Assembly (NCBI RefSeq): GCF_010731575.1
Contig: NZ_AP022617.1
Span: 2,294,001-2,358,000 of the forward strand
DNA from: Mycolicibacterium monacense
GTDB taxonomy: Bacteria > Actinomycetota > Actinomycetes > Mycobacteriales > Mycobacteriaceae
Direction of reading: 5' to 3'
Length of the DNA stretch: 64,000 nucleotides
The notes under the pieces were generated by a model. It was not told the origin of the DNA and searched no databases. It was given only the letters and a program-made list of their open reading frames with translations. The translations under genes and the position numbers were made by a program. Shown here piece after piece: positions 1 to 64,000 of the stretch. Position 1 is the first letter of the stretch; every line of letters starts with the position of its first letter.

Positions 1-753
1 CGGTTGTACGCGTCCATGGATCCCCGCGCGGTCGACGACACCGTGGTCCTGCGCAGCGACATGCGCAACCCGACCGGCGGACTCCTGTTGTCGGTGTTGG
101 GCATTGCCGCCCCGGAGAGCGGGCACATGTCTGATCTGGAGGCGGTGCCCAACCCGGTCGTGCACTCGTGTCAGCTGCTCGACCCCGGCCTCGACGTGCG
201 GCGCATCGAGATCGTCTCCGAGGAGCTCCGGCGTGGCAGGCAGATGGGTTACAGCCGCGCGAAGATCGTCGACGCCGACCGACCCGAACGCGTCCTGGCC
301 CTGATCGAGGGACAGGGCGTCAGCATCGGCACACCGCCGGCGGGCCTGCAGAAGATGGAGGTCGACGCGATCGAGGTGGTCGACTCCCCCGACCTGCCGC
401 CGCTGTGGCAGGTGTTCGGCGCGCACCGGCGACCCGACGGGCACTGGGCGCTCCCGGAACTGTCCGCCGAGGTGGCCTCCCCGGACGCCGCCCTGCACAT
501 CGGGCCGCAGTTCGTCGTCCTCGAGACCGCGGCCGCCGACGCCGCCGCCGCGGTGGCCGGCACCGACCGACTGCAGGGCACGTCGTCGCACGTGATGTTC
601 ATGGCCCGCGGCAAAGTGGGCCCGTTCCGGGCCGACACCGAAGCGGTGGCGGGGGCCGGTGACACCGTCGCGGTGCGGGTCGTGGTGCACGACGAGGGCA
701 ACGGTGACCGCCCGATCACCAGCGCCTCCTACGTATTCGCGAGCGTCCGATGA
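1..753 (+). CDS. Hotdog/thioesterase-like protein, 5' end outside window
   Basis: The reading frame is open from the first base of the window, so the start is probably upstream and about 250 codons are visible. The sequence looks like a double-hotdog acyl-CoA thioesterase type protein: an N-terminal half with a GGLLLS segment and a strand-rich stretch around the [12 protein letters not shown] segment, then a second half beginning near [12 protein letters not shown] see no diagnostic catalytic motif, so the family is a suggestion only. Its TGA stop overlaps the ATG of the following exonuclease gene (ATGA), which suggests co-transcription and translational coupling. In M. tuberculosis the neighbour at this position is, as I recall, different, so this gene may be specific to environmental species. 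Confidence is high that it codes and low on the product. Confidence 0.6.
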
Positions 754-1700
754 GCGCCCCGCTTCTGCTGCTCGACGGTGCGAGCATGTGGTTCCGGTCG
801 TACTTCGCGCTGCCGTCGTCGATCACCGCCCCCGACGGCAGGCCGGTCAACGCGGTCCGTGGCTTCCTGGACACGGTCGCGATGCTGATCGGGCGTGAGC
901 GGCCGTCCCGGCTGGTGGTGTGCCGCGACGACGACTGGCGGCCGCAGTGGCGCGTCGACCTGGTCCCGTCGTACAAGGCGCACCGCGTCGCCGAACCCCA
1001 GGCCGCGGGAACCGATGTCGAGGTCGTGCCCGACGAGCTGACCCCGCAGGTCGACATGATCATGGAGATGCTCGACGCGTTCGGGATCCCGCACGCCGGT
1101 GCGCCCGGCTACGAGGCCGACGACGTGCTCGGCACCCTGGCCGCCGCCGAGGAACGCGACCGGGTGATCGTGGTCAGCGGCGACCGCGACATGCTGCAGG
1201 TGGTGCGCGACGACCCGGTCGAGGTGCGGGTCCTCTACCTCGGCCGCGGGATGAGCAAGGCCACGCTGTTCGGACCGGCCGAGGTCGCCGACCAGTACGC
1301 CGTCCCCAAGGAACGCGCCGGCGCGGCCTACGCCGAGCTGGCGTTGATGCGCGGCGATCCGTCCGACGGGCTGCCCGGCGTGCCGGGCGTCGGCGAGAAG
1401 ACCGCCGCCACGCTGCTGGCCCAGTTCGGCTCCCTGGAGGCGATCGTCGCGGCCGCCAACGACCCGAAGTCGAAGATGTCGAAGGCGTACCGCAAGAAGA
1501 TGCTCGCCGCCGCCGACTACATCGAGGCGGCCGAACCGGTGGTACGCGTCGCGACCGACGCCCCCGTCACGATGTCGACGAAGACCGACGAGTTGCCCTT
1601 GGCCGCAGCGCATCCGCGCAAGGTCGCCCAGTTGGCGGGCGACCTCGGCGTGACGTCGTCGGTCGGGCGGTTGCAGAAGGCGCTCGACGCCCTCGACTAA
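750..1700 (+). CDS. 5'-3' exonuclease, PolA N-terminal-like (Rv2090 type)
   Basis: This 316-residue protein is a stand-alone 5'-nuclease of the FEN/PolA N-terminal family, expected to remove RNA primers or flaps during replication and repair. The start has the [16 protein letters not shown] segment typical of the nuclease N-terminus. The acidic metal-binding motifs [11 protein letters not shown] and VSGDRDMLQ follow near residues 115-150, and a helix-hairpin-helix DNA-binding segment [17 protein letters not shown] lies near residues 205-225. There is no polymerase domain. The ATG overlaps the upstream stop by the ATGA arrangement. The gene converges with the DUF4333 gene, and the two stop codons overlap by four bases. 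It matches the gene that lies beside helY in M. tuberculosis. Confidence 0.93.
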
Positions 1701-2485
1701 CGGGGCCGGCCGACCTCGTAGGTGCCGTCGTCGTCCTGGAAGGTCACGGTGACTTCACGTTTGGTGCCGTCGATGCTGACCTCGCAGTCGAACGTGGCGC
1801 CCTTCTTCACCTCGGGGCTCTCCCCGTTGTTGCACTTGACGTCGCGGACGTTCTTGGCGCCGTAGCCGTTCGACTCGTCGGTGAGGATCTGCTGCACACC
1901 GGACTGGGCGGCGTTGACGTCCAGCTTGGTCGTCACGAAGAAGCCGGGCTTCCAGAAGCCGAGCACGAGGACGACGATGACGATCAGTAGGACGAGGGCA
2001 CCGAGGATGCCCCCGATCACGCCGAGGGAACGCTTCGAACCGTCTTCACTGCCCGGCGGCGGGAACGACCCGTACTGGCCCGTCTGTCCGGGCTGGCCGT
2101 ACTGCGGCTGCTGACCGTACGGGGGTTGCTGGCCGTACTGCGGCTGCTGGCCGTATTGAGGTTGCCCGTACTGCGGCTGACCGTACTGACCGGGCTGCCC
2201 GTACTGCGGTTGGCCATACTGCTGCGGCTGGCCGTACTGCTCGGTCGGCGGGTAGGGCTGATACTGCGGCTGCTGGCCGGTCGGCTGCTGATACTGCGGG
2301 TACTGCTGCGGCGTGTACGCCGGGGGCTGCTGCCACTGCGGAGTCTCGGAAGTGCCCTGCTCGCCGCCCTGCCCGGGCGACTGCCACTGATTGTTCGACG
2401 GGTCGCCGGCCGGCTGATCCGTACCCGCGTCCGGTTGTTGACCGGCCCACGGCTGCGTCGGATCAGGTCCCTGCGGTCCGCTCAT
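1697..2485 (-). CDS. DUF4333 membrane protein with Gln/Tyr/Pro/Gly repeats (Rv2091c type)
   Basis: The protein has 262 residues. About 150 N-terminal residues form a low-complexity, presumably disordered cytoplasmic region made of repeated QYGQPQ-like units. One transmembrane helix ([22 protein letters not shown] region) follows, then a C-terminal domain of about 90 residues with two cysteines (VKCNNGE and FDCEVSID), as in the DUF4333 family of actinobacterial exported proteins. I chose the ATG at 2485 (MSGPQGPD) over the longer frame because it follows a GGAGACACG-like ribosome-binding region and matches the family start. It lies 42 bases after helY on the same strand. The function is unknown; a cell-envelope role is inferred from topology. 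The repeat is prone to length variation between strains. Confidence 0.85.
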
Positions 2486-2527
2486 CGTGTCTCCTTGGTC
2501 CTCGCTCGGCCTCGCTGGCAACACACA

Positions 2528-5284
2528 CTACCCCGCATCAACTGCCACGACGCCGCGTCGAATGTCGTTGATTGCGCGTTTCGCGGCGGTGCGCAGGGCG
2601 GGCGTCGGCGCGGCGTTGCGGACCTGGTCGAGCAGGTCGAGCACCTGTCGGCACCATCGCACGAAATCGCCCGCGGACAGCGGTGACCCGCCCCCGGAGG
2701 CATCCGATGCGGCCAGCGCGGTGGTCAGGTCACCCGTGGTCGCCCACCGGTAGATCGCCGCGACGAAACCCTCGTCGGGTTCGCGGCCGGGGTTGAGACG
2801 GTGACGGCGCTCGTCGGCGCGCAGCTCGGCCGACAGCCGCCGGGTCTGTGACAACGCGCGACGCACCTTCGCCGTCGGCGCCTCGGACCCCGCCGGGACG
2901 CCGGGCGTGTCGCCGCGGGACTCGAACAGCACCGACGACAACACCGCGGCCAGCTCTGCGGCGTCGAGTCCCTCCCAGGTGCCTGCGCGCAGGCACTCCG
3001 CCACCAGCAGATCGCTCTCGCTGTAGATGCGGGCCAGCAGGCGGCCGTCGTCGGTGACTTTCGGGTCGTCACCGGTGGTGTCGATGAACCCGCGCTCGCC
3101 GAGGAGGACGACGATCCGGTCGAAGGTGCGGGCGAGTGAGTTGGTGGCGGCGGCGACCTTCTGTTGGATCTGCGCGTTGTCCCGTTCGATCCGCAGGTAC
3201 CGCTCGGCGATGCGGACCTTGTCCTCGTGGTCGGGCAGGTGGTGCGCCGGGTGGCGGCGCATCTGCTCACGCAGCGACACGAGTTCGGGGTCGGTGTCGT
3301 CGTCCTGCTGCGCGCCACGGCGCCGGCCCCGGGATTCGGGCGTCGCCAGCCCGGCCGCCGCCGAGAGCAGTGCCGACGCCAGGTCGCGGCGCACCCGCGG
3401 GTTGCGGTGCTCGATCCGTTTGGGCAGCGTCATGGTGCCCACGCGCGGGGTCGCGCCGGTGTAGTCGGCCGAGGAGATGCGGCCGGCCCAGCGGTGTTCG
3501 GTCAGCACCAGCGGGCGCGGATCGTCGGTGTCGCGGGCGGATTCGAGGACGACGGCCAGTCCCCCGCGCCGCCCGTTGGTGATGCTGATGATGTCGCCGC
3601 GCCGCAGTGCGCTGAGCGCGTCGTTGGCGGCCGCGCGGCGCTGCAGCCGCGACGAACGGGATTGTGCGCGTTCGCGTTCGGAGATCTTCGCGCGTAGCCG
3701 GACGTAGCCGAGGATCGGCGCGTCACGGCCGCCGAGTTCGGCGGCGATCTCGTCGAGCATCCGTTCGCCGCGTTCGACGCCTCGGCGCAGACCCACCACC
3801 GAGCGGTCGGCCTGGTACTGGGCGAACGACTGCTCGAGCAGTTGGCGCGCCTGCGCCGGACCCATCTGGTGCACCAGGTTGATGGTCATGTTGTACGACG
3901 GCGCGAACGAACTCCGGAGCGGGAACGTGCGTGTCGAGGCCAGCCCTGCCACCTCGACGGGTTCCACATCGGGGGTCCACAGCACCACCGCGTGTCCCTC
4001 GACGTCGATACCGCGCCGCCCGGCCCGCCCGGTGAGCTGGGTGTACTCCCCCGGCGTCAGCGGCATGTGCTGTTCGCCGTTGAATTTGACGAGCTTCTCG
4101 AGCACCACGGTGCGGGCGGGCATGTTGATGCCCAATGCCAGTGTCTCGGTGGCGAACACGGCCTTGACCAGCCCGGCGGTGAAGAGTTCCTCGACGGTGT
4201 GGCGGAAGACCGGGAGCATGCCGGCGTGGTGGGCGGCGAGCCCGCGCAGCAGTCCCTCGCGCCATTCGTGGTAGTCCAGCACGATCAGGTCGGCTTCGGC
4301 GAGGTCGGCGCAGCGGCGGTCGATCACCTCGGCGATGCGCTGGCGTTCCTCGTTCGTCGTCAGCCGCAGTGGTGAGCGCAGACACTGTTTGACCGCGGCG
4401 TCGCAGCCGGCGCGGGAGAACACGAACGTGATGGCCGGCAGCAGTCCCTCACGGTCCAGGGCGGCGATCACGTCGGGCCGGGCGGGCGGCCGGTAGATCG
4501 TGGGCCGGCTGCGGTGCGCCGAGCGGCCCCGGCCGCGCGGCTGCCAATCGGCGAGGCGGTCGGCTTCGCGCCGGTGGGCGATGTGGCGCAGCAGTTCCGG
4601 GTCGACGACGAGTTCGCGTCCGCTGCGGGCCGGGCTGTGCGCGCGGTAGTCGAACAGGTCGAACAATCGCTTGCCGACCAGGACGTGCTGCCAGAGCGGA
4701 ACCGGCCGGTGCTCGTCGACCACCACGGTGGTGTCGCCGCGCACCGTCTGGATCCAGCCGCCGAATTCCTCGGCGTTGCTCACGGTCGCCGACAGGCTGA
4801 CCAGCCTGACCTCGTCGGGCAGGTGCAGGATCACCTCTTCCCACACCGCACCGCGCATCCGGTCGGCGAGGAAATGCACCTCGTCCATCACCACGTGCGA
4901 CAGTCCGTGCAGTGCGGGCGAATCCGCGTAGAGCATGTTGCGGAGCACTTCGGTGGTCATCACGACGATGTCGGCGTCACCGTTGATGGACTGGTCCCCG
5001 GTGAGCAGCCCGATCTTCTCGGGACCGTAGCGGCGGACCAGGTCGGCGTGTTTCTGGTTGCTCAACGCCTTGATCGGGGTGGTGTAGAAGCACTTGCCGC
5101 CGGCGGCCAGCGCGAGGTGCACGGCGAACTCACCGACGACGGTCTTGCCGGCGCCGGTGGGCGCGCACACCAGGACACCGTGACCGCTCTCGAGCGCCTC
5201 ACACGCACGGATCTGGAACGGGTCGAGCGCGAACGGCATCCCCGCCGCGAATGCGGCGAGTTGCGTGTCAGGTGGATTCGTCAT
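2528..5284 (-). CDS. helY: Ski2/Mtr4-like DEVH helicase HelY
   Basis: This 918-residue superfamily 2 helicase acts on RNA or structured nucleic acid. The visible motifs are Walker A APTGAGKT near residue 42, motif Ia [11 protein letters not shown], motif [11 protein letters not shown] (DEVH), motif III LSATVS, and motif [14 protein letters not shown] near residue 405. The C-terminal half contains the long helical region expected for Ski2-like enzymes. The length agrees with M. tuberculosis HelY (about 906 residues). The ATG at 5284 lies inside the end of tatC (17-base overlap), so the two genes are translated from one message. The order tatA-tatC-helY is the conserved mycobacterial arrangement. 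Its cellular substrate is not established. Confidence 0.95.
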
Positions 5285-6218
5285 GAATGGTGGATCGGGA
5301 GGGGCTCGACACCGCGCTGGGCGGTTCGATCGGTTCGACGCCGCCGATCGGCGCGGCCTCGTCCTCCGGCACGGTTTCGGCGGCTTCCCGCTTCGCCTTG
5401 CGCTTGTCGTGGATGCGCGCGACCTGGATCGCGAACTCGAGCAGCACGGTCAGCGCACACGCCAGCGCGAGCATGGAGAACGGGTCGGAGCCGGGTGTGA
5501 AGAAGGCGGCGAACACGAACAGCGCGAAGATCAGGCCGCGCCGCCACGCCTTGAGGCGCTCGTAGGGCAGCATCCCGATGAAGTTGAGCATCACGATCAG
5601 CAGCGGGAATTCGAAGCTGAAGCCGAACACCAGCAGCAGGTTGATCAAGAACCCGAAGTACTGGTCACCCGAGAGCGCGGTGACCTGCACGTCGCTGCCG
5701 ACGGTCAGCAGGAATCCCAGGGCGGTGGCGAGCACCACGTAGGCCAGGATCGCGCCGCTGATGAAGAGCACCGCCCCGATGGTCACGAACGCCATCGCGA
5801 ACCGGCGTTCGTTGCGGTACAGGCCGGGGGTGATGAACGCCCACACCTGATGCAGCCACACCGGGCAGGCCAGCACGATGCCCGCCATCAGCGCCACCTT
5901 CAGGCGAAGCATGAACTGGTCGAACGGCGCGGTGGCCAGCAGGCGGCACTGCCCGTCCTCGGTGATGGAGGCGCGCGCGGACTCGGGCAGCGCGCAGTAC
6001 GGGCCGCGCAGCCATTCGCCGAGGCTGTGGAAGCCGAGGATGCCGTGGCTGTACCAGAAGAAACCGAAGATGGTCGTCAGCACGATCGCCGCGGCGGCCA
6101 CCAGGAGCCGGTTGCGCAGCTCGTGAAGGTGTTCGACCAACGACATGGTGCCGTCGGGATTGACCCGTGCGCGGCGTTGCCGCGGGTTGAGCCGCTTGAG
6201 GAATCCGGGGGTTTGCAC
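5268..6218 (-). CDS. tatC: Sec-independent translocase subunit TatC
   Basis: TatC is the core receptor of the twin-arginine translocase and recognises folded precursors carrying RR signal peptides at the cytoplasmic membrane. The 316-residue protein has the conserved N-terminal [14 protein letters not shown] segment near residue 25 and six predicted membrane helices. It also has the conserved [13 protein letters not shown] region after the second helix and the [10 protein letters not shown] segment in a later helix. The C-terminal tail is charged and cytoplasmic ([12 protein letters not shown] onward). The start is a GTG at 6218. It follows tatA with a 77-base gap and overlaps helY. TatB is not in this cluster, as is normal for mycobacteria. 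Confidence 0.95.
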
Positions 6219-6295
6219 GTGTAGTTGCCTAGGGGCCGCCGACGGACGCCGCCTGACGACGCGGCATCAGGCCGCGTGGGACGGAAAGCGTGGGA

Positions 6296-6535
6296 TCAGG
6301 CCGAGCGTTTGTCGGGCTGCTCGGCCGTCGGGTTGGTGTCGACGCGCTCGGAGGTGATCGGGGTGGCCGGCGGGTTGTCCGACTTGCCTTCCGACTGCAT
6401 CTCCTTGATCTCCGACTTGAAGATCCGCATGGACTTGCCCAGCGAACGCGCAGCATCCGGCAGCTTCTTGGCGCCGAACAGCAGCACGAACACCGCGATG
6501 ACGATAACCCAGTGCCAGGGTTGTAGACCGCCCAA
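6296..6535 (-). CDS. tatA: Twin-arginine translocase subunit TatA
   Basis: This short 79-residue protein has one membrane helix near the N-terminus ([12 protein letters not shown]), then the conserved [23 protein letters not shown] amphipathic helix and a disordered polar tail, exactly the TatA layout. TatA oligomers form the protein-conducting element with TatC. I placed the start at a TTG (6535, reading GGLQPWHW) because a perfect AGGAGG lies seven bases upstream and because known mycobacterial TatA proteins begin at this point. The longer open frame upstream is antisense to pafC sequence and is not real. It is co-oriented with pafC upstream (29-base gap) and tatC downstream. Confidence 0.92.
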
Positions 6536-6564
6536 TGTGCACCTCCTCGAAGTCGTGGCCGAGT

Positions 6565-7542
6565 CTACCCGCCGGTGGGGTCGTTCTCGTAGGCGAGCAG
6601 CGCCGCGGCGGCGGATTCGCGCACTTTGGCGGCCAGTTCCTGCGGTTCGAGCACCCGTACCGCCGAACCGAAGCCGAGCACGAAGCGGGCCATCCAGTCG
6701 TCGGAGGCGTAAGTCATCGCGGCTTCGCAGGCGCCGTCGGCCAGTTCGCGCACCACCCGCAGGGGGTAGTAGTCGAACATCCACGAGGCCGACCGGTCGA
6801 TGAGCAGGGTCGCCGACGGCAGCGCCGGGTCGGCGTCGAACAACGACGTGTCGGGGCCGGCCTCGACCGCGGGCGGTGGCGGGGCGGCGGGCTCGTTGAG
6901 GACGCGGGCGTCGACGATGCGGTCGAAGCGGAACAGGCGCACCCCTTCGGCGGAGCGGCACCAGGCTTCGAGGTAGGTGTGGTCGGCGACGAGGAGCACG
7001 CGGATCGGGTCGACGACGCGGCTGGTGAGCATGTCGTGGGATGCGGAGTAGTACTCGATCTGCAGCGCGTGGGCGTTGCGCACGGCCGTACGGACCGCGG
7101 CGGCAGCATCGCTCTCCATCGGGGCGGGTTCGTCGACGGCGGTCACCGAGTCACCGAGGTCGTGCCCGGCGGCGCCCGCGGCCTGCTCGATCTTGGCGAT
7201 GGCGCTGCGGGCGGCCTCGGGGTCGACCATTCCGGGCACGTCGACCAGGGCGCGCAGCGCGACGAGCACGCCGGTGGCCTCCGGTGAGGTCAGGCGCAGC
7301 GGGTGGTCGATGCCGGCGGAGAAGGTGACCTCGATGGTGTCGCCGGAGAACTCGAAGTCGATGAGGTCACCGGGGCCGTAGCCGGGCAGCCCGCACATCC
7401 ACAGCTGGTTGAGGTCGTCCTGCAGCTGTTTGACGGTGACGCCGAGGTCGGCGGCGGCCTCGGCGTAGGTGATGCGCGGGTTGGCCTGGAAGTACGGAAC
7501 CATGTTGAGCAGCCGGACCAGCCGGCTCGAGATGGCGCTCAT
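6565..7542 (-). CDS. pafC: WYL-domain transcriptional regulator PafC
   Basis: PafC pairs with PafB to form the PafBC activator of the LexA/RecA-independent DNA-damage response in mycobacteria. The 325-residue protein has an N-terminal winged helix-turn-helix (residues 1-60, with the [22 protein letters not shown] segment). A WYL ligand-sensing domain follows around residues 150-230 ([21 protein letters not shown] region), then a C-terminal WCX-type extension. The ATG at 7542 overlaps the pafB stop as ATGA, so PafB and PafC are translationally coupled. The name reflects the usual operon position after pafA, but here pafA is about 7 kb away. Confidence 0.94.
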
Positions 7543-8519
7543 GCGGTGGCCTGCGCTTTGAGTCGGGCAATGATGTCGTCGCGCAGGGTCTGCGGTTCGA
7601 GGGCCACGGCGTCGGCGCCGTAGCTGGCGATCTCGCGGGCCAGTTGGTCGAACATGCCGATCTCGACGGTGATCACCTCGCCGGTTCGGCCGCCGAGGGT
7701 CATGGGCCCCTCGACGACGGCTTGGCGGCGCAGCGCGGTGGCGCGACCATCGGCGACCCAGACCCTTGCCTGGGTGCCGGTGGGCCATTCGGCGACGGCG
7801 CGGCGCACGACCTCGCGCAGGTCGATGTCGTCGGGTTTGTGGACGGCCCCAGGGGGTCCGATGGTGGTGACGTCGTCGGCGATGCGGGACAGCCGGAAGG
7901 TGCGCGGTGCGTCGCGGTCGCGGTCGTGGCCGACGAGGTACCAGCGGCCGCGGTGGGTGACCACGCCCCAGGGTTCGACGGTGCGGGTGGTGTAGGGCTC
8001 GGAGCGGTCTCGGCGGTGGCCGAACTGGACGGCCCGGCCGTCGTCGATGGCTTGGAGGATGGCTCGCAGCGTTTCTTCGTTGCCGCGGACGCCAGGCAGC
8101 GTGGCCGTCGAGATGGCGACCCCGTCGGCGGCGTCGACGTCCACGCCGGCGGCGCGCAATTTGAGCAGTGCGCCCTGGGTGGCGGTGATGAGTTCGGGTG
8201 ACTCCCAAAGTTGGGTGGCGACGGCGACGGCGGCGGCCTCGTCGGCGGTGAGTTCGACGGCGGGCAGGGCGTAGGCATCGCGGTTGATGCGGTAGCCCTC
8301 GGTGGGGTCGAACTGCGAGACACGGCCGGTCTCCAGGGGGATGCCGAGGTCGCGCAGTTCGTTCTTGTCCCGCTCGAACATTCGGGAGAACGCCTCGTCG
8401 CTGGGGCTGTCGGCGTAGCCGGCGACGACCTGCCGGATGCGGTCGGCGGTGATGAAGGTGCGCGTCGAGAGCAGCGCGATGACCAGGTTCATCAGCCGTT
8501 CGACTTTGGAGGTCGCCAC
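7539..8519 (-). CDS. pafB: WYL-domain transcriptional regulator PafB
   Basis: This 326-residue partner of PafC begins with the family start VATSKVERLMNLVIALLSTR from a GTG codon at 8519. It has an N-terminal winged HTH including MFERDKNELRDLGIPLE, a WYL domain around residues 150-230 (RGRWYLVGHDRDRDAPRTFRLSRI region) and a C-terminal WCX domain. It is the first gene of a pafB-pafC-tatA-tatC-helY run. Unlike the compact pafA-pafB-pafC operon of M. tuberculosis, the upstream pafA is separated by an insertion of about 6.8 kb, so pafBC must have its own promoter in 8520-9178. A short inverted repeat (CTAAG-AG-CTTAG, 8522-8533) sits directly before the start. Confidence 0.94.
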   Translation of the reverse strand: MATSKVERLMNLVIALLSTRTFITADRIRQVVAGYADSPSDEAFSRMFERDKNELRDLGIPLETGRVSQFDPTEGYRINRDAYALPAVELTADEAAAVAVATQLWESPELITATQGALLKLRAAGVDVDAADGVAISTATLPGVRGNEETLRAILQAIDDGRAVQFGHRRDRSEPYTTRTVEPWGVVTHRGRWYLVGHDRDRDAPRTFRLSRIADDVTTIGPPGAVHKPDDIDLREVVRRAVAEWPTGTQARVWVADGRATALRRQAVVEGPMTLGGRTGEVITVEIGMFDQLAREIASYGADAVALEPQTLRDDIIARLKAQATA

Positions 8520-9178
8520 TTCTAAGAGCTTAGGGCGTCGGGCGGTTGGTCAGGCTCGGTGACGCGGGGTGTGTGCCCACGGATCAAGCGAGTTCGCCCG
8601 TACCGCGTCGACCAAGTCCCGCCATCGCGCGGAATCAGGAGAGTCGCTGCTCCGAAATGGCCGCCCGCAATGGCCATAGGCGTTTCTTCCTCGGGCGACG
8701 ATCGTCGTCGCACGTCAGCGCACGCATCCGCTGGGAAATTCGGAGATGCTGGGTCCTTGTCGGCCGAGATGACTCTCGTCAGACCATTGCGGCGCGCCAT
8801 TCAGCTTCCCCAGGCTGGCTACCGAACTCGGCACTCGGCTCAAAGTGGTGCCACAGATTCGACGGAACCAGGCGAGCCACACCGACCGTCCCGGTAGCCC
8901 CGATGACTGTTGCACCGGCACCTTCACCTCACCCACTCTGACCGCGGCCCGGGGGGACGTCAGTGCCCAAGCCGAATCGGCTCATTCCGTAAGTCCCGTC
9001 AGCGGCGATAGTGATGGGGCGCTGCGGCGTCGTCGGGGTGGCGAGTGGCACCGGTTCGAGCCCGGTGCAGGGACGGCGCCGACGGGCAGCGCGACGAATG
9101 AAGTTGTGCGCGGGCGCTTTCCTGAACCTGCGCTCGCAGGGTCGGCTCTCGGGTGCGACGTAGTCCCCGGGCTGAGAT
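8520..9178. other. Gene-poor 659-base region upstream of pafB
   Basis: No convincing gene is seen. A minus-strand frame of 92 codons (8522-8800) has no recognisable domain and no conserved start context. The region must hold the promoter for pafBC. Near the pafB end there is CTAAG-AG-CTTAG at 8522-8533. At 9050-9066 an ACCGG-TTCGAGC-CCGGT hairpin looks like a tRNA T-arm, but the rest of a tRNA cannot be folded around it. The segment is therefore best read as a scar at the edge of the inserted DNA. Confidence 0.5.
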
Positions 9179-10459
9179 CTAGTTGGTGGTGGGTGGTGGG
9201 GGTTGGAAGGGTGTGTACCACCACCAGTCGGCACGTTCTCCGGACGGTCCGCGGTAGGGCGCGACGGTGGGCGGGGGTTGGTTGGGTGGGCGGGCCAACG
9301 AGCCGGATTGCAGTTCCCGCCCGGTGCTGTCGGTGACGGTGAGCTGGTCGGCGGGTCCGGTGATGGTGATGACGCCGCGGTGGTGGGCCCGGTGGTGATA
9401 GGGACACAGCAGCACGAGGTTGTCCAGGTCGGTGGCTCCACCGTCTTCCCAATGCTGGATGTGGTGGGCGTGCAAACCGCGGGTCGCCCCACACCCGGGG
9501 ACCGCGCAGGTGCGGTGACGGTGTTCCAGCGCGCGCCGCAGTCGGCGGCTGATCATGCGGGTGGTGCGCCCAGCGCCGAGGGGTTGGCCGGCGCGTTCGA
9601 ACCACACTTCACAGGTGGCGTCACAGCCCAGGTAGCGGCGGTCGGCCTCCGAGAGCAGCGGACCCAGATGCAGGGCGGCGATGCGCTCGTCGAGGTCCAG
9701 GTGCACCACCACGGTGGTGCGCTGACCGTGCGGGCGGCGGGTCACCTCGGTATCCCAGCCGGCCTCGACCAGCGCGGCGAACGCATCAGCCAGGGCGGGC
9801 ATCGGTGGGCGGCCACCGGCAGGAGTGTCGGTGGGGGTGTCGTGGTCGCGTTTCCACTGCGCGATCAACGCATCGTGATGAGACCGCAAAGCCGCGTCAA
9901 ACACCGCTGCCTCGGCATGGGGCAGGGCGATACGCCAGTAGGTGTACTGCTCATCGCTGGTCTTGCGGATCGAGGCCTGCGGCACCGGCACCGGCTTGGG
10001 CTCGCCGTCGGCGTCCTTGTCGGGCTCGGGTTCGGGGCGGGGTTCGAGTCTGATGGCGGTGCGGAGCTGGGTGACCGAGGCGCTGCGGGCCAACTCCGCA
10101 TAATGCTCATCAGACCCTGCGCCCGCGCCTTCGGCGATGACCCCGACCTGATCCAACGACAGCCGCCCGTCGCGCAGCGCCTGCACACAACGCGGGAACT
10201 CCGCGATCCGGTGGGCGATCGCGGCGATGGTCTTACCGTTCCGCGACGAGGATCCGGTTTTCCAGGCCATCAAATGCGCCACCGACTTCGCCCCGGTGAT
10301 CCCACCCAACCCGTCGTGATCGATCTCCGCGGCGATCTCCACCAGGCGTGCATCGATGGCGTTGCGCTGACCCGCCAACTCCGCCACCTCCTCGAACAAC
10401 ACCTCCAGACGCTCCTTCGGCAACAGCGCCACCGCGCCGGACGAAACGTTCGAGGACAT
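9179..10459 (-). CDS. 13E12-type DUF222/HNH endonuclease, copy 1
   Basis: This 426-residue protein belongs to the abundant mycobacterial 13E12 repeat family: an N-terminal DUF222 domain and a C-terminal HNH nuclease motif. The HNH region shows CAVPGC, then HAHHIQHWEDGG, TDLDNLVLLC and PYHHRAHH, which supply the zinc cysteines and catalytic histidines. It ends in a Pro-rich tail. The start is the ATG at 10459 (MSSNVSSG). It is nearly identical to the copy at 45009-46301 on the other strand: I count ten substitutions and one four-residue indel (a TPAG repeat in the other copy). The family is associated with REP13E12 repeats, which serve as integration sites for the phiRv prophages in M. tuberculosis. 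Its exact activity is unknown. Confidence 0.9.
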   Translation of the reverse strand: MSSNVSSGAVALLPKERLEVLFEEVAELAGQRNAIDARLVEIAAEIDHDGLGGITGAKSVAHLMAWKTGSSSRNGKTIAAIAHRIAEFPRCVQALRDGRLSLDQVGVIAEGAGAGSDEHYAELARSASVTQLRTAIRLEPRPEPEPDKDADGEPKPVPVPQASIRKTSDEQYTYWRIALPHAEAAVFDAALRSHHDALIAQWKRDHDTPTDTPAGGRPPMPALADAFAALVEAGWDTEVTRRPHGQRTTVVVHLDLDERIAALHLGPLLSEADRRYLGCDATCEVWFERAGQPLGAGRTTRMISRRLRRALEHRHRTCAVPGCGATRGLHAHHIQHWEDGGATDLDNLVLLCPYHHRAHHRGVITITGPADQLTVTDSTGRELQSGSLARPPNQPPPTVAPYRGPSGERADWWWYTPFQPPPPTTN

Positions 10460-10488
10460 GACCCCATACAAGCACCAGGGTCCGACAA
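9179..10488 (-). repeat. 13E12 repeat unit, copy 1 (inverted relative to copy 2)
   Basis: DNA identity with 44980-46301 begins at the shared TTGTCGGACCCTGGTGC sequence about 29 bases before the start codon and stops within a base or two of the TAG stop codon. The flanks are unrelated. Length is 1310 bases against 1322 for copy 2, the difference being the 12-base TPAG indel. No terminal inverted repeats or obvious target duplications are seen. Confidence 0.88.
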
Positions 10489-10773
10489 CTCCGGCCATGT
10501 GCATCTGGACTGCACCAGCGCCAAGCATTCGACACGCCGCTGTCCGTCGAAATCCGAAAGGCGAGCCAGGTCAAGCCTTTCGGCGTTCGACGGGGCTAGG
10601 GGTCAAGGCGGCGGCACAAGGGCCAGTCTGGCGTACGGGTGCCGGATCCAGCCGGCACTGCAGCGGCGCCACGGCAAGCGGACGATCGGCTTGCCGGCGT
10701 CCGCACCCAGTACCCCAAGCTTCGTCAGACACCTTCGTCTCGTGCCGCTATCCGAAGCGAATGTTTGCTTCGC
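10460..10773. other. 314-base spacer between 13E12 copy 1 and the type VII-like module
   Basis: No gene is supported here. The first 29 bases belong to the 13E12 repeat. The remainder has no recognisable RNA gene, terminator or operator. The small frames on the plus strand have no domain and run through the 13E12 leader. Confidence 0.5.
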
Positions 10774-13095
10774 CTACTGCCTTATGACGATCGCGTCGTT
10801 GCTCATCACGCTCACGTGTTGCCAGTACACCCAATCGGCGATCGCGGCCCGCTGCGTGGCGGCGTCGGTCGCCGTCTGAGCCCTGTGCAGCGCGAGTTCC
10901 TGGGCGTGGTTGGCGTAGGACACCATCGCTTCGAGGTGCGCTGCGCCCCGCTCAGCTGAGGTGCTCATCAACGGCTTCATCGTCTCGAACCAGAGCATCA
11001 ACGAATTGTCAGCCGGCGGCGTGGTGTCCGCGGGCGCCGGTGGCAGCAAGTCACCGAGCCTGGTGTCGTCGACCGAGGCGAGTTGACGCGCCGCACCGGG
11101 CGCGATCACCTCCAGACGGGACCGGCCGGCCATGTCACCCCGCTCCGGAATGTCGTCGGGGGTGAGGATGACCCGCGCGGCGCCCGGGTCGAATCCGTCG
11201 AACTGCTCGGCCGTCGCGACCACGGCACGCAACGGCACGTCATGATGCTGGGCCCAACCATGCAACGCGAGCATCGGGAATGTCGCCCACTTCGCGCGCT
11301 CGTCGATCGGGATCGACTCGTCGGCGCTGACCATCCTCACGCCGTCAGGCAACTTCACACCGTCGGGGATGTAGCCAATGCCGTAACTGTTGGCCACCAA
11401 AATCGTGCCGTCCTTCGTGACGCCCGTCGCCCAGAAGAAGCCGAAATCCATTGACTCGACGGCATTCAGCGCTGCCGCAACTCGACGCGCAACCTGCACC
11501 GGGTCACCGGCCGACTGCCGACGCATGGAACCAGCGATCGCATCGCGTTCAGCACGCGCCGCCGACACCGGCACCGGAGCCGGAGCACCGACCACGGAAC
11601 CGGCGCTTGATGTTGGCGCTGCAACGGGAGGCGGCACGGCAGACGCAGGCACGACCGGCGCGGCGGGCGACGGTGTCGGCGGCGGACCCAACGGCATCGG
11701 CGGTGGGGGCATCGCCGGACCGCCGGCCATCGGAACACCTCCACCCGTCGCAGGAGGTGACACGGGCGCAACCGGCGCGTGAGCTGCACTGCTCGTCGTC
11801 GGGTTGGAAGGAGCGGCCGCTGCCGGCGGCGCAACATCCGTCGGGGCGACCGGCGCGGCCATGGGCGCCGACGCAGGCTGCATCGCAGGACCGATGTTCG
11901 ACAGCCGGTCCGCGATCGGCGGGGACTGGATCGGCGGCTGTCCACCGGCACCCGAAGACGGACCGGACGCGCCGTTGCTTGGATCGACGCTCGGCTGATC
12001 GCCAATTGCTGACGAGCCGTCACTAATCGGACTCGCGGATGACCCGCTGTCCGAACGCCCACCGCCAAAATCGATATCAGACCCACCGGTCGAACCGGCA
12101 GTCGGCGCGCTGGCGACCGGAGATGTCCCACTGGTGGTCACGCCACCACCGCCTGCCCCGCCTAGGGGTTGTGGTCCTGCGGATGCAGGAAGAGGGACGC
12201 TCGGAGACGCTGGTCGAGTGGCTGGCGATCCGGAAGGTGGCGCATTAGGGGGCGACGGCGCCGGTGTCCATCCAGCATTGACGACATCGCCATTTCGGGG
12301 TCCCTCACGTGCGGGCGAAGGATCTGCTTGCGTGGGCGGGGCCTCGGGCGACCATCCTGCGCTTACTACTTCGCCGGTTCTCGTAGGAGCCCTTACTTCG
12401 CCGGTTCTCGTGAGCGCGGGCCCGGCAGCGTTTATTCCACCATCGGTTCGTCCAGGCGGCGACCATTCGGTGCTGATTACATCCCCTCTACGGTGCCCGA
12501 ACGTCGAAATTCGATCTTCACGTTCGCTGCCCGCCTGGTTTTTCGACCCTGCATCGTCCGACTCATCGAACGGTGCCAACGGGACGCCCGGGGCGCCGCC
12601 GAGACCGACCGCCAGCTGGCTGACCGTATCGAAGTTTTCGAAATATTCACGATTGACCAAAGACTGCACGGCCGCCGTCGGGTCCTGGTCTTTTTCTGCA
12701 GCCTCCCTCAGGATTCTTTCGATGTCCGCCTGAGCTGAACGCACATTCGTCGAAATCGTCTCTTTTGCCCCGACAATTTTCGACGCCGCCTCATCGCACC
12801 AGGTGATTGCCGCACGTAATTGGTCCTCGTGTTGACGCATCGATTGTGATGACTTGTCCGCCTTTAAACTCGCTTTTCCTGCACCGGTACCAGACCATAT
12901 ATGGGTACCATTGAATATTGACGAACGATGGCCTTCCCAGGTCTCGTTTGCGCTTGTAAGTTCGGTCAGCTTGCCCCTTAGCGCTTCCGCCCTATCATTG
13001 AAGACCGATTCATCGGTCTCGGGCCAAGCGCCAGAACCCGTCATCTCCGCAGCATACGGGCCCGACGGTTTATCTCCCGCGGCACGCGAAATCAA
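10774..13095 (-). CDS. Large WxG-like, proline-rich protein with globular C-terminal domain (putative type VII secretion-associated)
   Basis: The protein has 773 residues in three parts. Residues 1-165 are helical and contain a WSG (WxG) turn at 67-69 between two helices, similar to WXG100/LXG/PPE-type proteins. Residues 180-510 are disordered and Pro/Ala/Gly/Ser-rich. Three copies of a G-[DE]-V-[IV]-[SN]-x-x-W-[ST]-P motif occur there at about 204, 241 and 269. Residues 512-773 are globular, with a FGFFWATGVTKDGTILVA segment and a YIPDGVKLPDGV segment resembling the DUF5631/5632-type domain of EspK/Rv3899c-like mycobacterial proteins (from memory). The start is a TTG at 13095 overlapping the upstream TGA; AAGG lies seven bases before it. 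An ATG at 13044 is the alternative. Composition is more AT-rich than the neighbours. Function unknown. Confidence 0.75.
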   Translation of the reverse strand: MISRAAGDKPSGPYAAEMTGSGAWPETDESVFNDRAEALRGKLTELTSANETWEGHRSSIFNGTHIWSGTGAGKASLKADKSSQSMRQHEDQLRAAITWCDEAASKIVGAKETISTNVRSAQADIERILREAAEKDQDPTAAVQSLVNREYFENFDTVSQLAVGLGGAPGVPLAPFDESDDAGSKNQAGSEREDRISTFGHRRGDVISTEWSPPGRTDGGINAAGPALTRTGEVRAPTRTGEVVSAGWSPEAPPTQADPSPAREGPRNGDVVNAGWTPAPSPPNAPPSGSPATRPASPSVPLPASAGPQPLGGAGGGGVTTSGTSPVASAPTAGSTGGSDIDFGGGRSDSGSSASPISDGSSAIGDQPSVDPSNGASGPSSGAGGQPPIQSPPIADRLSNIGPAMQPASAPMAAPVAPTDVAPPAAAAPSNPTTSSAAHAPVAPVSPPATGGGVPMAGGPAMPPPPMPLGPPPTPSPAAPVVPASAVPPPVAAPTSSAGSVVGAPAPVPVSAARAERDAIAGSMRRQSAGDPVQVARRVAAALNAVESMDFGFFWATGVTKDGTILVANSYGIGYIPDGVKLPDGVRMVSADESIPIDERAKWATFPMLALHGWAQHHDVPLRAVVATAEQFDGFDPGAARVILTPDDIPERGDMAGRSRLEVIAPGAARQLASVDDTRLGDLLPPAPADTTPPADNSLMLWFETMKPLMSTSAERGAAHLEAMVSYANHAQELALHRAQTATDAATQRAAIADWVYWQHVSVMSNDAIVIRQ

Positions 13096-14273
13096 TTCGC
13101 AGCCTTACATGCGAAGCTTATAGTCTTCACCAAACTTGACGCTGTCTCAGCCAAATAGTTGTCGGATGGAGTGTAAGTCGGGACCGCTCCGGCGAATCCT
13201 CGACGATATTGCGCGGCCAACACGGCAAAATCCTCAATCACGGGATTACCACTGCGACGTCCCAGCTGCTCGAGTTTGTCCGCATTCTCACGCATCACCG
13301 ACGCCACCGCCCGATTGATCGCCTGCTCCTGAGGTGACCAATCTGTTGCACTTAGGTTGGGGTCCACGCCGCGCCATGCAGATGTCTCTGCATCAAAATT
13401 CAGCGCTGCAGATTGCCAATCGGCGCATATGGCATTGGGCGAATCCATGAACATGGGACTCCGCCCGTTTTCCGCCGGAGCGATATCAGTCGGCGGGGCC
13501 GGATCCCCCAGGAGGGGATGTGCCGCAGCTGCCCCAGTACTTGTTATCGCGCCGCAGATGTTGCTGATCGAATTTCCTGCCTCCGTCCAAACAATTGCGA
13601 GGTTTTCATCGCTTTCTGCATAATTGGGGATGCGCTGGACGAAATAGTTTGCATAGGCGGTGAACTGCTCATAAAGTTCCCGCACCGCTCTATGAGGAGT
13701 CTGAGCGGCCAGATTCGTTGCGTCATTAGCCGCCGCAGTCATCGCCTCCCCTACAGCGGTGTATGTGCTCCGCTGTTCCGGCGTCCAGGCGGTCGCCGGG
13801 GTGGCGCGGTCTCTGTCTTCCCATCTAGTTTCTGTGAGGACGTCTCCAAACTCCCGCGCAACCTTCCCCCACGCATCACACGTCGGGTCCTCGGTGATGA
13901 TGTTGACCGGTCCGGTGTCGTTGGCACTCGCGAACTCCGACGCTTGCCCATCCCCCGGCGGCGTCGGCGAATTCCCATTCGAACCATCACGCGTCACCAA
14001 TATCGTCACGGTCACCGCCAACGCGACGACCAGCAACACGATCACCCCACCGAGAATCCACTTCCCTTTGCCGCCCTTCGACGGCGGCGGGCCGGGCGGC
14101 GGACCGCCCCACTGCGGTTGCTGCGGCGGCGGACCCCACGGCGGCGGACCACTGAACTGCCCCTCTCCAGCACCCGGCTGCTGACCACCCCATTGCGGCT
14201 GGCCTCCGTATTGCGGCTGCCCGCCATACGGTTGCTGACCGCCATACGGGTTGGGAGGGGGAGGCAGACTCAT
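13092..14273 (-). CDS. One-pass membrane protein with Gly/Gln/Pro tail, part of type VII-like module
   Basis: This 393-residue protein has a disordered N-terminal tail of repeated YGGQPQ units (residues 1-65), a basic stretch SKGGKGK, and one membrane helix at about 72-94. A presumably extracytoplasmic helical domain follows, with cysteines near DPTCDAWG, SNICGA, NAICADW and SFACKA. The last two repeat the pattern of the first two, which suggests two duplicated halves. The ATG at 14273 follows GAAGG. It starts 31 bases after the EspC-like gene and its stop overlaps the start of the WxG-like gene, so the three form one operon. I do not recognise a named family; mycobacterial DUF-type anchors with similar tails exist. 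The 3' half is distinctly lower in GC than flanking genes. Confidence 0.75.
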   Translation of the reverse strand: MSLPPPPNPYGGQQPYGGQPQYGGQPQWGGQQPGAGEGQFSGPPPWGPPPQQPQWGGPPPGPPPSKGGKGKWILGGVIVLLVVALAVTVTILVTRDGSNGNSPTPPGDGQASEFASANDTGPVNIITEDPTCDAWGKVAREFGDVLTETRWEDRDRATPATAWTPEQRSTYTAVGEAMTAAANDATNLAAQTPHRAVRELYEQFTAYANYFVQRIPNYAESDENLAIVWTEAGNSISNICGAITSTGAAAAHPLLGDPAPPTDIAPAENGRSPMFMDSPNAICADWQSAALNFDAETSAWRGVDPNLSATDWSPQEQAINRAVASVMRENADKLEQLGRRSGNPVIEDFAVLAAQYRRGFAGAVPTYTPSDNYLAETASSLVKTISFACKAAN

Positions 14274-14304
14274 ATGCGCACCTTCGCGTCAGGAACACTC
14301 ACGG

Positions 14305-15147
14305 TCACAACAGAATTGACGAATCAGCGGGCCGAGTCGGCGCCGGCTTCGGTGCGGGTGGCTGCGGCTCAGGCGCGGGTCCGGTCTGCGGCGCCTCCGG
14401 AGCGGCATGGCGCGGACCCACCTCGGGCGCCCGCTCCCCCGTCGCCTCGCCGGGCGCGGCACCTTCCGGCTCCTTCTCCTCGGACGGCTCGTCCTTCTTC
14501 TCGCGCAGCTCGTCTTCGAGCTTGGCCTTCTCGTCTTTCTCGGCGCCGCCCATGTCGCCGAACTGGCTCGTCATCTGGCCGACCTGCTGCATCCCGCTCT
14601 GGACGCCCTGCATGATCCCCTGCGGAATCTGCATCGCCATCCCCGCGAGCTGCATCGGGATCTGCGCCGCCTGCTGCGCCAGCTGCATCGGCATGCCCAT
14701 CATCTGGCCCATCTGGCCCATCTCCTGGCCTGCACCCGCGGCGCCGGCTGCACCGCCCCCGGCCGCACCAGTCGCTGCACCAACAGCGCCGGCCCCACCG
14801 CCGGCGGCTCCACCGGCACCGCCACCGGCCCCGGCACCGTCGAGCTCCGCCAACGCCTTCCGCACCTGGTCCGCGATCTGCTGATCGGACTGCTCGTAGA
14901 GCGCAGCGGCCCTGATGATGTTCTCGGCCGTCGCCAGCGCCTCGGCCTTGGTCTTCGGCATGCCCTCGATGAGCGGCAGTTCGATCTCCTGCGTCTTGCT
15001 CTGCAGGGCCAACGACAGCGCATCCGTACCGGACGTCACCAGTGGCTGCAGCGGCTCCGGTATCGCCTGAGCGCCGCTGACCAGACCCTTCCCCCCGTTA
15101 GCCAGCTCACCGGTGTTGACCCTCAACTCCGTCACCGCCACCCCCAC
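14305..15147 (-). CDS. EspC-like (DUF2580-type) putative type VII secreted protein
   Basis: The protein has 280 residues. The first 100 form an EspC/DUF2580-like helical hairpin starting ELRVNTGELANGGKGL and ending with ALYEQSDQQIADQV. The YEQSD stretch (residues 84-88) fits the general type VII secretion signal YxxxD/E. A Gly/Ala linker, a Met/Gln-rich amphipathic segment (about 136-190) and a charged then Pro-rich tail follow. The start is uncertain: GTG at 15147, 15141 or 15135, the last giving the family-like VTELRV start. It is the first gene of the three-gene module and lies 175 bases downstream of pafA on the same strand. No ESX core genes (EccA-E, MycP) are in the window, so export would depend on an ESX system elsewhere. 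Confidence 0.72.
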   Translation of the reverse strand: MGVAVTELRVNTGELANGGKGLVSGAQAIPEPLQPLVTSGTDALSLALQSKTQEIELPLIEGMPKTKAEALATAENIIRAAALYEQSDQQIADQVRKALAELDGAGAGGGAGGAAGGGAGAVGAATGAAGGGAAGAAGAGQEMGQMGQMMGMPMQLAQQAAQIPMQLAGMAMQIPQGIMQGVQSGMQQVGQMTSQFGDMGGAEKDEKAKLEDELREKKDEPSEEKEPEGAAPGEATGERAPEVGPRHAAPEAPQTGPAPEPQPPAPKPAPTRPADSSILL

Positions 15148-15322
15148 TCACCCAGCGCGCGAAGCCCCGCCGTCGAACCGTCCAGCAAGTGCTTCGCCGA
15201 CAAGATCAAACCCTCATCTGCCTCAGGACACGTCTCGGCCACCCGTTCACGAATCGTCCAGCAAATGTTACCTGAGCACGCCTCAACCCCACTGCACGAA
15301 ATTCTGCGTCAGTGGGGCGGGA

Positions 15323-16681
15323 CTACATGCTGGCGATGAGCCGCTTCACCCGCTCGTCGACCGAGCGGAAGGGGTCCTTGCACAGGACGGTGCGCTGCGC
15401 CTGGTCATTGAGCTTCAGATGCACCCAGTCGACGGTGAAATCACGACCGGCTTCCTGTGCGGCGCTGATGAACTCACCGCGCAGCTTCGCACGTGTGGTC
15501 TGCGGCGGGGTGTCGACGGCGGCGTCGATCTCCTCGTCGGTGGTGATCCGCGCCGCGAGCCCCTTGCGTTGCAACAGGTCGAACACCCCGCGGCCCCGCT
15601 TGATGTCGTGGTAGGCCAGATCGAGTTGGCTGATCTTCGGATCGGACAGCTCCATGTTGTAGCGGTCCTGATAGCGCTGGAACAGCTTGCGCTTGATCAC
15701 CCAGTCGATCTCGGTGTCGACCTTCGCGAAATCCTGGCTCTCGACGGCGTCGAGCTGACGGCCCCACAGGTCCACGACCTGCTCGATCTGCGAATTCGGC
15801 TCCCGCGTCTGCAGATAGTCGACCGCCCGCGAGTAGTACTCGCGCTGAATGTCCAGCGCGCTGGCCTGCCGTCCACCGGCGAGGCGCACCGGGCGCCGTC
15901 CGGTCAGGTCGTGGCTGACCTCGCGAATGGCGCGGATCGGATTGTCCAGCGAGAAGTCCCGGAACGGCACGCCGGCCTCGATCATCTCGAGCACCAGCGA
16001 AGCGGTGCCCACCTTCAGCATTGTGGTGGACTCGCACATGTTCGAGTCGCCGACGATCACGTGCAGCCGGCGGTACTTCTCGGCGTCGGCGTGCGGTTCG
16101 TCGCGCGTGTTGATGATCGGCCGCGACCGGGTGGTGGCCGAGGAGACGCCCTCCCAGATGTGCTCGGCGCGCTGGCTCAGGCAGAACGTCGCCGCCTTGG
16201 GCGTCTGCAGCACCTTGCCCGCACCGCAGATCAACTGGCGGGTGACCAGGAACGGCAGCAGCACGTCTGAGATCCGGGAAAACTCGCCGGCGCGGACGAT
16301 CAGGTAGTTCTCGTGGCAGCCGTAGGAGTTGCCCGCCGAGTCGGTGTTGTTCTTGAACAGGTAGATGTCGCCGCCGATGCCCTCGTCGGCCAGCCGCTGT
16401 TCGGCGTCGATGAGCAGGTCCTCGAGCACCCGCTCGCCGGCCCGGTCATGGGTGACCAACTGGATCAGGTTGTCGCATTCCGCGGTGGCGTACTCCGGGT
16501 GGGATCCGACGTCGAGATACAACCGCGCGCCGTTACGCAAAAAGACGTTCGAACTGCGGCCCCACGACACCACCCGCCGGAACAGATATCGGGCGACCTC
16601 GTCCGGACTGAGCCGGCGGTGGCCATGGAACGTGCAGGTCACGCCGAATTCGGTCTCGATCCCCATGATTCGTCGCTGCAC
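15323..16681 (-). CDS. pafA: Pup--protein ligase PafA
   Basis: PafA attaches the prokaryotic ubiquitin-like protein Pup to lysines of substrates and so marks them for the mycobacterial proteasome. The 452-residue protein is almost identical to the M. tuberculosis enzyme, including [18 protein letters not shown] at the N-terminus and [16 protein letters not shown] with the catalytic aspartate. The [22 protein letters not shown] segment of the glutamine synthetase-like fold and the [17 protein letters not shown] end are also present. The start is a GTG at 16681 (VQRRIMG), matching the known MQRRIMG N-terminus; the longer open frame upstream is not used. It follows the IclR gene by 88 bases on the same strand. 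The usual downstream pafB is displaced by about 6.8 kb. Pup, Dop and the proteasome genes are not in the window. Confidence 0.97.
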
Positions 16682-16769
16682 CTCATCGAGCTTACGGGTT
16701 CGGCCCCGGCTTCGGCATGCAAGGCGGCCGATAACGCGCCGTCGGCATTGACACCGAAGCGACGGTTTG

Positions 16770-17558
16770 TCACACGGTGTCGGGGCCGATCCAGCCCAAC
16801 CGCCGGCTGATCGCGTCCGCCGCGGCGATGGTCTGTTCGGCGACCTCGCCGAACTTTCCCTCAGCCAGCCGGTACGACGGGCCCGACACGCTGAGCGCGG
16901 CGATGACCTGGGAGTTCGCATCCCGCACCGGCGCCGCCACCGCGTTGAGACCCACCTCGAGTTCCTCGGTGACGCTGGCCCACCCGCGGTCGCGCACTTC
17001 GGCCAGCTCCGCGAGCAGCTGCCCCACCGTGGCGATGGTGGCCGGTGTGAACGACACCAGCGGGTCGGTCAGTCGCGTCCGCACCTCGGCGGGGTCGAGC
17101 CCGGCGAGCAGCACCTTGCCGCTCGAGGTGGCGTGCGCTGGGCAACTCTGCCCGACCCAGGTCCGCAGCGTGATCTCACCGGGGCCGATGGATTCGACGA
17201 TGTTGACGATGCGGTTCTCGTCGAGGATGGCCACGTTCGTCGTCTCGCCCAGGTCGTCGGTCAGGCCGTCGCACACGTCCTGGCTGAGCCGGCCCAGGTC
17301 GAGGTGGCCGCTGCTGGCGCGCGCCAACCGGGCGATCGCGAAGCCGAGCCGGTATTTCCCCCGCCCCGACACCTGCTCGACGTAGCCGCGGGACTCCAGC
17401 ACCGCGATCAGCCGCGAGACCGTGGATTTGTGCACATCGAGCGCCGCGGCGATCTCGGTGACGCCGGCCTGACCTGCTTTGGCGAGGATCTCCAGGACGA
17501 CGAGCGCGCGGTCGACGGACTGCACCGCGGCGGCCGGCCTGTCGTCATCCCTGGGCAT
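16770..17558 (-). CDS. IclR-family transcriptional regulator
   Basis: This 262-residue regulator has an N-terminal winged HTH ([31 protein letters not shown], residues about 34-66) and a C-terminal effector-binding GAF-like IclR domain with the [15 protein letters not shown] segment [17 protein letters not shown]. It is the last gene of the choline/betaine operon, ten bases after the DUF294 gene, and is therefore the natural candidate to control that operon. A matching candidate operator lies before the first gene (28753-28790). The effector is unknown; choline, betaine or dimethylglycine would fit the context. IclR proteins can repress or activate. Confidence 0.92.
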
Positions 17559-17568
17559 CGGCGCCAGC

Positions 17569-19401
17569 CTAAACGGGCGGGATGCCGGTTTGGCGCACCC
17601 GCCGCTGTACGGCGGCGATCTCGCGCAGGCCTTCGTTGAGCAGACTGCGGTTGAGCGGCGACAGTTCCGACATCGTGACGACGTCGCCGGGGGTCTGCCC
17701 GGCGCTGAGTTGTTCGACCTGATGGGTCATGCGCAGGCGCTGCAGCATGAGGAAGACGTCGCACAGGGTGGTGGCGTCCTGGGTGCTGATGGCCCTGGTC
17801 TGCGCGGCCGCCGTCAGCCGCGCCGGGGTGGTGGCGGTCGTCAGCCCAGCCGTGAGACCTCCCCACCTGGCCAGGTTGACGATCGGGGTGACGGCGTGGC
17901 TCTTCAGGTCGAAGGTGCCGCCGCGGCGGGCCAGCACGTCGCGCAGCGACCGGGTGCGCACGCGCCCCGACACCGCGTCGAGCAGTTGCAGCCGCAGCGC
18001 TTCGGGGTACTCCCGCAGCCGGCGGTACGCCGTCGGCACGGTGTGCAGCGCCCGGTCACCCCAGACCACCCGGGCGTCGATCATCAGTGACGACATGATC
18101 AGACCGCGGTCGCGCAGGGGATCGTCGAGCCAGCCCTGCGCCGCGCTCAGCCATTGTGACGCCGGCCGGGAGAATCCGGGTTTGGTGGCCACGGCGCCGT
18201 TGGTGTCCGACGGCAGCCCGCAACCGTCGAGTATCCCGTGGGTGCGGGCCGCCACCGCCCGCAGTTTCTCTGCATCACAGGAGGATTCGTCGCGCCACGA
18301 CAGGGCGCTGTCCACGTCGGAGGACGGCATCGCCTCCCGCCGCGCCACACTGCCCAGCGTGAGCCACGCGAAACCGTCGACGCCACCGCCGGATTCGGCC
18401 AGCGCGATCTCGAGCGCGCGGCGCACCAGACTGTCGACGACGACGGAGAGGATCGCACTGGCCGCCGACGCCTTGGTCCCGTTGCGGAACAGGTCACCGG
18501 CGATGCGCCGTACCTGCTGCCCGACGCGCTGCAACTCACGGGCATCGACGGCCGAACCGATCGCCCTGCGCAGCAGGAACCCCTGTCGCGCCGAGGCCGC
18601 GAGCAGGTCGGCGTCCTCGAGCACACCGACGACGTCACCGCGCCCGGTCAGCACCGGCATGTGCCGCACACCGCTTTCGAGCATCTCCATCAGCACCGTC
18701 TCTGCGGTCAGGTCGGCGGTGACGGTGCGGGCGGGGGCGCTCATCACCCGGTTGATCTCCACGTCGACCGGCAGTCCCGCGGCCACGACGCGGGTCCGCA
18801 GATCCCGGTCGGTGAAGATGCCGAACCCGCCGTCAGGCAACCGGATCAGCGCGTAGGACACGCGGTGGCGGGTCATCTGGGTGACGGCCTCGCGCACAGT
18901 GGTGTGCGGGTCGACGGTCAGCACCTCGCCGGCGACCATCTCACCGACCGCCTGACCGGCCGAAGGGCCGGGCGGCCGTGCTGCGGTGGTCGCATTCCAG
19001 GCCGACGACGCCAGGAACGCCAACCCGGCCGGGCTGGCGAGCTGGGACCGCACCAGTGCGGCGGGGAGGCGAATCAGCCTGCTCGGCAATGCGGTCCGGG
19101 CCTGGAACTGCATACCGCCGCCGATGAGCATCGGGGTGTATCCGAAGATGCCGCCCGGATCGACGGTGTCGATCACCGCACCGTCTGTGCTGGCGTGCAG
19201 CGTGACCTGACCGTCGAACACCATCCAGACGTCGTCGGGGACACGGCCTGCGTAGTCGGCCACCACGGCACCCGGCGGGAACTCCTCGACGCGGGCGCCG
19301 TCGGCCAGCCGGTCGAGGTCCTCCTCGGGCATCGACTGAAAGGGCGTGTGCTCGCCGAGGAACGCCCGGACGTCGGTGTCTGACGAGCCCACGGAGGTCA
19401 C
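17569..19401 (-). CDS. cNMP-binding/CBS/DUF294 nucleotidyltransferase-like signal protein
   Basis: This 610-residue protein has four parts: an N-terminal cyclic-nucleotide-binding-like beta barrel (residues 1-130), a pair of CBS domains (about 150-280, including VSYALIRLPDGGFGIFTDRDLRTR), a DUF294 putative nucleotidyltransferase domain and a helical C-terminal substrate-binding-like domain. The nucleotidyltransferase part has GSVARREAMPSSDVDSALSW, with the GS and DxD elements of the GlnD-like fold. Such proteins often sit beside solute transporters and enzymes for small organic compounds. The start is a GTG overlapping the stop of the GMC gene (GTGA). Its role in the choline operon is unknown; it could modulate the permease or enzymes in response to an adenylate signal. 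Confidence 0.88.
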   Translation of the reverse strand: MTSVGSSDTDVRAFLGEHTPFQSMPEEDLDRLADGARVEEFPPGAVVADYAGRVPDDVWMVFDGQVTLHASTDGAVIDTVDPGGIFGYTPMLIGGGMQFQARTALPSRLIRLPAALVRSQLASPAGLAFLASSAWNATTAARPPGPSAGQAVGEMVAGEVLTVDPHTTVREAVTQMTRHRVSYALIRLPDGGFGIFTDRDLRTRVVAAGLPVDVEINRVMSAPARTVTADLTAETVLMEMLESGVRHMPVLTGRGDVVGVLEDADLLAASARQGFLLRRAIGSAVDARELQRVGQQVRRIAGDLFRNGTKASAASAILSVVVDSLVRRALEIALAESGGGVDGFAWLTLGSVARREAMPSSDVDSALSWRDESSCDAEKLRAVAARTHGILDGCGLPSDTNGAVATKPGFSRPASQWLSAAQGWLDDPLRDRGLIMSSLMIDARVVWGDRALHTVPTAYRRLREYPEALRLQLLDAVSGRVRTRSLRDVLARRGGTFDLKSHAVTPIVNLARWGGLTAGLTTATTPARLTAAAQTRAISTQDATTLCDVFLMLQRLRMTHQVEQLSAGQTPGDVVTMSELSPLNRSLLNEGLREIAAVQRRVRQTGIPPV

Positions 19402-20921
19402 GACTCTCGGATCAGGTCAGCACATTTCTCCGCCATCGTCATGACGGTGATGTTCGGGTTGACCGCGGGCAGTTTCGGCATCGCGGAGGCGTCGACCACC
19501 CGCAGCCGCGACACCCCCTTGACGCGCAGCTGCGGATCGAGGACCGCCATCGGATCGGAGAGCGCGCCCATCCGCGCGGTCGCCGCGGGGTGGTAGACGG
19601 TGTTGTGGCACTGGTGGATGTAGTCGAGCAGTTCGTCATCGGTGGTGGCGTCGGGGCCCGGCGCCAGTTCGCGCTGCACCCACGGCGCCAGCGGGGCCTG
19701 TTCGGCGATCGAGCGGGCCAGCTTCACGCCGGTCAGCATGATCCGTTCGTCGTATCCGTCGGGGTCGGTGAAATACCTGGGGTCCACGCGGGCGCGGTCG
19801 CGGAAGTCGCGGCTACGCAGTCGCACCGTGCCCCGGCTGCGTCCCTGGGTGACGTTGGGGGTCAGGCAGAATCCGTTGTCGGTGGTCGGGTAGCCGCGGC
19901 GCAGCGTGTTCATGTCGAACGGCACGCTGCCGTAGTGCATCATCAGGTCCGGTTGCGTGACCCCCTCGTCGAGGGTGGTGAACAGGCCGATCTCCCACCA
20001 CTGCGTGGAGGTGGTCACCATCGGCTTGGCGGCCTCCCAGAACACCAGGCCCTCGACGTGGTCGTCGAGGTTCGCGCCGACGCCGGGGCTGTCGACGCGC
20101 ACCGGGATGCCCATCTCGCGCAGGTGGGCGGTGGGCCCGATCCCCGAGAGCATCAACAGCTTCGGGGTGTCGATGGCGCCGGCGCAGACGATCACCTCGC
20201 GTCGCGCCGAGACGGTGTCGTACCCGGTCAGATCGGGACGTTGGTAGCGCACCCCGGTCGCGGCATTCGACTCGTCGAACAGGATCTCGGCGATCCAGCA
20301 GTCGGTGCGTACCTCGAGGTTGCGCCGGGTGTCGAGGATCGGGTGCAGGAACGCGTGTGAGGTGGAGTTGCGGATACCGTCCTCACCGGCGTTGATCTGG
20401 AACCAGCCCGCGCCGTTGCGGACCGTCTCGCCCCGGTTGAACGCGACGGTGGGCATCCCGACCAACGCGGCCGCCTCGAGCACCGCGCTGCCGCAGGGAT
20501 CGTGCGGCGGGACGTCACGCAACTGGACGGTCTTGGTCAATCGTTCGGTGAGCGGGAGGATCTCGGCGGCACTCCAGCCGTCGGCGCCCATGGTCACCCA
20601 CTCGTCGAGCGCCTCGGCCGGCGGCCAGAACGCGATGCACGAGTTGTGCGACGAACAGCCGCCGAGGACCCGCGCGCGGGCGTGCCGCATGAACGAGTTG
20701 CCCCGCTCCTGCGGTTCCACCGGATAGTCCCAGTCGTAACCCGAGTCGAGCAGGTGCATCCAGTCGGCGAGCACCAGGATCTTGTCGTCGCCGACGTCGG
20801 TGGGCCCCGCCTCGATCAGGCACACCGTGACGTCGGGATCCTCCGACAAGCGCGCCGCCAGCACGCAGCCCGCCGTTCCGCCCCCGGCGATGACGTAATC
20901 GAAGGTGCCGGTGTCACCCAT
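19398..20921 (-). CDS. GMC-family FAD oxidoreductase, probable choline dehydrogenase
   Basis: This 507-residue flavoenzyme has the N-terminal dinucleotide-binding FDYVIAGGGTAGCVLAARL, the GMC signature 1 region around RVLGGCSSHNSCIAFW, signature 2 GAIDTPKLLMLSGIGP, and the C-terminal catalytic histidine in YHPAATARMG with NPNITVMTMAEK. The class includes BetA, which oxidises choline to betaine aldehyde. That assignment is inferred from the adjacent betaine-aldehyde-type dehydrogenase and betaine demethylation genes, because GMC substrates cannot be read from sequence. The ATG at 20921 (MGDTGTFDY) lies inside the last codons of the permease gene (8-base overlap). The extra 25 residues of the longer frame lack a GMC function and are excluded. 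Confidence 0.85.
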   Translation of the reverse strand: MGDTGTFDYVIAGGGTAGCVLAARLSEDPDVTVCLIEAGPTDVGDDKILVLADWMHLLDSGYDWDYPVEPQERGNSFMRHARARVLGGCSSHNSCIAFWPPAEALDEWVTMGADGWSAAEILPLTERLTKTVQLRDVPPHDPCGSAVLEAAALVGMPTVAFNRGETVRNGAGWFQINAGEDGIRNSTSHAFLHPILDTRRNLEVRTDCWIAEILFDESNAATGVRYQRPDLTGYDTVSARREVIVCAGAIDTPKLLMLSGIGPTAHLREMGIPVRVDSPGVGANLDDHVEGLVFWEAAKPMVTTSTQWWEIGLFTTLDEGVTQPDLMMHYGSVPFDMNTLRRGYPTTDNGFCLTPNVTQGRSRGTVRLRSRDFRDRARVDPRYFTDPDGYDERIMLTGVKLARSIAEQAPLAPWVQRELAPGPDATTDDELLDYIHQCHNTVYHPAATARMGALSDPMAVLDPQLRVKGVSRLRVVDASAMPKLPAVNPNITVMTMAEKCADLIRES

Positions 20922-22479
20922 CGAGGACGGCCTCGTCTTTCGTTGTCGCCGCGTGGGATTCGAGACAGCCGATGTGGTGACGACCCTTGACGCCATACCA
21001 GAGCAGCCCGGCGCCGAGGATCACGCCGATGTAGACGAACGCGCCCCACGTGTTGTACCAGGGCTCCCCGTACACGGCCGCGCGCGGCCACGCCAGGTTG
21101 AGCGCCATCCCGATCCCCCACACGACGGCGAAGATGTTCACCGGCAGACCCCAGCGGCCCATCGTGAAGTAGCCGCCCTCCTTGAGGTCTTTCGGCGGCC
21201 ACTGCCCCTGCAGCCGCTTCTTGAGCAGCGGTCCGGTGACCATCAGGTAGGCCAGGTAGATCATGATGATCGCGATCGACGTCAGCACCGTGAAGATCTT
21301 CGGCTGACCGATGTTGATGACGAGGATGAACACAGCGATGATGCCGATGGTCACCGCGGGCACGATCGGCGTCTGGGTCTTGGGGTTGACCGTCGCCAGC
21401 TTCTCGCCGAAGGGCAGCGCGTTGTCGCGGGCCATTGCGAAGGTCAACCGGATCGCGGCGGTGTGCACCGCCAGGGTGCAGACGGTGACGGCGATGACGA
21501 TGCAGACCAGGAACACCTTGCCGAGCGGCCCCCACATCACCTGCTCGACGATGTACTGCAGGCCGCCGGAGCTCTCCCCGAGCGCGGGATCCTGCAGGTT
21601 CGGCGCGGCCATCACCGCGAAGACCAGGATGGCGCCGCCGATCACGAACGAGGCGAGGATGGCTCGGGCGATAGCCTTGGGTGCGGTGCGGCGGGGTTCG
21701 ACGGTCTCCTCCCCCAACGACGAGGCGGTGTCGAAGCCGTACATCACGTACCCGGATGCCAGCGACGCGACCAGGAACGCGCCGAGGTAGCCCATGCTCT
21801 CGTCGGCGCCGTATCCGTTGGTGGAGAAGAAGATGTCGGGGGCGTTCTGGATGTTGATGGCGAGCAGGAACGCGATCAGCACGGCCGCGATCAGTTCGAT
21901 GAACACCCCGGAGCTGTTGATCAGCGACATCAGCCGCACCCCGAGCGCGTTGACCAGTGTGGTGAACGCGATCAGGATCGTGCCGAGCAGCACGGCGTTG
22001 GCGGCGTAGTCGTATTCACCGGATCCGTCGCCGATGATCTGGAACCCGCTCCACAGTCGCGGCAGGTTGAGTTGATAGGCCAGCGCCACCGCGGAGATCG
22101 TCACGATGGAGGCGGTGAGCATCAGCCACCCCGACGTCCAGCCGACCAGCCGGCTCGCCAGCTTCTTGCTCCAGTTGTAGACCGAACCTGCGACGGGGTA
22201 TTTCGCCGCAAGTTCCATGAAGCACAACGCCACCGACATCTGCCCGACGAACACGATCGGCCAGGACCACAGGTAGGCCGGGCCGGCGGTGCCGAATCCG
22301 AAGTAGAACAGTTGGAACGTACCGGTGAGGATCGAGATGTAGCTGACCCCTGCGGCGAAGCTGGCGAATTTGCCGATGCTGCGGTCCAGCGACTCCCGGT
22401 AGCCGAAGTCGTCCAGGCCGCTGTCGGCCGACACATTCCCCCTCGCTCCGCTCGCGCCGGAAGGCTCTTTGATGACCAT
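20914..22479 (-). CDS. APC-superfamily amino acid/choline permease
   Basis: This 521-residue secondary transporter has about 12-14 membrane helices. The N-terminus is polar and cytoplasmic, and the APC-type motif GFDTASSLGEETVEPRRTAPKAI lies between two helices. The family moves amino acids, polyamines or choline-like amines by cation symport. In this operon choline or betaine uptake is the likely job, by context only. The start is the ATG at 22479 (MVIKEPSG) preceded by AAAGGA; the much longer open frame continues backward through the ALDH gene out of frame and is not real. It lies 19 bases after the ALDH gene and overlaps the GMC gene. Confidence 0.88.
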   Translation of the reverse strand: MVIKEPSGASGARGNVSADSGLDDFGYRESLDRSIGKFASFAAGVSYISILTGTFQLFYFGFGTAGPAYLWSWPIVFVGQMSVALCFMELAAKYPVAGSVYNWSKKLASRLVGWTSGWLMLTASIVTISAVALAYQLNLPRLWSGFQIIGDGSGEYDYAANAVLLGTILIAFTTLVNALGVRLMSLINSSGVFIELIAAVLIAFLLAINIQNAPDIFFSTNGYGADESMGYLGAFLVASLASGYVMYGFDTASSLGEETVEPRRTAPKAIARAILASFVIGGAILVFAVMAAPNLQDPALGESSGGLQYIVEQVMWGPLGKVFLVCIVIAVTVCTLAVHTAAIRLTFAMARDNALPFGEKLATVNPKTQTPIVPAVTIGIIAVFILVINIGQPKIFTVLTSIAIIMIYLAYLMVTGPLLKKRLQGQWPPKDLKEGGYFTMGRWGLPVNIFAVVWGIGMALNLAWPRAAVYGEPWYNTWGAFVYIGVILGAGLLWYGVKGRHHIGCLESHAATTKDEAVLDG

Positions 22480-22498
22480 GGTGGTGTCCTTTCTGCGG

Positions 22499-23989
22499 TC
22501 AGCCCTTGAACCAACCGGCCTTTTGCGGCGCGACGTTGTGCCAGATGTGTTTGGTCTCTTGGTATTCAGCGAGCCCGGCGGGCCCGAGTTCGCGCCCGTT
22601 GCCCGACTTGCCGTAACCGCCCCATTCCGCTGCGGCGGTGTAGTAGCCGAAGTCGTTGAGCCACACCGTGCCGTGCCGCAAGGCCCGCACCACACGTTCG
22701 CCCCGCGCCGTGTCCGAAGTCCGTACACCGGCCGCGAGACCGTACTGCGTGTCGTTGCCGAGGCGGATCGCCTCGGACTCGTCGGTGAACCGCTCCACCG
22801 TGAGGATCGGACCGAAGGTCTCCTCGGTGACGATCCGCATCGACCGGTCGCACCGGTCGAAGATCGTGGGCAGGTAGTAGCTGCCCTTGGCCAGCGCCGG
22901 GTCGCTCGGCCGCGAACCGCCGCACACCAGCCGGGCGCCCTCTGAGATGCCCAGCGCCACATAGGATTCAACCTTGGCGCGGTGCTGCTCGGAGACCAGC
23001 GGCCCGGTCTCGCCGGCGGGGTCCATCCCGTCGCCGACGCGGATCTTGGCCGCCCGCGCGGCGAGGTCGGCGACGAAGTCGTCGGCGATGGATTCCTCGA
23101 CGATGAGCCGGGTGCCGGCCGAGCACACCTGACCGGAGTGCAGGAACACCCCGGTGAGCACGTGGTCGACGGCGCTGTCCCAGCCGTCGCCCGTGCCGAT
23201 GTCGGCGAAGACGATGTGGGGGTTCTTGCCGCCGAGTTCGAGCGCCACCTTGGTGACGTGTCTGGCCGCGACCTCGGCGATGGCGCGGCCGGTGGACACA
23301 CCCCCGGTGAACGAGATGAAGTCGACGTCGGGGGTGTCGGTCAGGGCGCTGCCGAGGGTGGCGCCGCTGCCCTGCACGAGGTTGACCACGCCGGCAGGAA
23401 CGCCGGCCTCCTCGAGCAGCCGGGTGAACGCGATGGTGCTCAGCGGGGTGACCTCGCTGGGTTTCATCACCATGGTGCATCCGGCCGCCAACGCGGGGGC
23501 GACCTTCCACGACATCTGCAGCAGCGGGTAGTTCCACGGCGCGATGAGGACGCACACCCCGATGGGTTCGTGCACCACGCGGCTGACCACCGTCGGATCG
23601 CCGACGTCGACGACCCGGTCGGACTGCACGGCGATCAACCGTGCGTAGTATCGGAACACCGATGTGACGTCGTCGATGTCGATGCGGCTCTCCGGCAACG
23701 TCTTCCCGGTGTCGCGCGTCTCCAGCAGCGCGAGATCCTCCTTGTCGCGGACGAGGAGGTCGGCGATCCGGTCGAGCAGCGCCGCGCGTTCGGCGACCGG
23801 GGTGGCGGGCCAGGCGCCGTCGTCGAAGGCCTGACGCGCCGCGGCCACGGCCGCGCGGGCGTCGTCCGGGCTGGCCTCGTCGACCGTGGCGGCCACGCTG
23901 CCGTCGGCCGGGTTGACGATCTCGCGGGTGCCGCCGTCACCGGCACGACGCCATGAACCCCCGATGTAGAGGTCCGGTCCACCGTCCAT
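22499..23989 (-). CDS. Aldehyde dehydrogenase, probable betaine-aldehyde dehydrogenase
   Basis: This 496-residue NAD(P)-dependent aldehyde dehydrogenase contains the proton-acceptor glutamate motif LELGGKNP near residue 250 and the catalytic cysteine motif SGQVCSAGTRL near residue 285. The NAD-binding WNYPLLQMSWKVAPALAAG and FISFTGGVSTG segments are present too. Within this operon it would convert betaine aldehyde to glycine betaine after the GMC dehydrogenase. The start at 23989 (MDGGPDLYIGG) is three bases after the Rieske gene stop, so coupling is likely. Other aldehydes are possible, since class membership does not fix the substrate. Confidence 0.9.
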   Translation of the reverse strand: MDGGPDLYIGGSWRRAGDGGTREIVNPADGSVAATVDEASPDDARAAVAAARQAFDDGAWPATPVAERAALLDRIADLLVRDKEDLALLETRDTGKTLPESRIDIDDVTSVFRYYARLIAVQSDRVVDVGDPTVVSRVVHEPIGVCVLIAPWNYPLLQMSWKVAPALAAGCTMVMKPSEVTPLSTIAFTRLLEEAGVPAGVVNLVQGSGATLGSALTDTPDVDFISFTGGVSTGRAIAEVAARHVTKVALELGGKNPHIVFADIGTGDGWDSAVDHVLTGVFLHSGQVCSAGTRLIVEESIADDFVADLAARAAKIRVGDGMDPAGETGPLVSEQHRAKVESYVALGISEGARLVCGGSRPSDPALAKGSYYLPTIFDRCDRSMRIVTEETFGPILTVERFTDESEAIRLGNDTQYGLAAGVRTSDTARGERVVRALRHGTVWLNDFGYYTAAAEWGGYGKSGNGRELGPAGLAEYQETKHIWHNVAPQKAGWFKG

Positions 23990-23992
23990 GGG

Positions 23993-25150
23993 TCAGCCCC
24001 TTGCGCAACCGTCCGACATGCCGAGACGGGACACTACCCACTGATGGAACTCCGCGAGGTGATGTTCGGCGGGTACGAGCACGCCGCCGTGTCGGTACGC
24101 CCGCGACGACATGGCCGGCTGCGTGCGTTCGCAGGCCTCGAAATCCTGTTGGTTCACCCGGTGGAACAGTTCGACCGACCGGGTCACGTCGTGCCCGGCG
24201 GCCACGACGTCCGGGGCGTAGAGCCAGTCGCATTCGACGACGGTGCGGTCTGCGGCCAGCGGGTACATGCGGTGCAAGATGATGTGGTCGGGGACGAGGT
24301 TGACGAACACCGACGGCCGCACGGTGATCGCGAAGTACCGTCGGTCCTGTTCGTCGGACAGACCGGGCAGCGTGCCGAAGCCAGGTGAGCCGTCGACGGT
24401 GAATCCGGTGATGTCGGAACCGAATTCGGCGCCGTGGCCGACGAAGGACTGAGCGGCCATGCCGCGTGCGAATTCCGGCAGCACGTCGACGAGTTCGGGA
24501 TGGATGGACGAGCAGTGGTAGCACTCCATGAAGTTCTCGACGATGAGTTTCCAGTTCGCGGCGACGTCGTAGACGATGCGGTGGCCCAGTTTCAGTCCCT
24601 CGACGCCGTAGCGGTCGATGGCCGCCGCGTCGCCGAGGCGCAACGTCACCTCCCCCACGACCGTCTCCTCGAACGACGGCGGCACGTCGGCAAGGCACAC
24701 CCACACGTAGCCGAGCCATTCGGTGAGCGCCACGGGCACCAGCCCGTACCGGTAGCGGTCGATGGCCGCGCCGGTGTTGTCGGTGAGCGCCACGATGTTC
24801 GGTGCGGCGACGAGCTTGCCGTCCAGCGCGTACGTCCACGCGTGGTAGGGGCAGCGCAGCGTGCGCCGCACCTGCCCCTCGGATTCGGTGCACAGTTGCG
24901 CACCCCGGTGCCTGCAGACGTTGAGGAACGCGCGCAGCAACCCGTCGCGGGCCCGCACCACCAGCACGCTCTCCCGGCCGATCTGCACCTTCTTGAACTG
25001 TCCCGGCTGGGCCAGGTCGGCGGCGCGCACGGCGCAGATCCAGGAGTTCTCGAAGATCTCGGCCTGCTCGGCGGCGAATACCGCGGCGCTGGTGTAGAAC
25101 TCACCACCGAGGGTCGCGAGCAGCGTCGCGGACTGTTCGGTCGCCGTCAT
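23993..25150 (-). CDS. Rieske non-heme iron oxygenase, probable glycine-betaine demethylase (GbcA type)
   Basis: This 385-residue oxygenase alpha subunit has the Rieske [2Fe-2S] ligands C-x-H in [11 protein letters not shown] and C-x2-H in [10 protein letters not shown]. It has the mononuclear iron site [15 protein letters not shown] with two histidines, and a downstream acidic ligand region. The glycine-betaine/carnitine/stachydrine oxygenase group fits the length and the neighbours. The reaction would be betaine to dimethylglycine plus formaldehyde. Such enzymes need a flavin/[2Fe-2S] reductase (GbcB or CntB type), and none is encoded nearby. The ATG at 25150 overlaps the sarcosine oxidase stop (ATGA). 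The extended upstream frame is antisense noise. Confidence 0.88.
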
Positions 25151-26292
25151 GCGTGCACCAGGCGGCGAGGATCGAACAGTCCGATGGGGTGGTCGGTGGC
25201 GCCGGTCGTGGCGAGATCGGCGAGGATCTCCCCGACCACCGGCACGAACTTGAACCCGTGCCCCGAGAACCCGCACGCGACGGTCACATTGAAGCTGTCG
25301 GGGTGGCGGGCGATCACGAAATGCTGGTCGGGTGTGTTCGAGTACATGCACGTCGCGGAGTGCACACACGGCCCGTCCAGGGCGGGCAGCAGCCGCGCCG
25401 CCTCGTCACGCATCTCGCGGGTCTCCCGCTCGTGCACCACACGGTCGATGGTGTCCGGGGTGCATTCGACACCCTTGCGGAAGAACGCGACCTTCACCCC
25501 GCCGTGCGGTCCGTCGATCGCCGGGAAGCCGTAGATCTGTTCGGCGCGTTCGTTCTCGGCGATGAAGATGGGGTGCTCCACGAACGGCTCGTTGCCGCCG
25601 ACCGGGTCCAGCCAGTACAGCACCTGGCGTTCGACGGTGATGGGGATACCGAACTCGGCGAGCAGCTGCGGTGCCCACGCGCCGGGGCAGATCACCAGTT
25701 GGCCCGCCGAGTAGGTCCCCGTGGCAGTGGTCACCCGGACGCCGTCGGCGGTGGCCGTCCAGCCGGTGACCTCCTCGCCGAAGCGCAGTGTGGCCCCGGC
25801 GTGTTCGGCGAGGTCGAGGTGCGCCTGCACCGTCATCTCGGGGCGGGCGAACCCGGCCTTGGCCTCGTAGAGCGCGATATCACCCTCGCGTGGGGTGAAG
25901 TTCGGGTACCGGCGGCGGAACTCGTCGGCGTCGAGTACCTCGTGATCCAGACCCCACTGCCGGCTGGCGCGCAGACTCCCGGCGACGGTGAGGCAGTCGG
26001 GTGGACCGATGAACAGTCCTCCGGTCATCCGGTACACCTCGCGGGCGGAGTCGGTGGCGAGCCGGTCCCAGAGGTCGTACGCGCGCAGCAGCAGCGGGAC
26101 GTAGGCGGGGTCCTCGAAGTAGGACTGCCGGATGATGCGGGATCCGCCGTGGCTGGACCCCTTGTCGTGGGCGGGGGTGAACTTCTCCAGTCCGAGCACG
26201 CGCTGACCGCGGGAGGCGAGGTGGTAGGCGGCGGCGCTGCCCATACCACCGAGGCCGATGACGATGACGTCTGCATGTGACGAGTGGGCCAT
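25147..26292 (-). CDS. Monomeric sarcosine oxidase-type flavoenzyme (MSOX/SolA family)
   Basis: This 381-residue enzyme starts with the FAD-binding [19 protein letters not shown]. It has the [16 protein letters not shown] segment typical of monomeric sarcosine oxidase and N-methyltryptophan oxidase. The cysteine for covalent FAD attachment is in [13 protein letters not shown], followed by [18 protein letters not shown]. It would oxidise sarcosine to glycine with formaldehyde and hydrogen peroxide. It follows the dimethylglycine dehydrogenase-like gene by three bases, so the last two demethylation steps are adjacent. N-methyl amino acids other than sarcosine are possible substrates. Confidence 0.9.
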
Positions 26293-26295
26293 GGG

Positions 26296-28722
26296 CTATC
26301 TCCGGATTCGCAGCATGTCAGGGTCGAGGACCGGTTCAGCGTGGACGGTGGTGCGGTGGCGGGTGCCGCGGTAGTCGACGGTGACCGGGTCACCGGTGTC
26401 CGCACCGGCGGGCAGCCAGGCGTAGGCGATGGTGCGCCCGACCGTCGGGGAGTACCCGGCGCTGGTCACGTAGCCGACGCAGTCACCGGCCGCGTACACC
26501 GGCTCCTTGCCGAGCACCACGGCGGCGGGATCGTCGAACACGATGCTGCGCAACGTCTTCTGTGGTGGTGGTGCCTGTTCGAGTGCGGCGCGGCCGACGA
26601 AGTCGCCCTTGTCCATGCGCACCGCGAAGTCGAGGCCGGCCTCGGCGGGGCGGTGTTCGGTCGTCATATCGGTTCCCCAACTGCGGTAACCCTTCTCGAT
26701 GCGCAGGCTGTTGAACGCGACCCGGCCGGCCGCGATGACCCCGTGGTCGCGTCCGGCCTCGAACAGCAGATCCCACAGCGCACCGCCGTAGTCCGCGCTC
26801 GTGTAGATCTCCCAGCCGAGTTCCCCGACGTAGGAGACGCGCATCATCGTCACCGGAAGGGCACCCAGATAGGTGCGCAGAGCGCGGAAGTACCGAAAGG
26901 CGTTGTGGGACAGGTCGTCCTTGCACAGCGGTTGGACCATGTCGCGGGCCAGCGGACCCCACACGCCGATGCAGCAGGTGCCGCCGGTGATGTCGCGCAG
27001 CACCACGTCGTCGGGTCGGTGGCGGTCGAGCCAGTCGAAGTCACGTGGCGAGTTGGCGCCGACCTGAAACGTTGTGGGGCCCAGCCGCGCCACGGTCAGA
27101 TCGCTGCGGATGCCGCCCGCTTCGTCGAGCATCAGCGTGTAGGTGACCGACCCGACGCTCTTGTCGATGTTGTTGGTGGTCATCCTCTGCAGGAACGCCG
27201 CCGCGCCCGGACCGGCGACCTCGTAACGGGTCAGCGGCGTCATGTCGTACATCGCCACCCGCTCCCGGGTGACGTGCGCCTCGGCGACCGAGATGGGTGA
27301 CCAGTGGCGCGCGGACCACTCGTCGCGCTCGGGGATGTCGAGATCCGCGGTGAGGCCTGCGTTGGCCTCGAACCACGCCGGCCGCTCCCAGCCCCCGCCT
27401 TCGTAGAAGTGCGCGCCGAGTTCGCGGTGTCGTGCGTGGAACGGGCTGGTGCGCAAACCGCGCAGTGCGGAACGGAATTGGTAGGGGTGGATGACGTCGT
27501 ACACCTCGACGAACGCCTGCGAGCTGGTCTGCATGACGAATGCGGGGCTGCGGGCCACGTCCTCGAAGCGGTACAGGTCGCATTCGCTGACATCGACCGC
27601 CGGGGTGCCGTCGAGAATCCACTCCGCGGTCGCCTTCGCCACACCCGCGGAATGCGTGACCCATACCGCCTCGGCCACCCAGAACCCGGCCAGATCGCGG
27701 TGTTCCCCCATGATCGAGAAACCGTCCGGGGTGAAGGAGAAGATCCCGTTGAACGCCTCTTCAACCTTCGAATCTGCCAGTGCGGGAAGCAGTTCGGTCG
27801 CCGCGCTCCAGGCCGGAGCGAAGTCGTCATCGGTGAACGGCAGCATCGAGGGCATCGCCTCGCCCGCGGTGTCGGCCATGAGCGTGGACATGTCGACCGG
27901 CATGGGGCGGTGGCAGTAGGACCCGATGCCGATGCGGTCCCCGTGCTCCCGGAAGTAGAGGTCGGCATCCTGGTGGCGCAGGATCGGCAGGCCGGCTTCG
28001 GCGCGCTCGGTGTTGCGCCCGACCAGGGGCGCGATCTGACCGGTCCGGGCGTACTGGTGGGCCATGGGTACCAGCGGCAGCACCAGGTCGACCTGTCGTG
28101 CCAGTTCGGCGCCCCAGAAACCGGCCGCGCACACGACGACGTCGGCATCGATCACACCGTCGGAGGTCCGCACACCGGCCACCCGCCCCGCCTTCTCGAC
28201 GACGCCGAGCACCTCGGTGTGCGGCAGGAAGGCGGCGCCGCGCGCAATCGCCCGGCGGGCCTGCGCTTCAGCGGCGCGGACGGCCTTGGCCAAACCGTCT
28301 GTGGGCGTGTGGAATCCGCCGAGGATGCGGTCGCGGTCGACCAGCGGGTGCAACGCCGCGCATTCGTCGGCCGACAGCAGCCGTCCCTCGATCCCCCACG
28401 CCTGCGCCCACCCCGACTTGCGGTGCAGATCGGCCCAGCGTTCCGGGGTGGCCGCGACTTCCAGTCCGCCGACCTGGTTGAACGCCCAGCCGTCGGGATG
28501 GTCGAGTGTGCAGAACTTCTCGACGGTGTAGCGGGCGAAGGCGGTCATGGTCTTCGACGGGTTGGTCTGGAACACCAGACCCGGCGCATGCGAGGTGGAC
28601 CCGCCCGTGGCGAACAGGGGTCCGCGGTCGACGACGGTGACGTCGGTGGCGCCGCGCGCGGTCAATTCGTCGGCCAGTGACGTGCCGACGATCCCGGCAC
28701 CGATCACGACGATTTTGGGCAT
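26296..28722 (-). CDS. Dimethylglycine dehydrogenase-like FAD/GcvT fusion protein
   Basis: This 808-residue protein has an N-terminal DAAO-type FAD domain (IVVIGAGIVGTSLADELTARG). A TSHAPGLVFQTN segment carries the histidine expected to hold FAD covalently. The C-terminal half is a GcvT-like folate-binding domain (about residues 420-800, including YDMTPLTRYEVAGPGAAAF). Dimethylglycine and sarcosine dehydrogenases have this architecture and pass the methyl group to tetrahydrofolate or release formaldehyde. The ATG at 28722 (MPKIVV) is used; the 22 extra upstream residues come from the promoter region. This is the first gene of the operon, and a dyad-rich candidate operator lies 31-68 bases before it. 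Confidence 0.9.
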   Translation of the reverse strand: MPKIVVIGAGIVGTSLADELTARGATDVTVVDRGPLFATGGSTSHAPGLVFQTNPSKTMTAFARYTVEKFCTLDHPDGWAFNQVGGLEVAATPERWADLHRKSGWAQAWGIEGRLLSADECAALHPLVDRDRILGGFHTPTDGLAKAVRAAEAQARRAIARGAAFLPHTEVLGVVEKAGRVAGVRTSDGVIDADVVVCAAGFWGAELARQVDLVLPLVPMAHQYARTGQIAPLVGRNTERAEAGLPILRHQDADLYFREHGDRIGIGSYCHRPMPVDMSTLMADTAGEAMPSMLPFTDDDFAPAWSAATELLPALADSKVEEAFNGIFSFTPDGFSIMGEHRDLAGFWVAEAVWVTHSAGVAKATAEWILDGTPAVDVSECDLYRFEDVARSPAFVMQTSSQAFVEVYDVIHPYQFRSALRGLRTSPFHARHRELGAHFYEGGGWERPAWFEANAGLTADLDIPERDEWSARHWSPISVAEAHVTRERVAMYDMTPLTRYEVAGPGAAAFLQRMTTNNIDKSVGSVTYTLMLDEAGGIRSDLTVARLGPTTFQVGANSPRDFDWLDRHRPDDVVLRDITGGTCCIGVWGPLARDMVQPLCKDDLSHNAFRYFRALRTYLGALPVTMMRVSYVGELGWEIYTSADYGGALWDLLFEAGRDHGVIAAGRVAFNSLRIEKGYRSWGTDMTTEHRPAEAGLDFAVRMDKGDFVGRAALEQAPPPQKTLRSIVFDDPAAVVLGKEPVYAAGDCVGYVTSAGYSPTVGRTIAYAWLPAGADTGDPVTVDYRGTRHRTTVHAEPVLDPDMLRIRR

Positions 28723-28752
28723 GGGCGGACCGCTCTCACTCAACGAAGGAGT

Positions 28753-28790
28753 TGTTGCGTTCTTTGCAACACGATGTTTATGACGCAACA
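28753..28790 (-). promoter_or_regulatory. Candidate operator/promoter of the choline/betaine operon
   Basis: Three GTTGC/GCAAC half-sites are clustered here. TGTTGCGT (28753-28760) and ACGCAACA (28783-28790) form perfect 8-base arms 22 bases apart. GTTGC-N7-GCAAC (28754-28770) makes a 17-base dyad inside. On the transcribed strand CATAAAC between the sites could be part of a -10 element. The position, 31 bases before the first start codon, and the IclR gene at the operon end make this a likely IclR site; binding is not shown by sequence. Confidence 0.5.
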
Positions 28791-28860
28791 GCGATCATTC
28801 ACCGATGCAGCGACGGGCGCAAGACGAACACACTGAGAGTTTGAGACGGCGAGGGAATGC

Positions 28861-29901
28861 TCAGCCGGTGATGCGGGCGACGCAGCGCGGTGAATCCGCG
28901 CAGGTGGTGCCGTCGACGCTGTATCCGCACCCCGGTGCGGGGTCGACACCAGCGACGCGCAGGGGGTCGCGGTCGCCGCGGAGTTCGTCGACGAGGTCGA
29001 GGGCGAGGCGGGCGTAACGCCGGTCGGCGTTGGGCGTCCTGGCCCGGGCCATCGCGATGCCCAGGTCGGCGGCCTGTTCGCGCACCTCGCTGTCGAGATC
29101 CCAGACCACCTCGATGTGGTCGGCGACGAAACCGATCGGACAGATGATGACGGCTTTCGTACCGCGCTCGGCGAGGGCGGCCACGTGGTCGCCGATGTCG
29201 GGTTCGAGCCACGGGATACGCGGCGGACCCGACCGCGACTGCCACACCTGGTCGAATTCGGAGTATCCGGCCGCGGCGGCCACCAGCCGGGTCGCGTAGG
29301 CCACCTGGCGGCTGTAGAGGTTGGGGCCGTGTCGGTCGTCGGCGGCGACCGGGATGGAGTGGGCGGTGAACACCAGCCTGGCCTCATCGCGCAGGTCGGC
29401 CGGAAGTGATTGCGCCGCAACGCCGATCGACTCGGCGAACATCTCCACGAGCAGCGGGTGGTCGAAGTAGTGGCGCAACTTCACCAGCTGGGGCGCACCG
29501 TCACCGGCGGCCGCGCGACCCCTGGCGATGTCCTCGTTGTACTGCGTGCAACTGGAGTATCCGCCCCACGCCGATGTGGCGAACACCGCCGCGCGCCGCA
29601 CCCCGTCGTCGCGCATCGCGGTCACCGCGTCCTCGACGTAGGGATCCCAGTTGCGGTTGCCGAAGTACACCGGCAGCGTCTCGCCGCGGGCGCCCAGTTC
29701 GGCCTCGATCTCCGCGATCAACGCCCGGTTGATGCCGTTGATCGGGGAGACGCCGCCGAAGTGCAGGTAGTGTTCGGCCACGCTGGCCAGCCGTTCCCGC
29801 GGGATCCCGCGGCCCCGGGTGACGTTCTCCAGAAAAGGCATCACCTGGTCGGGGCCCTCGGGTCCACCGAAGGACAGCACCAGCAGCGCGTCAAAAAGCA
29901 C
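28861..29901 (-). CDS. hemH: Ferrochelatase (coproporphyrin ferrochelatase type)
   Basis: This 346-residue enzyme inserts iron into a porphyrin. Actinobacteria use the coproporphyrin-dependent branch, so the substrate is probably coproporphyrin III. It shows [14 protein letters not shown] at the start, the FTAHSIP motif with the active-site histidine, and the [17 protein letters not shown] motif. Cysteines in YSSCTQYN and in the C-terminal [17 protein letters not shown] are the [2Fe-2S] ligands expected in the mycobacterial enzyme. The start is a GTG at 29901 (VLFDALLVL), matching the M. tuberculosis start MQFDA; it lies 13 bases after inhA. The order fabG1-inhA-hemH is the standard mycobacterial operon. 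Confidence 0.95.
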
Positions 29902-29914
29902 AGCACTCCATGTG

Positions 29915-30724
29915 TCAGAGCAACTGGGTGTGCGCGCCGCCGTCGGCGTACACGACGGTGCCGGTGGTGGCCGGCAGCCAGTCCGACAGCAGGGCACACA
30001 CGGTCTTGGCCACCGGTGTCGGATCCTTCATGTTCCAGCCGATCGGCGCCCGCTGGTCCCAACCCTCCTCGAGCAGCTTCATCTGCTCACCGGCCTCGGC
30101 GCCGAGCGCACCGCCGACGATGGCGCTCATGGCCAGCGTCCGGATCGGTCCCGCGGCAACGAGATTGGAGCGCACCCCGTACGGGCCGGCCTCACGGGCG
30201 ACGAAGCGGTTGACCGACTCCAGCGCGCTCTTGGCCACCGTCATCCAGTTGTAGGCGGGCATGGCGCGGGTGGGGTCGAAATCCATCCCGACGATGCCGC
30301 CGCCGCGGTTCATGATCGGCAGCGTGGCCTTGGCCAGCGACGCATACGAGTAGGCCGAGATGTGGATGCCCTTGGCCACGTCCTCGTACGGCGCATCGAA
30401 GAACGGGTTGATGCCCATCCCGGTCTGCGGCATGAAGCCGATGGAGTGCACCACGCCGTCGAGCTTGTTGCCCTCACCGATCTCGGCGGTGACGCGGTCG
30501 GCCAACGTGTCGAGGTGCTCCTGGTTCTGCACGTCGAGTTCCAGCAGCGGCGCCGGGTTCGGGAGCCGGTCACAGATCCGCCGGATCAGTTTCATCCGGT
30601 CGAAGCCGGTCAGCACCAGTTCCGCACCCGCCTCCTGGGCGACCTTGGCGATGTAGAACGCGATGGACGAGTCGGTGATGATCCCGGTGACGAGGATGCG
30701 CTTACCCTCGAGAAACCCTGTCAT
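29915..30724 (-). CDS. inhA: Enoyl-ACP reductase InhA
   Basis: InhA is the NADH-dependent trans-2-enoyl-ACP reductase of the FAS-II system that elongates mycolic acid precursors; it is the target of isoniazid and ethionamide. The 269 residues match the M. tuberculosis length. Visible features are the N-terminal cofactor segment [17 protein letters not shown], the [17 protein letters not shown] region with the serine equivalent to Ser94, and the catalytic Tyr and Lys in [15 protein letters not shown]. The end is DGGAHTQLL. The start ATG at 30724 follows fabG1 by 19 bases. No resistance-type change is evident by eye at the serine position. Confidence 0.97.
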
Positions 30725-30743
30725 GTGAAAGTCCCTATCTCTT

Positions 30744-32571
<1,828 letters not shown>

Positions 32572-32616
32572 GTGCGGCTTGTCAATTCGTTTCTATATCG
32601 ACTATCGGCGTCTTTG

Positions 32617-32638
32617 CTCTTCGCGCAAGCGCTCATCG
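32617..32638 (-). repeat. 22-base intercistronic repeat, copy A
   Basis: The sequence is identical to 32649-32670 and 47427-47448. Copies A and B form a tandem direct repeat with a 32-base period in the DUF58-VWA gap. On the minus strand the unit reads CGATGAGCGCTTGCGCGAAG plus AG. Confidence 0.85.
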
Positions 32639-32648
32639 CGGTTGTTTC

Positions 32649-32670
32649 CTCTTCGCGCAAGCGCTCATCG
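32649..32670 (-). repeat. 22-base intercistronic repeat, copy B, carrying the DUF58 stop codon
   Basis: Identical to copies A and C. The TGA stop of the DUF58 gene (32665-32667) lies inside the repeat at the same offset as the sufU stop in copy C. The shared sequence extends at least two bases beyond the 22 on one side relative to copy C. Confidence 0.85.
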
Positions 32671-33612
32671 GCCGGCCATGGCGCCGCGGCGTCGACTCGC
32701 CACGAACCTCACCACGTCGGCGATCCAGTCCCGGTCGGTGCGCAGGCTCAGCAGCGGGGCTCCGCAGCGCCGCAACGTGCGGGCCACCTCGGCCCGGTGT
32801 TCGGCGGCCGCCCGCTCGAAGTCCTCACGCAGTTGGTGGTCGATGGTGAACTCGCGCGTCACCCCGGTCTCGGCGTCCTGCAGCACGACGTCACCGACCT
32901 CGGGCAGTTCGACATCGCGCGGGTCGAGCACCTCGATTCCCAGCACCTCGTGGCGGCCGGCGATCGCCCGCAGCGGGCGCATCCAGTCGATCGGACCGAG
33001 GAAGTCACTGATGACCACCGCCATCCCCCGCCTGCGCTCGGGACGGCGCAGCGCGTCGATCGCCTCGGCGAGGTTTCCACGGACCCCGGGCGGGGCCTTC
33101 GGGGTGGTCGCGATGGTCCGCAGCACCTCCTGCTCGTGCATCCGACCGGACAGCGCAGGCACACGCCGCATGGTCTGCCCGTTGGAGATCACCGCACCGA
33201 GCCGGTTACCGCCACCGCTGTTGAGGAACGCGATCGCGGCGGCCGCGGCCACCGCGAGGTCACGCTTCTCGCAGCCCGCGGTGCCGAAGTCGAGGCTGGC
33301 CGACATGTCGACCACCAGCCACGTCTCGAGCTCACGGTCGGCGATCATCTCCCGCACGTGCGGCACCGTGGTGCGCGCGGTCACCGACCAGTCCATTCGA
33401 CGGACGTCGTCGCCGGGCTGGTAGATCCGCGACTCCCCCGGCTCCGAACCCGGACCCGGGATCAAACCGAGGTGATCACCGTGCAGGACGCCGTCGAGTT
33501 TGCGTCGGACGGTCAGTTCGAGCTTGCGCAACGCCGCCGACAGTGCGGGGTCGCGGATCTGGCCGCGCTGCAGCGACGGCAGATCGACCGAACGGCCGTC
33601 GGACTCGGTCAC
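32665..33612 (-). CDS. DUF58 protein (Rv1480 type)
   Basis: This 315-residue cytoplasmic protein of the DUF58 family has the signature GDDVRRMDWSVTARTTVPHVRE near residue 75. It also has a VWA-like fold with VVDMSASLDFG (DxSxS-like) near residue 115. It accompanies MoxR ATPases as an adaptor between the AAA+ protein and VWA partner. The start is a GTG at 33612 overlapping the moxR1 stop (GTGA); the roughly 100 extra residues of the longer frame are out-of-frame moxR1 sequence. The stop codon is embedded in a 22-base repeat. Confidence 0.92.
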   Translation of the reverse strand: MTESDGRSVDLPSLQRGQIRDPALSAALRKLELTVRRKLDGVLHGDHLGLIPGPGSEPGESRIYQPGDDVRRMDWSVTARTTVPHVREMIADRELETWLVVDMSASLDFGTAGCEKRDLAVAAAAAIAFLNSGGGNRLGAVISNGQTMRRVPALSGRMHEQEVLRTIATTPKAPPGVRGNLAEAIDALRRPERRRGMAVVISDFLGPIDWMRPLRAIAGRHEVLGIEVLDPRDVELPEVGDVVLQDAETGVTREFTIDHQLREDFERAAAEHRAEVARTLRRCGAPLLSLRTDRDWIADVVRFVASRRRGAMAGR

Positions 33613-34781
33613 CGACCGCCCGCCACACCCGCTCCGGCCGGGACCGCGGGCTGGGTCGAAGGACCTTGTTGCGGAATGGCATTCACCTGCGGCAGCGCGA
33701 CGGTCTGCATGATGCGGTTGATCACCGTCTCCGAGGAGACCTCGTCGGCGAGCGCATCGTAGGTGAGCACCAGGCGGTGGCGCAGCACGTCCGGGATCAC
33801 CTCGACGACGTCCTGCGGGATGACGTAGTCGCGGCCCCGCACCAGCGCCAGCGCGCGGGAGGCGGCGATGATGCCCAGCGAGGCACGCGGGGAGGCGCCG
33901 TAGGCGATCCACGCCTTGGCGTCGGGCATGCCGAACTTCTCGGGCTCGCGGGTGGCGGTGACGATGCGGACCACGTAATCGACGAGCGCGTGGTGCACGA
34001 AGGTGTTGGCCGCGACGTCCTGCAGGCGCAGCAGGTCACCGGTGGCGAGGATCTGCTTGGGCTCCGGGGGCTTCACACCCATCCGGTAGATGATCTCGCG
34101 CTCTTCCTCCGGAGTCGGGTAGTCGATGTTGAGTTTGAACAGGAAGCGGTCGCGCTGCGCTTCGGGCAGGGCGTACACGCCCTCCTGCTCGATCGGGTTC
34201 TGCGTCGCCATGACCAGGAAGGGCTGCGGCAGCGGGAAGGTCTTGCCGCCGATGGAGATCTTGCGTTCGGCCATCACCTCGAGCAGCGCGGACTGCACCT
34301 TCGCGGGGGCACGGTTGATCTCGTCGGCCAGCAGGAAGTTCACCACCACGGGGCCGAGTTCGATGTCGAACTCCTCCTTGCCCTGGCGGAAGATGCGGGT
34401 ACCGACGATGTCGGTGGGCACCAGGTCGGGGGTGAACTGGATGCGCGCGAACGTGCCGCCGACGACCTTGGCGAAGGTCTCGACCGCCAGCGTCTTCGCC
34501 ACACCCGGGACACCCTCGAGCAGGACGTGGCCCTTGGCGAGCAGGCCGACGAGCATCCGTTCGACCAGCCGGTCCTGCCCGACGATGATGCGCTTGACCT
34601 CGAAGATCGCCCGTTCCAGGGTGTGCACCTCGGGCTGCAGGCCACCGTTGTTCTGAGGGGTGGGGCTCTGTGCGCCGGCAGGACCCTGCGGCGCGGCGTG
34701 GGAACCGGCGGGATATCCCTGCGCGGGGTTCGGACCGGAATAACCTCCGGCGCCCTGCGGCGGCCCACTCGGTGACGTCAT
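33609..34781 (-). CDS. moxR1: MoxR-family AAA+ ATPase MoxR1
   Basis: This 390-residue AAA+ ATPase has a disordered Pro/Gly-rich N-terminus of about 45 residues. Walker A follows in EGVPGVAKTLAVE, Walker B in LLADEINRAPAKVQSALLE, sensor 1 in MATQNPIEQEG, and then the arginine-finger region LPEAQRDRFLF. MoxR proteins act as chaperones that mature or load metal-containing complexes together with DUF58 and VWA partners. The ATG at 34781 is preceded by GGGAGGAA, which decides this start. It lies 115 bases after ripB and overlaps the DUF58 gene. Confidence 0.95.
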   Translation of the reverse strand: MTSPSGPPQGAGGYSGPNPAQGYPAGSHAAPQGPAGAQSPTPQNNGGLQPEVHTLERAIFEVKRIIVGQDRLVERMLVGLLAKGHVLLEGVPGVAKTLAVETFAKVVGGTFARIQFTPDLVPTDIVGTRIFRQGKEEFDIELGPVVVNFLLADEINRAPAKVQSALLEVMAERKISIGGKTFPLPQPFLVMATQNPIEQEGVYALPEAQRDRFLFKLNIDYPTPEEEREIIYRMGVKPPEPKQILATGDLLRLQDVAANTFVHHALVDYVVRIVTATREPEKFGMPDAKAWIAYGASPRASLGIIAASRALALVRGRDYVIPQDVVEVIPDVLRHRLVLTYDALADEVSSETVINRIMQTVALPQVNAIPQQGPSTQPAVPAGAGVAGGR

Positions 34782-34896
34782 CGAGATTCCTCCCACTGTT
34801 TTCGCTGGTCCTGCGGCGGACGCGAGGGCGCCCGCCGTCAACTATTCCAGGCACTCCGGAATCCGTCGACGTTGCCCGGTCCGCCTCAGGCTGTGC

Positions 34897-35622
34897 TCAG
34901 GATTCGATGATGCGGGCCACGTACGGCTGCAGTCCGGCTTGGCGCACCGGGCTGACCGTCACCTTGCCCGCGCTGCCCGACGATTCGAGCATCTGTCCGT
35001 TGCCGAGATACATCGCGACGTGTTGGCTGCCGCCCGGCCCCCAGAACAACAGGTCGCCCCGTTTCGCCTGGGAGGTCGGGACCTTGCGACCGGTGTTGTA
35101 CTGGTCGCCCGAGTACTTCGGGATCAGCACGCCGACGCCGGCATAGGAGAACTGGGTGAAGCCCGAGCAGTCGTAGCCCACGATGTTGGCGCCGGAGTCG
35201 ACGCCGCGGCTCGGGCCGTTGGGCTTCCCGCCACCCCACGAGTACGGCGTGCCCATCTGTGAGGCACCCCGCCGGATCACGTACTCGATCGCCTGCGGGC
35301 CACGCACCCGCCCCGGCGCCACACCCGCAGACGCGGAGGATCCGCCGATACCCATGCTCGACAGGAATTTCCGGCCCAGATCCATGGTGACCTGGGTGGC
35401 CTGGGCGGTGGCCGCCAGCGAGGCGTTCGCAATCGCCAGCGGATCCCCAGGCGCCCCCGCACTGAGCAGTTTGGGCAGGGTGGGGTCCCACTGACCGTCA
35501 TCGGGTGCCGCCGACGCCGGGCTGGTCACCCCGACCAGCATCGCGACTGCGGCCGCTGCCACAACGAAGCTCTTCACGCCGTGAAAAAGCGTGCGGCGCA
35601 ACGATTCCAACAATCTCACCAT
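34897..35622 (-). CDS. ripB: Secreted NlpC/P60 peptidoglycan endopeptidase RipB
   Basis: RipB cleaves peptide stems of peptidoglycan (D-glutamyl-meso-diaminopimelate bond) during cell division. The 241-residue protein has a Sec signal peptide (basic start, FVVAAAAVAMLVGVT core, ASAA cleavage region) and a short linker. The NlpC/P60 domain has the catalytic Cys in VGYDCSGFTQFSYA and His in GSQHVAMYLGNGQM. It lacks the long coiled-coil N-terminus of RipA. The ATG at 35622 lies within the last codons of ripA (7-base overlap), so the two are translated together. Confidence 0.95.
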   Translation of the reverse strand: MVRLLESLRRTLFHGVKSFVVAAAAVAMLVGVTSPASAAPDDGQWDPTLPKLLSAGAPGDPLAIANASLAATAQATQVTMDLGRKFLSSMGIGGSSASAGVAPGRVRGPQAIEYVIRRGASQMGTPYSWGGGKPNGPSRGVDSGANIVGYDCSGFTQFSYAGVGVLIPKYSGDQYNTGRKVPTSQAKRGDLLFWGPGGSQHVAMYLGNGQMLESSGSAGKVTVSPVRQAGLQPYVARIIES

Positions 35623-37043
35623 TCGATAAGCCGGGTCGCGTACGGGGTCATGCCGCTGCTACGCACCGGCGACACCTTGACCACCGACCCGGTGTACGGG
35701 GCTTCGAGCATCTGTCCGTTGCCGAGGTAGAGCGCGACGTGCTGGCTGGCGTTGGGACCCCAGAACAACATGTCGCCACGGCGCATCTGCGAGCTGGGCA
35801 CCTTGCGGCCGGCGTTGTACTGCGAGCCCGAGTAGTGGTCGAGCTTGATGCCGACACCGGCGAACGCATACAGCATCAGCCCGGAGCAGTCGAAGCCGAC
35901 CGTGTTTGCGCCGGAATCGATTCCGCGACTGGGGCCGGCCGCGTTCCCGCCGCCCCAGGAGTACGGGACACCCATCTGCGACATGGCCCGCCGGATGACG
36001 TACTCGGTGGCCTGCTGGCCGTGGACCCGCGGGATCGCGGCGTTGGTGTATCCCGTCGGCGTCGGCAGCAGGCCGATCTTCTGCAGGAACGAGCGGCCCA
36101 TCTGCGAGGTCAACTGCGCCGAGGTGGCCGTGATGCCGAGGACCGCGTTGATGATCGCGATCGGGTCGCCACTGACGAATGCGCTCGGAATCGCGGGCAG
36201 CGTGGGATCCCATGCGGTGTCCCAGTTCCCGGCGGCCGGCGCCGGGGCGCCTGGCGCGCGGTCCCAGTTCGAGGCGGGACCGGATGCGGCGGCCTGCGGG
36301 GCCGCGGCGGGTGCGGCCGGTGCGGCCGGCGCCACGGATGCCGAGGCCTTGCGGACCTCCGCGAGGCGGGCCTGGGCGGCTGCGCGTTCGGCGCTGAGAC
36401 GGTCGAGTTCGGCCTGCTGGCTCCCGAAGTTCTGCTGCGCCTCGGTCAGCGCGGTGACGGCGGCGCGCTGGCTGGCCTCGGCGTCGGCGGCGGCCTGGTC
36501 GGCCTTCTGCTTCGCCAGCCGGGCGGCGGACTCCTTGTTGACCTGTTCGGTGCGGGCCCGCTGCAGGCTCTCCATCACCCGGGCCGAACTGATCGACAGG
36601 GTCTGGGCGGTGGAGGCGGTGTGCAGTACGTCGGCGGGATCGGCGGCGGTCACGTACGACGACGACGGACCGCTGACGTAGGTGGCGGCGGCGAACGTGT
36701 CGAATCGCTTCTGGGCGGCGGTGATTGCGATGTTGGCGTCTTCGATGCCGCGCTGGCTGGCCTCGAGCTCACGCTGGGCGGTGGCGGCCGCGTCGCGGGC
36801 GTTCTGCACATCGAGGATCGCCTTGTTGACACCCTCCTGCGTGCTCTGCACGGCGGCGCCGAGGTCCTGCAGTTTCTGGTTGGCGTTGGCGACGGCGGCC
36901 ACCAGGGTCGCGACGTTCTCGGTGTCCGCGGACCCGGGAGTTCCACTCCACAGCGCCGCGGACATCAGCATTCCGACGGTCAGGGGCAACGCGCACATCC
37001 GGCCGAGAAGCCGGGATGCGGAGGCGCGAGCGGTGCGTCTCAT
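35616..37043 (-). CDS. ripA: Secreted NlpC/P60 endopeptidase RipA
   Basis: This 475-residue septal peptidoglycan hydrolase is required for daughter cell separation. It has a signal peptide, then a long coiled-coil inhibitory N-terminal domain (about residues 40-250, rich in Ala, Gln and Glu). An Ala/Pro linker leads to the catalytic NlpC/P60 domain with Cys in VGFDCSGLMLYAF, His in ASQHVALYLGNG and the following acidic residue in MLEAPYTG. The length agrees with M. tuberculosis RipA (472). The ATG at 37043 (MRRTARAS) follows an AGGAG-containing leader. It heads the ripA-ripB-moxR1-DUF58-VWA-fabG1-inhA-hemH run. Confidence 0.95.
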   Translation of the reverse strand: MRRTARASASRLLGRMCALPLTVGMLMSAALWSGTPGSADTENVATLVAAVANANQKLQDLGAAVQSTQEGVNKAILDVQNARDAAATAQRELEASQRGIEDANIAITAAQKRFDTFAAATYVSGPSSSYVTAADPADVLHTASTAQTLSISSARVMESLQRARTEQVNKESAARLAKQKADQAAADAEASQRAAVTALTEAQQNFGSQQAELDRLSAERAAAQARLAEVRKASASVAPAAPAAPAAAPQAAASGPASNWDRAPGAPAPAAGNWDTAWDPTLPAIPSAFVSGDPIAIINAVLGITATSAQLTSQMGRSFLQKIGLLPTPTGYTNAAIPRVHGQQATEYVIRRAMSQMGVPYSWGGGNAAGPSRGIDSGANTVGFDCSGLMLYAFAGVGIKLDHYSGSQYNAGRKVPSSQMRRGDMLFWGPNASQHVALYLGNGQMLEAPYTGSVVKVSPVRSSGMTPYATRLIEW

Positions 37044-37267
37044 TCGACTCAAGTCTCCTAGGGGTCGACGCGAACGCGGCGGCACGTTCGTGAGGGGCAC
37101 CGATGCACACAAGTCACATCAGGCACAGCGACAACATTGGGTACCGAATGCACCGTACGTCACAATCGACGCTGAAGAAACTTTAGTCACAAACTACATG
37201 TTTGTAATTGAATTAACTGTTATCGAATGGTGATGTTGGAAATTGCGCAGCGCGACGGACAGATGCG
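37044..37267 (-). promoter_or_regulatory. AT-rich upstream region of ripA with possible MtrA box
   Basis: This 224-base gap is markedly AT-rich at 37141-37250 and probably holds the ripA promoter. It contains GTCACATCAGGCACAGCG at 37113-37130, two loose direct repeats of the GTCACA type recalled for the response regulator MtrA, which is known to act on ripA in M. tuberculosis. Single GTCACA hexamers occur at 37159 and 37186. A perfect dyad ACAAAC-N5-GTTTGT lies at 37189-37205. The MtrA reading is an inference. Confidence 0.4.
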
Positions 37268-37804
37268 TCAGCGCTGGTCAGCGGGGGTGGGACCGGCTTC
37301 GGCCGCGGCCGCCCGTTTGCCTCGAATCTGTAACCACCGGGTCGCCGCGGTCGCCGCTGCGACCCCAATAACAAGGACAATGGTCAACGCGGTCCAGGGA
37401 AAGTCCGGGGTGGTGAGCTGACCGACGAAATTCTTCGACGACTGCACCGGATCGCCCGTCTTGGCCAGATCCTGACCCGCCTCGAGCGTCACGCGGTCGA
37501 AGGTCGAACTGTAGGTCCCGGCGTACGACGGACTCAGCGCCAGCACGGTCGACCCCGGGTAGGCCTGACCGACCTCGGTCGCGATGTCCCGCAACGGGGT
37601 GTCGATGTGCGGGTTGGTGTCGATGACGACGATCTTGAGATCGATGCCGTCCGACCGCGCCTCGGAGACCACCTGGCGCAGGGCCGCCACATCGGCGCCG
37701 GGTGCACTGACCCCGTCGTCCCCGACGTCGGCGATCACCATGTTCATGTCGACGTCCGGCGGGATGAACCCGGGCAGGAACGGGATGACATGCGCAGCGG
37801 TCAC
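37268..37804 (-). CDS. Rv1476-type membrane protein (DUF6676 family)
   Basis: This 178-residue protein begins at a GTG (37804, VTAAHVIPFLPGFIPP) and has a folded domain with IADVGDDGVSAPGADVAALRQVV and LKIVVIDTNPHIDTPLRDIATEVG. A C-terminal membrane helix (WTALTIVLVIGVAAATAATRWL) and a basic cytoplasmic tail follow. It matches Rv1476 of M. tuberculosis, which likewise sits between acn and ripA. The very long open frame that continues upstream is antisense to aconitase and is not a gene. Function is unknown; the position suggests an envelope role. Confidence 0.88.
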   Translation of the reverse strand: MTAAHVIPFLPGFIPPDVDMNMVIADVGDDGVSAPGADVAALRQVVSEARSDGIDLKIVVIDTNPHIDTPLRDIATEVGQAYPGSTVLALSPSYAGTYSSTFDRVTLEAGQDLAKTGDPVQSSKNFVGQLTTPDFPWTALTIVLVIGVAAATAATRWLQIRGKRAAAAEAGPTPADQR

Positions 37805-37901
37805 AGGCAGACCGTACCGCGCGAGCGGGTACCCGGATGGCAGCACCCGCGCATGCGGACCGGACCGTGACAAAGATTCGGTGCCGCCCCGGGGTGTTTT
37901 G

Positions 37902-37917
37902 CAGGACAAACGTACTG
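37902..37917 (+). promoter_or_regulatory. AcnR operator in the acn promoter
   Basis: The 16 bases CAGGACAAACGTACTG match exactly the AcnR consensus CAGNACnnnCGTACTG described for corynebacterial and mycobacterial acn promoters (recalled). A TAGAAT -10 hexamer follows at 37919-37924, so bound AcnR would block RNA polymerase. The acnR gene itself lies downstream of acn. Confidence 0.85.
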
Positions 37918-37921
37918 TTAG

Positions 37922-40789
<2,868 letters not shown>

Positions 40790-40813
40790 CCAGCGCTGGC
40801 AGGAGCTGGACTG

Positions 40814-41392
40814 ATGCCCCGGGTCACCGACGACCATCTGGCGGCGCGCCGCCGTCAGATCCTCGACGGCGCCCGGCGCTGCTTCGCGCGATACGGATAC
40901 GACAAGGCGACCGTGCGGCGGCTCGAAGACACCATCGGGCTGTCGCGCGGCGCCATCTTCCACCACTTCCGGGACAAGGACACGCTGTTCTTCGAACTGG
41001 CCCGCGAAGACGCCGAGCGGATGGCCGACGTCGCCTCCCGCGAGGGGTTGATCCAGGTCATGCGTGACCTGTTGGCGGCGCCCGACCAGTTCGACTGGCT
41101 GGCCACCCGGTTGGAGATCGCGCGCAAGCTGCGCAACGATCCGGTGTTCCACCAGGGGTGGGAGGAGCGGTCCGCCGAGTTGTCCGCCGCCACAACGGCG
41201 CGGCTGCATCGGCAGAAGGAGGCCGGCCGGCTACGCAACGATGTTCCCAGCGAGGTGCTGCAGACCTACCTCGACCTGGTTCTCGACGGGCTGGTCGCCC
41301 GGCTGGCCTCCGGCGACGACCCGAAGAAGCTGGGCGCGGTGCTCGACCTCGTCGAGGCGTCCGTGCGCCAGCAGGGCTCCGGCGTCAGCTGA
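40814..41392 (+). CDS. acnR: TetR-family aconitase repressor AcnR
   Basis: This 192-residue TetR regulator has an N-terminal HTH (ARRCFARYGYDKATVRRLEDTIGLSRGAIFHHFRDKDTLF region) and an all-helical ligand-binding domain. It is the counterpart of Rv1474c and of C. glutamicum AcnR, which represses acn and is induced by citrate with a metal ion. The gene follows acn by 24 bases on the same strand, and a perfect AcnR box is present in the acn promoter, so the assignment does not rest on family alone. Its last eight bases overlap the convergent small HTH gene. Confidence 0.92.
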   Translation: MPRVTDDHLAARRRQILDGARRCFARYGYDKATVRRLEDTIGLSRGAIFHHFRDKDTLFFELAREDAERMADVASREGLIQVMRDLLAAPDQFDWLATRLEIARKLRNDPVFHQGWEERSAELSAATTARLHRQKEAGRLRNDVPSEVLQTYLDLVLDGLVARLASGDDPKKLGAVLDLVEASVRQQGSGVS

Positions 41393-41591
41393 CGCTGGCG
41401 CGACGCGAACGGTGGTTCGGCCCACCGCGGCTGCGCATCGTCGTACCCGACTCGCGCAGCATGCTGTGGATCGACCCGTACGAACGGCCGGTCTTGGCCA
41501 CCAGTGCGCGGATGCTCGCGCCCCCCTCGTATTCGGCCCGCAACTCGTTGAGTAGTTCTTCCCGGGACTTTTCAGACTTCTTCATTGACAT
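41385..41591 (-). CDS. Small HTH DNA-binding protein (Rv1473A type)
   Basis: This 68-residue basic protein has a charged N-terminal helix (KKSEKSREELLNELRAEYEGG), then an HTH (ASIRALVAKTGRSYGSIHSMLRES) and an Arg-rich tail (RGGPNHRSRRASVS). It corresponds to the possible transcriptional regulator annotated as Rv1473A between acnR and the ABC-F gene. The target is unknown. It converges with acnR with an 8-base overlap of coding ends. The small size and wide conservation suggest an abundant DNA-binding or nucleoid role, but that is inference. Confidence 0.82.
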   Translation of the reverse strand: MSMKKSEKSREELLNELRAEYEGGASIRALVAKTGRSYGSIHSMLRESGTTMRSRGGPNHRSRRASVS

Positions 41592-41692
41592 CTCCCCGCT
41601 GTTGCGATGCCCCGACTGCTCTTGAGAATTACCCAGTGGGGCAACCGCTAATCGACGGAAGGGAAGATTTCGTCAATCGGTTCGTAATCCGG

Positions 41693-43321
<1,629 letters not shown>

Positions 43322-43455
43322 GGGCGCGTTTCCTCCATACAAGCGTGGGTGGGACGAATCCGGGCGCGGGGAAGCCGCACGCCGCGGACGGCTTTCTCGA
43401 GGTTACTTGCAGGTCGGCACCGGGCGCCAACTCATTACCGCGGCCGTGGCGACAC

Positions 43456-44289
43456 TCACGGTTTGTCGTCGGTGAAGACCGGGGGCCGCTTTTCCTTCCG
43501 CGCGGCGACCGCCTCCTCGAAGTTCGCGGTGAGCAGGCGGACGTAGAGCTGGCCGAGACCTTCGGCCTGCATGTGCGCCTCGAGGCTGGCGGCGTCCAGA
43601 CCGCTCCAGAGCGTGCGTTTCGTCAGTTCGACACCGGGACGGGAGAACGCCGCGATGCGCTCGGCCATCTCGCAGCAGACGTCGAGCAGGTCCTGTTCGG
43701 GGACGGTGCGCGACACCAGCCCGATGCGCTGCGCCTCCTCCGCGTCGACGTCGCGGCCGGTCAGCATGATCTCGAACGCGCGCGAGGAGCCGATGGCCCG
43801 GGGCAGCAGATAGCTCAGGCCCAGTTCGCTGGCGGTCAGGCCGTTGTTGATGCCGGCTGCCCGGAAGTACGCCCCGGATGCCGCCACCCGGATGTCGGCG
43901 GCCAGCGCCAGGCAGAGCCCGCCGCCGATCGCGGCGCCGTTGACCGCGGCGATGACGGGCTGATGCATCTTGCGCAGCCCCAGGATGACGTCGTCGAGGA
44001 TCTCCATCGACCGCAGCCCGTAGGACGGCCGGGTCAACCCGTCGACGTGCGGCACCGAACCGGCCGATTTGTGGTCGGCGCCGGAGGAGAATCCCCGGCC
44101 CGCACCGGTCAGCACGACCGCGCGCACGTCGTTGTCGTAGGTGAGCTCGTTCAGCACGTCGCACAGCGGGACCATGACGTCGAAGGCCATGGAGTTCATC
44201 CGCTCGGGGCGGTTGAGCGTCACGACCGCGACCCGCGGACGCGGGCGGTCGACGAGAACGTACGAGTCTTCAGCGGTCACGCAGAGCAC
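43456..44289 (-). CDS. echA12: Enoyl-CoA hydratase EchA12
   Basis: This 277-residue crotonase-fold enzyme is nearly colinear with M. tuberculosis EchA12. It includes LNRPERMNSMAFDVMVPL, the oxyanion-hole segments GRGFSSGADHKSAG and NGAAIGGGLCLALAADIR, and TKRTLWSGLDAASLEAHM near the end. It would hydrate trans-2-enoyl-CoA in fatty-acid or related catabolism; EchA12 has also been linked to envelope lipids, but the substrate is not fixed. The start is a GTG at 44289 or 44280. It follows the thioredoxin gene by 18 bases. Confidence 0.93.
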   Translation of the reverse strand: MLCVTAEDSYVLVDRPRPRVAVVTLNRPERMNSMAFDVMVPLCDVLNELTYDNDVRAVVLTGAGRGFSSGADHKSAGSVPHVDGLTRPSYGLRSMEILDDVILGLRKMHQPVIAAVNGAAIGGGLCLALAADIRVAASGAYFRAAGINNGLTASELGLSYLLPRAIGSSRAFEIMLTGRDVDAEEAQRIGLVSRTVPEQDLLDVCCEMAERIAAFSRPGVELTKRTLWSGLDAASLEAHMQAEGLGQLYVRLLTANFEEAVAARKEKRPPVFTDDKP

Positions 44290-44307
44290 GCTATCGCGCG
44301 CCCCCTG

Positions 44308-44673
44308 TCACTCGGACTGAGCGTTCTCCTGCTGCGCCATCGCGGCGTCGATGTCGAATTCCTTGACCTTCTGCACCAGGTCCTCGAGGGCGGCGGGCGG
44401 CAGGGCGCCGGCCTGGTTGAACACCAGCTTGCCCTTCTTGAACGCCATCAACGTCGGGATCGAGCGGATGTCGGCGGCAGCGGCGAGCTGCTGCTCGGCC
44501 TCGGTGTCGACCTTGGCGTGCACGACGTCCGGGTGCTTCTCGGACGACGCGGCGAAGGTCGGGGCGAATGCGCGACACGGCCCGCACCAGGAGGCCCAGA
44601 AATCGACGAGCACGATCTCGTTGTCGGTGATCGTCTCGTTGAACTGATCTGCGGTAAGGTCTCGCGTGGTCAT
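44308..44673 (-). CDS. Thioredoxin (Rv1471/TrxB1 type)
   Basis: This 121-residue thioredoxin has the active-site motif WCGPC in VLVDFWASWCGPCRAFAP and the cis-proline loop IRSIPTLMAFKKGK. It is a cytosolic disulfide reductase. The ATG at 44673 (MTTRDLTADQF) is the family start; the extra 46 residues of the longer frame are antisense to the neighbouring gene fragment. In M. tuberculosis this gene (Rv1471) is preceded by trxA and ctpD. Neither is present here: the DNA upstream is a gene fragment followed by the second 13E12 copy. Confidence 0.93.
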   Translation of the reverse strand: MTTRDLTADQFNETITDNEIVLVDFWASWCGPCRAFAPTFAASSEKHPDVVHAKVDTEAEQQLAAAADIRSIPTLMAFKKGKLVFNQAGALPPAALEDLVQKVKEFDIDAAMAQQENAQSE

Positions 44674-44718
44674 GCCTGTCCTAACGTCGTCAGATCTACC
44701 TATGTTCCCTCGACGGGG

Positions 44719-44895
44719 GTGCGCAAACCGGCGCGCCTCGTCGAGCACCACTCGGCTTTCAAGCGGATCGCGATCGTCACCGACATGGACTGGGTCACCC
44801 ATACGCTGCACCTGTTGGCATGGATGGTCGCCGGCGAGGTCAGACTGTTCGGACTCGCCGACCTCGAGCGAGCAAAGCAGTGGGCCGCCGGCTGA
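44719..44895 (+). pseudogene. C-terminal remnant of a SpoIIAA-like (STAS/SEC14) protein
   Basis: A plus-strand frame ending in TGA at 44893-44895 encodes AFKRIAIVTDMDWVTHTLHLL and then AWMVAGEVRLFGLADLERAKQW. This is the typical C-terminal half of SpoIIAA-like (PF11964) proteins of about 120 residues. The N-terminal half and a normal start are missing: upstream the sequence becomes the thioredoxin start region. It lies 85 bases before the 13E12 repeat, so it is probably a gene broken by the rearrangement that brought in the repeat. It might still be translated from the GTG at 44719, but a functional product is unlikely. Confidence 0.65.
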
Positions 44896-44979
44896 AGTCG
44901 GCCTGCTGCGGGATCTGGACTTCCGTGTCCAGTTAATCCGACTTGGCCGCGTTTCGGTCCGACCAACCGCGACCCCGAA

Positions 44980-46301
44980 TTGTCGGACCCTGGTGCTTGT
45001 ATGGGGTTATGTCCTCGAACGTTTCGTCTGGCGCGGTGGCGCTGTTGCCGAAGGAGCGTCTGGAGGTGTTGTTCGAGGAGGTGGCGGAGTTGGCGGGTCA
45101 GCGCAACGCCATCGACGCACGCCTGGTGGAGATCGCCGCTGAGATCGATCACGACGGGTTGGGTGGGATCACCGGGGCGAAGTCGGTGGCGCATTTGATG
45201 GCCTGGAAAACCGGGTCGTCGTCGCGGAACGGCAAGACCATCGCCGCCATCGCCCACCGGATTGCGGAGTTCCCGCGTTGTGTGCAGGCGCTGCGCGACG
45301 GGCGGCTGTCGTTGGATCAGGTCGGGGTCATCGCCGAAGGCGCGGGCGCAGGGTCTGATGAGCATTATGCAGAGTTGGCCCGCAGCGCCTCGGTCACCCA
45401 GCTCCGCACCGCGATCAAACTCGAACCCCGCCCCGCCCCCGAGCCCGACAAGGACGCCGACGGCGAGCCCAAGCCGGTGCCGGTGGCGCAGGCCTCGATC
45501 CGCAAGACCAGCGATGAGCAGTACACCTACTGGCGTATCGCCCTGCCCCATGCCGAGGCAGCGGTGTTTGACGCGGCTTTGCGGTCTCATCACGATGCGT
45601 TGATCGCGCAGTGGAAACGCGACCACGACACACCCACCGGCACCCCCGCCGGCACTCCCGCCGGTGGCCGCCCACCGATGCCCGCCCTGGCTGATGCGTT
45701 CGCCGCGCTGGTCGAGGCCGGCTGGGATACCGAGGTGACCCGCCGCCCGCACGGTCAGCGCACCACCGTGGTGGTGCACCTGGACCTCGACGACCGCATC
45801 GCCGCCCTGCATCTGGGTCCGCTGCTCTCGGAGGCCGACCGCCGCTACCTGGGCTGTGACGCCACCTGTGAAGTGTGGTTCGAACGCCACGGCCAACCCA
45901 TCGGCGCTGGGCGCACCACCCGCATGATCAGCCGCCGACTGCGGCGCGCGCTGGAACACCGTCACCGCACCTGCGCGGTCCCCGGGTGTGGGGCGACCCG
46001 CGGTTTGCACGCCCACCACATCCAGCATTGGGAAGACGGCGGAGCCACCGACCTGGACAACCTCGTGCTGCTGTGTCCCTACCACCACCGGGCCCACCAC
46101 CGCGGCGTCATCACCATCACCGGACCCGCCGACCAGCTCACCGTCACCGACAGCACCGGGCGACACCTCACGTCCGGCTCGTTGGCCCGCCCACCCAACC
46201 ACCCCCCACCCACCGTCGCGCCCTACCGCGGACCATCCGGAGAGCGTGCCGACTGGTGGTGGTACACACCCTTCCAACCCCCACCACCCACCACCAACTA
46301 G
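44980..46301 (+). repeat. 13E12 repeat unit, copy 2 (inverted relative to copy 1)
   Basis: DNA identity with 9179-10488 on the opposite strand starts at TTGTCGGACCCTGGTGC and stops at the TAG stop codon; the flanks differ. The two copies are about 34.5 kb apart in inverted orientation, so homologous recombination between them would invert the segment from the type VII-like module to thioredoxin. Confidence 0.88.
45009..46301 (+). CDS. 13E12-type DUF222/HNH endonuclease, copy 2
   Basis: This 430-residue protein has the same DUF222 plus HNH architecture as the copy at 9179-10459, with the same HNH cysteines and histidines intact (CAVPGC, HHIQHWEDGG, LLCPYHHR). It differs by a four-residue TPAG expansion and ten substitutions, most of them in the mid linker and near the C-terminus. 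The start is the ATG at 45009. It occupies the place between Rv1471-type thioredoxin and the Rv1466-type sufT region, where M. tuberculosis has other genes. Near-identity of the copies implies recent duplication or gene conversion. Activity is unknown. Confidence 0.9.
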   Translation: MSSNVSSGAVALLPKERLEVLFEEVAELAGQRNAIDARLVEIAAEIDHDGLGGITGAKSVAHLMAWKTGSSSRNGKTIAAIAHRIAEFPRCVQALRDGRLSLDQVGVIAEGAGAGSDEHYAELARSASVTQLRTAIKLEPRPAPEPDKDADGEPKPVPVAQASIRKTSDEQYTYWRIALPHAEAAVFDAALRSHHDALIAQWKRDHDTPTGTPAGTPAGGRPPMPALADAFAALVEAGWDTEVTRRPHGQRTTVVVHLDLDDRIAALHLGPLLSEADRRYLGCDATCEVWFERHGQPIGAGRTTRMISRRLRRALEHRHRTCAVPGCGATRGLHAHHIQHWEDGGATDLDNLVLLCPYHHRAHHRGVITITGPADQLTVTDSTGRHLTSGSLARPPNHPPPTVAPYRGPSGERADWWWYTPFQPPPPTTN

Positions 46302-46469
46302 ACGGCTCCGGGCGACGGCCATGCCGACACTGAATAGGTTGGCGCAGAGGGCCATTGGTCCGCGATGTGTGGCCGGCGCCGTGCCGTCACATCACACCAG
46401 GAGCCCGGCCGCCGTCAATGTCGATGGCTAATGTCAACTTCGGCAGGCGCCGGCCGTCGCGGGCGCGAC

Positions 46470-47039
46470 CTACCCTTCGTCCGTGGTCTCGGTCGTCAGC
46501 ACCTGCTGGGCCAGCGCAGCCGCGAGTGCCGAGTTCAGCAGCAGTTCCCGCCGCCGGGCCGGCCACCACGTCAGCTCGATGGCCAACAGTGCGAGGTAGA
46601 CGCACGAGGCGACGGTCTCGCGCACCGATCCGGTGACGGCGTCGACCACCGCGGTCGCGATCGCCACGACGAGCACCACCGCCACCACCCAGCGGTACGG
46701 GTAGAGCCGTTCAGCGGCGGCCCGCAGGCCGGCGTCGTAGTCGACGACGCCGCGGGCCAGGCGTTCGTCGCGGATCGGATATCCGCGGCGGGCGGCCCGC
46801 ACGACCGTCACCCGATCAGCGGGGCTCAGTTCGCGGGCGCCGGGCCAGTAGCGGTCCATCCGCCGGGTCGTCCAGACACCGAGGAAGACGCCGGTGGCGA
46901 CGAAGACGATGGCGCCGACAAGGGGCACCCCCGAGTCGAGCAGCGCCAGCGCCCCGAAGAACACGCCCGCCGCAGCGCCGATCCACAGCCCCCGAGCGAC
47001 CGGGCCACCTCTCCACCCGGTGGCGGGAACCGTCATCAC
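46470..47039 (-). CDS. Four-helix membrane protein of unknown function
   Basis: This 189-residue protein has two N-terminal membrane helices (LWIGAAAGVFFGALALL and VPLVGAIVFVATGVFLGVW). A cytoplasmic charged region follows, with MDRYWPGARELSPADRVTVVRAARRGYPIRDERLARGV, and then two further helices (WVVAVVLVVAIATAVVDAV and VASCVYLALLAIELTWW). I do not recognise a named family. The start may be the first or second ATG (47039 or 47036). It lies 36 bases downstream of sufT on the same strand and may be the last gene of the SUF transcript, though no Fe-S link is evident. Confidence 0.75.
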   Translation of the reverse strand: MMTVPATGWRGGPVARGLWIGAAAGVFFGALALLDSGVPLVGAIVFVATGVFLGVWTTRRMDRYWPGARELSPADRVTVVRAARRGYPIRDERLARGVVDYDAGLRAAAERLYPYRWVVAVVLVVAIATAVVDAVTGSVRETVASCVYLALLAIELTWWPARRRELLLNSALAAALAQQVLTTETTDEG

Positions 47040-47075
47040 AGCGTGATTGTCACCCCGCCGGACGGGGTCGGCGAC

Positions 47076-47414
47076 CTAGACCGTGAAACCGAGCGCGCGA
47101 AGTTGCTCGCGGCCGTCCTCGGTGATCTTGTCCGGACCCCACGGCGGATTCCACACCCAGTTGATCTTGATGTCCTTGACGAGGCCCGCACCCACCAGAG
47201 CGGTCCTCGACTGATCCTCGATGACGTCGGTCAACGGGCACGCCGCAGACGTCAGGGTCATATCGATGAGCGCCACATCGCCCGCGTCGCTCTTCTCGAC
47301 GTCGAGTCCGTAGACGAGTCCGAGATCGACGACGTTGATACCGAGTTCGGGGTCGACGACATCGCGCATCGCCTCCTCGAGGTCGGCGAGCAGTTCCTCG
47401 TTGGGTGCGGTCAT
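47076..47414 (-). CDS. sufT: Iron-sulfur assembly protein SufT (DUF59/MIP18-type)
   Basis: This 112-residue DUF59 protein has EAMRDVVDPELGINVVDLGLVYG at the N-terminus, MTLTSAACPLTDVIEDQ with the conserved cysteine in the middle, and NPPWGPDKITEDGREQLRALGF at the end. It acts as an auxiliary factor in Fe-S cluster maturation. The ATG at 47414 follows AGAGGAGA, and this Shine-Dalgarno sequence is partly formed by the end of the 22-base repeat at 47427-47448. It is the last recognisable suf gene, 28 bases after sufU. Confidence 0.93.
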   Translation of the reverse strand: MTAPNEELLADLEEAMRDVVDPELGINVVDLGLVYGLDVEKSDAGDVALIDMTLTSAACPLTDVIEDQSRTALVGAGLVKDIKINWVWNPPWGPDKITEDGREQLRALGFTV

Positions 47415-47426
47415 CTGTGTTGTCTC

Positions 47427-47448
47427 CTCTTCGCGCAAGCGCTCATCG
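47427..47448 (-). repeat. 22-base intercistronic repeat, copy C, carrying the sufU stop codon
   Basis: Identical to 32617-32638 and 32649-32670. The sufU TGA (47443-47445) sits at the same offset as the DUF58 stop in copy B, and the distal end runs into the sufT ribosome-binding site. Confidence 0.85.
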
Positions 47449-47904
47449 GCGCTCCTCCTGGGAATCGTGGGACGCCTGGGCCACGGCGTCCTTGAAAGCC
47501 ATCCAGCCGAGCAGCGCGCATTTCACGCGTGCCGGGTATTTCGAGACGCCGGCGAACGCGATGCCGTCGCCGATCACATTCTCGTCGCCCTCGATTGTGC
47601 CGCGGGACGAGACCATCTCGGTGAACGCCGCCACCGTCTTGAGCGCATCGCCGACGGATTCCCCGATCACCAGATCGGTCAGTACCGACGTCGACGCCTG
47701 GCTGATCGAACAACCCTGACCGTCATAGGACACGTCCGCGACGGTGTCGCCGTCATCGGAAAGCGCGACACGCAGCGTCACCTCGTCCCCGCATGTGGGA
47801 TTGACGTGCTTCACCTCGGCGCCGAACGGCTCACGCAGTCCGCGGTGGTGCGGATGCTTGTAGTGATCGAGGATCACTTCCTGGTAGATCTGCTCCAGGC
47901 GCAC
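47443..47904 (-). CDS. sufU: Sulfur acceptor/zinc-dependent sulfurtransferase SufU
   Basis: This 153-residue SufU takes persulfide sulfur from SufS and passes it to the SufBCD scaffold. The zinc/active-site ligands are visible: Cys in NPTCGDEVTLRV with its Asp, Cys in DGQGCSISQAS, and Cys in ARVKCALLGW. The GTG start at 47904 is three bases after the sufS stop. The stop codon is inside a 22-base repeat shared with the DUF58-VWA gap. Confidence 0.95.
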   Translation of the reverse strand: MRLEQIYQEVILDHYKHPHHRGLREPFGAEVKHVNPTCGDEVTLRVALSDDGDTVADVSYDGQGCSISQASTSVLTDLVIGESVGDALKTVAAFTEMVSSRGTIEGDENVIGDGIAFAGVSKYPARVKCALLGWMAFKDAVAQASHDSQEERR

Positions 47905-47907
47905 CGC

Positions 47908-49963
<2,056 letters not shown>

Positions 49964-49967
<4 letters not shown>

Positions 49968-51157
49968 GACTGGTTGTTTCCTTCGGTGAGGGCTAGCTCG
50001 CGTTCGATGGCGTCGGTCAGGCGCTCGCGTACGGCGGGCACGGCGATCTTCGAGATGATCTCGCCGAAGAACCCCCGCACGATGAGCCGCCGCGCCTGCT
50101 CCTCGGGGATACCGCGGGCCTGTAGGTAGAACATCTGCTCGTCGTCGAAACGGCCGGTGGCGCTGGCATGTCCGGCGCCGACGATCTCGCCGGTCTCGAT
50201 CTCGAGGTTGGGCACGGAATCCGCCCGGGCACCGTCGGTGAGCACCAGGTTGCGGTTCGCCTCGTAGGTGTCGGTGCCGGTGGCCTCGGCGCGGATCAGC
50301 ACATCGCCCACCCAGACGGTGTGCGCATCGGGTTTGTCGGAGTTCGGATCGCCTTGCAGCGCACCCTTGTACAGCACGTCGGACTTGCAGTTCGGGTGCG
50401 CGTGGTCGACCAGCAGGCGCGCCTCGAGGTGCTGACCGTCGTCGGCGAAGTAGGTGCCCAGCATCTGGGCGTCCCCGCCAGGCGCGGTGAACCGCACGGT
50501 CGCCGACGTCCGCACGACGTCGCCACCGAGCATGACGTTGACGTGGCCGAGCACCGAGTCCTTGCCCAGACGGGCGTGGTGGGCGCTGACGTTGACCATG
50601 TCGTCGGCCCAGTCGGCGAGCCAGATGACCCCGACACCCGCGGCGTCACCGACGATGATCTCGACGTTGTCGGCGTAGGTGCCGCTGCCGCGCAGGTCGA
50701 CGACCACGATGGCCTTCGCGAGTTCCTCGACTCGGATCTGCAGGTGCCCGTAGGCGACCCTGCCCTCGCCGGGACCGGCGACGGTGATCTCGATCGGATC
50801 GGCCACGACGGTGTCACGTGCGACGGTCACCACGGTGGCGGATTCGAACGACGAGAACGCCTGTGCGGCAACGCGATCGGCGGGCACACCACCCTGACCG
50901 AGGCGTTCGTCGCCGCGCTGGACCGTCTCGACCGTCACACCGGGCCGTTCCGAGACCTCGATGCAGGCGGTACCGGACGCGACGGCCGAACCGTCGTGCA
51001 GTCCGCGCAGCCGGCGCAGCGGGGTGAACCGCCAGATCTCGTCGCGACCGCCGGGCACCTCGAAGGCGTTGACGTCGAACGACGTGAAGACCTCACCCTT
51101 GTTGAGCGCCGAGCCGGCCGGTGTTCCCTCTGCCGCGGCTGTCAGATTCTGCGTCAC
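49964..51157 (-). CDS. sufD: SUF scaffold protein SufD
   Basis: This 397-residue beta-helical SufD partners SufB in the SufBC2D scaffold. Typical segments are the DEIWRFTPLRRLRGL motif near residue 40 and the central beta-helix with repeated short strands. The C-terminal FYLQARGIPEEQARRLIVRGFF motif is shared with SufB. A GTG start at 51157 lies immediately next to the sufB stop with no gap, and its own stop overlaps sufC. Confidence 0.95.
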
Positions 51158-52621
51158 TTATCCGACCGCGCCTTCCATCTGCAGTTCAATCAGGCGGTTG
51201 AGCTCCAGCGCGTACTCCATCGGCAGTTCCTTGGCGATGGGCTCGACGAAGCCGCGCACCACCATCGCCATCGCCTCGTCCTCGGTCATCCCGCGGCTCA
51301 TCAGGTAGAACAGCTGATCCTCGCTGACCTTCGACACAGTCGCCTCGTGACCCATCGTGACGTCGTCCTCGCGGATGTCGACGTACGGGTAGGTGTCGCT
51401 GCGGCTGATCGTGTCGACAAGCAGCGCATCGCATTTCACGCTCGAACGCGAACCGTGCGCACCCTTGTTCACCTGGACCAGGCCGCGGTAGGACGCGCGG
51501 CCACCGCCGCGGGCCACCGACTTCGAGACGATGTTGCTCGACGTCTGCGGTGCCAGGTGCAGCATCTTGGCGCCGGTGTCCTGGTGCTGGCCCTCGCCGG
51601 CGAACGCGACCGAGAGCACCTCGCCCTTGGCGTGCTCACCGGTCATCCAGACCGCGGGGTACTTCATGGTGACCTTGGAGCCGATGTTGCCGTCGACCCA
51701 CTCCATGGTGGCCCCGGCCTCGGCGCGGGCCCGCTTGGTGACCAGGTTGTAGACGTTGTTCGACCAGTTCTGGATCGTCGTGTACCGACAGCGTCCACCG
51801 GGCTTGACGATGATCTCGACGACCGCCGAGTGCAGCGAGTCGCTCTTGTAGATCGGCGCGGTGCAGCCCTCGACGTAGTGCACGTAGGCACCCTCGTCGA
51901 CGATGATCAGCGTCCGCTCGAACTGACCCATGTTCTCGGTGTTGATCCGGAAGTAGGCCTGCAGCGGGATGTCGACGTGCACACCCGGCGGCACGTAGAT
52001 GAACGAACCACCCGACCACACCGCGGTGTTGAGCGCGGAGAACTTGTTGTCCCCGGCCGGGATCACGGTGCCGAAAAACTGCTTGAACAGGTCCGGGTGC
52101 TCTTTGAGCGCGGTGTCGGTATCGAGGAAGATCACGCCCTGGGCCTCCAGATCCTCCCGGATCGAGTGGTAGACCACCTCGGACTCGTACTGCGCGGCGA
52201 CACCCGACACCAGACGCTGCTTCTCCGCTTCCGGGATGCCCAGCTTGTCGTAGGTGTTCTTGATGTCGGCGGGCAGATCGTCCCACGTGGCGGCCTGCTT
52301 CTCGCTGGACCGCACGAAGTACTTGATGTTGTCGAAGTCGATGCCCTCGAGGTTGGAGCCCCAGTTCGGCATCGGCTTCTTGTCGAATGTGCGCAGCGCG
52401 CGCAGCCGGATGTCGAGCATCCACTCGGGCTCGTTCTTCTTCGCCGAGATGTCGCGGACGACGGCCTCGGACAGTCCGCGCTGGGCGCTGGCGCCTGCGA
52501 CGTCGGAGTCGGCCCAGCCGTAGCCGTACCGGCCCAGTGAGGCGATGGCCTCCTCCTGCGACAGCGGCTCGCCGATCGTGTGTTCAGGCGTGACGCTCGT
52601 CGTGTCCGGGGTGGCGGTCAT
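51158..52621 (-). CDS. sufB: SUF scaffold protein SufB (no intein)
   Basis: This 487-residue SufB carries the cysteine and glutamate residues on which nascent Fe-S clusters are built. The protein is continuous through [17 protein letters not shown], the region that holds an intein in M. tuberculosis SufB (recalled), so this allele is intein-free. The C-terminal [25 protein letters not shown] motif is present. The ATG at 52621 overlaps the sufR stop (ATGA), so regulator and operon are one transcription unit. Confidence 0.96.
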
Positions 52622-53361
52622 GTCGACGCTCCTTGGTCGGTCGGGACGGATCCGGTGCGGGCTGTGCGCCGGAGGGGTGGTGTCGTGTCTGGCTGCAGCG
52701 GCACGTGGGTGGTGCAGGCACAGTCGCCGTTGACGATCGTGGCCAGCCGCTGCACGTGGGTGCCGAGGATCTCGGAGAACGCCTCGCGCTCGGCCTCGCA
52801 CAACTCCGGGAACTCCTCGGCGACGTGCGAGACCGGGCAGTGGTGCTGGCAGATCTGCACGCCGTCGATCGGGCCGCTGACCCGGGTGGTGGTGGTCGCG
52901 TAGCCGGCCTCGGTGAGCGCTTCGGCCACCCGGCCGGCAGTTGATTCAACACCATCGGCCCCCTGGGCTACTCCCGAGAGGATGGTGTCGATCCGCCGGC
53001 GGGCGAAGGTGCGGACGGCATCGTCGCCGCCGATCTCCCGCAACTGCCGCATCGCGGCCGCCGCGAGATCGTCGTAGGTGTGGCCGAGCTTGGCGCGTCC
53101 GGCGGCGGTGAGCCGGTAGCGTTTGGCCGGTCGGCCCCGGCCGGTGTGCTGCCACGCCGCGGCCGCCGTGGCCTGCGCGTCACCCGCCTCGATCAGCGCG
53201 TCCAGGTGCCTGCGCACACCCGCGGCGGAGATGCCCAGCCGCTCGCCGATCGCCGATGCGGTCACCGGCCCCTGCAGCAGCATCTGAATGATCGCGCTGC
53301 GGGTATGCCCGTCCGAGACGTGCGCAGCGGACACGCCGGCAGCCTCGGTAGGGATTTTCAC
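52618..53361 (-). CDS. sufR: Fe-S-sensing repressor SufR
   Basis: This 247-residue ArsR/DeoR-like winged HTH regulator has its HTH in [30 protein letters not shown]-terminal cysteine set C-x3-C-x12-C (ICQHHC to ELC) plus a late CAC (GDCACTTH) binds an Fe-S cluster. It senses Fe-S demand and represses the suf operon when clusters are plentiful. The start is a GTG at 53361 (VKIPTEAAG). A perfect dyad over the start codon (53358-53374) is a candidate autoregulatory operator. Confidence 0.94.
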
Positions 53362-53374
53362 AACACCATTGTGA
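53358..53374 (-). promoter_or_regulatory. Candidate SufR operator
   Basis: TCACAA-CACCA-TTGTGA is a perfect 6-base-arm inverted repeat overlapping the sufR start codon. It resembles the dyad ACACT-N5-TGTGA recalled for M. tuberculosis SufR autoregulation. Its place over the start suggests a leaderless or very short-leader transcript controlled by SufR. It lies in the 96-base gap shared with the divergent mannosyltransferase gene. Confidence 0.55.
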
Positions 53375-53457
53375 CGGAATTAGACAGCCGCTTCCACCAA
53401 GGCGACCCTTAGTCGGAGCGTGAGAGTGCGCACAGTCCCGCCGGTTAGTCTGCTCGA

Positions 53458-55197
53458 ATGGCTCGTATGGCCGGGCGACTGCAGTCCTTCAGTTCCTCGA
53501 TCGCCCGCTGGCACGGCGACGAGCGCACGGTCGGCTCACCGCTCACCGAGGCCGATCTGGTCTCGCTGCGCCGGACGCGGTTGTTCGGGGCGACGGGCAC
53601 CGTGCTGATGGCGATCGGCGCCCTGGGCGCCGGCGCACGCCCCGTCGTCCAGGATCCGACCTTCGGCGTCCGGCTGCTCAACCTGCCCTCGCGCATCCAG
53701 ACCGTCTCGCTGACGATGACCACGACCGGCGCGGTGATGATGGCGCTGGCCTGGCTGATGCTGGGCCGCTTCGCACTCGGCAGCCGGCGGATGTCACGCA
53801 GCCAGACCGACCGCACGCTGTTGCTGTGGGCGATACCGCTGCTCATCGCCCCGCCGATGTACAGCAAGGACGTCTACTCCTACCTCGCGCAGAGCGAGAT
53901 CTCGCTGCAGGGTCTCGACCCTTACAAGGTCGGGCCCGCCACCGGCCTCGGACTCGACCACGTGTTCACGCTGTCGGTGCCCAGCCTGTGGCGTGAGACC
54001 CCGGCGCCCTACGGTCCGCTGTTCCTGTGGATCGGGCAGACCATCTCCGCGATCACCGGCGAGAACATCGTCTGGGCGGTGCTGTTCCACCGATTGGTCG
54101 TGCTGGCCGGTGTCGGCCTGATCGTCTGGGCCACCCCGCGGCTGGCCCGCCGCTGCGGCGTCGCCGAGGTCAGCGCATTGTGGCTGGGCCCGTGCAATCC
54201 CCTGCTCTTCATGCACCTGGTGGCCGGCATCCACAACGAGGCGCTGATGCTCGGCCTGATGCTGGCGGGCACGGAGTTCGCGCTGCGCGGCGTGGACGCG
54301 GTCCGGCCGCTCGTCCCGCGACCGTTGCACTGGCCGTCGGGAGGGGCGCAGTGGGCGCGCTGGTACCCGATGGCCATGCTGCTCGCCGGAACCGTGCTGA
54401 TCGCGATGTCGTCGCAGGTCAAACTGCCGTCGCTGCTGGCTCTGGGCTTCGTTGCGATGGCGCTGGCCTGCCGCTGGGGCGGCACCGTGAAGGCGTTCCT
54501 CATCGCCGGCGGATCGCTCACCGCCGTCGCGGTGGCGGTGATGGCGCTCATCGGCTGGGCCAGTGGGCTGGGGTTCGGCTGGCTGTTCACCCTCGGCACC
54601 GCCAACGTGGTGCGCAGCTGGATGTCCCCGCCGACGCTGATCGCGCTGGGCACCGGTCAGGTCGGCATCCTGCTCGGCCTGGGCGACCACACCACCGCGA
54701 TCCTGGGGCTCACCCGCGCCATCGGCGTGAGCATCATCGCGGTGTTGGTCAGCGGGTTGCTGCTGGCGGTGCTGCGGGGACGGTTGCATCCGGTCGGCGG
54801 CCTGGGTGTGGCGCTGGGGGCGACCGTGCTGCTCTTCCCCGTCGTGCAGCCCTGGTACCTGTTGTGGGCGATCATCCCGCTCGCGACGTGGGCCACCCGC
54901 CCGGGCTTCCGCGGCGCGACGATCGCGGTCACACTGATCGTCGGCATCTTCGGCCCCACTGCCAACGGCGACCGGTTCGCGCTGTTCCAGATCGTGATGG
55001 CCACGCTGGCCAGCACGGTCGTGGTCGCGGTACTGATGGCCCTGACCTGGCGCCGGCTCCCCTGGCAGCCGTTACCCGACGGCGATCCGCCGGCCATGCC
55101 CGGCCTGCCGCCCCCGTCGCCGGAATCCGCCGAATCCGATCCGCGACCACCGCAACCGCGGTCGGCCGCACCGGGCGCATACGCTGATTCCCCGTGA
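53458..55197 (+). CDS. mptB: Alpha-(1->6)-mannosyltransferase MptB-like, GT-C family (Rv1459c type)
   Basis: This 579-residue polyprenol-phosphate-mannose-dependent glycosyltransferase of the GT-C type builds the alpha-1,6-mannan core of lipomannan and lipoarabinomannan. It has about 12 or more membrane helices. The acidic loop motif is in PPMYSKDVYSYLAQ after an early helix, where the aspartate is the expected catalytic residue, and a PNxxx-like stretch with GIHNEALMLG follows. A Pro-rich cytoplasmic tail of about 45 residues ends the protein. It is divergent from sufR and followed by an ABC transporter with a GTGA overlap, as in M. tuberculosis (Rv1459c-Rv1458c). Confidence 0.9.
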   Translation: MARMAGRLQSFSSSIARWHGDERTVGSPLTEADLVSLRRTRLFGATGTVLMAIGALGAGARPVVQDPTFGVRLLNLPSRIQTVSLTMTTTGAVMMALAWLMLGRFALGSRRMSRSQTDRTLLLWAIPLLIAPPMYSKDVYSYLAQSEISLQGLDPYKVGPATGLGLDHVFTLSVPSLWRETPAPYGPLFLWIGQTISAITGENIVWAVLFHRLVVLAGVGLIVWATPRLARRCGVAEVSALWLGPCNPLLFMHLVAGIHNEALMLGLMLAGTEFALRGVDAVRPLVPRPLHWPSGGAQWARWYPMAMLLAGTVLIAMSSQVKLPSLLALGFVAMALACRWGGTVKAFLIAGGSLTAVAVAVMALIGWASGLGFGWLFTLGTANVVRSWMSPPTLIALGTGQVGILLGLGDHTTAILGLTRAIGVSIIAVLVSGLLLAVLRGRLHPVGGLGVALGATVLLFPVVQPWYLLWAIIPLATWATRPGFRGATIAVTLIVGIFGPTANGDRFALFQIVMATLASTVVVAVLMALTWRRLPWQPLPDGDPPAMPGLPPPSPESAESDPRPPQPRSAAPGAYADSP

Positions 55198-56126
55198 CCA
55201 CTACGTCGGCCAGCCCCGTGCGACTGCGCGGGGTGACCAAGCGCTACGGGTCGACCACGGCGGTCGACGGGCTCGACCTCGACGTGCACCACGCCGAGGT
55301 GCTGGCGCTGCTCGGACCCAACGGCGCGGGCAAGACGACCACCGTCGAGATGTGCGAGGGCTTCCTGCGACCCGATTCGGGCACCATCGAGATCCTCGGT
55401 ATGGACCCCGCGGCGCACAACACCAAGGTGCGTGAGCGCATCGGCGTCATGCTGCAGGGCGGCGGCGGTTATCCGGCGGCCCGGGCCGGCGAGATGCTCG
55501 ACCTGGTCGCCGCCTACGCCGCCGACCCCCTCGACCCGCAATGGCTGCTCGACACCCTCGGGCTCACCGACGTCGCACGCACCACCTACCGCCGGCTGTC
55601 CGGGGGGCAGCAGCAGCGGCTCGCGCTGGCCTGCGCCGTCGTCGGCCGCCCCGAACTCGTCTTCCTCGACGAGCCGACCGCCGGCATGGACGCCCACGCC
55701 CGCATCGTGGTCTGGGAGATGATCGATGCGCTTCGCCGCGACGGCGTCACCGTCGTGTTGACCACCCACCAGCTGACCGAGGCCGAGGAACTGGCCGACC
55801 GGCTGGTGATCATCGACCACGGTGTCGCGGTCGCCACCGGGACACCGGCCGAGCTGATGCGCAGCGGCGCCGAGAACCAGCTGCGGTTCAGCGCGCCGCC
55901 CCGGCTTGATCTGTCGCTGCTGATGACCGCGCTGCCGGAGAGCTACAAGGCCACCGAGACCACGCCGGGCGAATACCTCGTCGAAGGCCACGTCGACCCC
56001 CAGGTGCTGGCCACGGTGACGGCCTGGTGCGCACGCCTGGACGTGCTGGCCACCGATATGCGCGTCGAGCAGCGCAGCCTCGAAGACGTGTTCTTGGATC
56101 TGACCGGCCGGGAGTTGCGGAAATGA
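55194..56126 (+). CDS. ABC exporter ATP-binding protein (Rv1458c type)
   Basis: This 310-residue ATPase has Walker A LLGPNGAGKTTTVE, the signature RLSGGQQQRLALA, Walker B ELVFLDEPTAGMD and the H-loop VVLTTHQLTEAEE. A C-terminal extension of about 80 residues follows, as in the DrrA-like multidrug and lipid exporters. It pairs with the adjacent permease. The start is a GTG overlapping the mannosyltransferase stop, and its own stop overlaps the permease ATG, so three genes are coupled. The substrate is unknown; a lipid or drug is typical of the class. Confidence 0.92.
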   Translation: MTTTSASPVRLRGVTKRYGSTTAVDGLDLDVHHAEVLALLGPNGAGKTTTVEMCEGFLRPDSGTIEILGMDPAAHNTKVRERIGVMLQGGGGYPAARAGEMLDLVAAYAADPLDPQWLLDTLGLTDVARTTYRRLSGGQQQRLALACAVVGRPELVFLDEPTAGMDAHARIVVWEMIDALRRDGVTVVLTTHQLTEAEELADRLVIIDHGVAVATGTPAELMRSGAENQLRFSAPPRLDLSLLMTALPESYKATETTPGEYLVEGHVDPQVLATVTAWCARLDVLATDMRVEQRSLEDVFLDLTGRELRK

Positions 56127-56899
56127 CGACCAACCAGTTCGCCCCGGGCACCTTCACGCCCGATCCGCGGCCCGCCGCCGTGCCGAAGATGCTGGCCGCC
56201 CAGTTCGGCCTCGAACTGCGGCTGCTGCTGCGCAACGGCGAGCAGTTGCTGCTGACGATGTTCATCCCGATCACCCTGCTCGTCGGCCTGATCCTGTTGC
56301 CGCTGGGCGACTTCGGCGACGACCGGGCGGGCACGTTCGTCCCCGCGATCATGGCGCTCGCGGTGATCTCGACGGCCTTCACGGGCCAGGCCATCGCCGT
56401 GGCGTTCGACCGTCGCTACGGCGCGCTGAAAAGACTTGGGGCGACGGCACTTCCGGTGTGGGGCATCATCGCCGGCAAATCGCTGGCGGTGGTGGCGGTG
56501 GTCTTCCTGCAGTCGGTCCTGCTGGGGGCCATCGGCATCGCGCTGGGATGGCGGCCCGAGGTGGTCGGGCTGGCCCTCGGCGCGGCGATCATCGCGCTGG
56601 GCACCGCGGGGTTCGCGGCGCTGGGTCTGCTGCTCGGCGGCACCCTGCGCGCCGAGATCGTGCTGGCGGTCGCCAACCTGCTGTGGTTCGTGTTCGCGGG
56701 GCTGGGGGCGTTGACCCTCGAAGGTCAGGCGGTGCCCGGCGCGCTCGCGTGGGCCGCCCGGCTCACGCCGTCGGGCGCGCTGACCGAGGCGCTGACCCAG
56801 GCGATGACGCTGTCGATCGACTGGCTGGGGCTGGCCGTCCTCGCCGCGTGGGGCGGTGTGGCGGCGCTGTGCGCGCTGCGCTGGTTCCGCTTCACCTGA
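56123..56899 (+). CDS. ABC-2 type exporter permease (Rv1457c type)
   Basis: This 258-residue ABC-2 type permease has six predicted membrane helices, including LLLTMFIPITLLVGLILLPL and the GTFVPAIMALAVISTAFTGQAIAVAFDRRYGALKRLG region, which contains the amphipathic coupling segment of DrrB-like proteins. It forms an exporter with the preceding ATPase. The ATG at 56123 overlaps the ATPase stop. Its neighbourhood between MptB and CtaA is conserved in mycobacteria. The exported molecule is unknown. Confidence 0.9.
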   Translation: MTTNQFAPGTFTPDPRPAAVPKMLAAQFGLELRLLLRNGEQLLLTMFIPITLLVGLILLPLGDFGDDRAGTFVPAIMALAVISTAFTGQAIAVAFDRRYGALKRLGATALPVWGIIAGKSLAVVAVVFLQSVLLGAIGIALGWRPEVVGLALGAAIIALGTAGFAALGLLLGGTLRAEIVLAVANLLWFVFAGLGALTLEGQAVPGALAWAARLTPSGALTEALTQAMTLSIDWLGLAVLAAWGGVAALCALRWFRFT

Positions 56900-56973
56900 C
56901 ATCGACGCAGGCAGCCGTCGTGTAGGGCGGGCCTACTACGGTTCGTAGTTAGGGCTGCTCTACCATCGGATTC

Positions 56974-58002
56974 GTGCCCGTCAGACGACTCTTCCTGCGG
57001 CTGGTCGACCTGCTGCCGCTGCCCAGTCTGCGGGTCCAGCGCGCCATCGCGATCGCGGTCATCCTGACCCAGGGCGGAATCTCGGTCACCGGCGCGATCG
57101 TCCGCGTCACGGCGTCGGGACTGGGCTGCCCCACCTGGCCGCAGTGCTTCCCCGGCAGCTTCACCCCGGTACCGCACGCCGAGGTGCCCGGCATCCACCA
57201 GGCCGTCGAGTTCGGCAACCGGCTGATCACGTTCCTCGTGGTGCTGACCGCCGCCGCGGCCGTGCTGGCCGTCACGCGTGCCCGGCGCCGCCGCGAGGTC
57301 CTCGTCTACGCCTGGCTGATGCCCGCCTCGACGGTGGCCCAGGCCGTGATCGGCGGTGTCACGGTGCTGACCGGACTGCTGTGGTGGACCGTCGCGATCC
57401 ACCTGCTGGTCTCGATGGCGATGGTGTGGCTGGCGGTCCTGCTGTTCGTCAAGATCGGGGAACCCGACGGTGGCACCCTCGTGCGCACTGTCCCGAAACC
57501 GTTGCGCCAGTTGACGTTGCTGAGCGCGGTGACCCTGTCGGCCGTCCTGGTCACCGGCACCCTGGTGACCGGCGCGGGTCCGCACGCCGGCGACAAGAGC
57601 ATCGAGCAACCGGTCCCCCGGCTGCAGGTGGAGATCACCACGCTGGTGCACCTGCACTCGTCGCTGCTCATCGCCTACCTGTCGCTTCTGGTCGCACTCG
57701 GCTTCGCACTGTTGGCGGTGCGGGCGCCGCGGCCCGTGCTGATCCGGCTGGGCGTGCTGATCGGGATCGCCGCCGCCCAGGGCATGGTCGGCGCCGTCCA
57801 GTTCGTCACGGGTGTGCCTGCCGCGCTCGTCGCGGTGCACGTGGCGGGGGCGGCCGCCTGTACGGCGGCCACCGCGGCGCTATGGGCGTCGATGCGACAG
57901 CGGACCGAGACCGAGGCGCTCGAGCGCGACCTCGACGGCGATGGCGAAGTCGCGCTCGCGGTCCGCACGCGTGGCGGCGTCGAGTTGCCGCCAACCCAGT
58001 GA
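56974..58002 (+). CDS. ctaA: Heme A synthase CtaA (COX15 family, Rv1456c type)
   Basis: CtaA oxidises the C8 methyl of heme O to make heme A for cytochrome c oxidase. This 342-residue membrane protein has eight helices and the conserved RVTASGLGCPTWPQCFPG loop with its cysteine pair. Haem-ligand histidines lie in GIHQAVEFGNR, TVAIHLLVSMA, LVHLHSSLLIAY and ALVAVHVAGAA. The start is a GTG at 56974. It is about 32 residues longer at the C-terminus than I recall for M. tuberculosis, and this tail is the part that overlaps the convergent ATP-grasp gene by 123 bases. Confidence 0.93.
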   Translation: MPVRRLFLRLVDLLPLPSLRVQRAIAIAVILTQGGISVTGAIVRVTASGLGCPTWPQCFPGSFTPVPHAEVPGIHQAVEFGNRLITFLVVLTAAAAVLAVTRARRRREVLVYAWLMPASTVAQAVIGGVTVLTGLLWWTVAIHLLVSMAMVWLAVLLFVKIGEPDGGTLVRTVPKPLRQLTLLSAVTLSAVLVTGTLVTGAGPHAGDKSIEQPVPRLQVEITTLVHLHSSLLIAYLSLLVALGFALLAVRAPRPVLIRLGVLIGIAAAQGMVGAVQFVTGVPAALVAVHVAGAAACTAATAALWASMRQRTETEALERDLDGDGEVALAVRTRGGVELPPTQ

Positions 58003-58824
58003 CGGCTCGACCAGTTCCACCTCGAGCACCCGCGCGTCCTCGCGATCGCCGATGACGTCGACCCGCGCGTAGAGGAATTCGGCCGCCTCCATCCCGAGGG
58101 CCGCCGCGGCCGCCCCCAGCGCCGCGTGCCCGAGCTCCCACAGTTCGAAATCCGGTTCGGCGGGCGCCAGGGTCTCCAGCGCGTAGGTGCCCGACACGTC
58201 GAACACCGGCGGACCCTCCGGCGGCAGGATCGCGGCCTTGGTGAACGCGTGCGACTGCGCGCTGCCGAGGAACACCAGCGCCGTCTCCCCGTACTCCACC
58301 CGCGCGTCGTACGGCTGCACGAGAACCGCGCGGCCCTGCGCCTGCAGGTGCGCCGCGTGGGCGGCAGCGGCAGCGGGATCGGTGAAGCGTTGCGCCCCCA
58401 CCGAACCCCCGCCGACCGCGGGTTTGACCACGACCTCACCGTCCGGCACGACGACGCGGTCACCGCTGCCGAAGTGGCGGGTCGGCACCGTCGGCACCCC
58501 GCGCTGCGCCAACTCCACGAGGTATCGCTTGTCGGTGTTCCAGGCGACGACGTCCGGGCTGTTCAGCAGGTTGCGCACCTGCCGCGTCCACACCTTGAAC
58601 TCGTCGAGACGGTCGATGTAGTCCCACGTCGCCCGTAGGATCACCAGGTCGGCGTCGAGCACCGCCGGATCGTCCCAGGCCAGCCAGCGGGCGTGTAGAC
58701 CCCGCGTGCGCAGCGCATCCACGAGTCCGTCGTCGTCGCCGTCACCCTCGGGAAGGGCAGGGCAGCCGGCCAGCACGATCCGCGGATGGAACAGGTCGGG
58801 ACGCGCGAGCCTCACCCGGGTCAT
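57880..58824 (-). CDS. ATP-grasp domain protein (RimK-like)
   Basis: This 314-residue protein has an N-terminal pre-ATP-grasp domain (IVLAGCPALPEGDGDDDGLVDALRTRG). An ATP-grasp domain follows, with NTDKRYLVELAQRGVPTVPT, a lysine in VVVKPAVGGGSVGAQRF, and the acidic metal-binding pair in RVLEVELVEPSLGW. Such enzymes ligate a carboxylate to an amine or thiol; the substrate cannot be read. The ATG at 58824 (MTRVRLARPD) lies only 24 bases from the divergent quinone oxidoreductase start. The last 123 bases are antisense to the ctaA end. Confidence 0.85.
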   Translation of the reverse strand: MTRVRLARPDLFHPRIVLAGCPALPEGDGDDDGLVDALRTRGLHARWLAWDDPAVLDADLVILRATWDYIDRLDEFKVWTRQVRNLLNSPDVVAWNTDKRYLVELAQRGVPTVPTRHFGSGDRVVVPDGEVVVKPAVGGGSVGAQRFTDPAAAAAHAAHLQAQGRAVLVQPYDARVEYGETALVFLGSAQSHAFTKAAILPPEGPPVFDVSGTYALETLAPAEPDFELWELGHAALGAAAAALGMEAAEFLYARVDVIGDREDARVLEVELVEPSLGWRQLDAATRADRERDFAIAVEVALERLGLGPLSHRRP

Positions 58825-58848
58825 GCTAGGCGGTGGATGATGGTTCCC

Positions 58849-59823
58849 ATGTACGCGATCGAAGTCTCCGAAACCGGCGGTCCCGAGGTCCTCACCCACG
58901 TCGAGAAGGAACCCCCATCCCCCGGCCCGGGTCAGGTGCTGATCAAGGCCGAGGCGATCGGCGTCAACTTCATCGACACCTACTTCCGGTCGGGCCTGTA
59001 TCCGCGCGAGGTGCCGTTCGTCGTCGGTACCGAGGTCTGCGGCACCATCGAGGCCATCGGCGACGACGTCGCGGCGCTTCAGGTGGGCGACCGGGTGGTC
59101 ACCGACAAGGCGCTCGGCGCGTATGCCGAATACACCCTGGCGCCCGCGGATTTCGTGGCCTATGTGCCCGACGGCGTGGCCCCCGCGGTCGCCGCCTCCT
59201 CGCTGCTGAAGGGGATGACCGCCCACTACCTGATCAAGTCGACGTATCCGGTGCAGCAGGGCGACACGGTGCTGGTGCACGCCGGGGCCGGCGGCGTCGG
59301 GCTGATCCTCACGCAGTGGGCGACCAGCCTGGCGGCCAAGGTCATCACGACCGTCTCCACACCGCAGAAGGCCGAACTCTCACGCCAGGCCGGGGCGATC
59401 GAGGTGCTCGACTACCCGGACGACGCGCAGGAGTTCGGCGCCCGGATCCGCGAACTCACCGGCGGTAACGGTGTGGCCGCCGTGTACGACGGGGTCGGGG
59501 CGGCGACGTTCGACGCCAGCCTGGCCAGCCTGGCGGTGCGCGGCACCCTCGTCCTGTTCGGCGGCGCCAGCGGTCCCGTCCCCCCGGTCGACCCGCAGCG
59601 GCTGAACTCTGCGGGGTCGGTGTACCTGACCCGGCCCAGCCTGGTGCACTACACCCGCACCCCCGACGAATTCTCTTGGCGCGCAGGCGAAGTGCTGGAC
59701 GCGATCGCGAAGGGTGCCATCACGGTGACCGTCAGCGAGCACTATCCGCTACAGGAGGCCGAACGCGCGCACCGCGATCTGCAGGGGCGCAAGACCGTCG
59801 GATCGGTGGTCCTGATTCCGTAA
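58849..59823 (+). CDS. qor: NADPH:quinone oxidoreductase (MDR family, Rv1454c type)
   Basis: This 324-residue zinc-independent medium-chain dehydrogenase/reductase is of the zeta-crystallin/Qor group. Features are IGVNFIDTYFRSGLYP near residue 45, the NADPH-binding VLVHAGAGGVGLILTQWA near residue 145, and VAAVYDGVGAATFDASLASL. It would reduce quinones with NADPH. The ATG at 58849 (MYAIEVSE) matches the family start; ATGs at 58837 and 58840 are alternatives. The tiny divergent gap suggests that one or both transcripts are leaderless. Confidence 0.92.
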   Translation: MYAIEVSETGGPEVLTHVEKEPPSPGPGQVLIKAEAIGVNFIDTYFRSGLYPREVPFVVGTEVCGTIEAIGDDVAALQVGDRVVTDKALGAYAEYTLAPADFVAYVPDGVAPAVAASSLLKGMTAHYLIKSTYPVQQGDTVLVHAGAGGVGLILTQWATSLAAKVITTVSTPQKAELSRQAGAIEVLDYPDDAQEFGARIRELTGGNGVAAVYDGVGAATFDASLASLAVRGTLVLFGGASGPVPPVDPQRLNSAGSVYLTRPSLVHYTRTPDEFSWRAGEVLDAIAKGAITVTVSEHYPLQEAERAHRDLQGRKTVGSVVLIP

Positions 59824-59837
59824 CGATCGTGTGATCG

Positions 59838-59854
59838 GTGTGAAAGTTTCACAC
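59838..59854 (+). promoter_or_regulatory. Palindromic candidate operator upstream of deoR-type gene
   Basis: GTGTGAAA-G-TTTCACAC is a perfect 17-base palindrome placed 21 bases before the GTG start of the DeoR-family gene. GAAA/TTTC repeats are characteristic of DeoR-family operators, so autoregulation is likely. GTGTGA half-sites recur in the kinase promoter at 62314-62326. Confidence 0.65.
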
Positions 59855-59874
59855 GTCTGGCCTACGCTGGAGCG

Positions 59875-60651
59875 GTGCCCACACTGAACGCGCACGCCCG
59901 GCGGGCCGCGATCGCCGCCAGGATCAACGCCGACCGGGAAGTCGACTTCGCTTCGCTCGCCGAGGAATTCGACGTCTCCGAGATGACGATCCGGCGCGAC
60001 ATCGAGCGGCTGGAGGACCAAGGCATCGCCCGGCGGGTGCTCGGCGGCGCGATCGCGTTCGGCGGCAAGTCGACCGAGCCGTCGTTCGCCGCCCGCGCGG
60101 CCGAGGCGGCCGACGAGAAGATCCACATCGCCAGCGCGGTGGCCGATCTGCTGACCCCGCAGGAGACGGTCATCCTCGACAGCGGCAGCACCGTGCTGGC
60201 GGTGGCCCGGGCGATCAAGGGCCGCGGGCTGGGCCTGACGGTGATCACGCCGAGCGTCCTGGTCGCCGTGGAGCTCGCCGATGAACCCGACACCACGATC
60301 CTGCTCACCGGCGGGAAGGTCCGCCCCGGCGAGCTGAGCCTCATCGGCGCCGAGGCGGAGGACTTCTACCTGCGCTACAACTGCGACACCTATGTGATGG
60401 GCATCGCCGGCGTCGACGGCAGACGCGGCGCGTCGGAGTACCACCGCGAAGAAGGCAACGTCAAGCAGGCGGCGATGCGGTCGGCCGACCGGGTCATCGT
60501 GGCCGCCGACGCCACCAAACTCGGGCGCGTGCAGCTGATCAACGTCGCTCCGGTGTCCGAAATCTCGGTGTTGGTCACCGACGGGCCGTGCGAACACCCC
60601 ACGCTGGAGTCGTTGCGCGCCGCGGGCGTCCAGGTGGTCTGCGTCGGCTGA
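59875..60651 (+). CDS. DeoR-family transcriptional regulator
   Basis: This 258-residue regulator has the DeoR N-terminal HTH (DFASLAEEFDVSEMTIRRDIERLEDQGIARRVLGGA) and a C-terminal sugar-phosphate sensor domain (ILDSGSTVLAVARAI, LTGGKVRPGELSLIGAEAE, VIVAADATKLGRV). The family senses phosphorylated sugars or polyols. Together with the FGGY kinase, IMPase-like and BtpA-like genes it defines a carbohydrate locus. The GTG at 59875 is the start. The stop TGA abuts the stop of the convergent IMPase-like gene as TGATCA, with no spacer for a terminator. Confidence 0.92.
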   Translation: MPTLNAHARRAAIAARINADREVDFASLAEEFDVSEMTIRRDIERLEDQGIARRVLGGAIAFGGKSTEPSFAARAAEAADEKIHIASAVADLLTPQETVILDSGSTVLAVARAIKGRGLGLTVITPSVLVAVELADEPDTTILLTGGKVRPGELSLIGAEAEDFYLRYNCDTYVMGIAGVDGRRGASEYHREEGNVKQAAMRSADRVIVAADATKLGRVQLINVAPVSEISVLVTDGPCEHPTLESLRAAGVQVVCVG

Positions 60652-61413
60652 TCAACCCCAGCGGGCCGAGACGCTCTCGTCACCGTCGGCCGGCCGGCAC
60701 ACCGTCGCACCCGCCTCCTCGGCGATGAGCGCACCGGCGGCCCAGTCGTGTACCGCGAGATCGTCCTCGACGAATGCGTGCAGGCTGCCCTGCGCCACCA
60801 GACACAGGTCGACGGCCGCGGCGCCGAAGCGGCGCATGTCGGTGTAGTCGGCCACCAACGCGCCGAGTTCGCGGACCTGACGCCGGCGGCGTCCGGGGTC
60901 GTAGGACAGGCCGGTGCCGATGAGCCGCGCCGACGTCGCGGGCAGCTGCAGCGGCAGCACCGCCCGCTGAGCCGGCGACCTGAGCTGCGCACCCCCGCCC
61001 CTGGCCGCACTCCAGGTGGCGCCCAGCGCGGGTGCGGTCACCGCCCCGGCGAGCCACACGCCGTCTGAGGTGCGGCGCACCGCCACGGAGGTCGCGAAGT
61101 ACGGGATCAACCGGGTGTAGTTGGTGGTGCCGTCCAGCGGGTCGACGACCCACTCCAACCCGCTCACCCCCGTGTGCGCGGGCAGTTCCTCCCCGAGCAC
61201 GGAATCGCCGGGGCGGGCGGCGAGGAGAATCTCGCGCACGGCTTCCTCCGCCGCCCGGTCGACCGGGGTGACGACGTCGCCGGCCGCGCTCTTGGTGCTG
61301 ACGATGATCGGTTCACCGAGCCGCCGCAGGCAGAGTTCGGCGCCCGTCTGCGCTGCGGCCACCGCGAGATCCTCGAGCTCGCCGGACGACGTCGACATCT
61401 CCCGGATGTTCAC
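60652..61413 (-). CDS. Inositol monophosphatase-family phosphatase
   Basis: This 253-residue IMPase-fold enzyme has the metal-binding motifs TPVDRAAEEAV, GEELPAHTG, WVVDPLDGTTNYTR (DPLDGT) and the C-terminal VHDWAAGALIAEEAGA. It would hydrolyse a small phosphate ester, by context a sugar or polyol phosphate made by the locus rather than inositol phosphate. The start is a GTG at 61413 overlapping the stop of the BtpA-like gene (GTGA); an ATG at 61398 has no spaced Shine-Dalgarno. Substrate unknown. Confidence 0.88.
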   Translation of the reverse strand: MNIREMSTSSGELEDLAVAAAQTGAELCLRRLGEPIIVSTKSAAGDVVTPVDRAAEEAVREILLAARPGDSVLGEELPAHTGVSGLEWVVDPLDGTTNYTRLIPYFATSVAVRRTSDGVWLAGAVTAPALGATWSAARGGGAQLRSPAQRAVLPLQLPATSARLIGTGLSYDPGRRRRQVRELGALVADYTDMRRFGAAAVDLCLVAQGSLHAFVEDDLAVHDWAAGALIAEEAGATVCRPADGDESVSARWG

Positions 61414-62225
61414 AATGTGGCGCGGAATTCCCGCACGACGGTCATCAGCTCGGTGACCCGGGACTGGACGGCGCGGTTCTCGAACACGCCGTCCTCCTTG
61501 AAGTAGGTCCCGACGATGGCGCCGTCGGCGATCGACAACTGCTCGGCCGCGTTGTGGGCGCGCACACCGGTGTTGACGAACACCGGTACGTCGCCGGCCT
61601 CGTCCTTGACCACCTGCAGCGCCTGCGAGTCGGTCGATGCGCCCGCGGTCAGCCCCGACACGCAGATGCCGTCGGGTCGGGTCGCGAAGACCGTCGTCTT
61701 GGTGATCGATGCGAGGTCCCGGTCGGACAGGTAGACCGCCGACTCCGGCACGATGTTGAACAGCAGCTTCACGCCGGCCCCGCCGATGCGGTGCCGGTGG
61801 CGGGCCACGGCGCCGACGTTGGTGTCCCAGAGGCCGAAGTCGCTGGCGTACACGCCGGTGAAGATCTCGCGCACCCACTGTGCGCCGGTGGCGACCGCGA
61901 GGTCGATCGAGGCCCGGCCGTCCCACAGCACGTTCACGCCGTAGGGCAGTGTGAGGTCGGGCAGCAGCTCCCCGATGATCCGGGCCATTGTGATGGCGGT
62001 GATGGGTTCGGTCTTGGTCAGATACGGCAAGCTGAACTCGTTGGAGATCATCACGCCGTCGACGCCGCCGTCCCGCAGGGCGGCGAGTTCGCCCTTGGCA
62101 CGGTCCACCACAGCGCGGATCCCGGCCGCGGAGTCGTATCCGGGATCGCCGGGCAGAGCAGACAGGTGCAGCATCGCGATCACGGGCTTCTGTACCGCGA
62201 ACACCTCATCGAGCCAATTGGTCAT
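61410..62225 (-). CDS. BtpA/SgcQ-family TIM-barrel protein
   Basis: This 271-residue BtpA-family protein includes KPVIAMLHLSALPGDPGYD near the start, GVDGVMISNEFSLPYL, YGVNVLWDGRASIDLA and VPVFVNTGVRAHNAAE. The family has a phosphate-binding barrel fold and includes cyanobacterial BtpA (photosystem I biogenesis) and SgcQ-type proteins in sugar operons; enzymatic function is poorly defined. Here it is coupled to the IMPase-like gene and divergent from the FGGY kinase, so a role with phosphorylated sugars is likely. The ATG at 62225 is used. Confidence 0.85.
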   Translation of the reverse strand: MTNWLDEVFAVQKPVIAMLHLSALPGDPGYDSAAGIRAVVDRAKGELAALRDGGVDGVMISNEFSLPYLTKTEPITAITMARIIGELLPDLTLPYGVNVLWDGRASIDLAVATGAQWVREIFTGVYASDFGLWDTNVGAVARHRHRIGGAGVKLLFNIVPESAVYLSDRDLASITKTTVFATRPDGICVSGLTAGASTDSQALQVVKDEAGDVPVFVNTGVRAHNAAEQLSIADGAIVGTYFKEDGVFENRAVQSRVTELMTVVREFRATL

Positions 62226-62260
62226 GGAACGCCTCTCACGGTTGTCGACGACATCCTGGA

Positions 62261-62275
62261 TGTTATTAAATAACA
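62261..62275. promoter_or_regulatory. AT-rich palindrome in the kinase/btpA divergent region
   Basis: TGTTATT-A-AATAACA is a perfect 15-base palindrome in very AT-rich DNA, unusual for this chromosome. It sits 36 bases before the BtpA-like start and 105 before the kinase start. It may be an operator or part of divergent -10 regions. Confidence 0.5.
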
Positions 62276-62313
62276 GTCAACGTGCGGCAGTGCAGCGTTT
62301 TACGTGACGGTTA

Positions 62314-62326
62314 CACACAACGTGTG
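62314..62326. promoter_or_regulatory. CACAC-N3-GTGTG dyad before the FGGY kinase
   Basis: CACAC-AAC-GTGTG, followed by AGAA, shares the GTGTGA half-site with the palindrome before the DeoR-type gene. It lies 54 bases before the kinase ATG, so it is a plausible DeoR site. Confidence 0.45.
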
Positions 62327-62379
62327 AGAATCTAACAGATACGCGGTACGGTCAGCATCCGAGCGAACGAGAGGACGGC

Positions 62380-63864
62380 ATGTCGCAGTTCACGATCGGT
62401 GTCGACATCGGCACCACGGGGACCAAGACGGTGCTCGTCGACGTCGCGGCCGCGCGCATCGTCGCCCAGGCGTCCGCCGAGAGCCGGCTCTTCGCCGATG
62501 CACCCGGACATGCGGAGGCCGACCCCGCACAGTGGATCGACAACGCGCACAGCACGATTCGGGCCGTCCTCGCGGAGTCCGGGGTGGCCCCCGGACAGGT
62601 CGGCGCGCTGTCCACCACCGGTATGGTGCCCGCGGTCGTGCCCGTCGACGCCCACGGCGTCCCGGTCCGCCGGGCGCTGCTGCAGAACGACGCCCGCGCC
62701 ACCGCACAGATCGAGCGGTTGCGGGAGGCGCTCGACGCCGCCGACGTCCTGGCCGCCACGGGATCGGCGATCACGCAGCAGTCGGTGGCGCCGACCGCAA
62801 TGTGGCTGCGCGAGAACGATCCTGACACCTGGCACCGGACCGCCCGTCTGGTCGGGTCGTACGACTGGGTGCTCATGGCGCTGGGCGCGGGCCCCCACGT
62901 CGAATTGAACTGGGCCATCGAGTCCGGCCTGGGCACCCTCGACGGACAGCAGTACGAGCCGATGTTCGCCGCGGCCGACCTCGGCGCGGACACCATGCCC
63001 GAGGTGCTGGCCCCCGGCGCTCAGGCCGGAACCCTCAGTGCCGCAGCGGCGGCGGCCACCGGGCTTCCCGAGGGGCTGCCGCTGATCGTCGGCGGGGCCG
63101 ATCACGTCCTGTCCGCGTACGCGGCAGGAGTGAACGCCGCGGGTGACTGGCTGGTGAAGCTCGGCGGCGCGGGCGACGTCCTTGCCGCCAGCGATACACC
63201 CGTCATCGACGGCCGGCTCTACCTGGACGCCCATCCGGTACCGGGTCGCTGGCTGCCCAACGGGTGCATGGCCACCAGCGGGAGTCTGATCCGGTGGTTC
63301 CAGACCCTGATCGGCGGCGTGGACCTCCTGCAGCTCGACGACGAGGCAGCCGGCCGCGACGCCGCCGAAATTCTCTGCCTGCCTTACTTTCTCGGCGAGA
63401 AGAGCCCCCTGCACGATCCCGATCTGCGCGGCGCCTTCGTCGGACTCGACCTGGCCCACACCCGGGCGGACATGTACCGGTCGGTGCTCGAGGCGATCGC
63501 GTTCGGGTTCAGACACCACACCGACGTGTTCACCTCGATCGGCGTCCCGCTGCAGCGGGCGATGGTCACCAACGGCGGCAGCAAATCGGTGCTGTGGAAA
63601 CAGATCCTCGCCGACGTCCTCGACACCCCGCTGTGGCCGGTGGTCGGGCACCCGGGGGCGTCGCTCGGTGCGGCGGTGATTGCGGCGATCGGCGTCGGCG
63701 CGCTCGACGACTGGGACGGCGCCGCACGTTTCCTCACCCTCGGCGACGCCGTCGAACCCGACCCGCGCCACGTCGACCGGTACGCCGAGGCCTACTCCCT
63801 GTGGCGCACTCTCGGCGGCGTGCTCACCCCCGTCTCCCACCAACTCGCCCGAAAGGCCAAGTGA
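62380..63864 (+). CDS. FGGY-family carbohydrate kinase
   Basis: This 494-residue sugar kinase starts with the phosphate-binding FTIGVDIGTTGTKTVLVDV. It has ATGSAITQQSVAPTAMWLRE, the catalytic-region LPLIVGGADHVLSAYAAG (GGADH) near residue 240, the adenosine segment TNGGSKSVLWKQILADVLDTPLWP and GASLGAAVIAA. It phosphorylates a ketose or polyol (xylulose, ribulose, erythritol/threitol or glycerol type); the exact substrate is not readable. It is followed by an SDR with an ATGA overlap, suggesting a dehydrogenase-kinase pathway under the DeoR-type regulator. Confidence 0.92.
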   Translation: MSQFTIGVDIGTTGTKTVLVDVAAARIVAQASAESRLFADAPGHAEADPAQWIDNAHSTIRAVLAESGVAPGQVGALSTTGMVPAVVPVDAHGVPVRRALLQNDARATAQIERLREALDAADVLAATGSAITQQSVAPTAMWLRENDPDTWHRTARLVGSYDWVLMALGAGPHVELNWAIESGLGTLDGQQYEPMFAAADLGADTMPEVLAPGAQAGTLSAAAAAATGLPEGLPLIVGGADHVLSAYAAGVNAAGDWLVKLGGAGDVLAASDTPVIDGRLYLDAHPVPGRWLPNGCMATSGSLIRWFQTLIGGVDLLQLDDEAAGRDAAEILCLPYFLGEKSPLHDPDLRGAFVGLDLAHTRADMYRSVLEAIAFGFRHHTDVFTSIGVPLQRAMVTNGGSKSVLWKQILADVLDTPLWPVVGHPGASLGAAVIAAIGVGALDDWDGAARFLTLGDAVEPDPRHVDRYAEAYSLWRTLGGVLTPVSHQLARKAK

Positions 63865-64000
63865 TGACTGCCGATTCACCCACGCTCCAGACCGCCGTGG
63901 TCACCGGCGCCGGATCCGGGATCGGCCGCGCCATAGCGACGACGCTCGCGGCCCGCGGCTGGCGCGTCATCGTCACCGACGTGAACCTCACCGGGGCCCA
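63864..64000 (+). CDS. Short-chain dehydrogenase/reductase, 3' end outside window
   Basis: The ATG overlaps the kinase stop (ATGA). The 45 visible codons give a cofactor-binding SDR start with VVTGAGSGIGRAIATTLA (TGxxxGIG) and then WRVIVTDVN, where the aspartate after the second strand indicates NAD preference. Its neighbours suggest oxidation of a polyol to the ketose that the kinase phosphorylates. The rest of the gene lies beyond the window. Confidence 0.88.
   Translation, partial: MTADSPTLQTAVVTGAGSGIGRAIATTLAARGWRVIVTDVNLTGA

Follow-up and report, generated by a model that had tools for sequence, protein, structure and literature searches.

Distributive conjugal transfer gives rise to mosaic mycobacterial genomes. 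The mating identity (mid) genes of Mycobacterium smegmatis, Msmeg0069-0070-0071, lie in esx1, a place that their authors call a paradox in the sections of the report drawn on here (PMC9040860), and Msmeg0069 and Msmeg0071 correspond to espJ and espK in the excerpts of two further papers (PMC12502791, PMC8262963). According to the same sections of the mid report, Msmeg0070 has 388 residues, 41 prolines and a helix at residues 67-89, and starts 32 nt after espJ; Msmeg0069 is poorly conserved between strains; and self-identity in M. smegmatis is independent of ESX-1, with insertions in 0070 and 0071 leaving EsxAB secretion on (Clark et al., PMC9040860). Relocation is touched upon there in one sentence, which places 0069-0070 orthologues outside esx1 in some species (Clark et al. 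2022, PMC9040860), and in the literature searched we found neither a survey of chromosomal sites nor a description of covariation of the EspK N-terminus. The other closely related system is EspK of M. tuberculosis (Rv3879c, PDB 8ako), the chaperone of EspB.

We analysed a stretch of 64,000 nucleotides from Mycolicibacterium monacense (the window), in which three coupled genes, as read from the open reading frames (ORFs), occupy positions 10774-15147 of the minus strand and split pafA from pafB (Table 1). The preliminary description had grouped an EspC-like protein, a membrane protein with a single pass and a protein with a WxG start into one operon, and this is borne out by the ORF coordinates, with a gap of 31 nt from the EspJ-like ORF to the membrane-protein ORF and an overlap of 4 bp between the latter and the EspK ORF. 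The module is not, as had also been proposed, undescribed, since its products include EspK (773 aa) and an EspJ-like protein (280 aa) and the three genes correspond to the mid genes of M. smegmatis as characterised in the cited sections (PMC9040860). The assumption that pafA and pafB are normally contiguous agrees with our spacing survey, where the gap measured 19-96 bp in 17 of the 20 genomes read that lack the module (496, 633 and 764 bp in the other three) and 4651-9427 bp in nine module-bearing loci (6806 bp in the window). A DUF222/HNH gene also separates the module from pafB in the window; it was not found at the same place in seven of the eight other pafA-site loci, the host genome contains 29 DUF222 matches (some of them pieces of one gene), and the gene is probably a separate, later insertion.

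Table 1. Features of the pafA-pafB junction in the window.
Feature	Position	Strand	Remarks
EspJ-like (Msmeg0069-type) protein	14305-15147	-	280 aa, YxxxD = Y84..D88
Msmeg0070-like membrane protein	13092-14273	-	393 aa, 43 Pro, one helix, two ectodomains
EspK (Msmeg0071-type)	10774-13095	-	773 aa, TTG start
Hypervariable block	12015-13913	-	membrane protein residues ~121-393 + EspK ~1-360
DUF222/HNH multicopy gene	9179-10528	-	between module and pafB
pafA, insertion flank	15323-16678	-	Pup_ligase E 1.9e-171
pafB, insertion flank	7539-8519	-	

Judged by sequence, the 773-residue protein is EspK. It consists of an N-terminal WxG domain (WEG at residue 53 and WSG at 67, confirming the WxG start), a Pro/Ala/Gly linker and a C-terminal domain whose binding to EspB is predicted by sequence match. 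This C-terminal domain matches the solved M. tuberculosis EspK (PDB 8ako_B, E = 3.4e-91 over residues 530-768), and the four named EspB-interface residues are kept (D506, F659, K663 and S667, equivalent to D550, F703, K707 and S711). Identity to an ESX-1-placed EspK is 59% in the C-domain and 34% in the N-domain (155 aa), and a gene at 4.818 Mb of the host genome codes for EspB, which matches solved structures of that protein at E = 1.4e-28. The C-terminal match, interface residues, WxG domain and linker are held in common with M. tuberculosis EspK; by contrast, the window gene lies outside ESX-1, its N-terminal domain is hypervariable, and it is coupled to a membrane protein, whereas the slow-grower-type loci read have no such protein next to espK.

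The 280-residue protein can likewise be assigned as EspJ-like, as its N-terminal ~100 residues align in hhalign to a slow-grower-type EspJ profile, built from two congener sequences, at 98% (E = 2.9e-13). The YEQSD signal reported earlier is present (Y84-E-Q-S-D88), with Y84 and D88 invariant in 70 family sequences. The window protein has no Pfam match of its own to EspC (PF10824) or PE; among the 70 EspJ-like members, EspC matches occur in 25 and are weak (E up to 0.1, best 0.0018), and PE family matches occur in 14 (best E = 1.1e-5). With the EspJ/EspC family of ESX-1 substrates it shares the profile match of the N-terminus and the invariant YxxxD, but it departs from that family in the missing Pfam EspC match, in a conserved Met/Gln-rich middle and in a Pro/Glu-rich end.

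In the membrane protein, a single helix is predicted by the model at residues 75-92, so that the one-pass topology stands, whereas the YGGQPQ stretch first placed at the tail belongs to the N-terminal segment before the helix. The ectodomain comprises two tandem helical domains of ~115 aa, with cysteines 132/240 and 283/389. Because no M. smegmatis entry is among the matches listed (120 of 424 and 120 of 607), this protein is assigned to the mid genes from its place and size, the proline count, the helix, the spacing and the variability. In length, proline count, helix position and distance from espJ it lies close to the values given above for Msmeg0070, to which we liken it by those parts of the published description. 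The order and direction of espJ, proline-rich one-pass membrane protein and espK are also common to both systems, as is the combination of a variable membrane protein and EspK N-terminus with a conserved EspK C-terminus, which is seen here between species. The window module differs in its position at pafA-pafB, 2.5 Mb from ESX-1, and the poor conservation reported for Msmeg0069 is not matched (the EspJ N-terminus is 89-92% identical in the four nearest relatives), a trait that we do not hold to be defining.

The statement that no ESX core genes are nearby is correct locally, but an ESX-1 locus is present in the host at 4.816-4.835 Mb. This locus carries espB and contains neither espJ nor espK; their usual place in relatives is between eccD1 and espB (11 loci). 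In a set of 198 genomes from the genus, EspK and the EccD1 of ESX-1 were both found in 103, one alone in 3 + 3 and neither in 89 (Fisher p = 1.7e-48, with genomes counted as independent and kinship ignored). Of the suggestion that the set borrows an ESX channel, the part borne out is that it goes with a distant ESX system, namely ESX-1. Of the 106 EspK-bearing genomes, 63 have EspK near EccD1, eight have it near pafA (one genome having both) and 36 have it only elsewhere or unplaced, four of the 106 being without placement (G007, G008, G070 and G091). The other sites lie beside smc, a zinc-type alcohol dehydrogenase, treS/mak, secA or relA, and the detached cassette occupies at least seven recurring chromosomal sites. 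Within the genus, the set sits at several chromosomal places yet stays tied to ESX-1.

Compared with the four nearest relatives, identity is 100% for pafA and 88-90% for the EspK C-terminal domain, against 48-62% for the membrane ectodomain and 46-55% for the EspK N-terminus; the limits of this block were taken from an identity profile in 40-residue bins, with comparisons made between species. The membrane protein also varies between two genomes named M. litorale, and, when the window is set against its relatives, the conservation of EspB falls below that of EccD1 (84-90% in two). Among the loci compared, the EspK N-terminus is hypervariable only where the membrane protein is present, and both covary, although the loci without the membrane protein amount to about a single comparison because they are largely one lineage. 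It is tempting to speculate, as a possibility that we rate below even, that the ectodomain and the EspK N-terminus form a matched recognition pair within one hypervariable cassette (~12.0-13.9 kb), swapped as one unit between flanks that are conserved and tying self-identity to the EspB chaperone. Alternatively, the covariation may be mere physical linkage.

Taken together, it is probable that espJ, the Msmeg0070-like gene and espK are an ESX-1 mid cassette that moved in this clade from the eccD1/espL-espB interval into the pafA-pafB junction, forming a detached self-identity cassette with its ESX-1 partner in trans. The identity of EspJ and that of EspK, the arrangement as an operon, the displacement, the espB-bearing and espK-less ESX-1 locus 2.5 Mb away and the hypervariable block can be read from the DNA itself; by analogy, the three genes are most likely displaced mating identity genes with a self-identity role. 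EspK made at the pafA site would bind cytosolic EspB via its C-terminal domain and carry it to ESX-1, EspJ would be an ESX-1 client, and the membrane protein would present an ectodomain of two domains, specific to the strain, by which self is marked and distributive conjugal transfer between like cells is blocked. Variation of the EspK N-terminus would follow that of this ectodomain because both act as a single matched allele or are passed on as one. For the membrane protein, a mode of action via ESX-1 is uncertain, given the ESX-1-independent self-identity and the spared EsxAB secretion in the cited sections on M. smegmatis.

A rather unlikely alternative is that the move in trans concerned espJ-espK alone, as a chaperone/substrate set of ESX-1, and that the membrane protein is a helper in structure or in the envelope and plays no part in self-identity in this species. 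In its favour, the firm identifications are those of EspK and EspJ, EspK co-occurs with ESX-1, and some lineages keep espJ-espK without an adjacent membrane protein. However, of the 63 EspK loci with a membrane-protein gene no more than 9 kb away, 62 have it on the EspK strand and upstream of EspK (43 of 86 EspK loci have the full trio in the order and direction seen in the window), and most of the pairs compared differ strongly in this protein, as in the consulted sections of the mid report. Less likely still is a gain at pafA-pafB by horizontal transfer, which would make the module a second EspK system of paralogous origin. Low GC is seen in the membrane ectodomain and in EspK residues 1-165, though not in the EspK linker, and some genomes have an ESX-1 copy plus another (G013, G014, G026, G029, G110, G163 and others); yet the GC of EspJ (0.705) and of the EspK C-terminal domain (0.664) compares with 0.655-0.71 in flanking genes, the host has no ESX-1-placed copy, with eccD1 and espL-espB only a 103-aa gene apart, and EspK distances track EccD1 distances (r = 0.90 in 21 detached genomes, 0.63 in 22 attached and 0.58 in all 43). 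Finally, the proposed functional tie to pupylation via cotranscription with pafA is hardly credible: the module is on the pafA strand and starts 175 bp after pafA, with no terminator-like site called between the two, but EspK adjoins pafA in only the eight genomes above, seven of which group with GA-2829 in one supported clade, and elsewhere has other neighbours, which at the sites read are without known role in pupylation.

A displaced mid cassette of this kind represents a natural separation, as it lies off ESX-1 in many species yet keeps company with ESX-1 and with the hypervariable block. Rapid growers reported to be without espJ/espK may carry both elsewhere in the genome, which bears on annotation. 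The variation of the EspK N-terminus that accompanies the membrane protein suggests a testable partner and, if the matched pair is true, it would explain why the mid genes belong with ESX-1 despite the many sites of the cassette.

The preliminary description had proposed three coupled genes, with YEQSD in the first protein, lying between two genes that are normally contiguous, and both points were confirmed: three minus-strand open reading frames encode 280, 393, and 773 aa, and among 20 congener genomes without the module at this site the pafA-pafB gap is 19-96 bp in 17 and 496, 633, and 764 bp in the other three. In contrast, the pafA-pafB distance is 4651-9427 bp in the nine loci that carry the module, which is thus an insertion between two normally adjoining genes. 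The DUF222/HNH gene beside the module and a second one in the window have identical first 60 residues as printed; DUF222 matches number 29 in the host genome, a count in which some genes are represented by several fragments.

Features of the module, its surroundings, and other loci (window positions unless a locus stretch, L, or the host genome is named; G, surveyed genome of the genus)
Feature	Position	Strand	Remark
pafC	6565-7539		neighbour
pafB	7539-8519		flank of module
DUF222/HNH gene	9179-10528	-	between module and pafB
EspK ORF, 773 aa	10774-13095	-	TTG start; 4 bp overlap with 393-aa ORF
Membrane-protein ORF, 393 aa	13092-14273	-	31 nt beyond 280-aa ORF
EspJ-like ORF, 280 aa	14305-15147	-	YEQSD at residues 84-88
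pafA	15323-16678		flank of module
Second DUF222/HNH gene	45009-46301	+
Host ESX-1	host genome, 4.816-4.835 Mb		mycP1, eccE1, espB, espL, 103-aa EspC-like gene, eccD1, espI, esxA, esxB, PPE68, PE35, eccCb1, eccCa1, eccB1, eccA1, espG1
780-aa protein	L002 994-3336		host genome, 5.5 Mb
Four-gene locus	L003 7994-13504		Mycobacterium sp. GA-2829: EspJ, membrane protein, EspK, second membrane protein
Membrane-protein relative	L022 7996-9189		G016
EspA/EspE-family protein	L019 3245-5554		G042
EspA/EspE-family protein	L020 10159-12354		G052
EspA/EspE-family protein	L026 6660-8918		G049

Residues 530-768 of the 773-aa protein match the solved M. tuberculosis EspK (8ako_B, E 3.4e-91), and comparison with an ESX-1-placed EspK of another congener gives 59% identity in the C-terminal domain (EspK-C) and 34% over 155 N-terminal residues. 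EspK-C binds EspB and holds it monomeric, and the M. smegmatis proteins likewise bind each other (PMC9811218). The residues named at this interface (D506, F659, K663, and S667; PMC9811218) are retained as D550, F703, K707, and S711, letters that are kept in 56, 44, 38, and 60 of 70 EspK domains, respectively. Elsewhere in the host genome, a partly low-complexity 780-aa protein matches EspK weakly (E 4.5e-13) and has no Pfam match. The 280-aa protein matches an EspJ profile built from two sequences of ESX-1-placed, slow-grower-type loci (hhalign probability 98%, E 2.9e-13), and its Y84 and D88 are invariant across 70 sequences. The third component spans the membrane once, has an N terminus rich in Pro, Gly, and Gln, and carries an ectodomain of two tandem copies of ~115 residues that are 26% identical (99.7%, E 1.7e-25, profile to profile), each with two cysteines (132/240 and 283/389) invariant in 68 sequences. 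An AlphaFold model of residues 121-393 is all helical with two repeats (pLDDT mostly >90), and a search for structural relatives found no clear one. A scan of 200 genomes from 60 genera of the order found the ectodomain in 12, all of them in the window's own genus.

In M. smegmatis, mating identity (mid) was mapped to a region of esx1 that includes Msmeg0069-0071, and self-identity to Msmeg0070 (Clark et al. 2022, PMC9040860), Msmeg0069 being espJ and Msmeg0071 espK (PMC12502791, PMC8262963). In its corrected form, Msmeg0070 is 388 residues long with 41 prolines and a helix at 67-89, and it starts 32 nt after Msmeg0069. Between two strains, Msmeg0071 shows 27% identity at its N terminus and 93% at its C terminus; self-identity persists after deletion of eccCb and esxBA (PMC9040860). 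Judged by sequence, the window module fits this signature, with a conserved C terminus and a variable N terminus of EspK. Identity to the window's four closest relatives (G002, G191, IS-1496, and GA-2829) is 100% (rounded) for PafA, 92-94% for PafB, 88-90% for EspK-C, 89-92% for the N-terminal part of EspJ, and 93-96% for EccD1 in the three whose ESX-1 was read, compared with 48-62% for the membrane ectodomain and 46-55% for the EspK N-terminal domain (EspK-N). The drop is bounded to membrane-protein residues ~121-393 and EspK residues ~1-360 (window ~12015-13913), and GC content is 0.58 in the ectodomain and 0.55 in EspK 1-165, against 0.69 for the EspK linker and 0.655-0.71 for surrounding genes. 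In two genomes bearing the name M. litorale, the membrane proteins are near-identical for ~80 residues and then diverge (54% overall), and EspJ of one of these genomes is 80% identical overall to that of G191, the first 100 residues being nearly identical. In 18 additional pairs that carry the membrane protein, drawn from pafA, ESX-1, and elsewhere, identity is 82-98% in EspK-C and, for 14 of them, 36-58% in EspK-N; the others are two smc pairs (69 and 79%), a relA pair (94%, across just 31 residues), and a pair in which no N-terminal domain was found.

EspK-N could be obtained from 74 of 86 EspK loci (the other 12 were left out, some of them truncated at the end of a contig). At EspK-C identities of ≥0.85, EspK-N identity is 0.87-0.99 in nine pairs without the membrane protein versus 0.34-0.81 in 39 pairs with it, and at 0.80-0.85 the ranges are 0.70-0.87 (42 pairs) and 0.22-0.66 (27 pairs); loci without it are largely one lineage, making this close to a single comparison. 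When 59 loci were clustered by similarity of EspK-C, giving 104 within-cluster pairs, identity in EspK-N covaried with identity in the membrane protein, with coefficients of 0.63 (Pearson) and 0.37 (Spearman) and a permutation p of 0.0002 for both. The partial r, given EspK-C, is 0.64, and Pearson is 0.43 over the 101 pairs without near-identical membrane proteins. Since pairs share loci and the segments adjoin, one block exchanged as a unit is enough to explain the covariation; a bolder reading is that EspK-N and the membrane protein recognize each other directly.

Arrays of the membrane-protein family (eight matches in G049, L026; nine in G182, L027 and L040-L041) could possibly be stores of alternative identity alleles. 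G182 also has three EspK copies amid genes judged by eye to be transposase-like. In GA-2829, the second membrane-protein copy is nearer to the window's (62%) than the first (49%). The relative in G016 adjoins a WXG100 gene and PE/PPE-like genes, in a genome with no EspK match (E 1e-3) and no ESX-1 EccD1 match (E 1e-90), and in three genomes the module has a neighbouring EspA/EspE-family protein that contains an EspA-like TPR domain (table).

Three EccB loci are present in the host genome (6.04 Mb in a single contig), and one of them is ESX-1. Some of the ESX-1 genes were named from BLAST matches to their counterparts in a congener; the other names, given by position, are presumed. espJ and espK are absent from this locus, whereas 11 congener loci have both genes between eccD1 and espB, together with espL wherever it was called. 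Among 21 genomes with a module at another chromosomal site (detached), no espJ or espK was called in the stretch at eccD1; eccD1 abuts espL, directly or with only a small EspC-like gene between, in 14, EspA/E-like and other genes intervene in G109, and other genes follow eccD1 in six (G014, G052, G102, G065, G011, and G039). G014 combines a pafA-site module with a second locus resembling ESX-1, in which EccD1 is at 58% to the query and which has its own EspK and an EspB-like gene.

Co-occurrence of EspK and ESX-1 was surveyed across 198 genomes of the genus, the host's included. EspK-C was found in 106 at E ≤1e-28 (145 at 1e-3) and ESX-1-type EccD1 in 106 at E ≤1e-90, with both in 103, EspK alone in three (G008, 70% complete; G076; G149), EccD1 alone in three, and neither in 89 (Fisher p 1.7e-48, kinship of genomes ignored). 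With pafA positions entered for 58 genomes, EspK lies within 15 kb of ESX-1-type EccD1 in 63 (attached), 11 of which have a further copy elsewhere and one, G014, a copy at pafA; beside pafA in eight, including G014; and only elsewhere or unplaced in 36, some at contig ends (e.g., G070, G104, and G138) or beside espL-espB without eccD1 (G055 and G195). Seven sites recur outside ESX-1, as defined from the flanks read, an example of each having been identified by Pfam: pafA-pafB (eight genomes plus GA-2829), methyltransferase-alcohol dehydrogenase (11, of which three were assigned from a single flank), smc (six), and treS/mak, secA-response regulator, relA, and short-chain dehydrogenase (two each). 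In a tree of 70 EspK domains, the smc, treS, secA, relA, and short-chain sites each form one supported group, the alcohol dehydrogenase site requires two changes, and eight pafA rows cluster together (100/100), the ninth (G066) having no resolved position. EspK distances track EccD1 distances in the same genomes, with r of 0.90 for the 21 detached cases, 0.63 for the 22 attached ones, and 0.58 for the 43 together (permutation p 0.0005 for each), so the cassette stays associated with ESX-1 even as it changes place.

Relocation itself is already known from a one-sentence remark by Clark et al. that, in some species, 0069-0070 orthologues are missing from esx1 and colocated elsewhere (PMC9040860); a rapid grower with ESX-1 that “lacked only espJ and espK” has been described (PMC8217490), and, according to a multispecies tabulation of RD1 neighbours, eccD is followed by other genes in some rapid growers (PMC11206017). 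In the open-licence literature on espK/espJ, ESX-1 (including its synteny), and mid, we found neither a survey of cassette sites nor the covariation of EspK-N with the membrane protein. The pafA-site cassette would do both jobs in trans, EspK-C chaperoning EspB and the membrane protein conferring self-identity.
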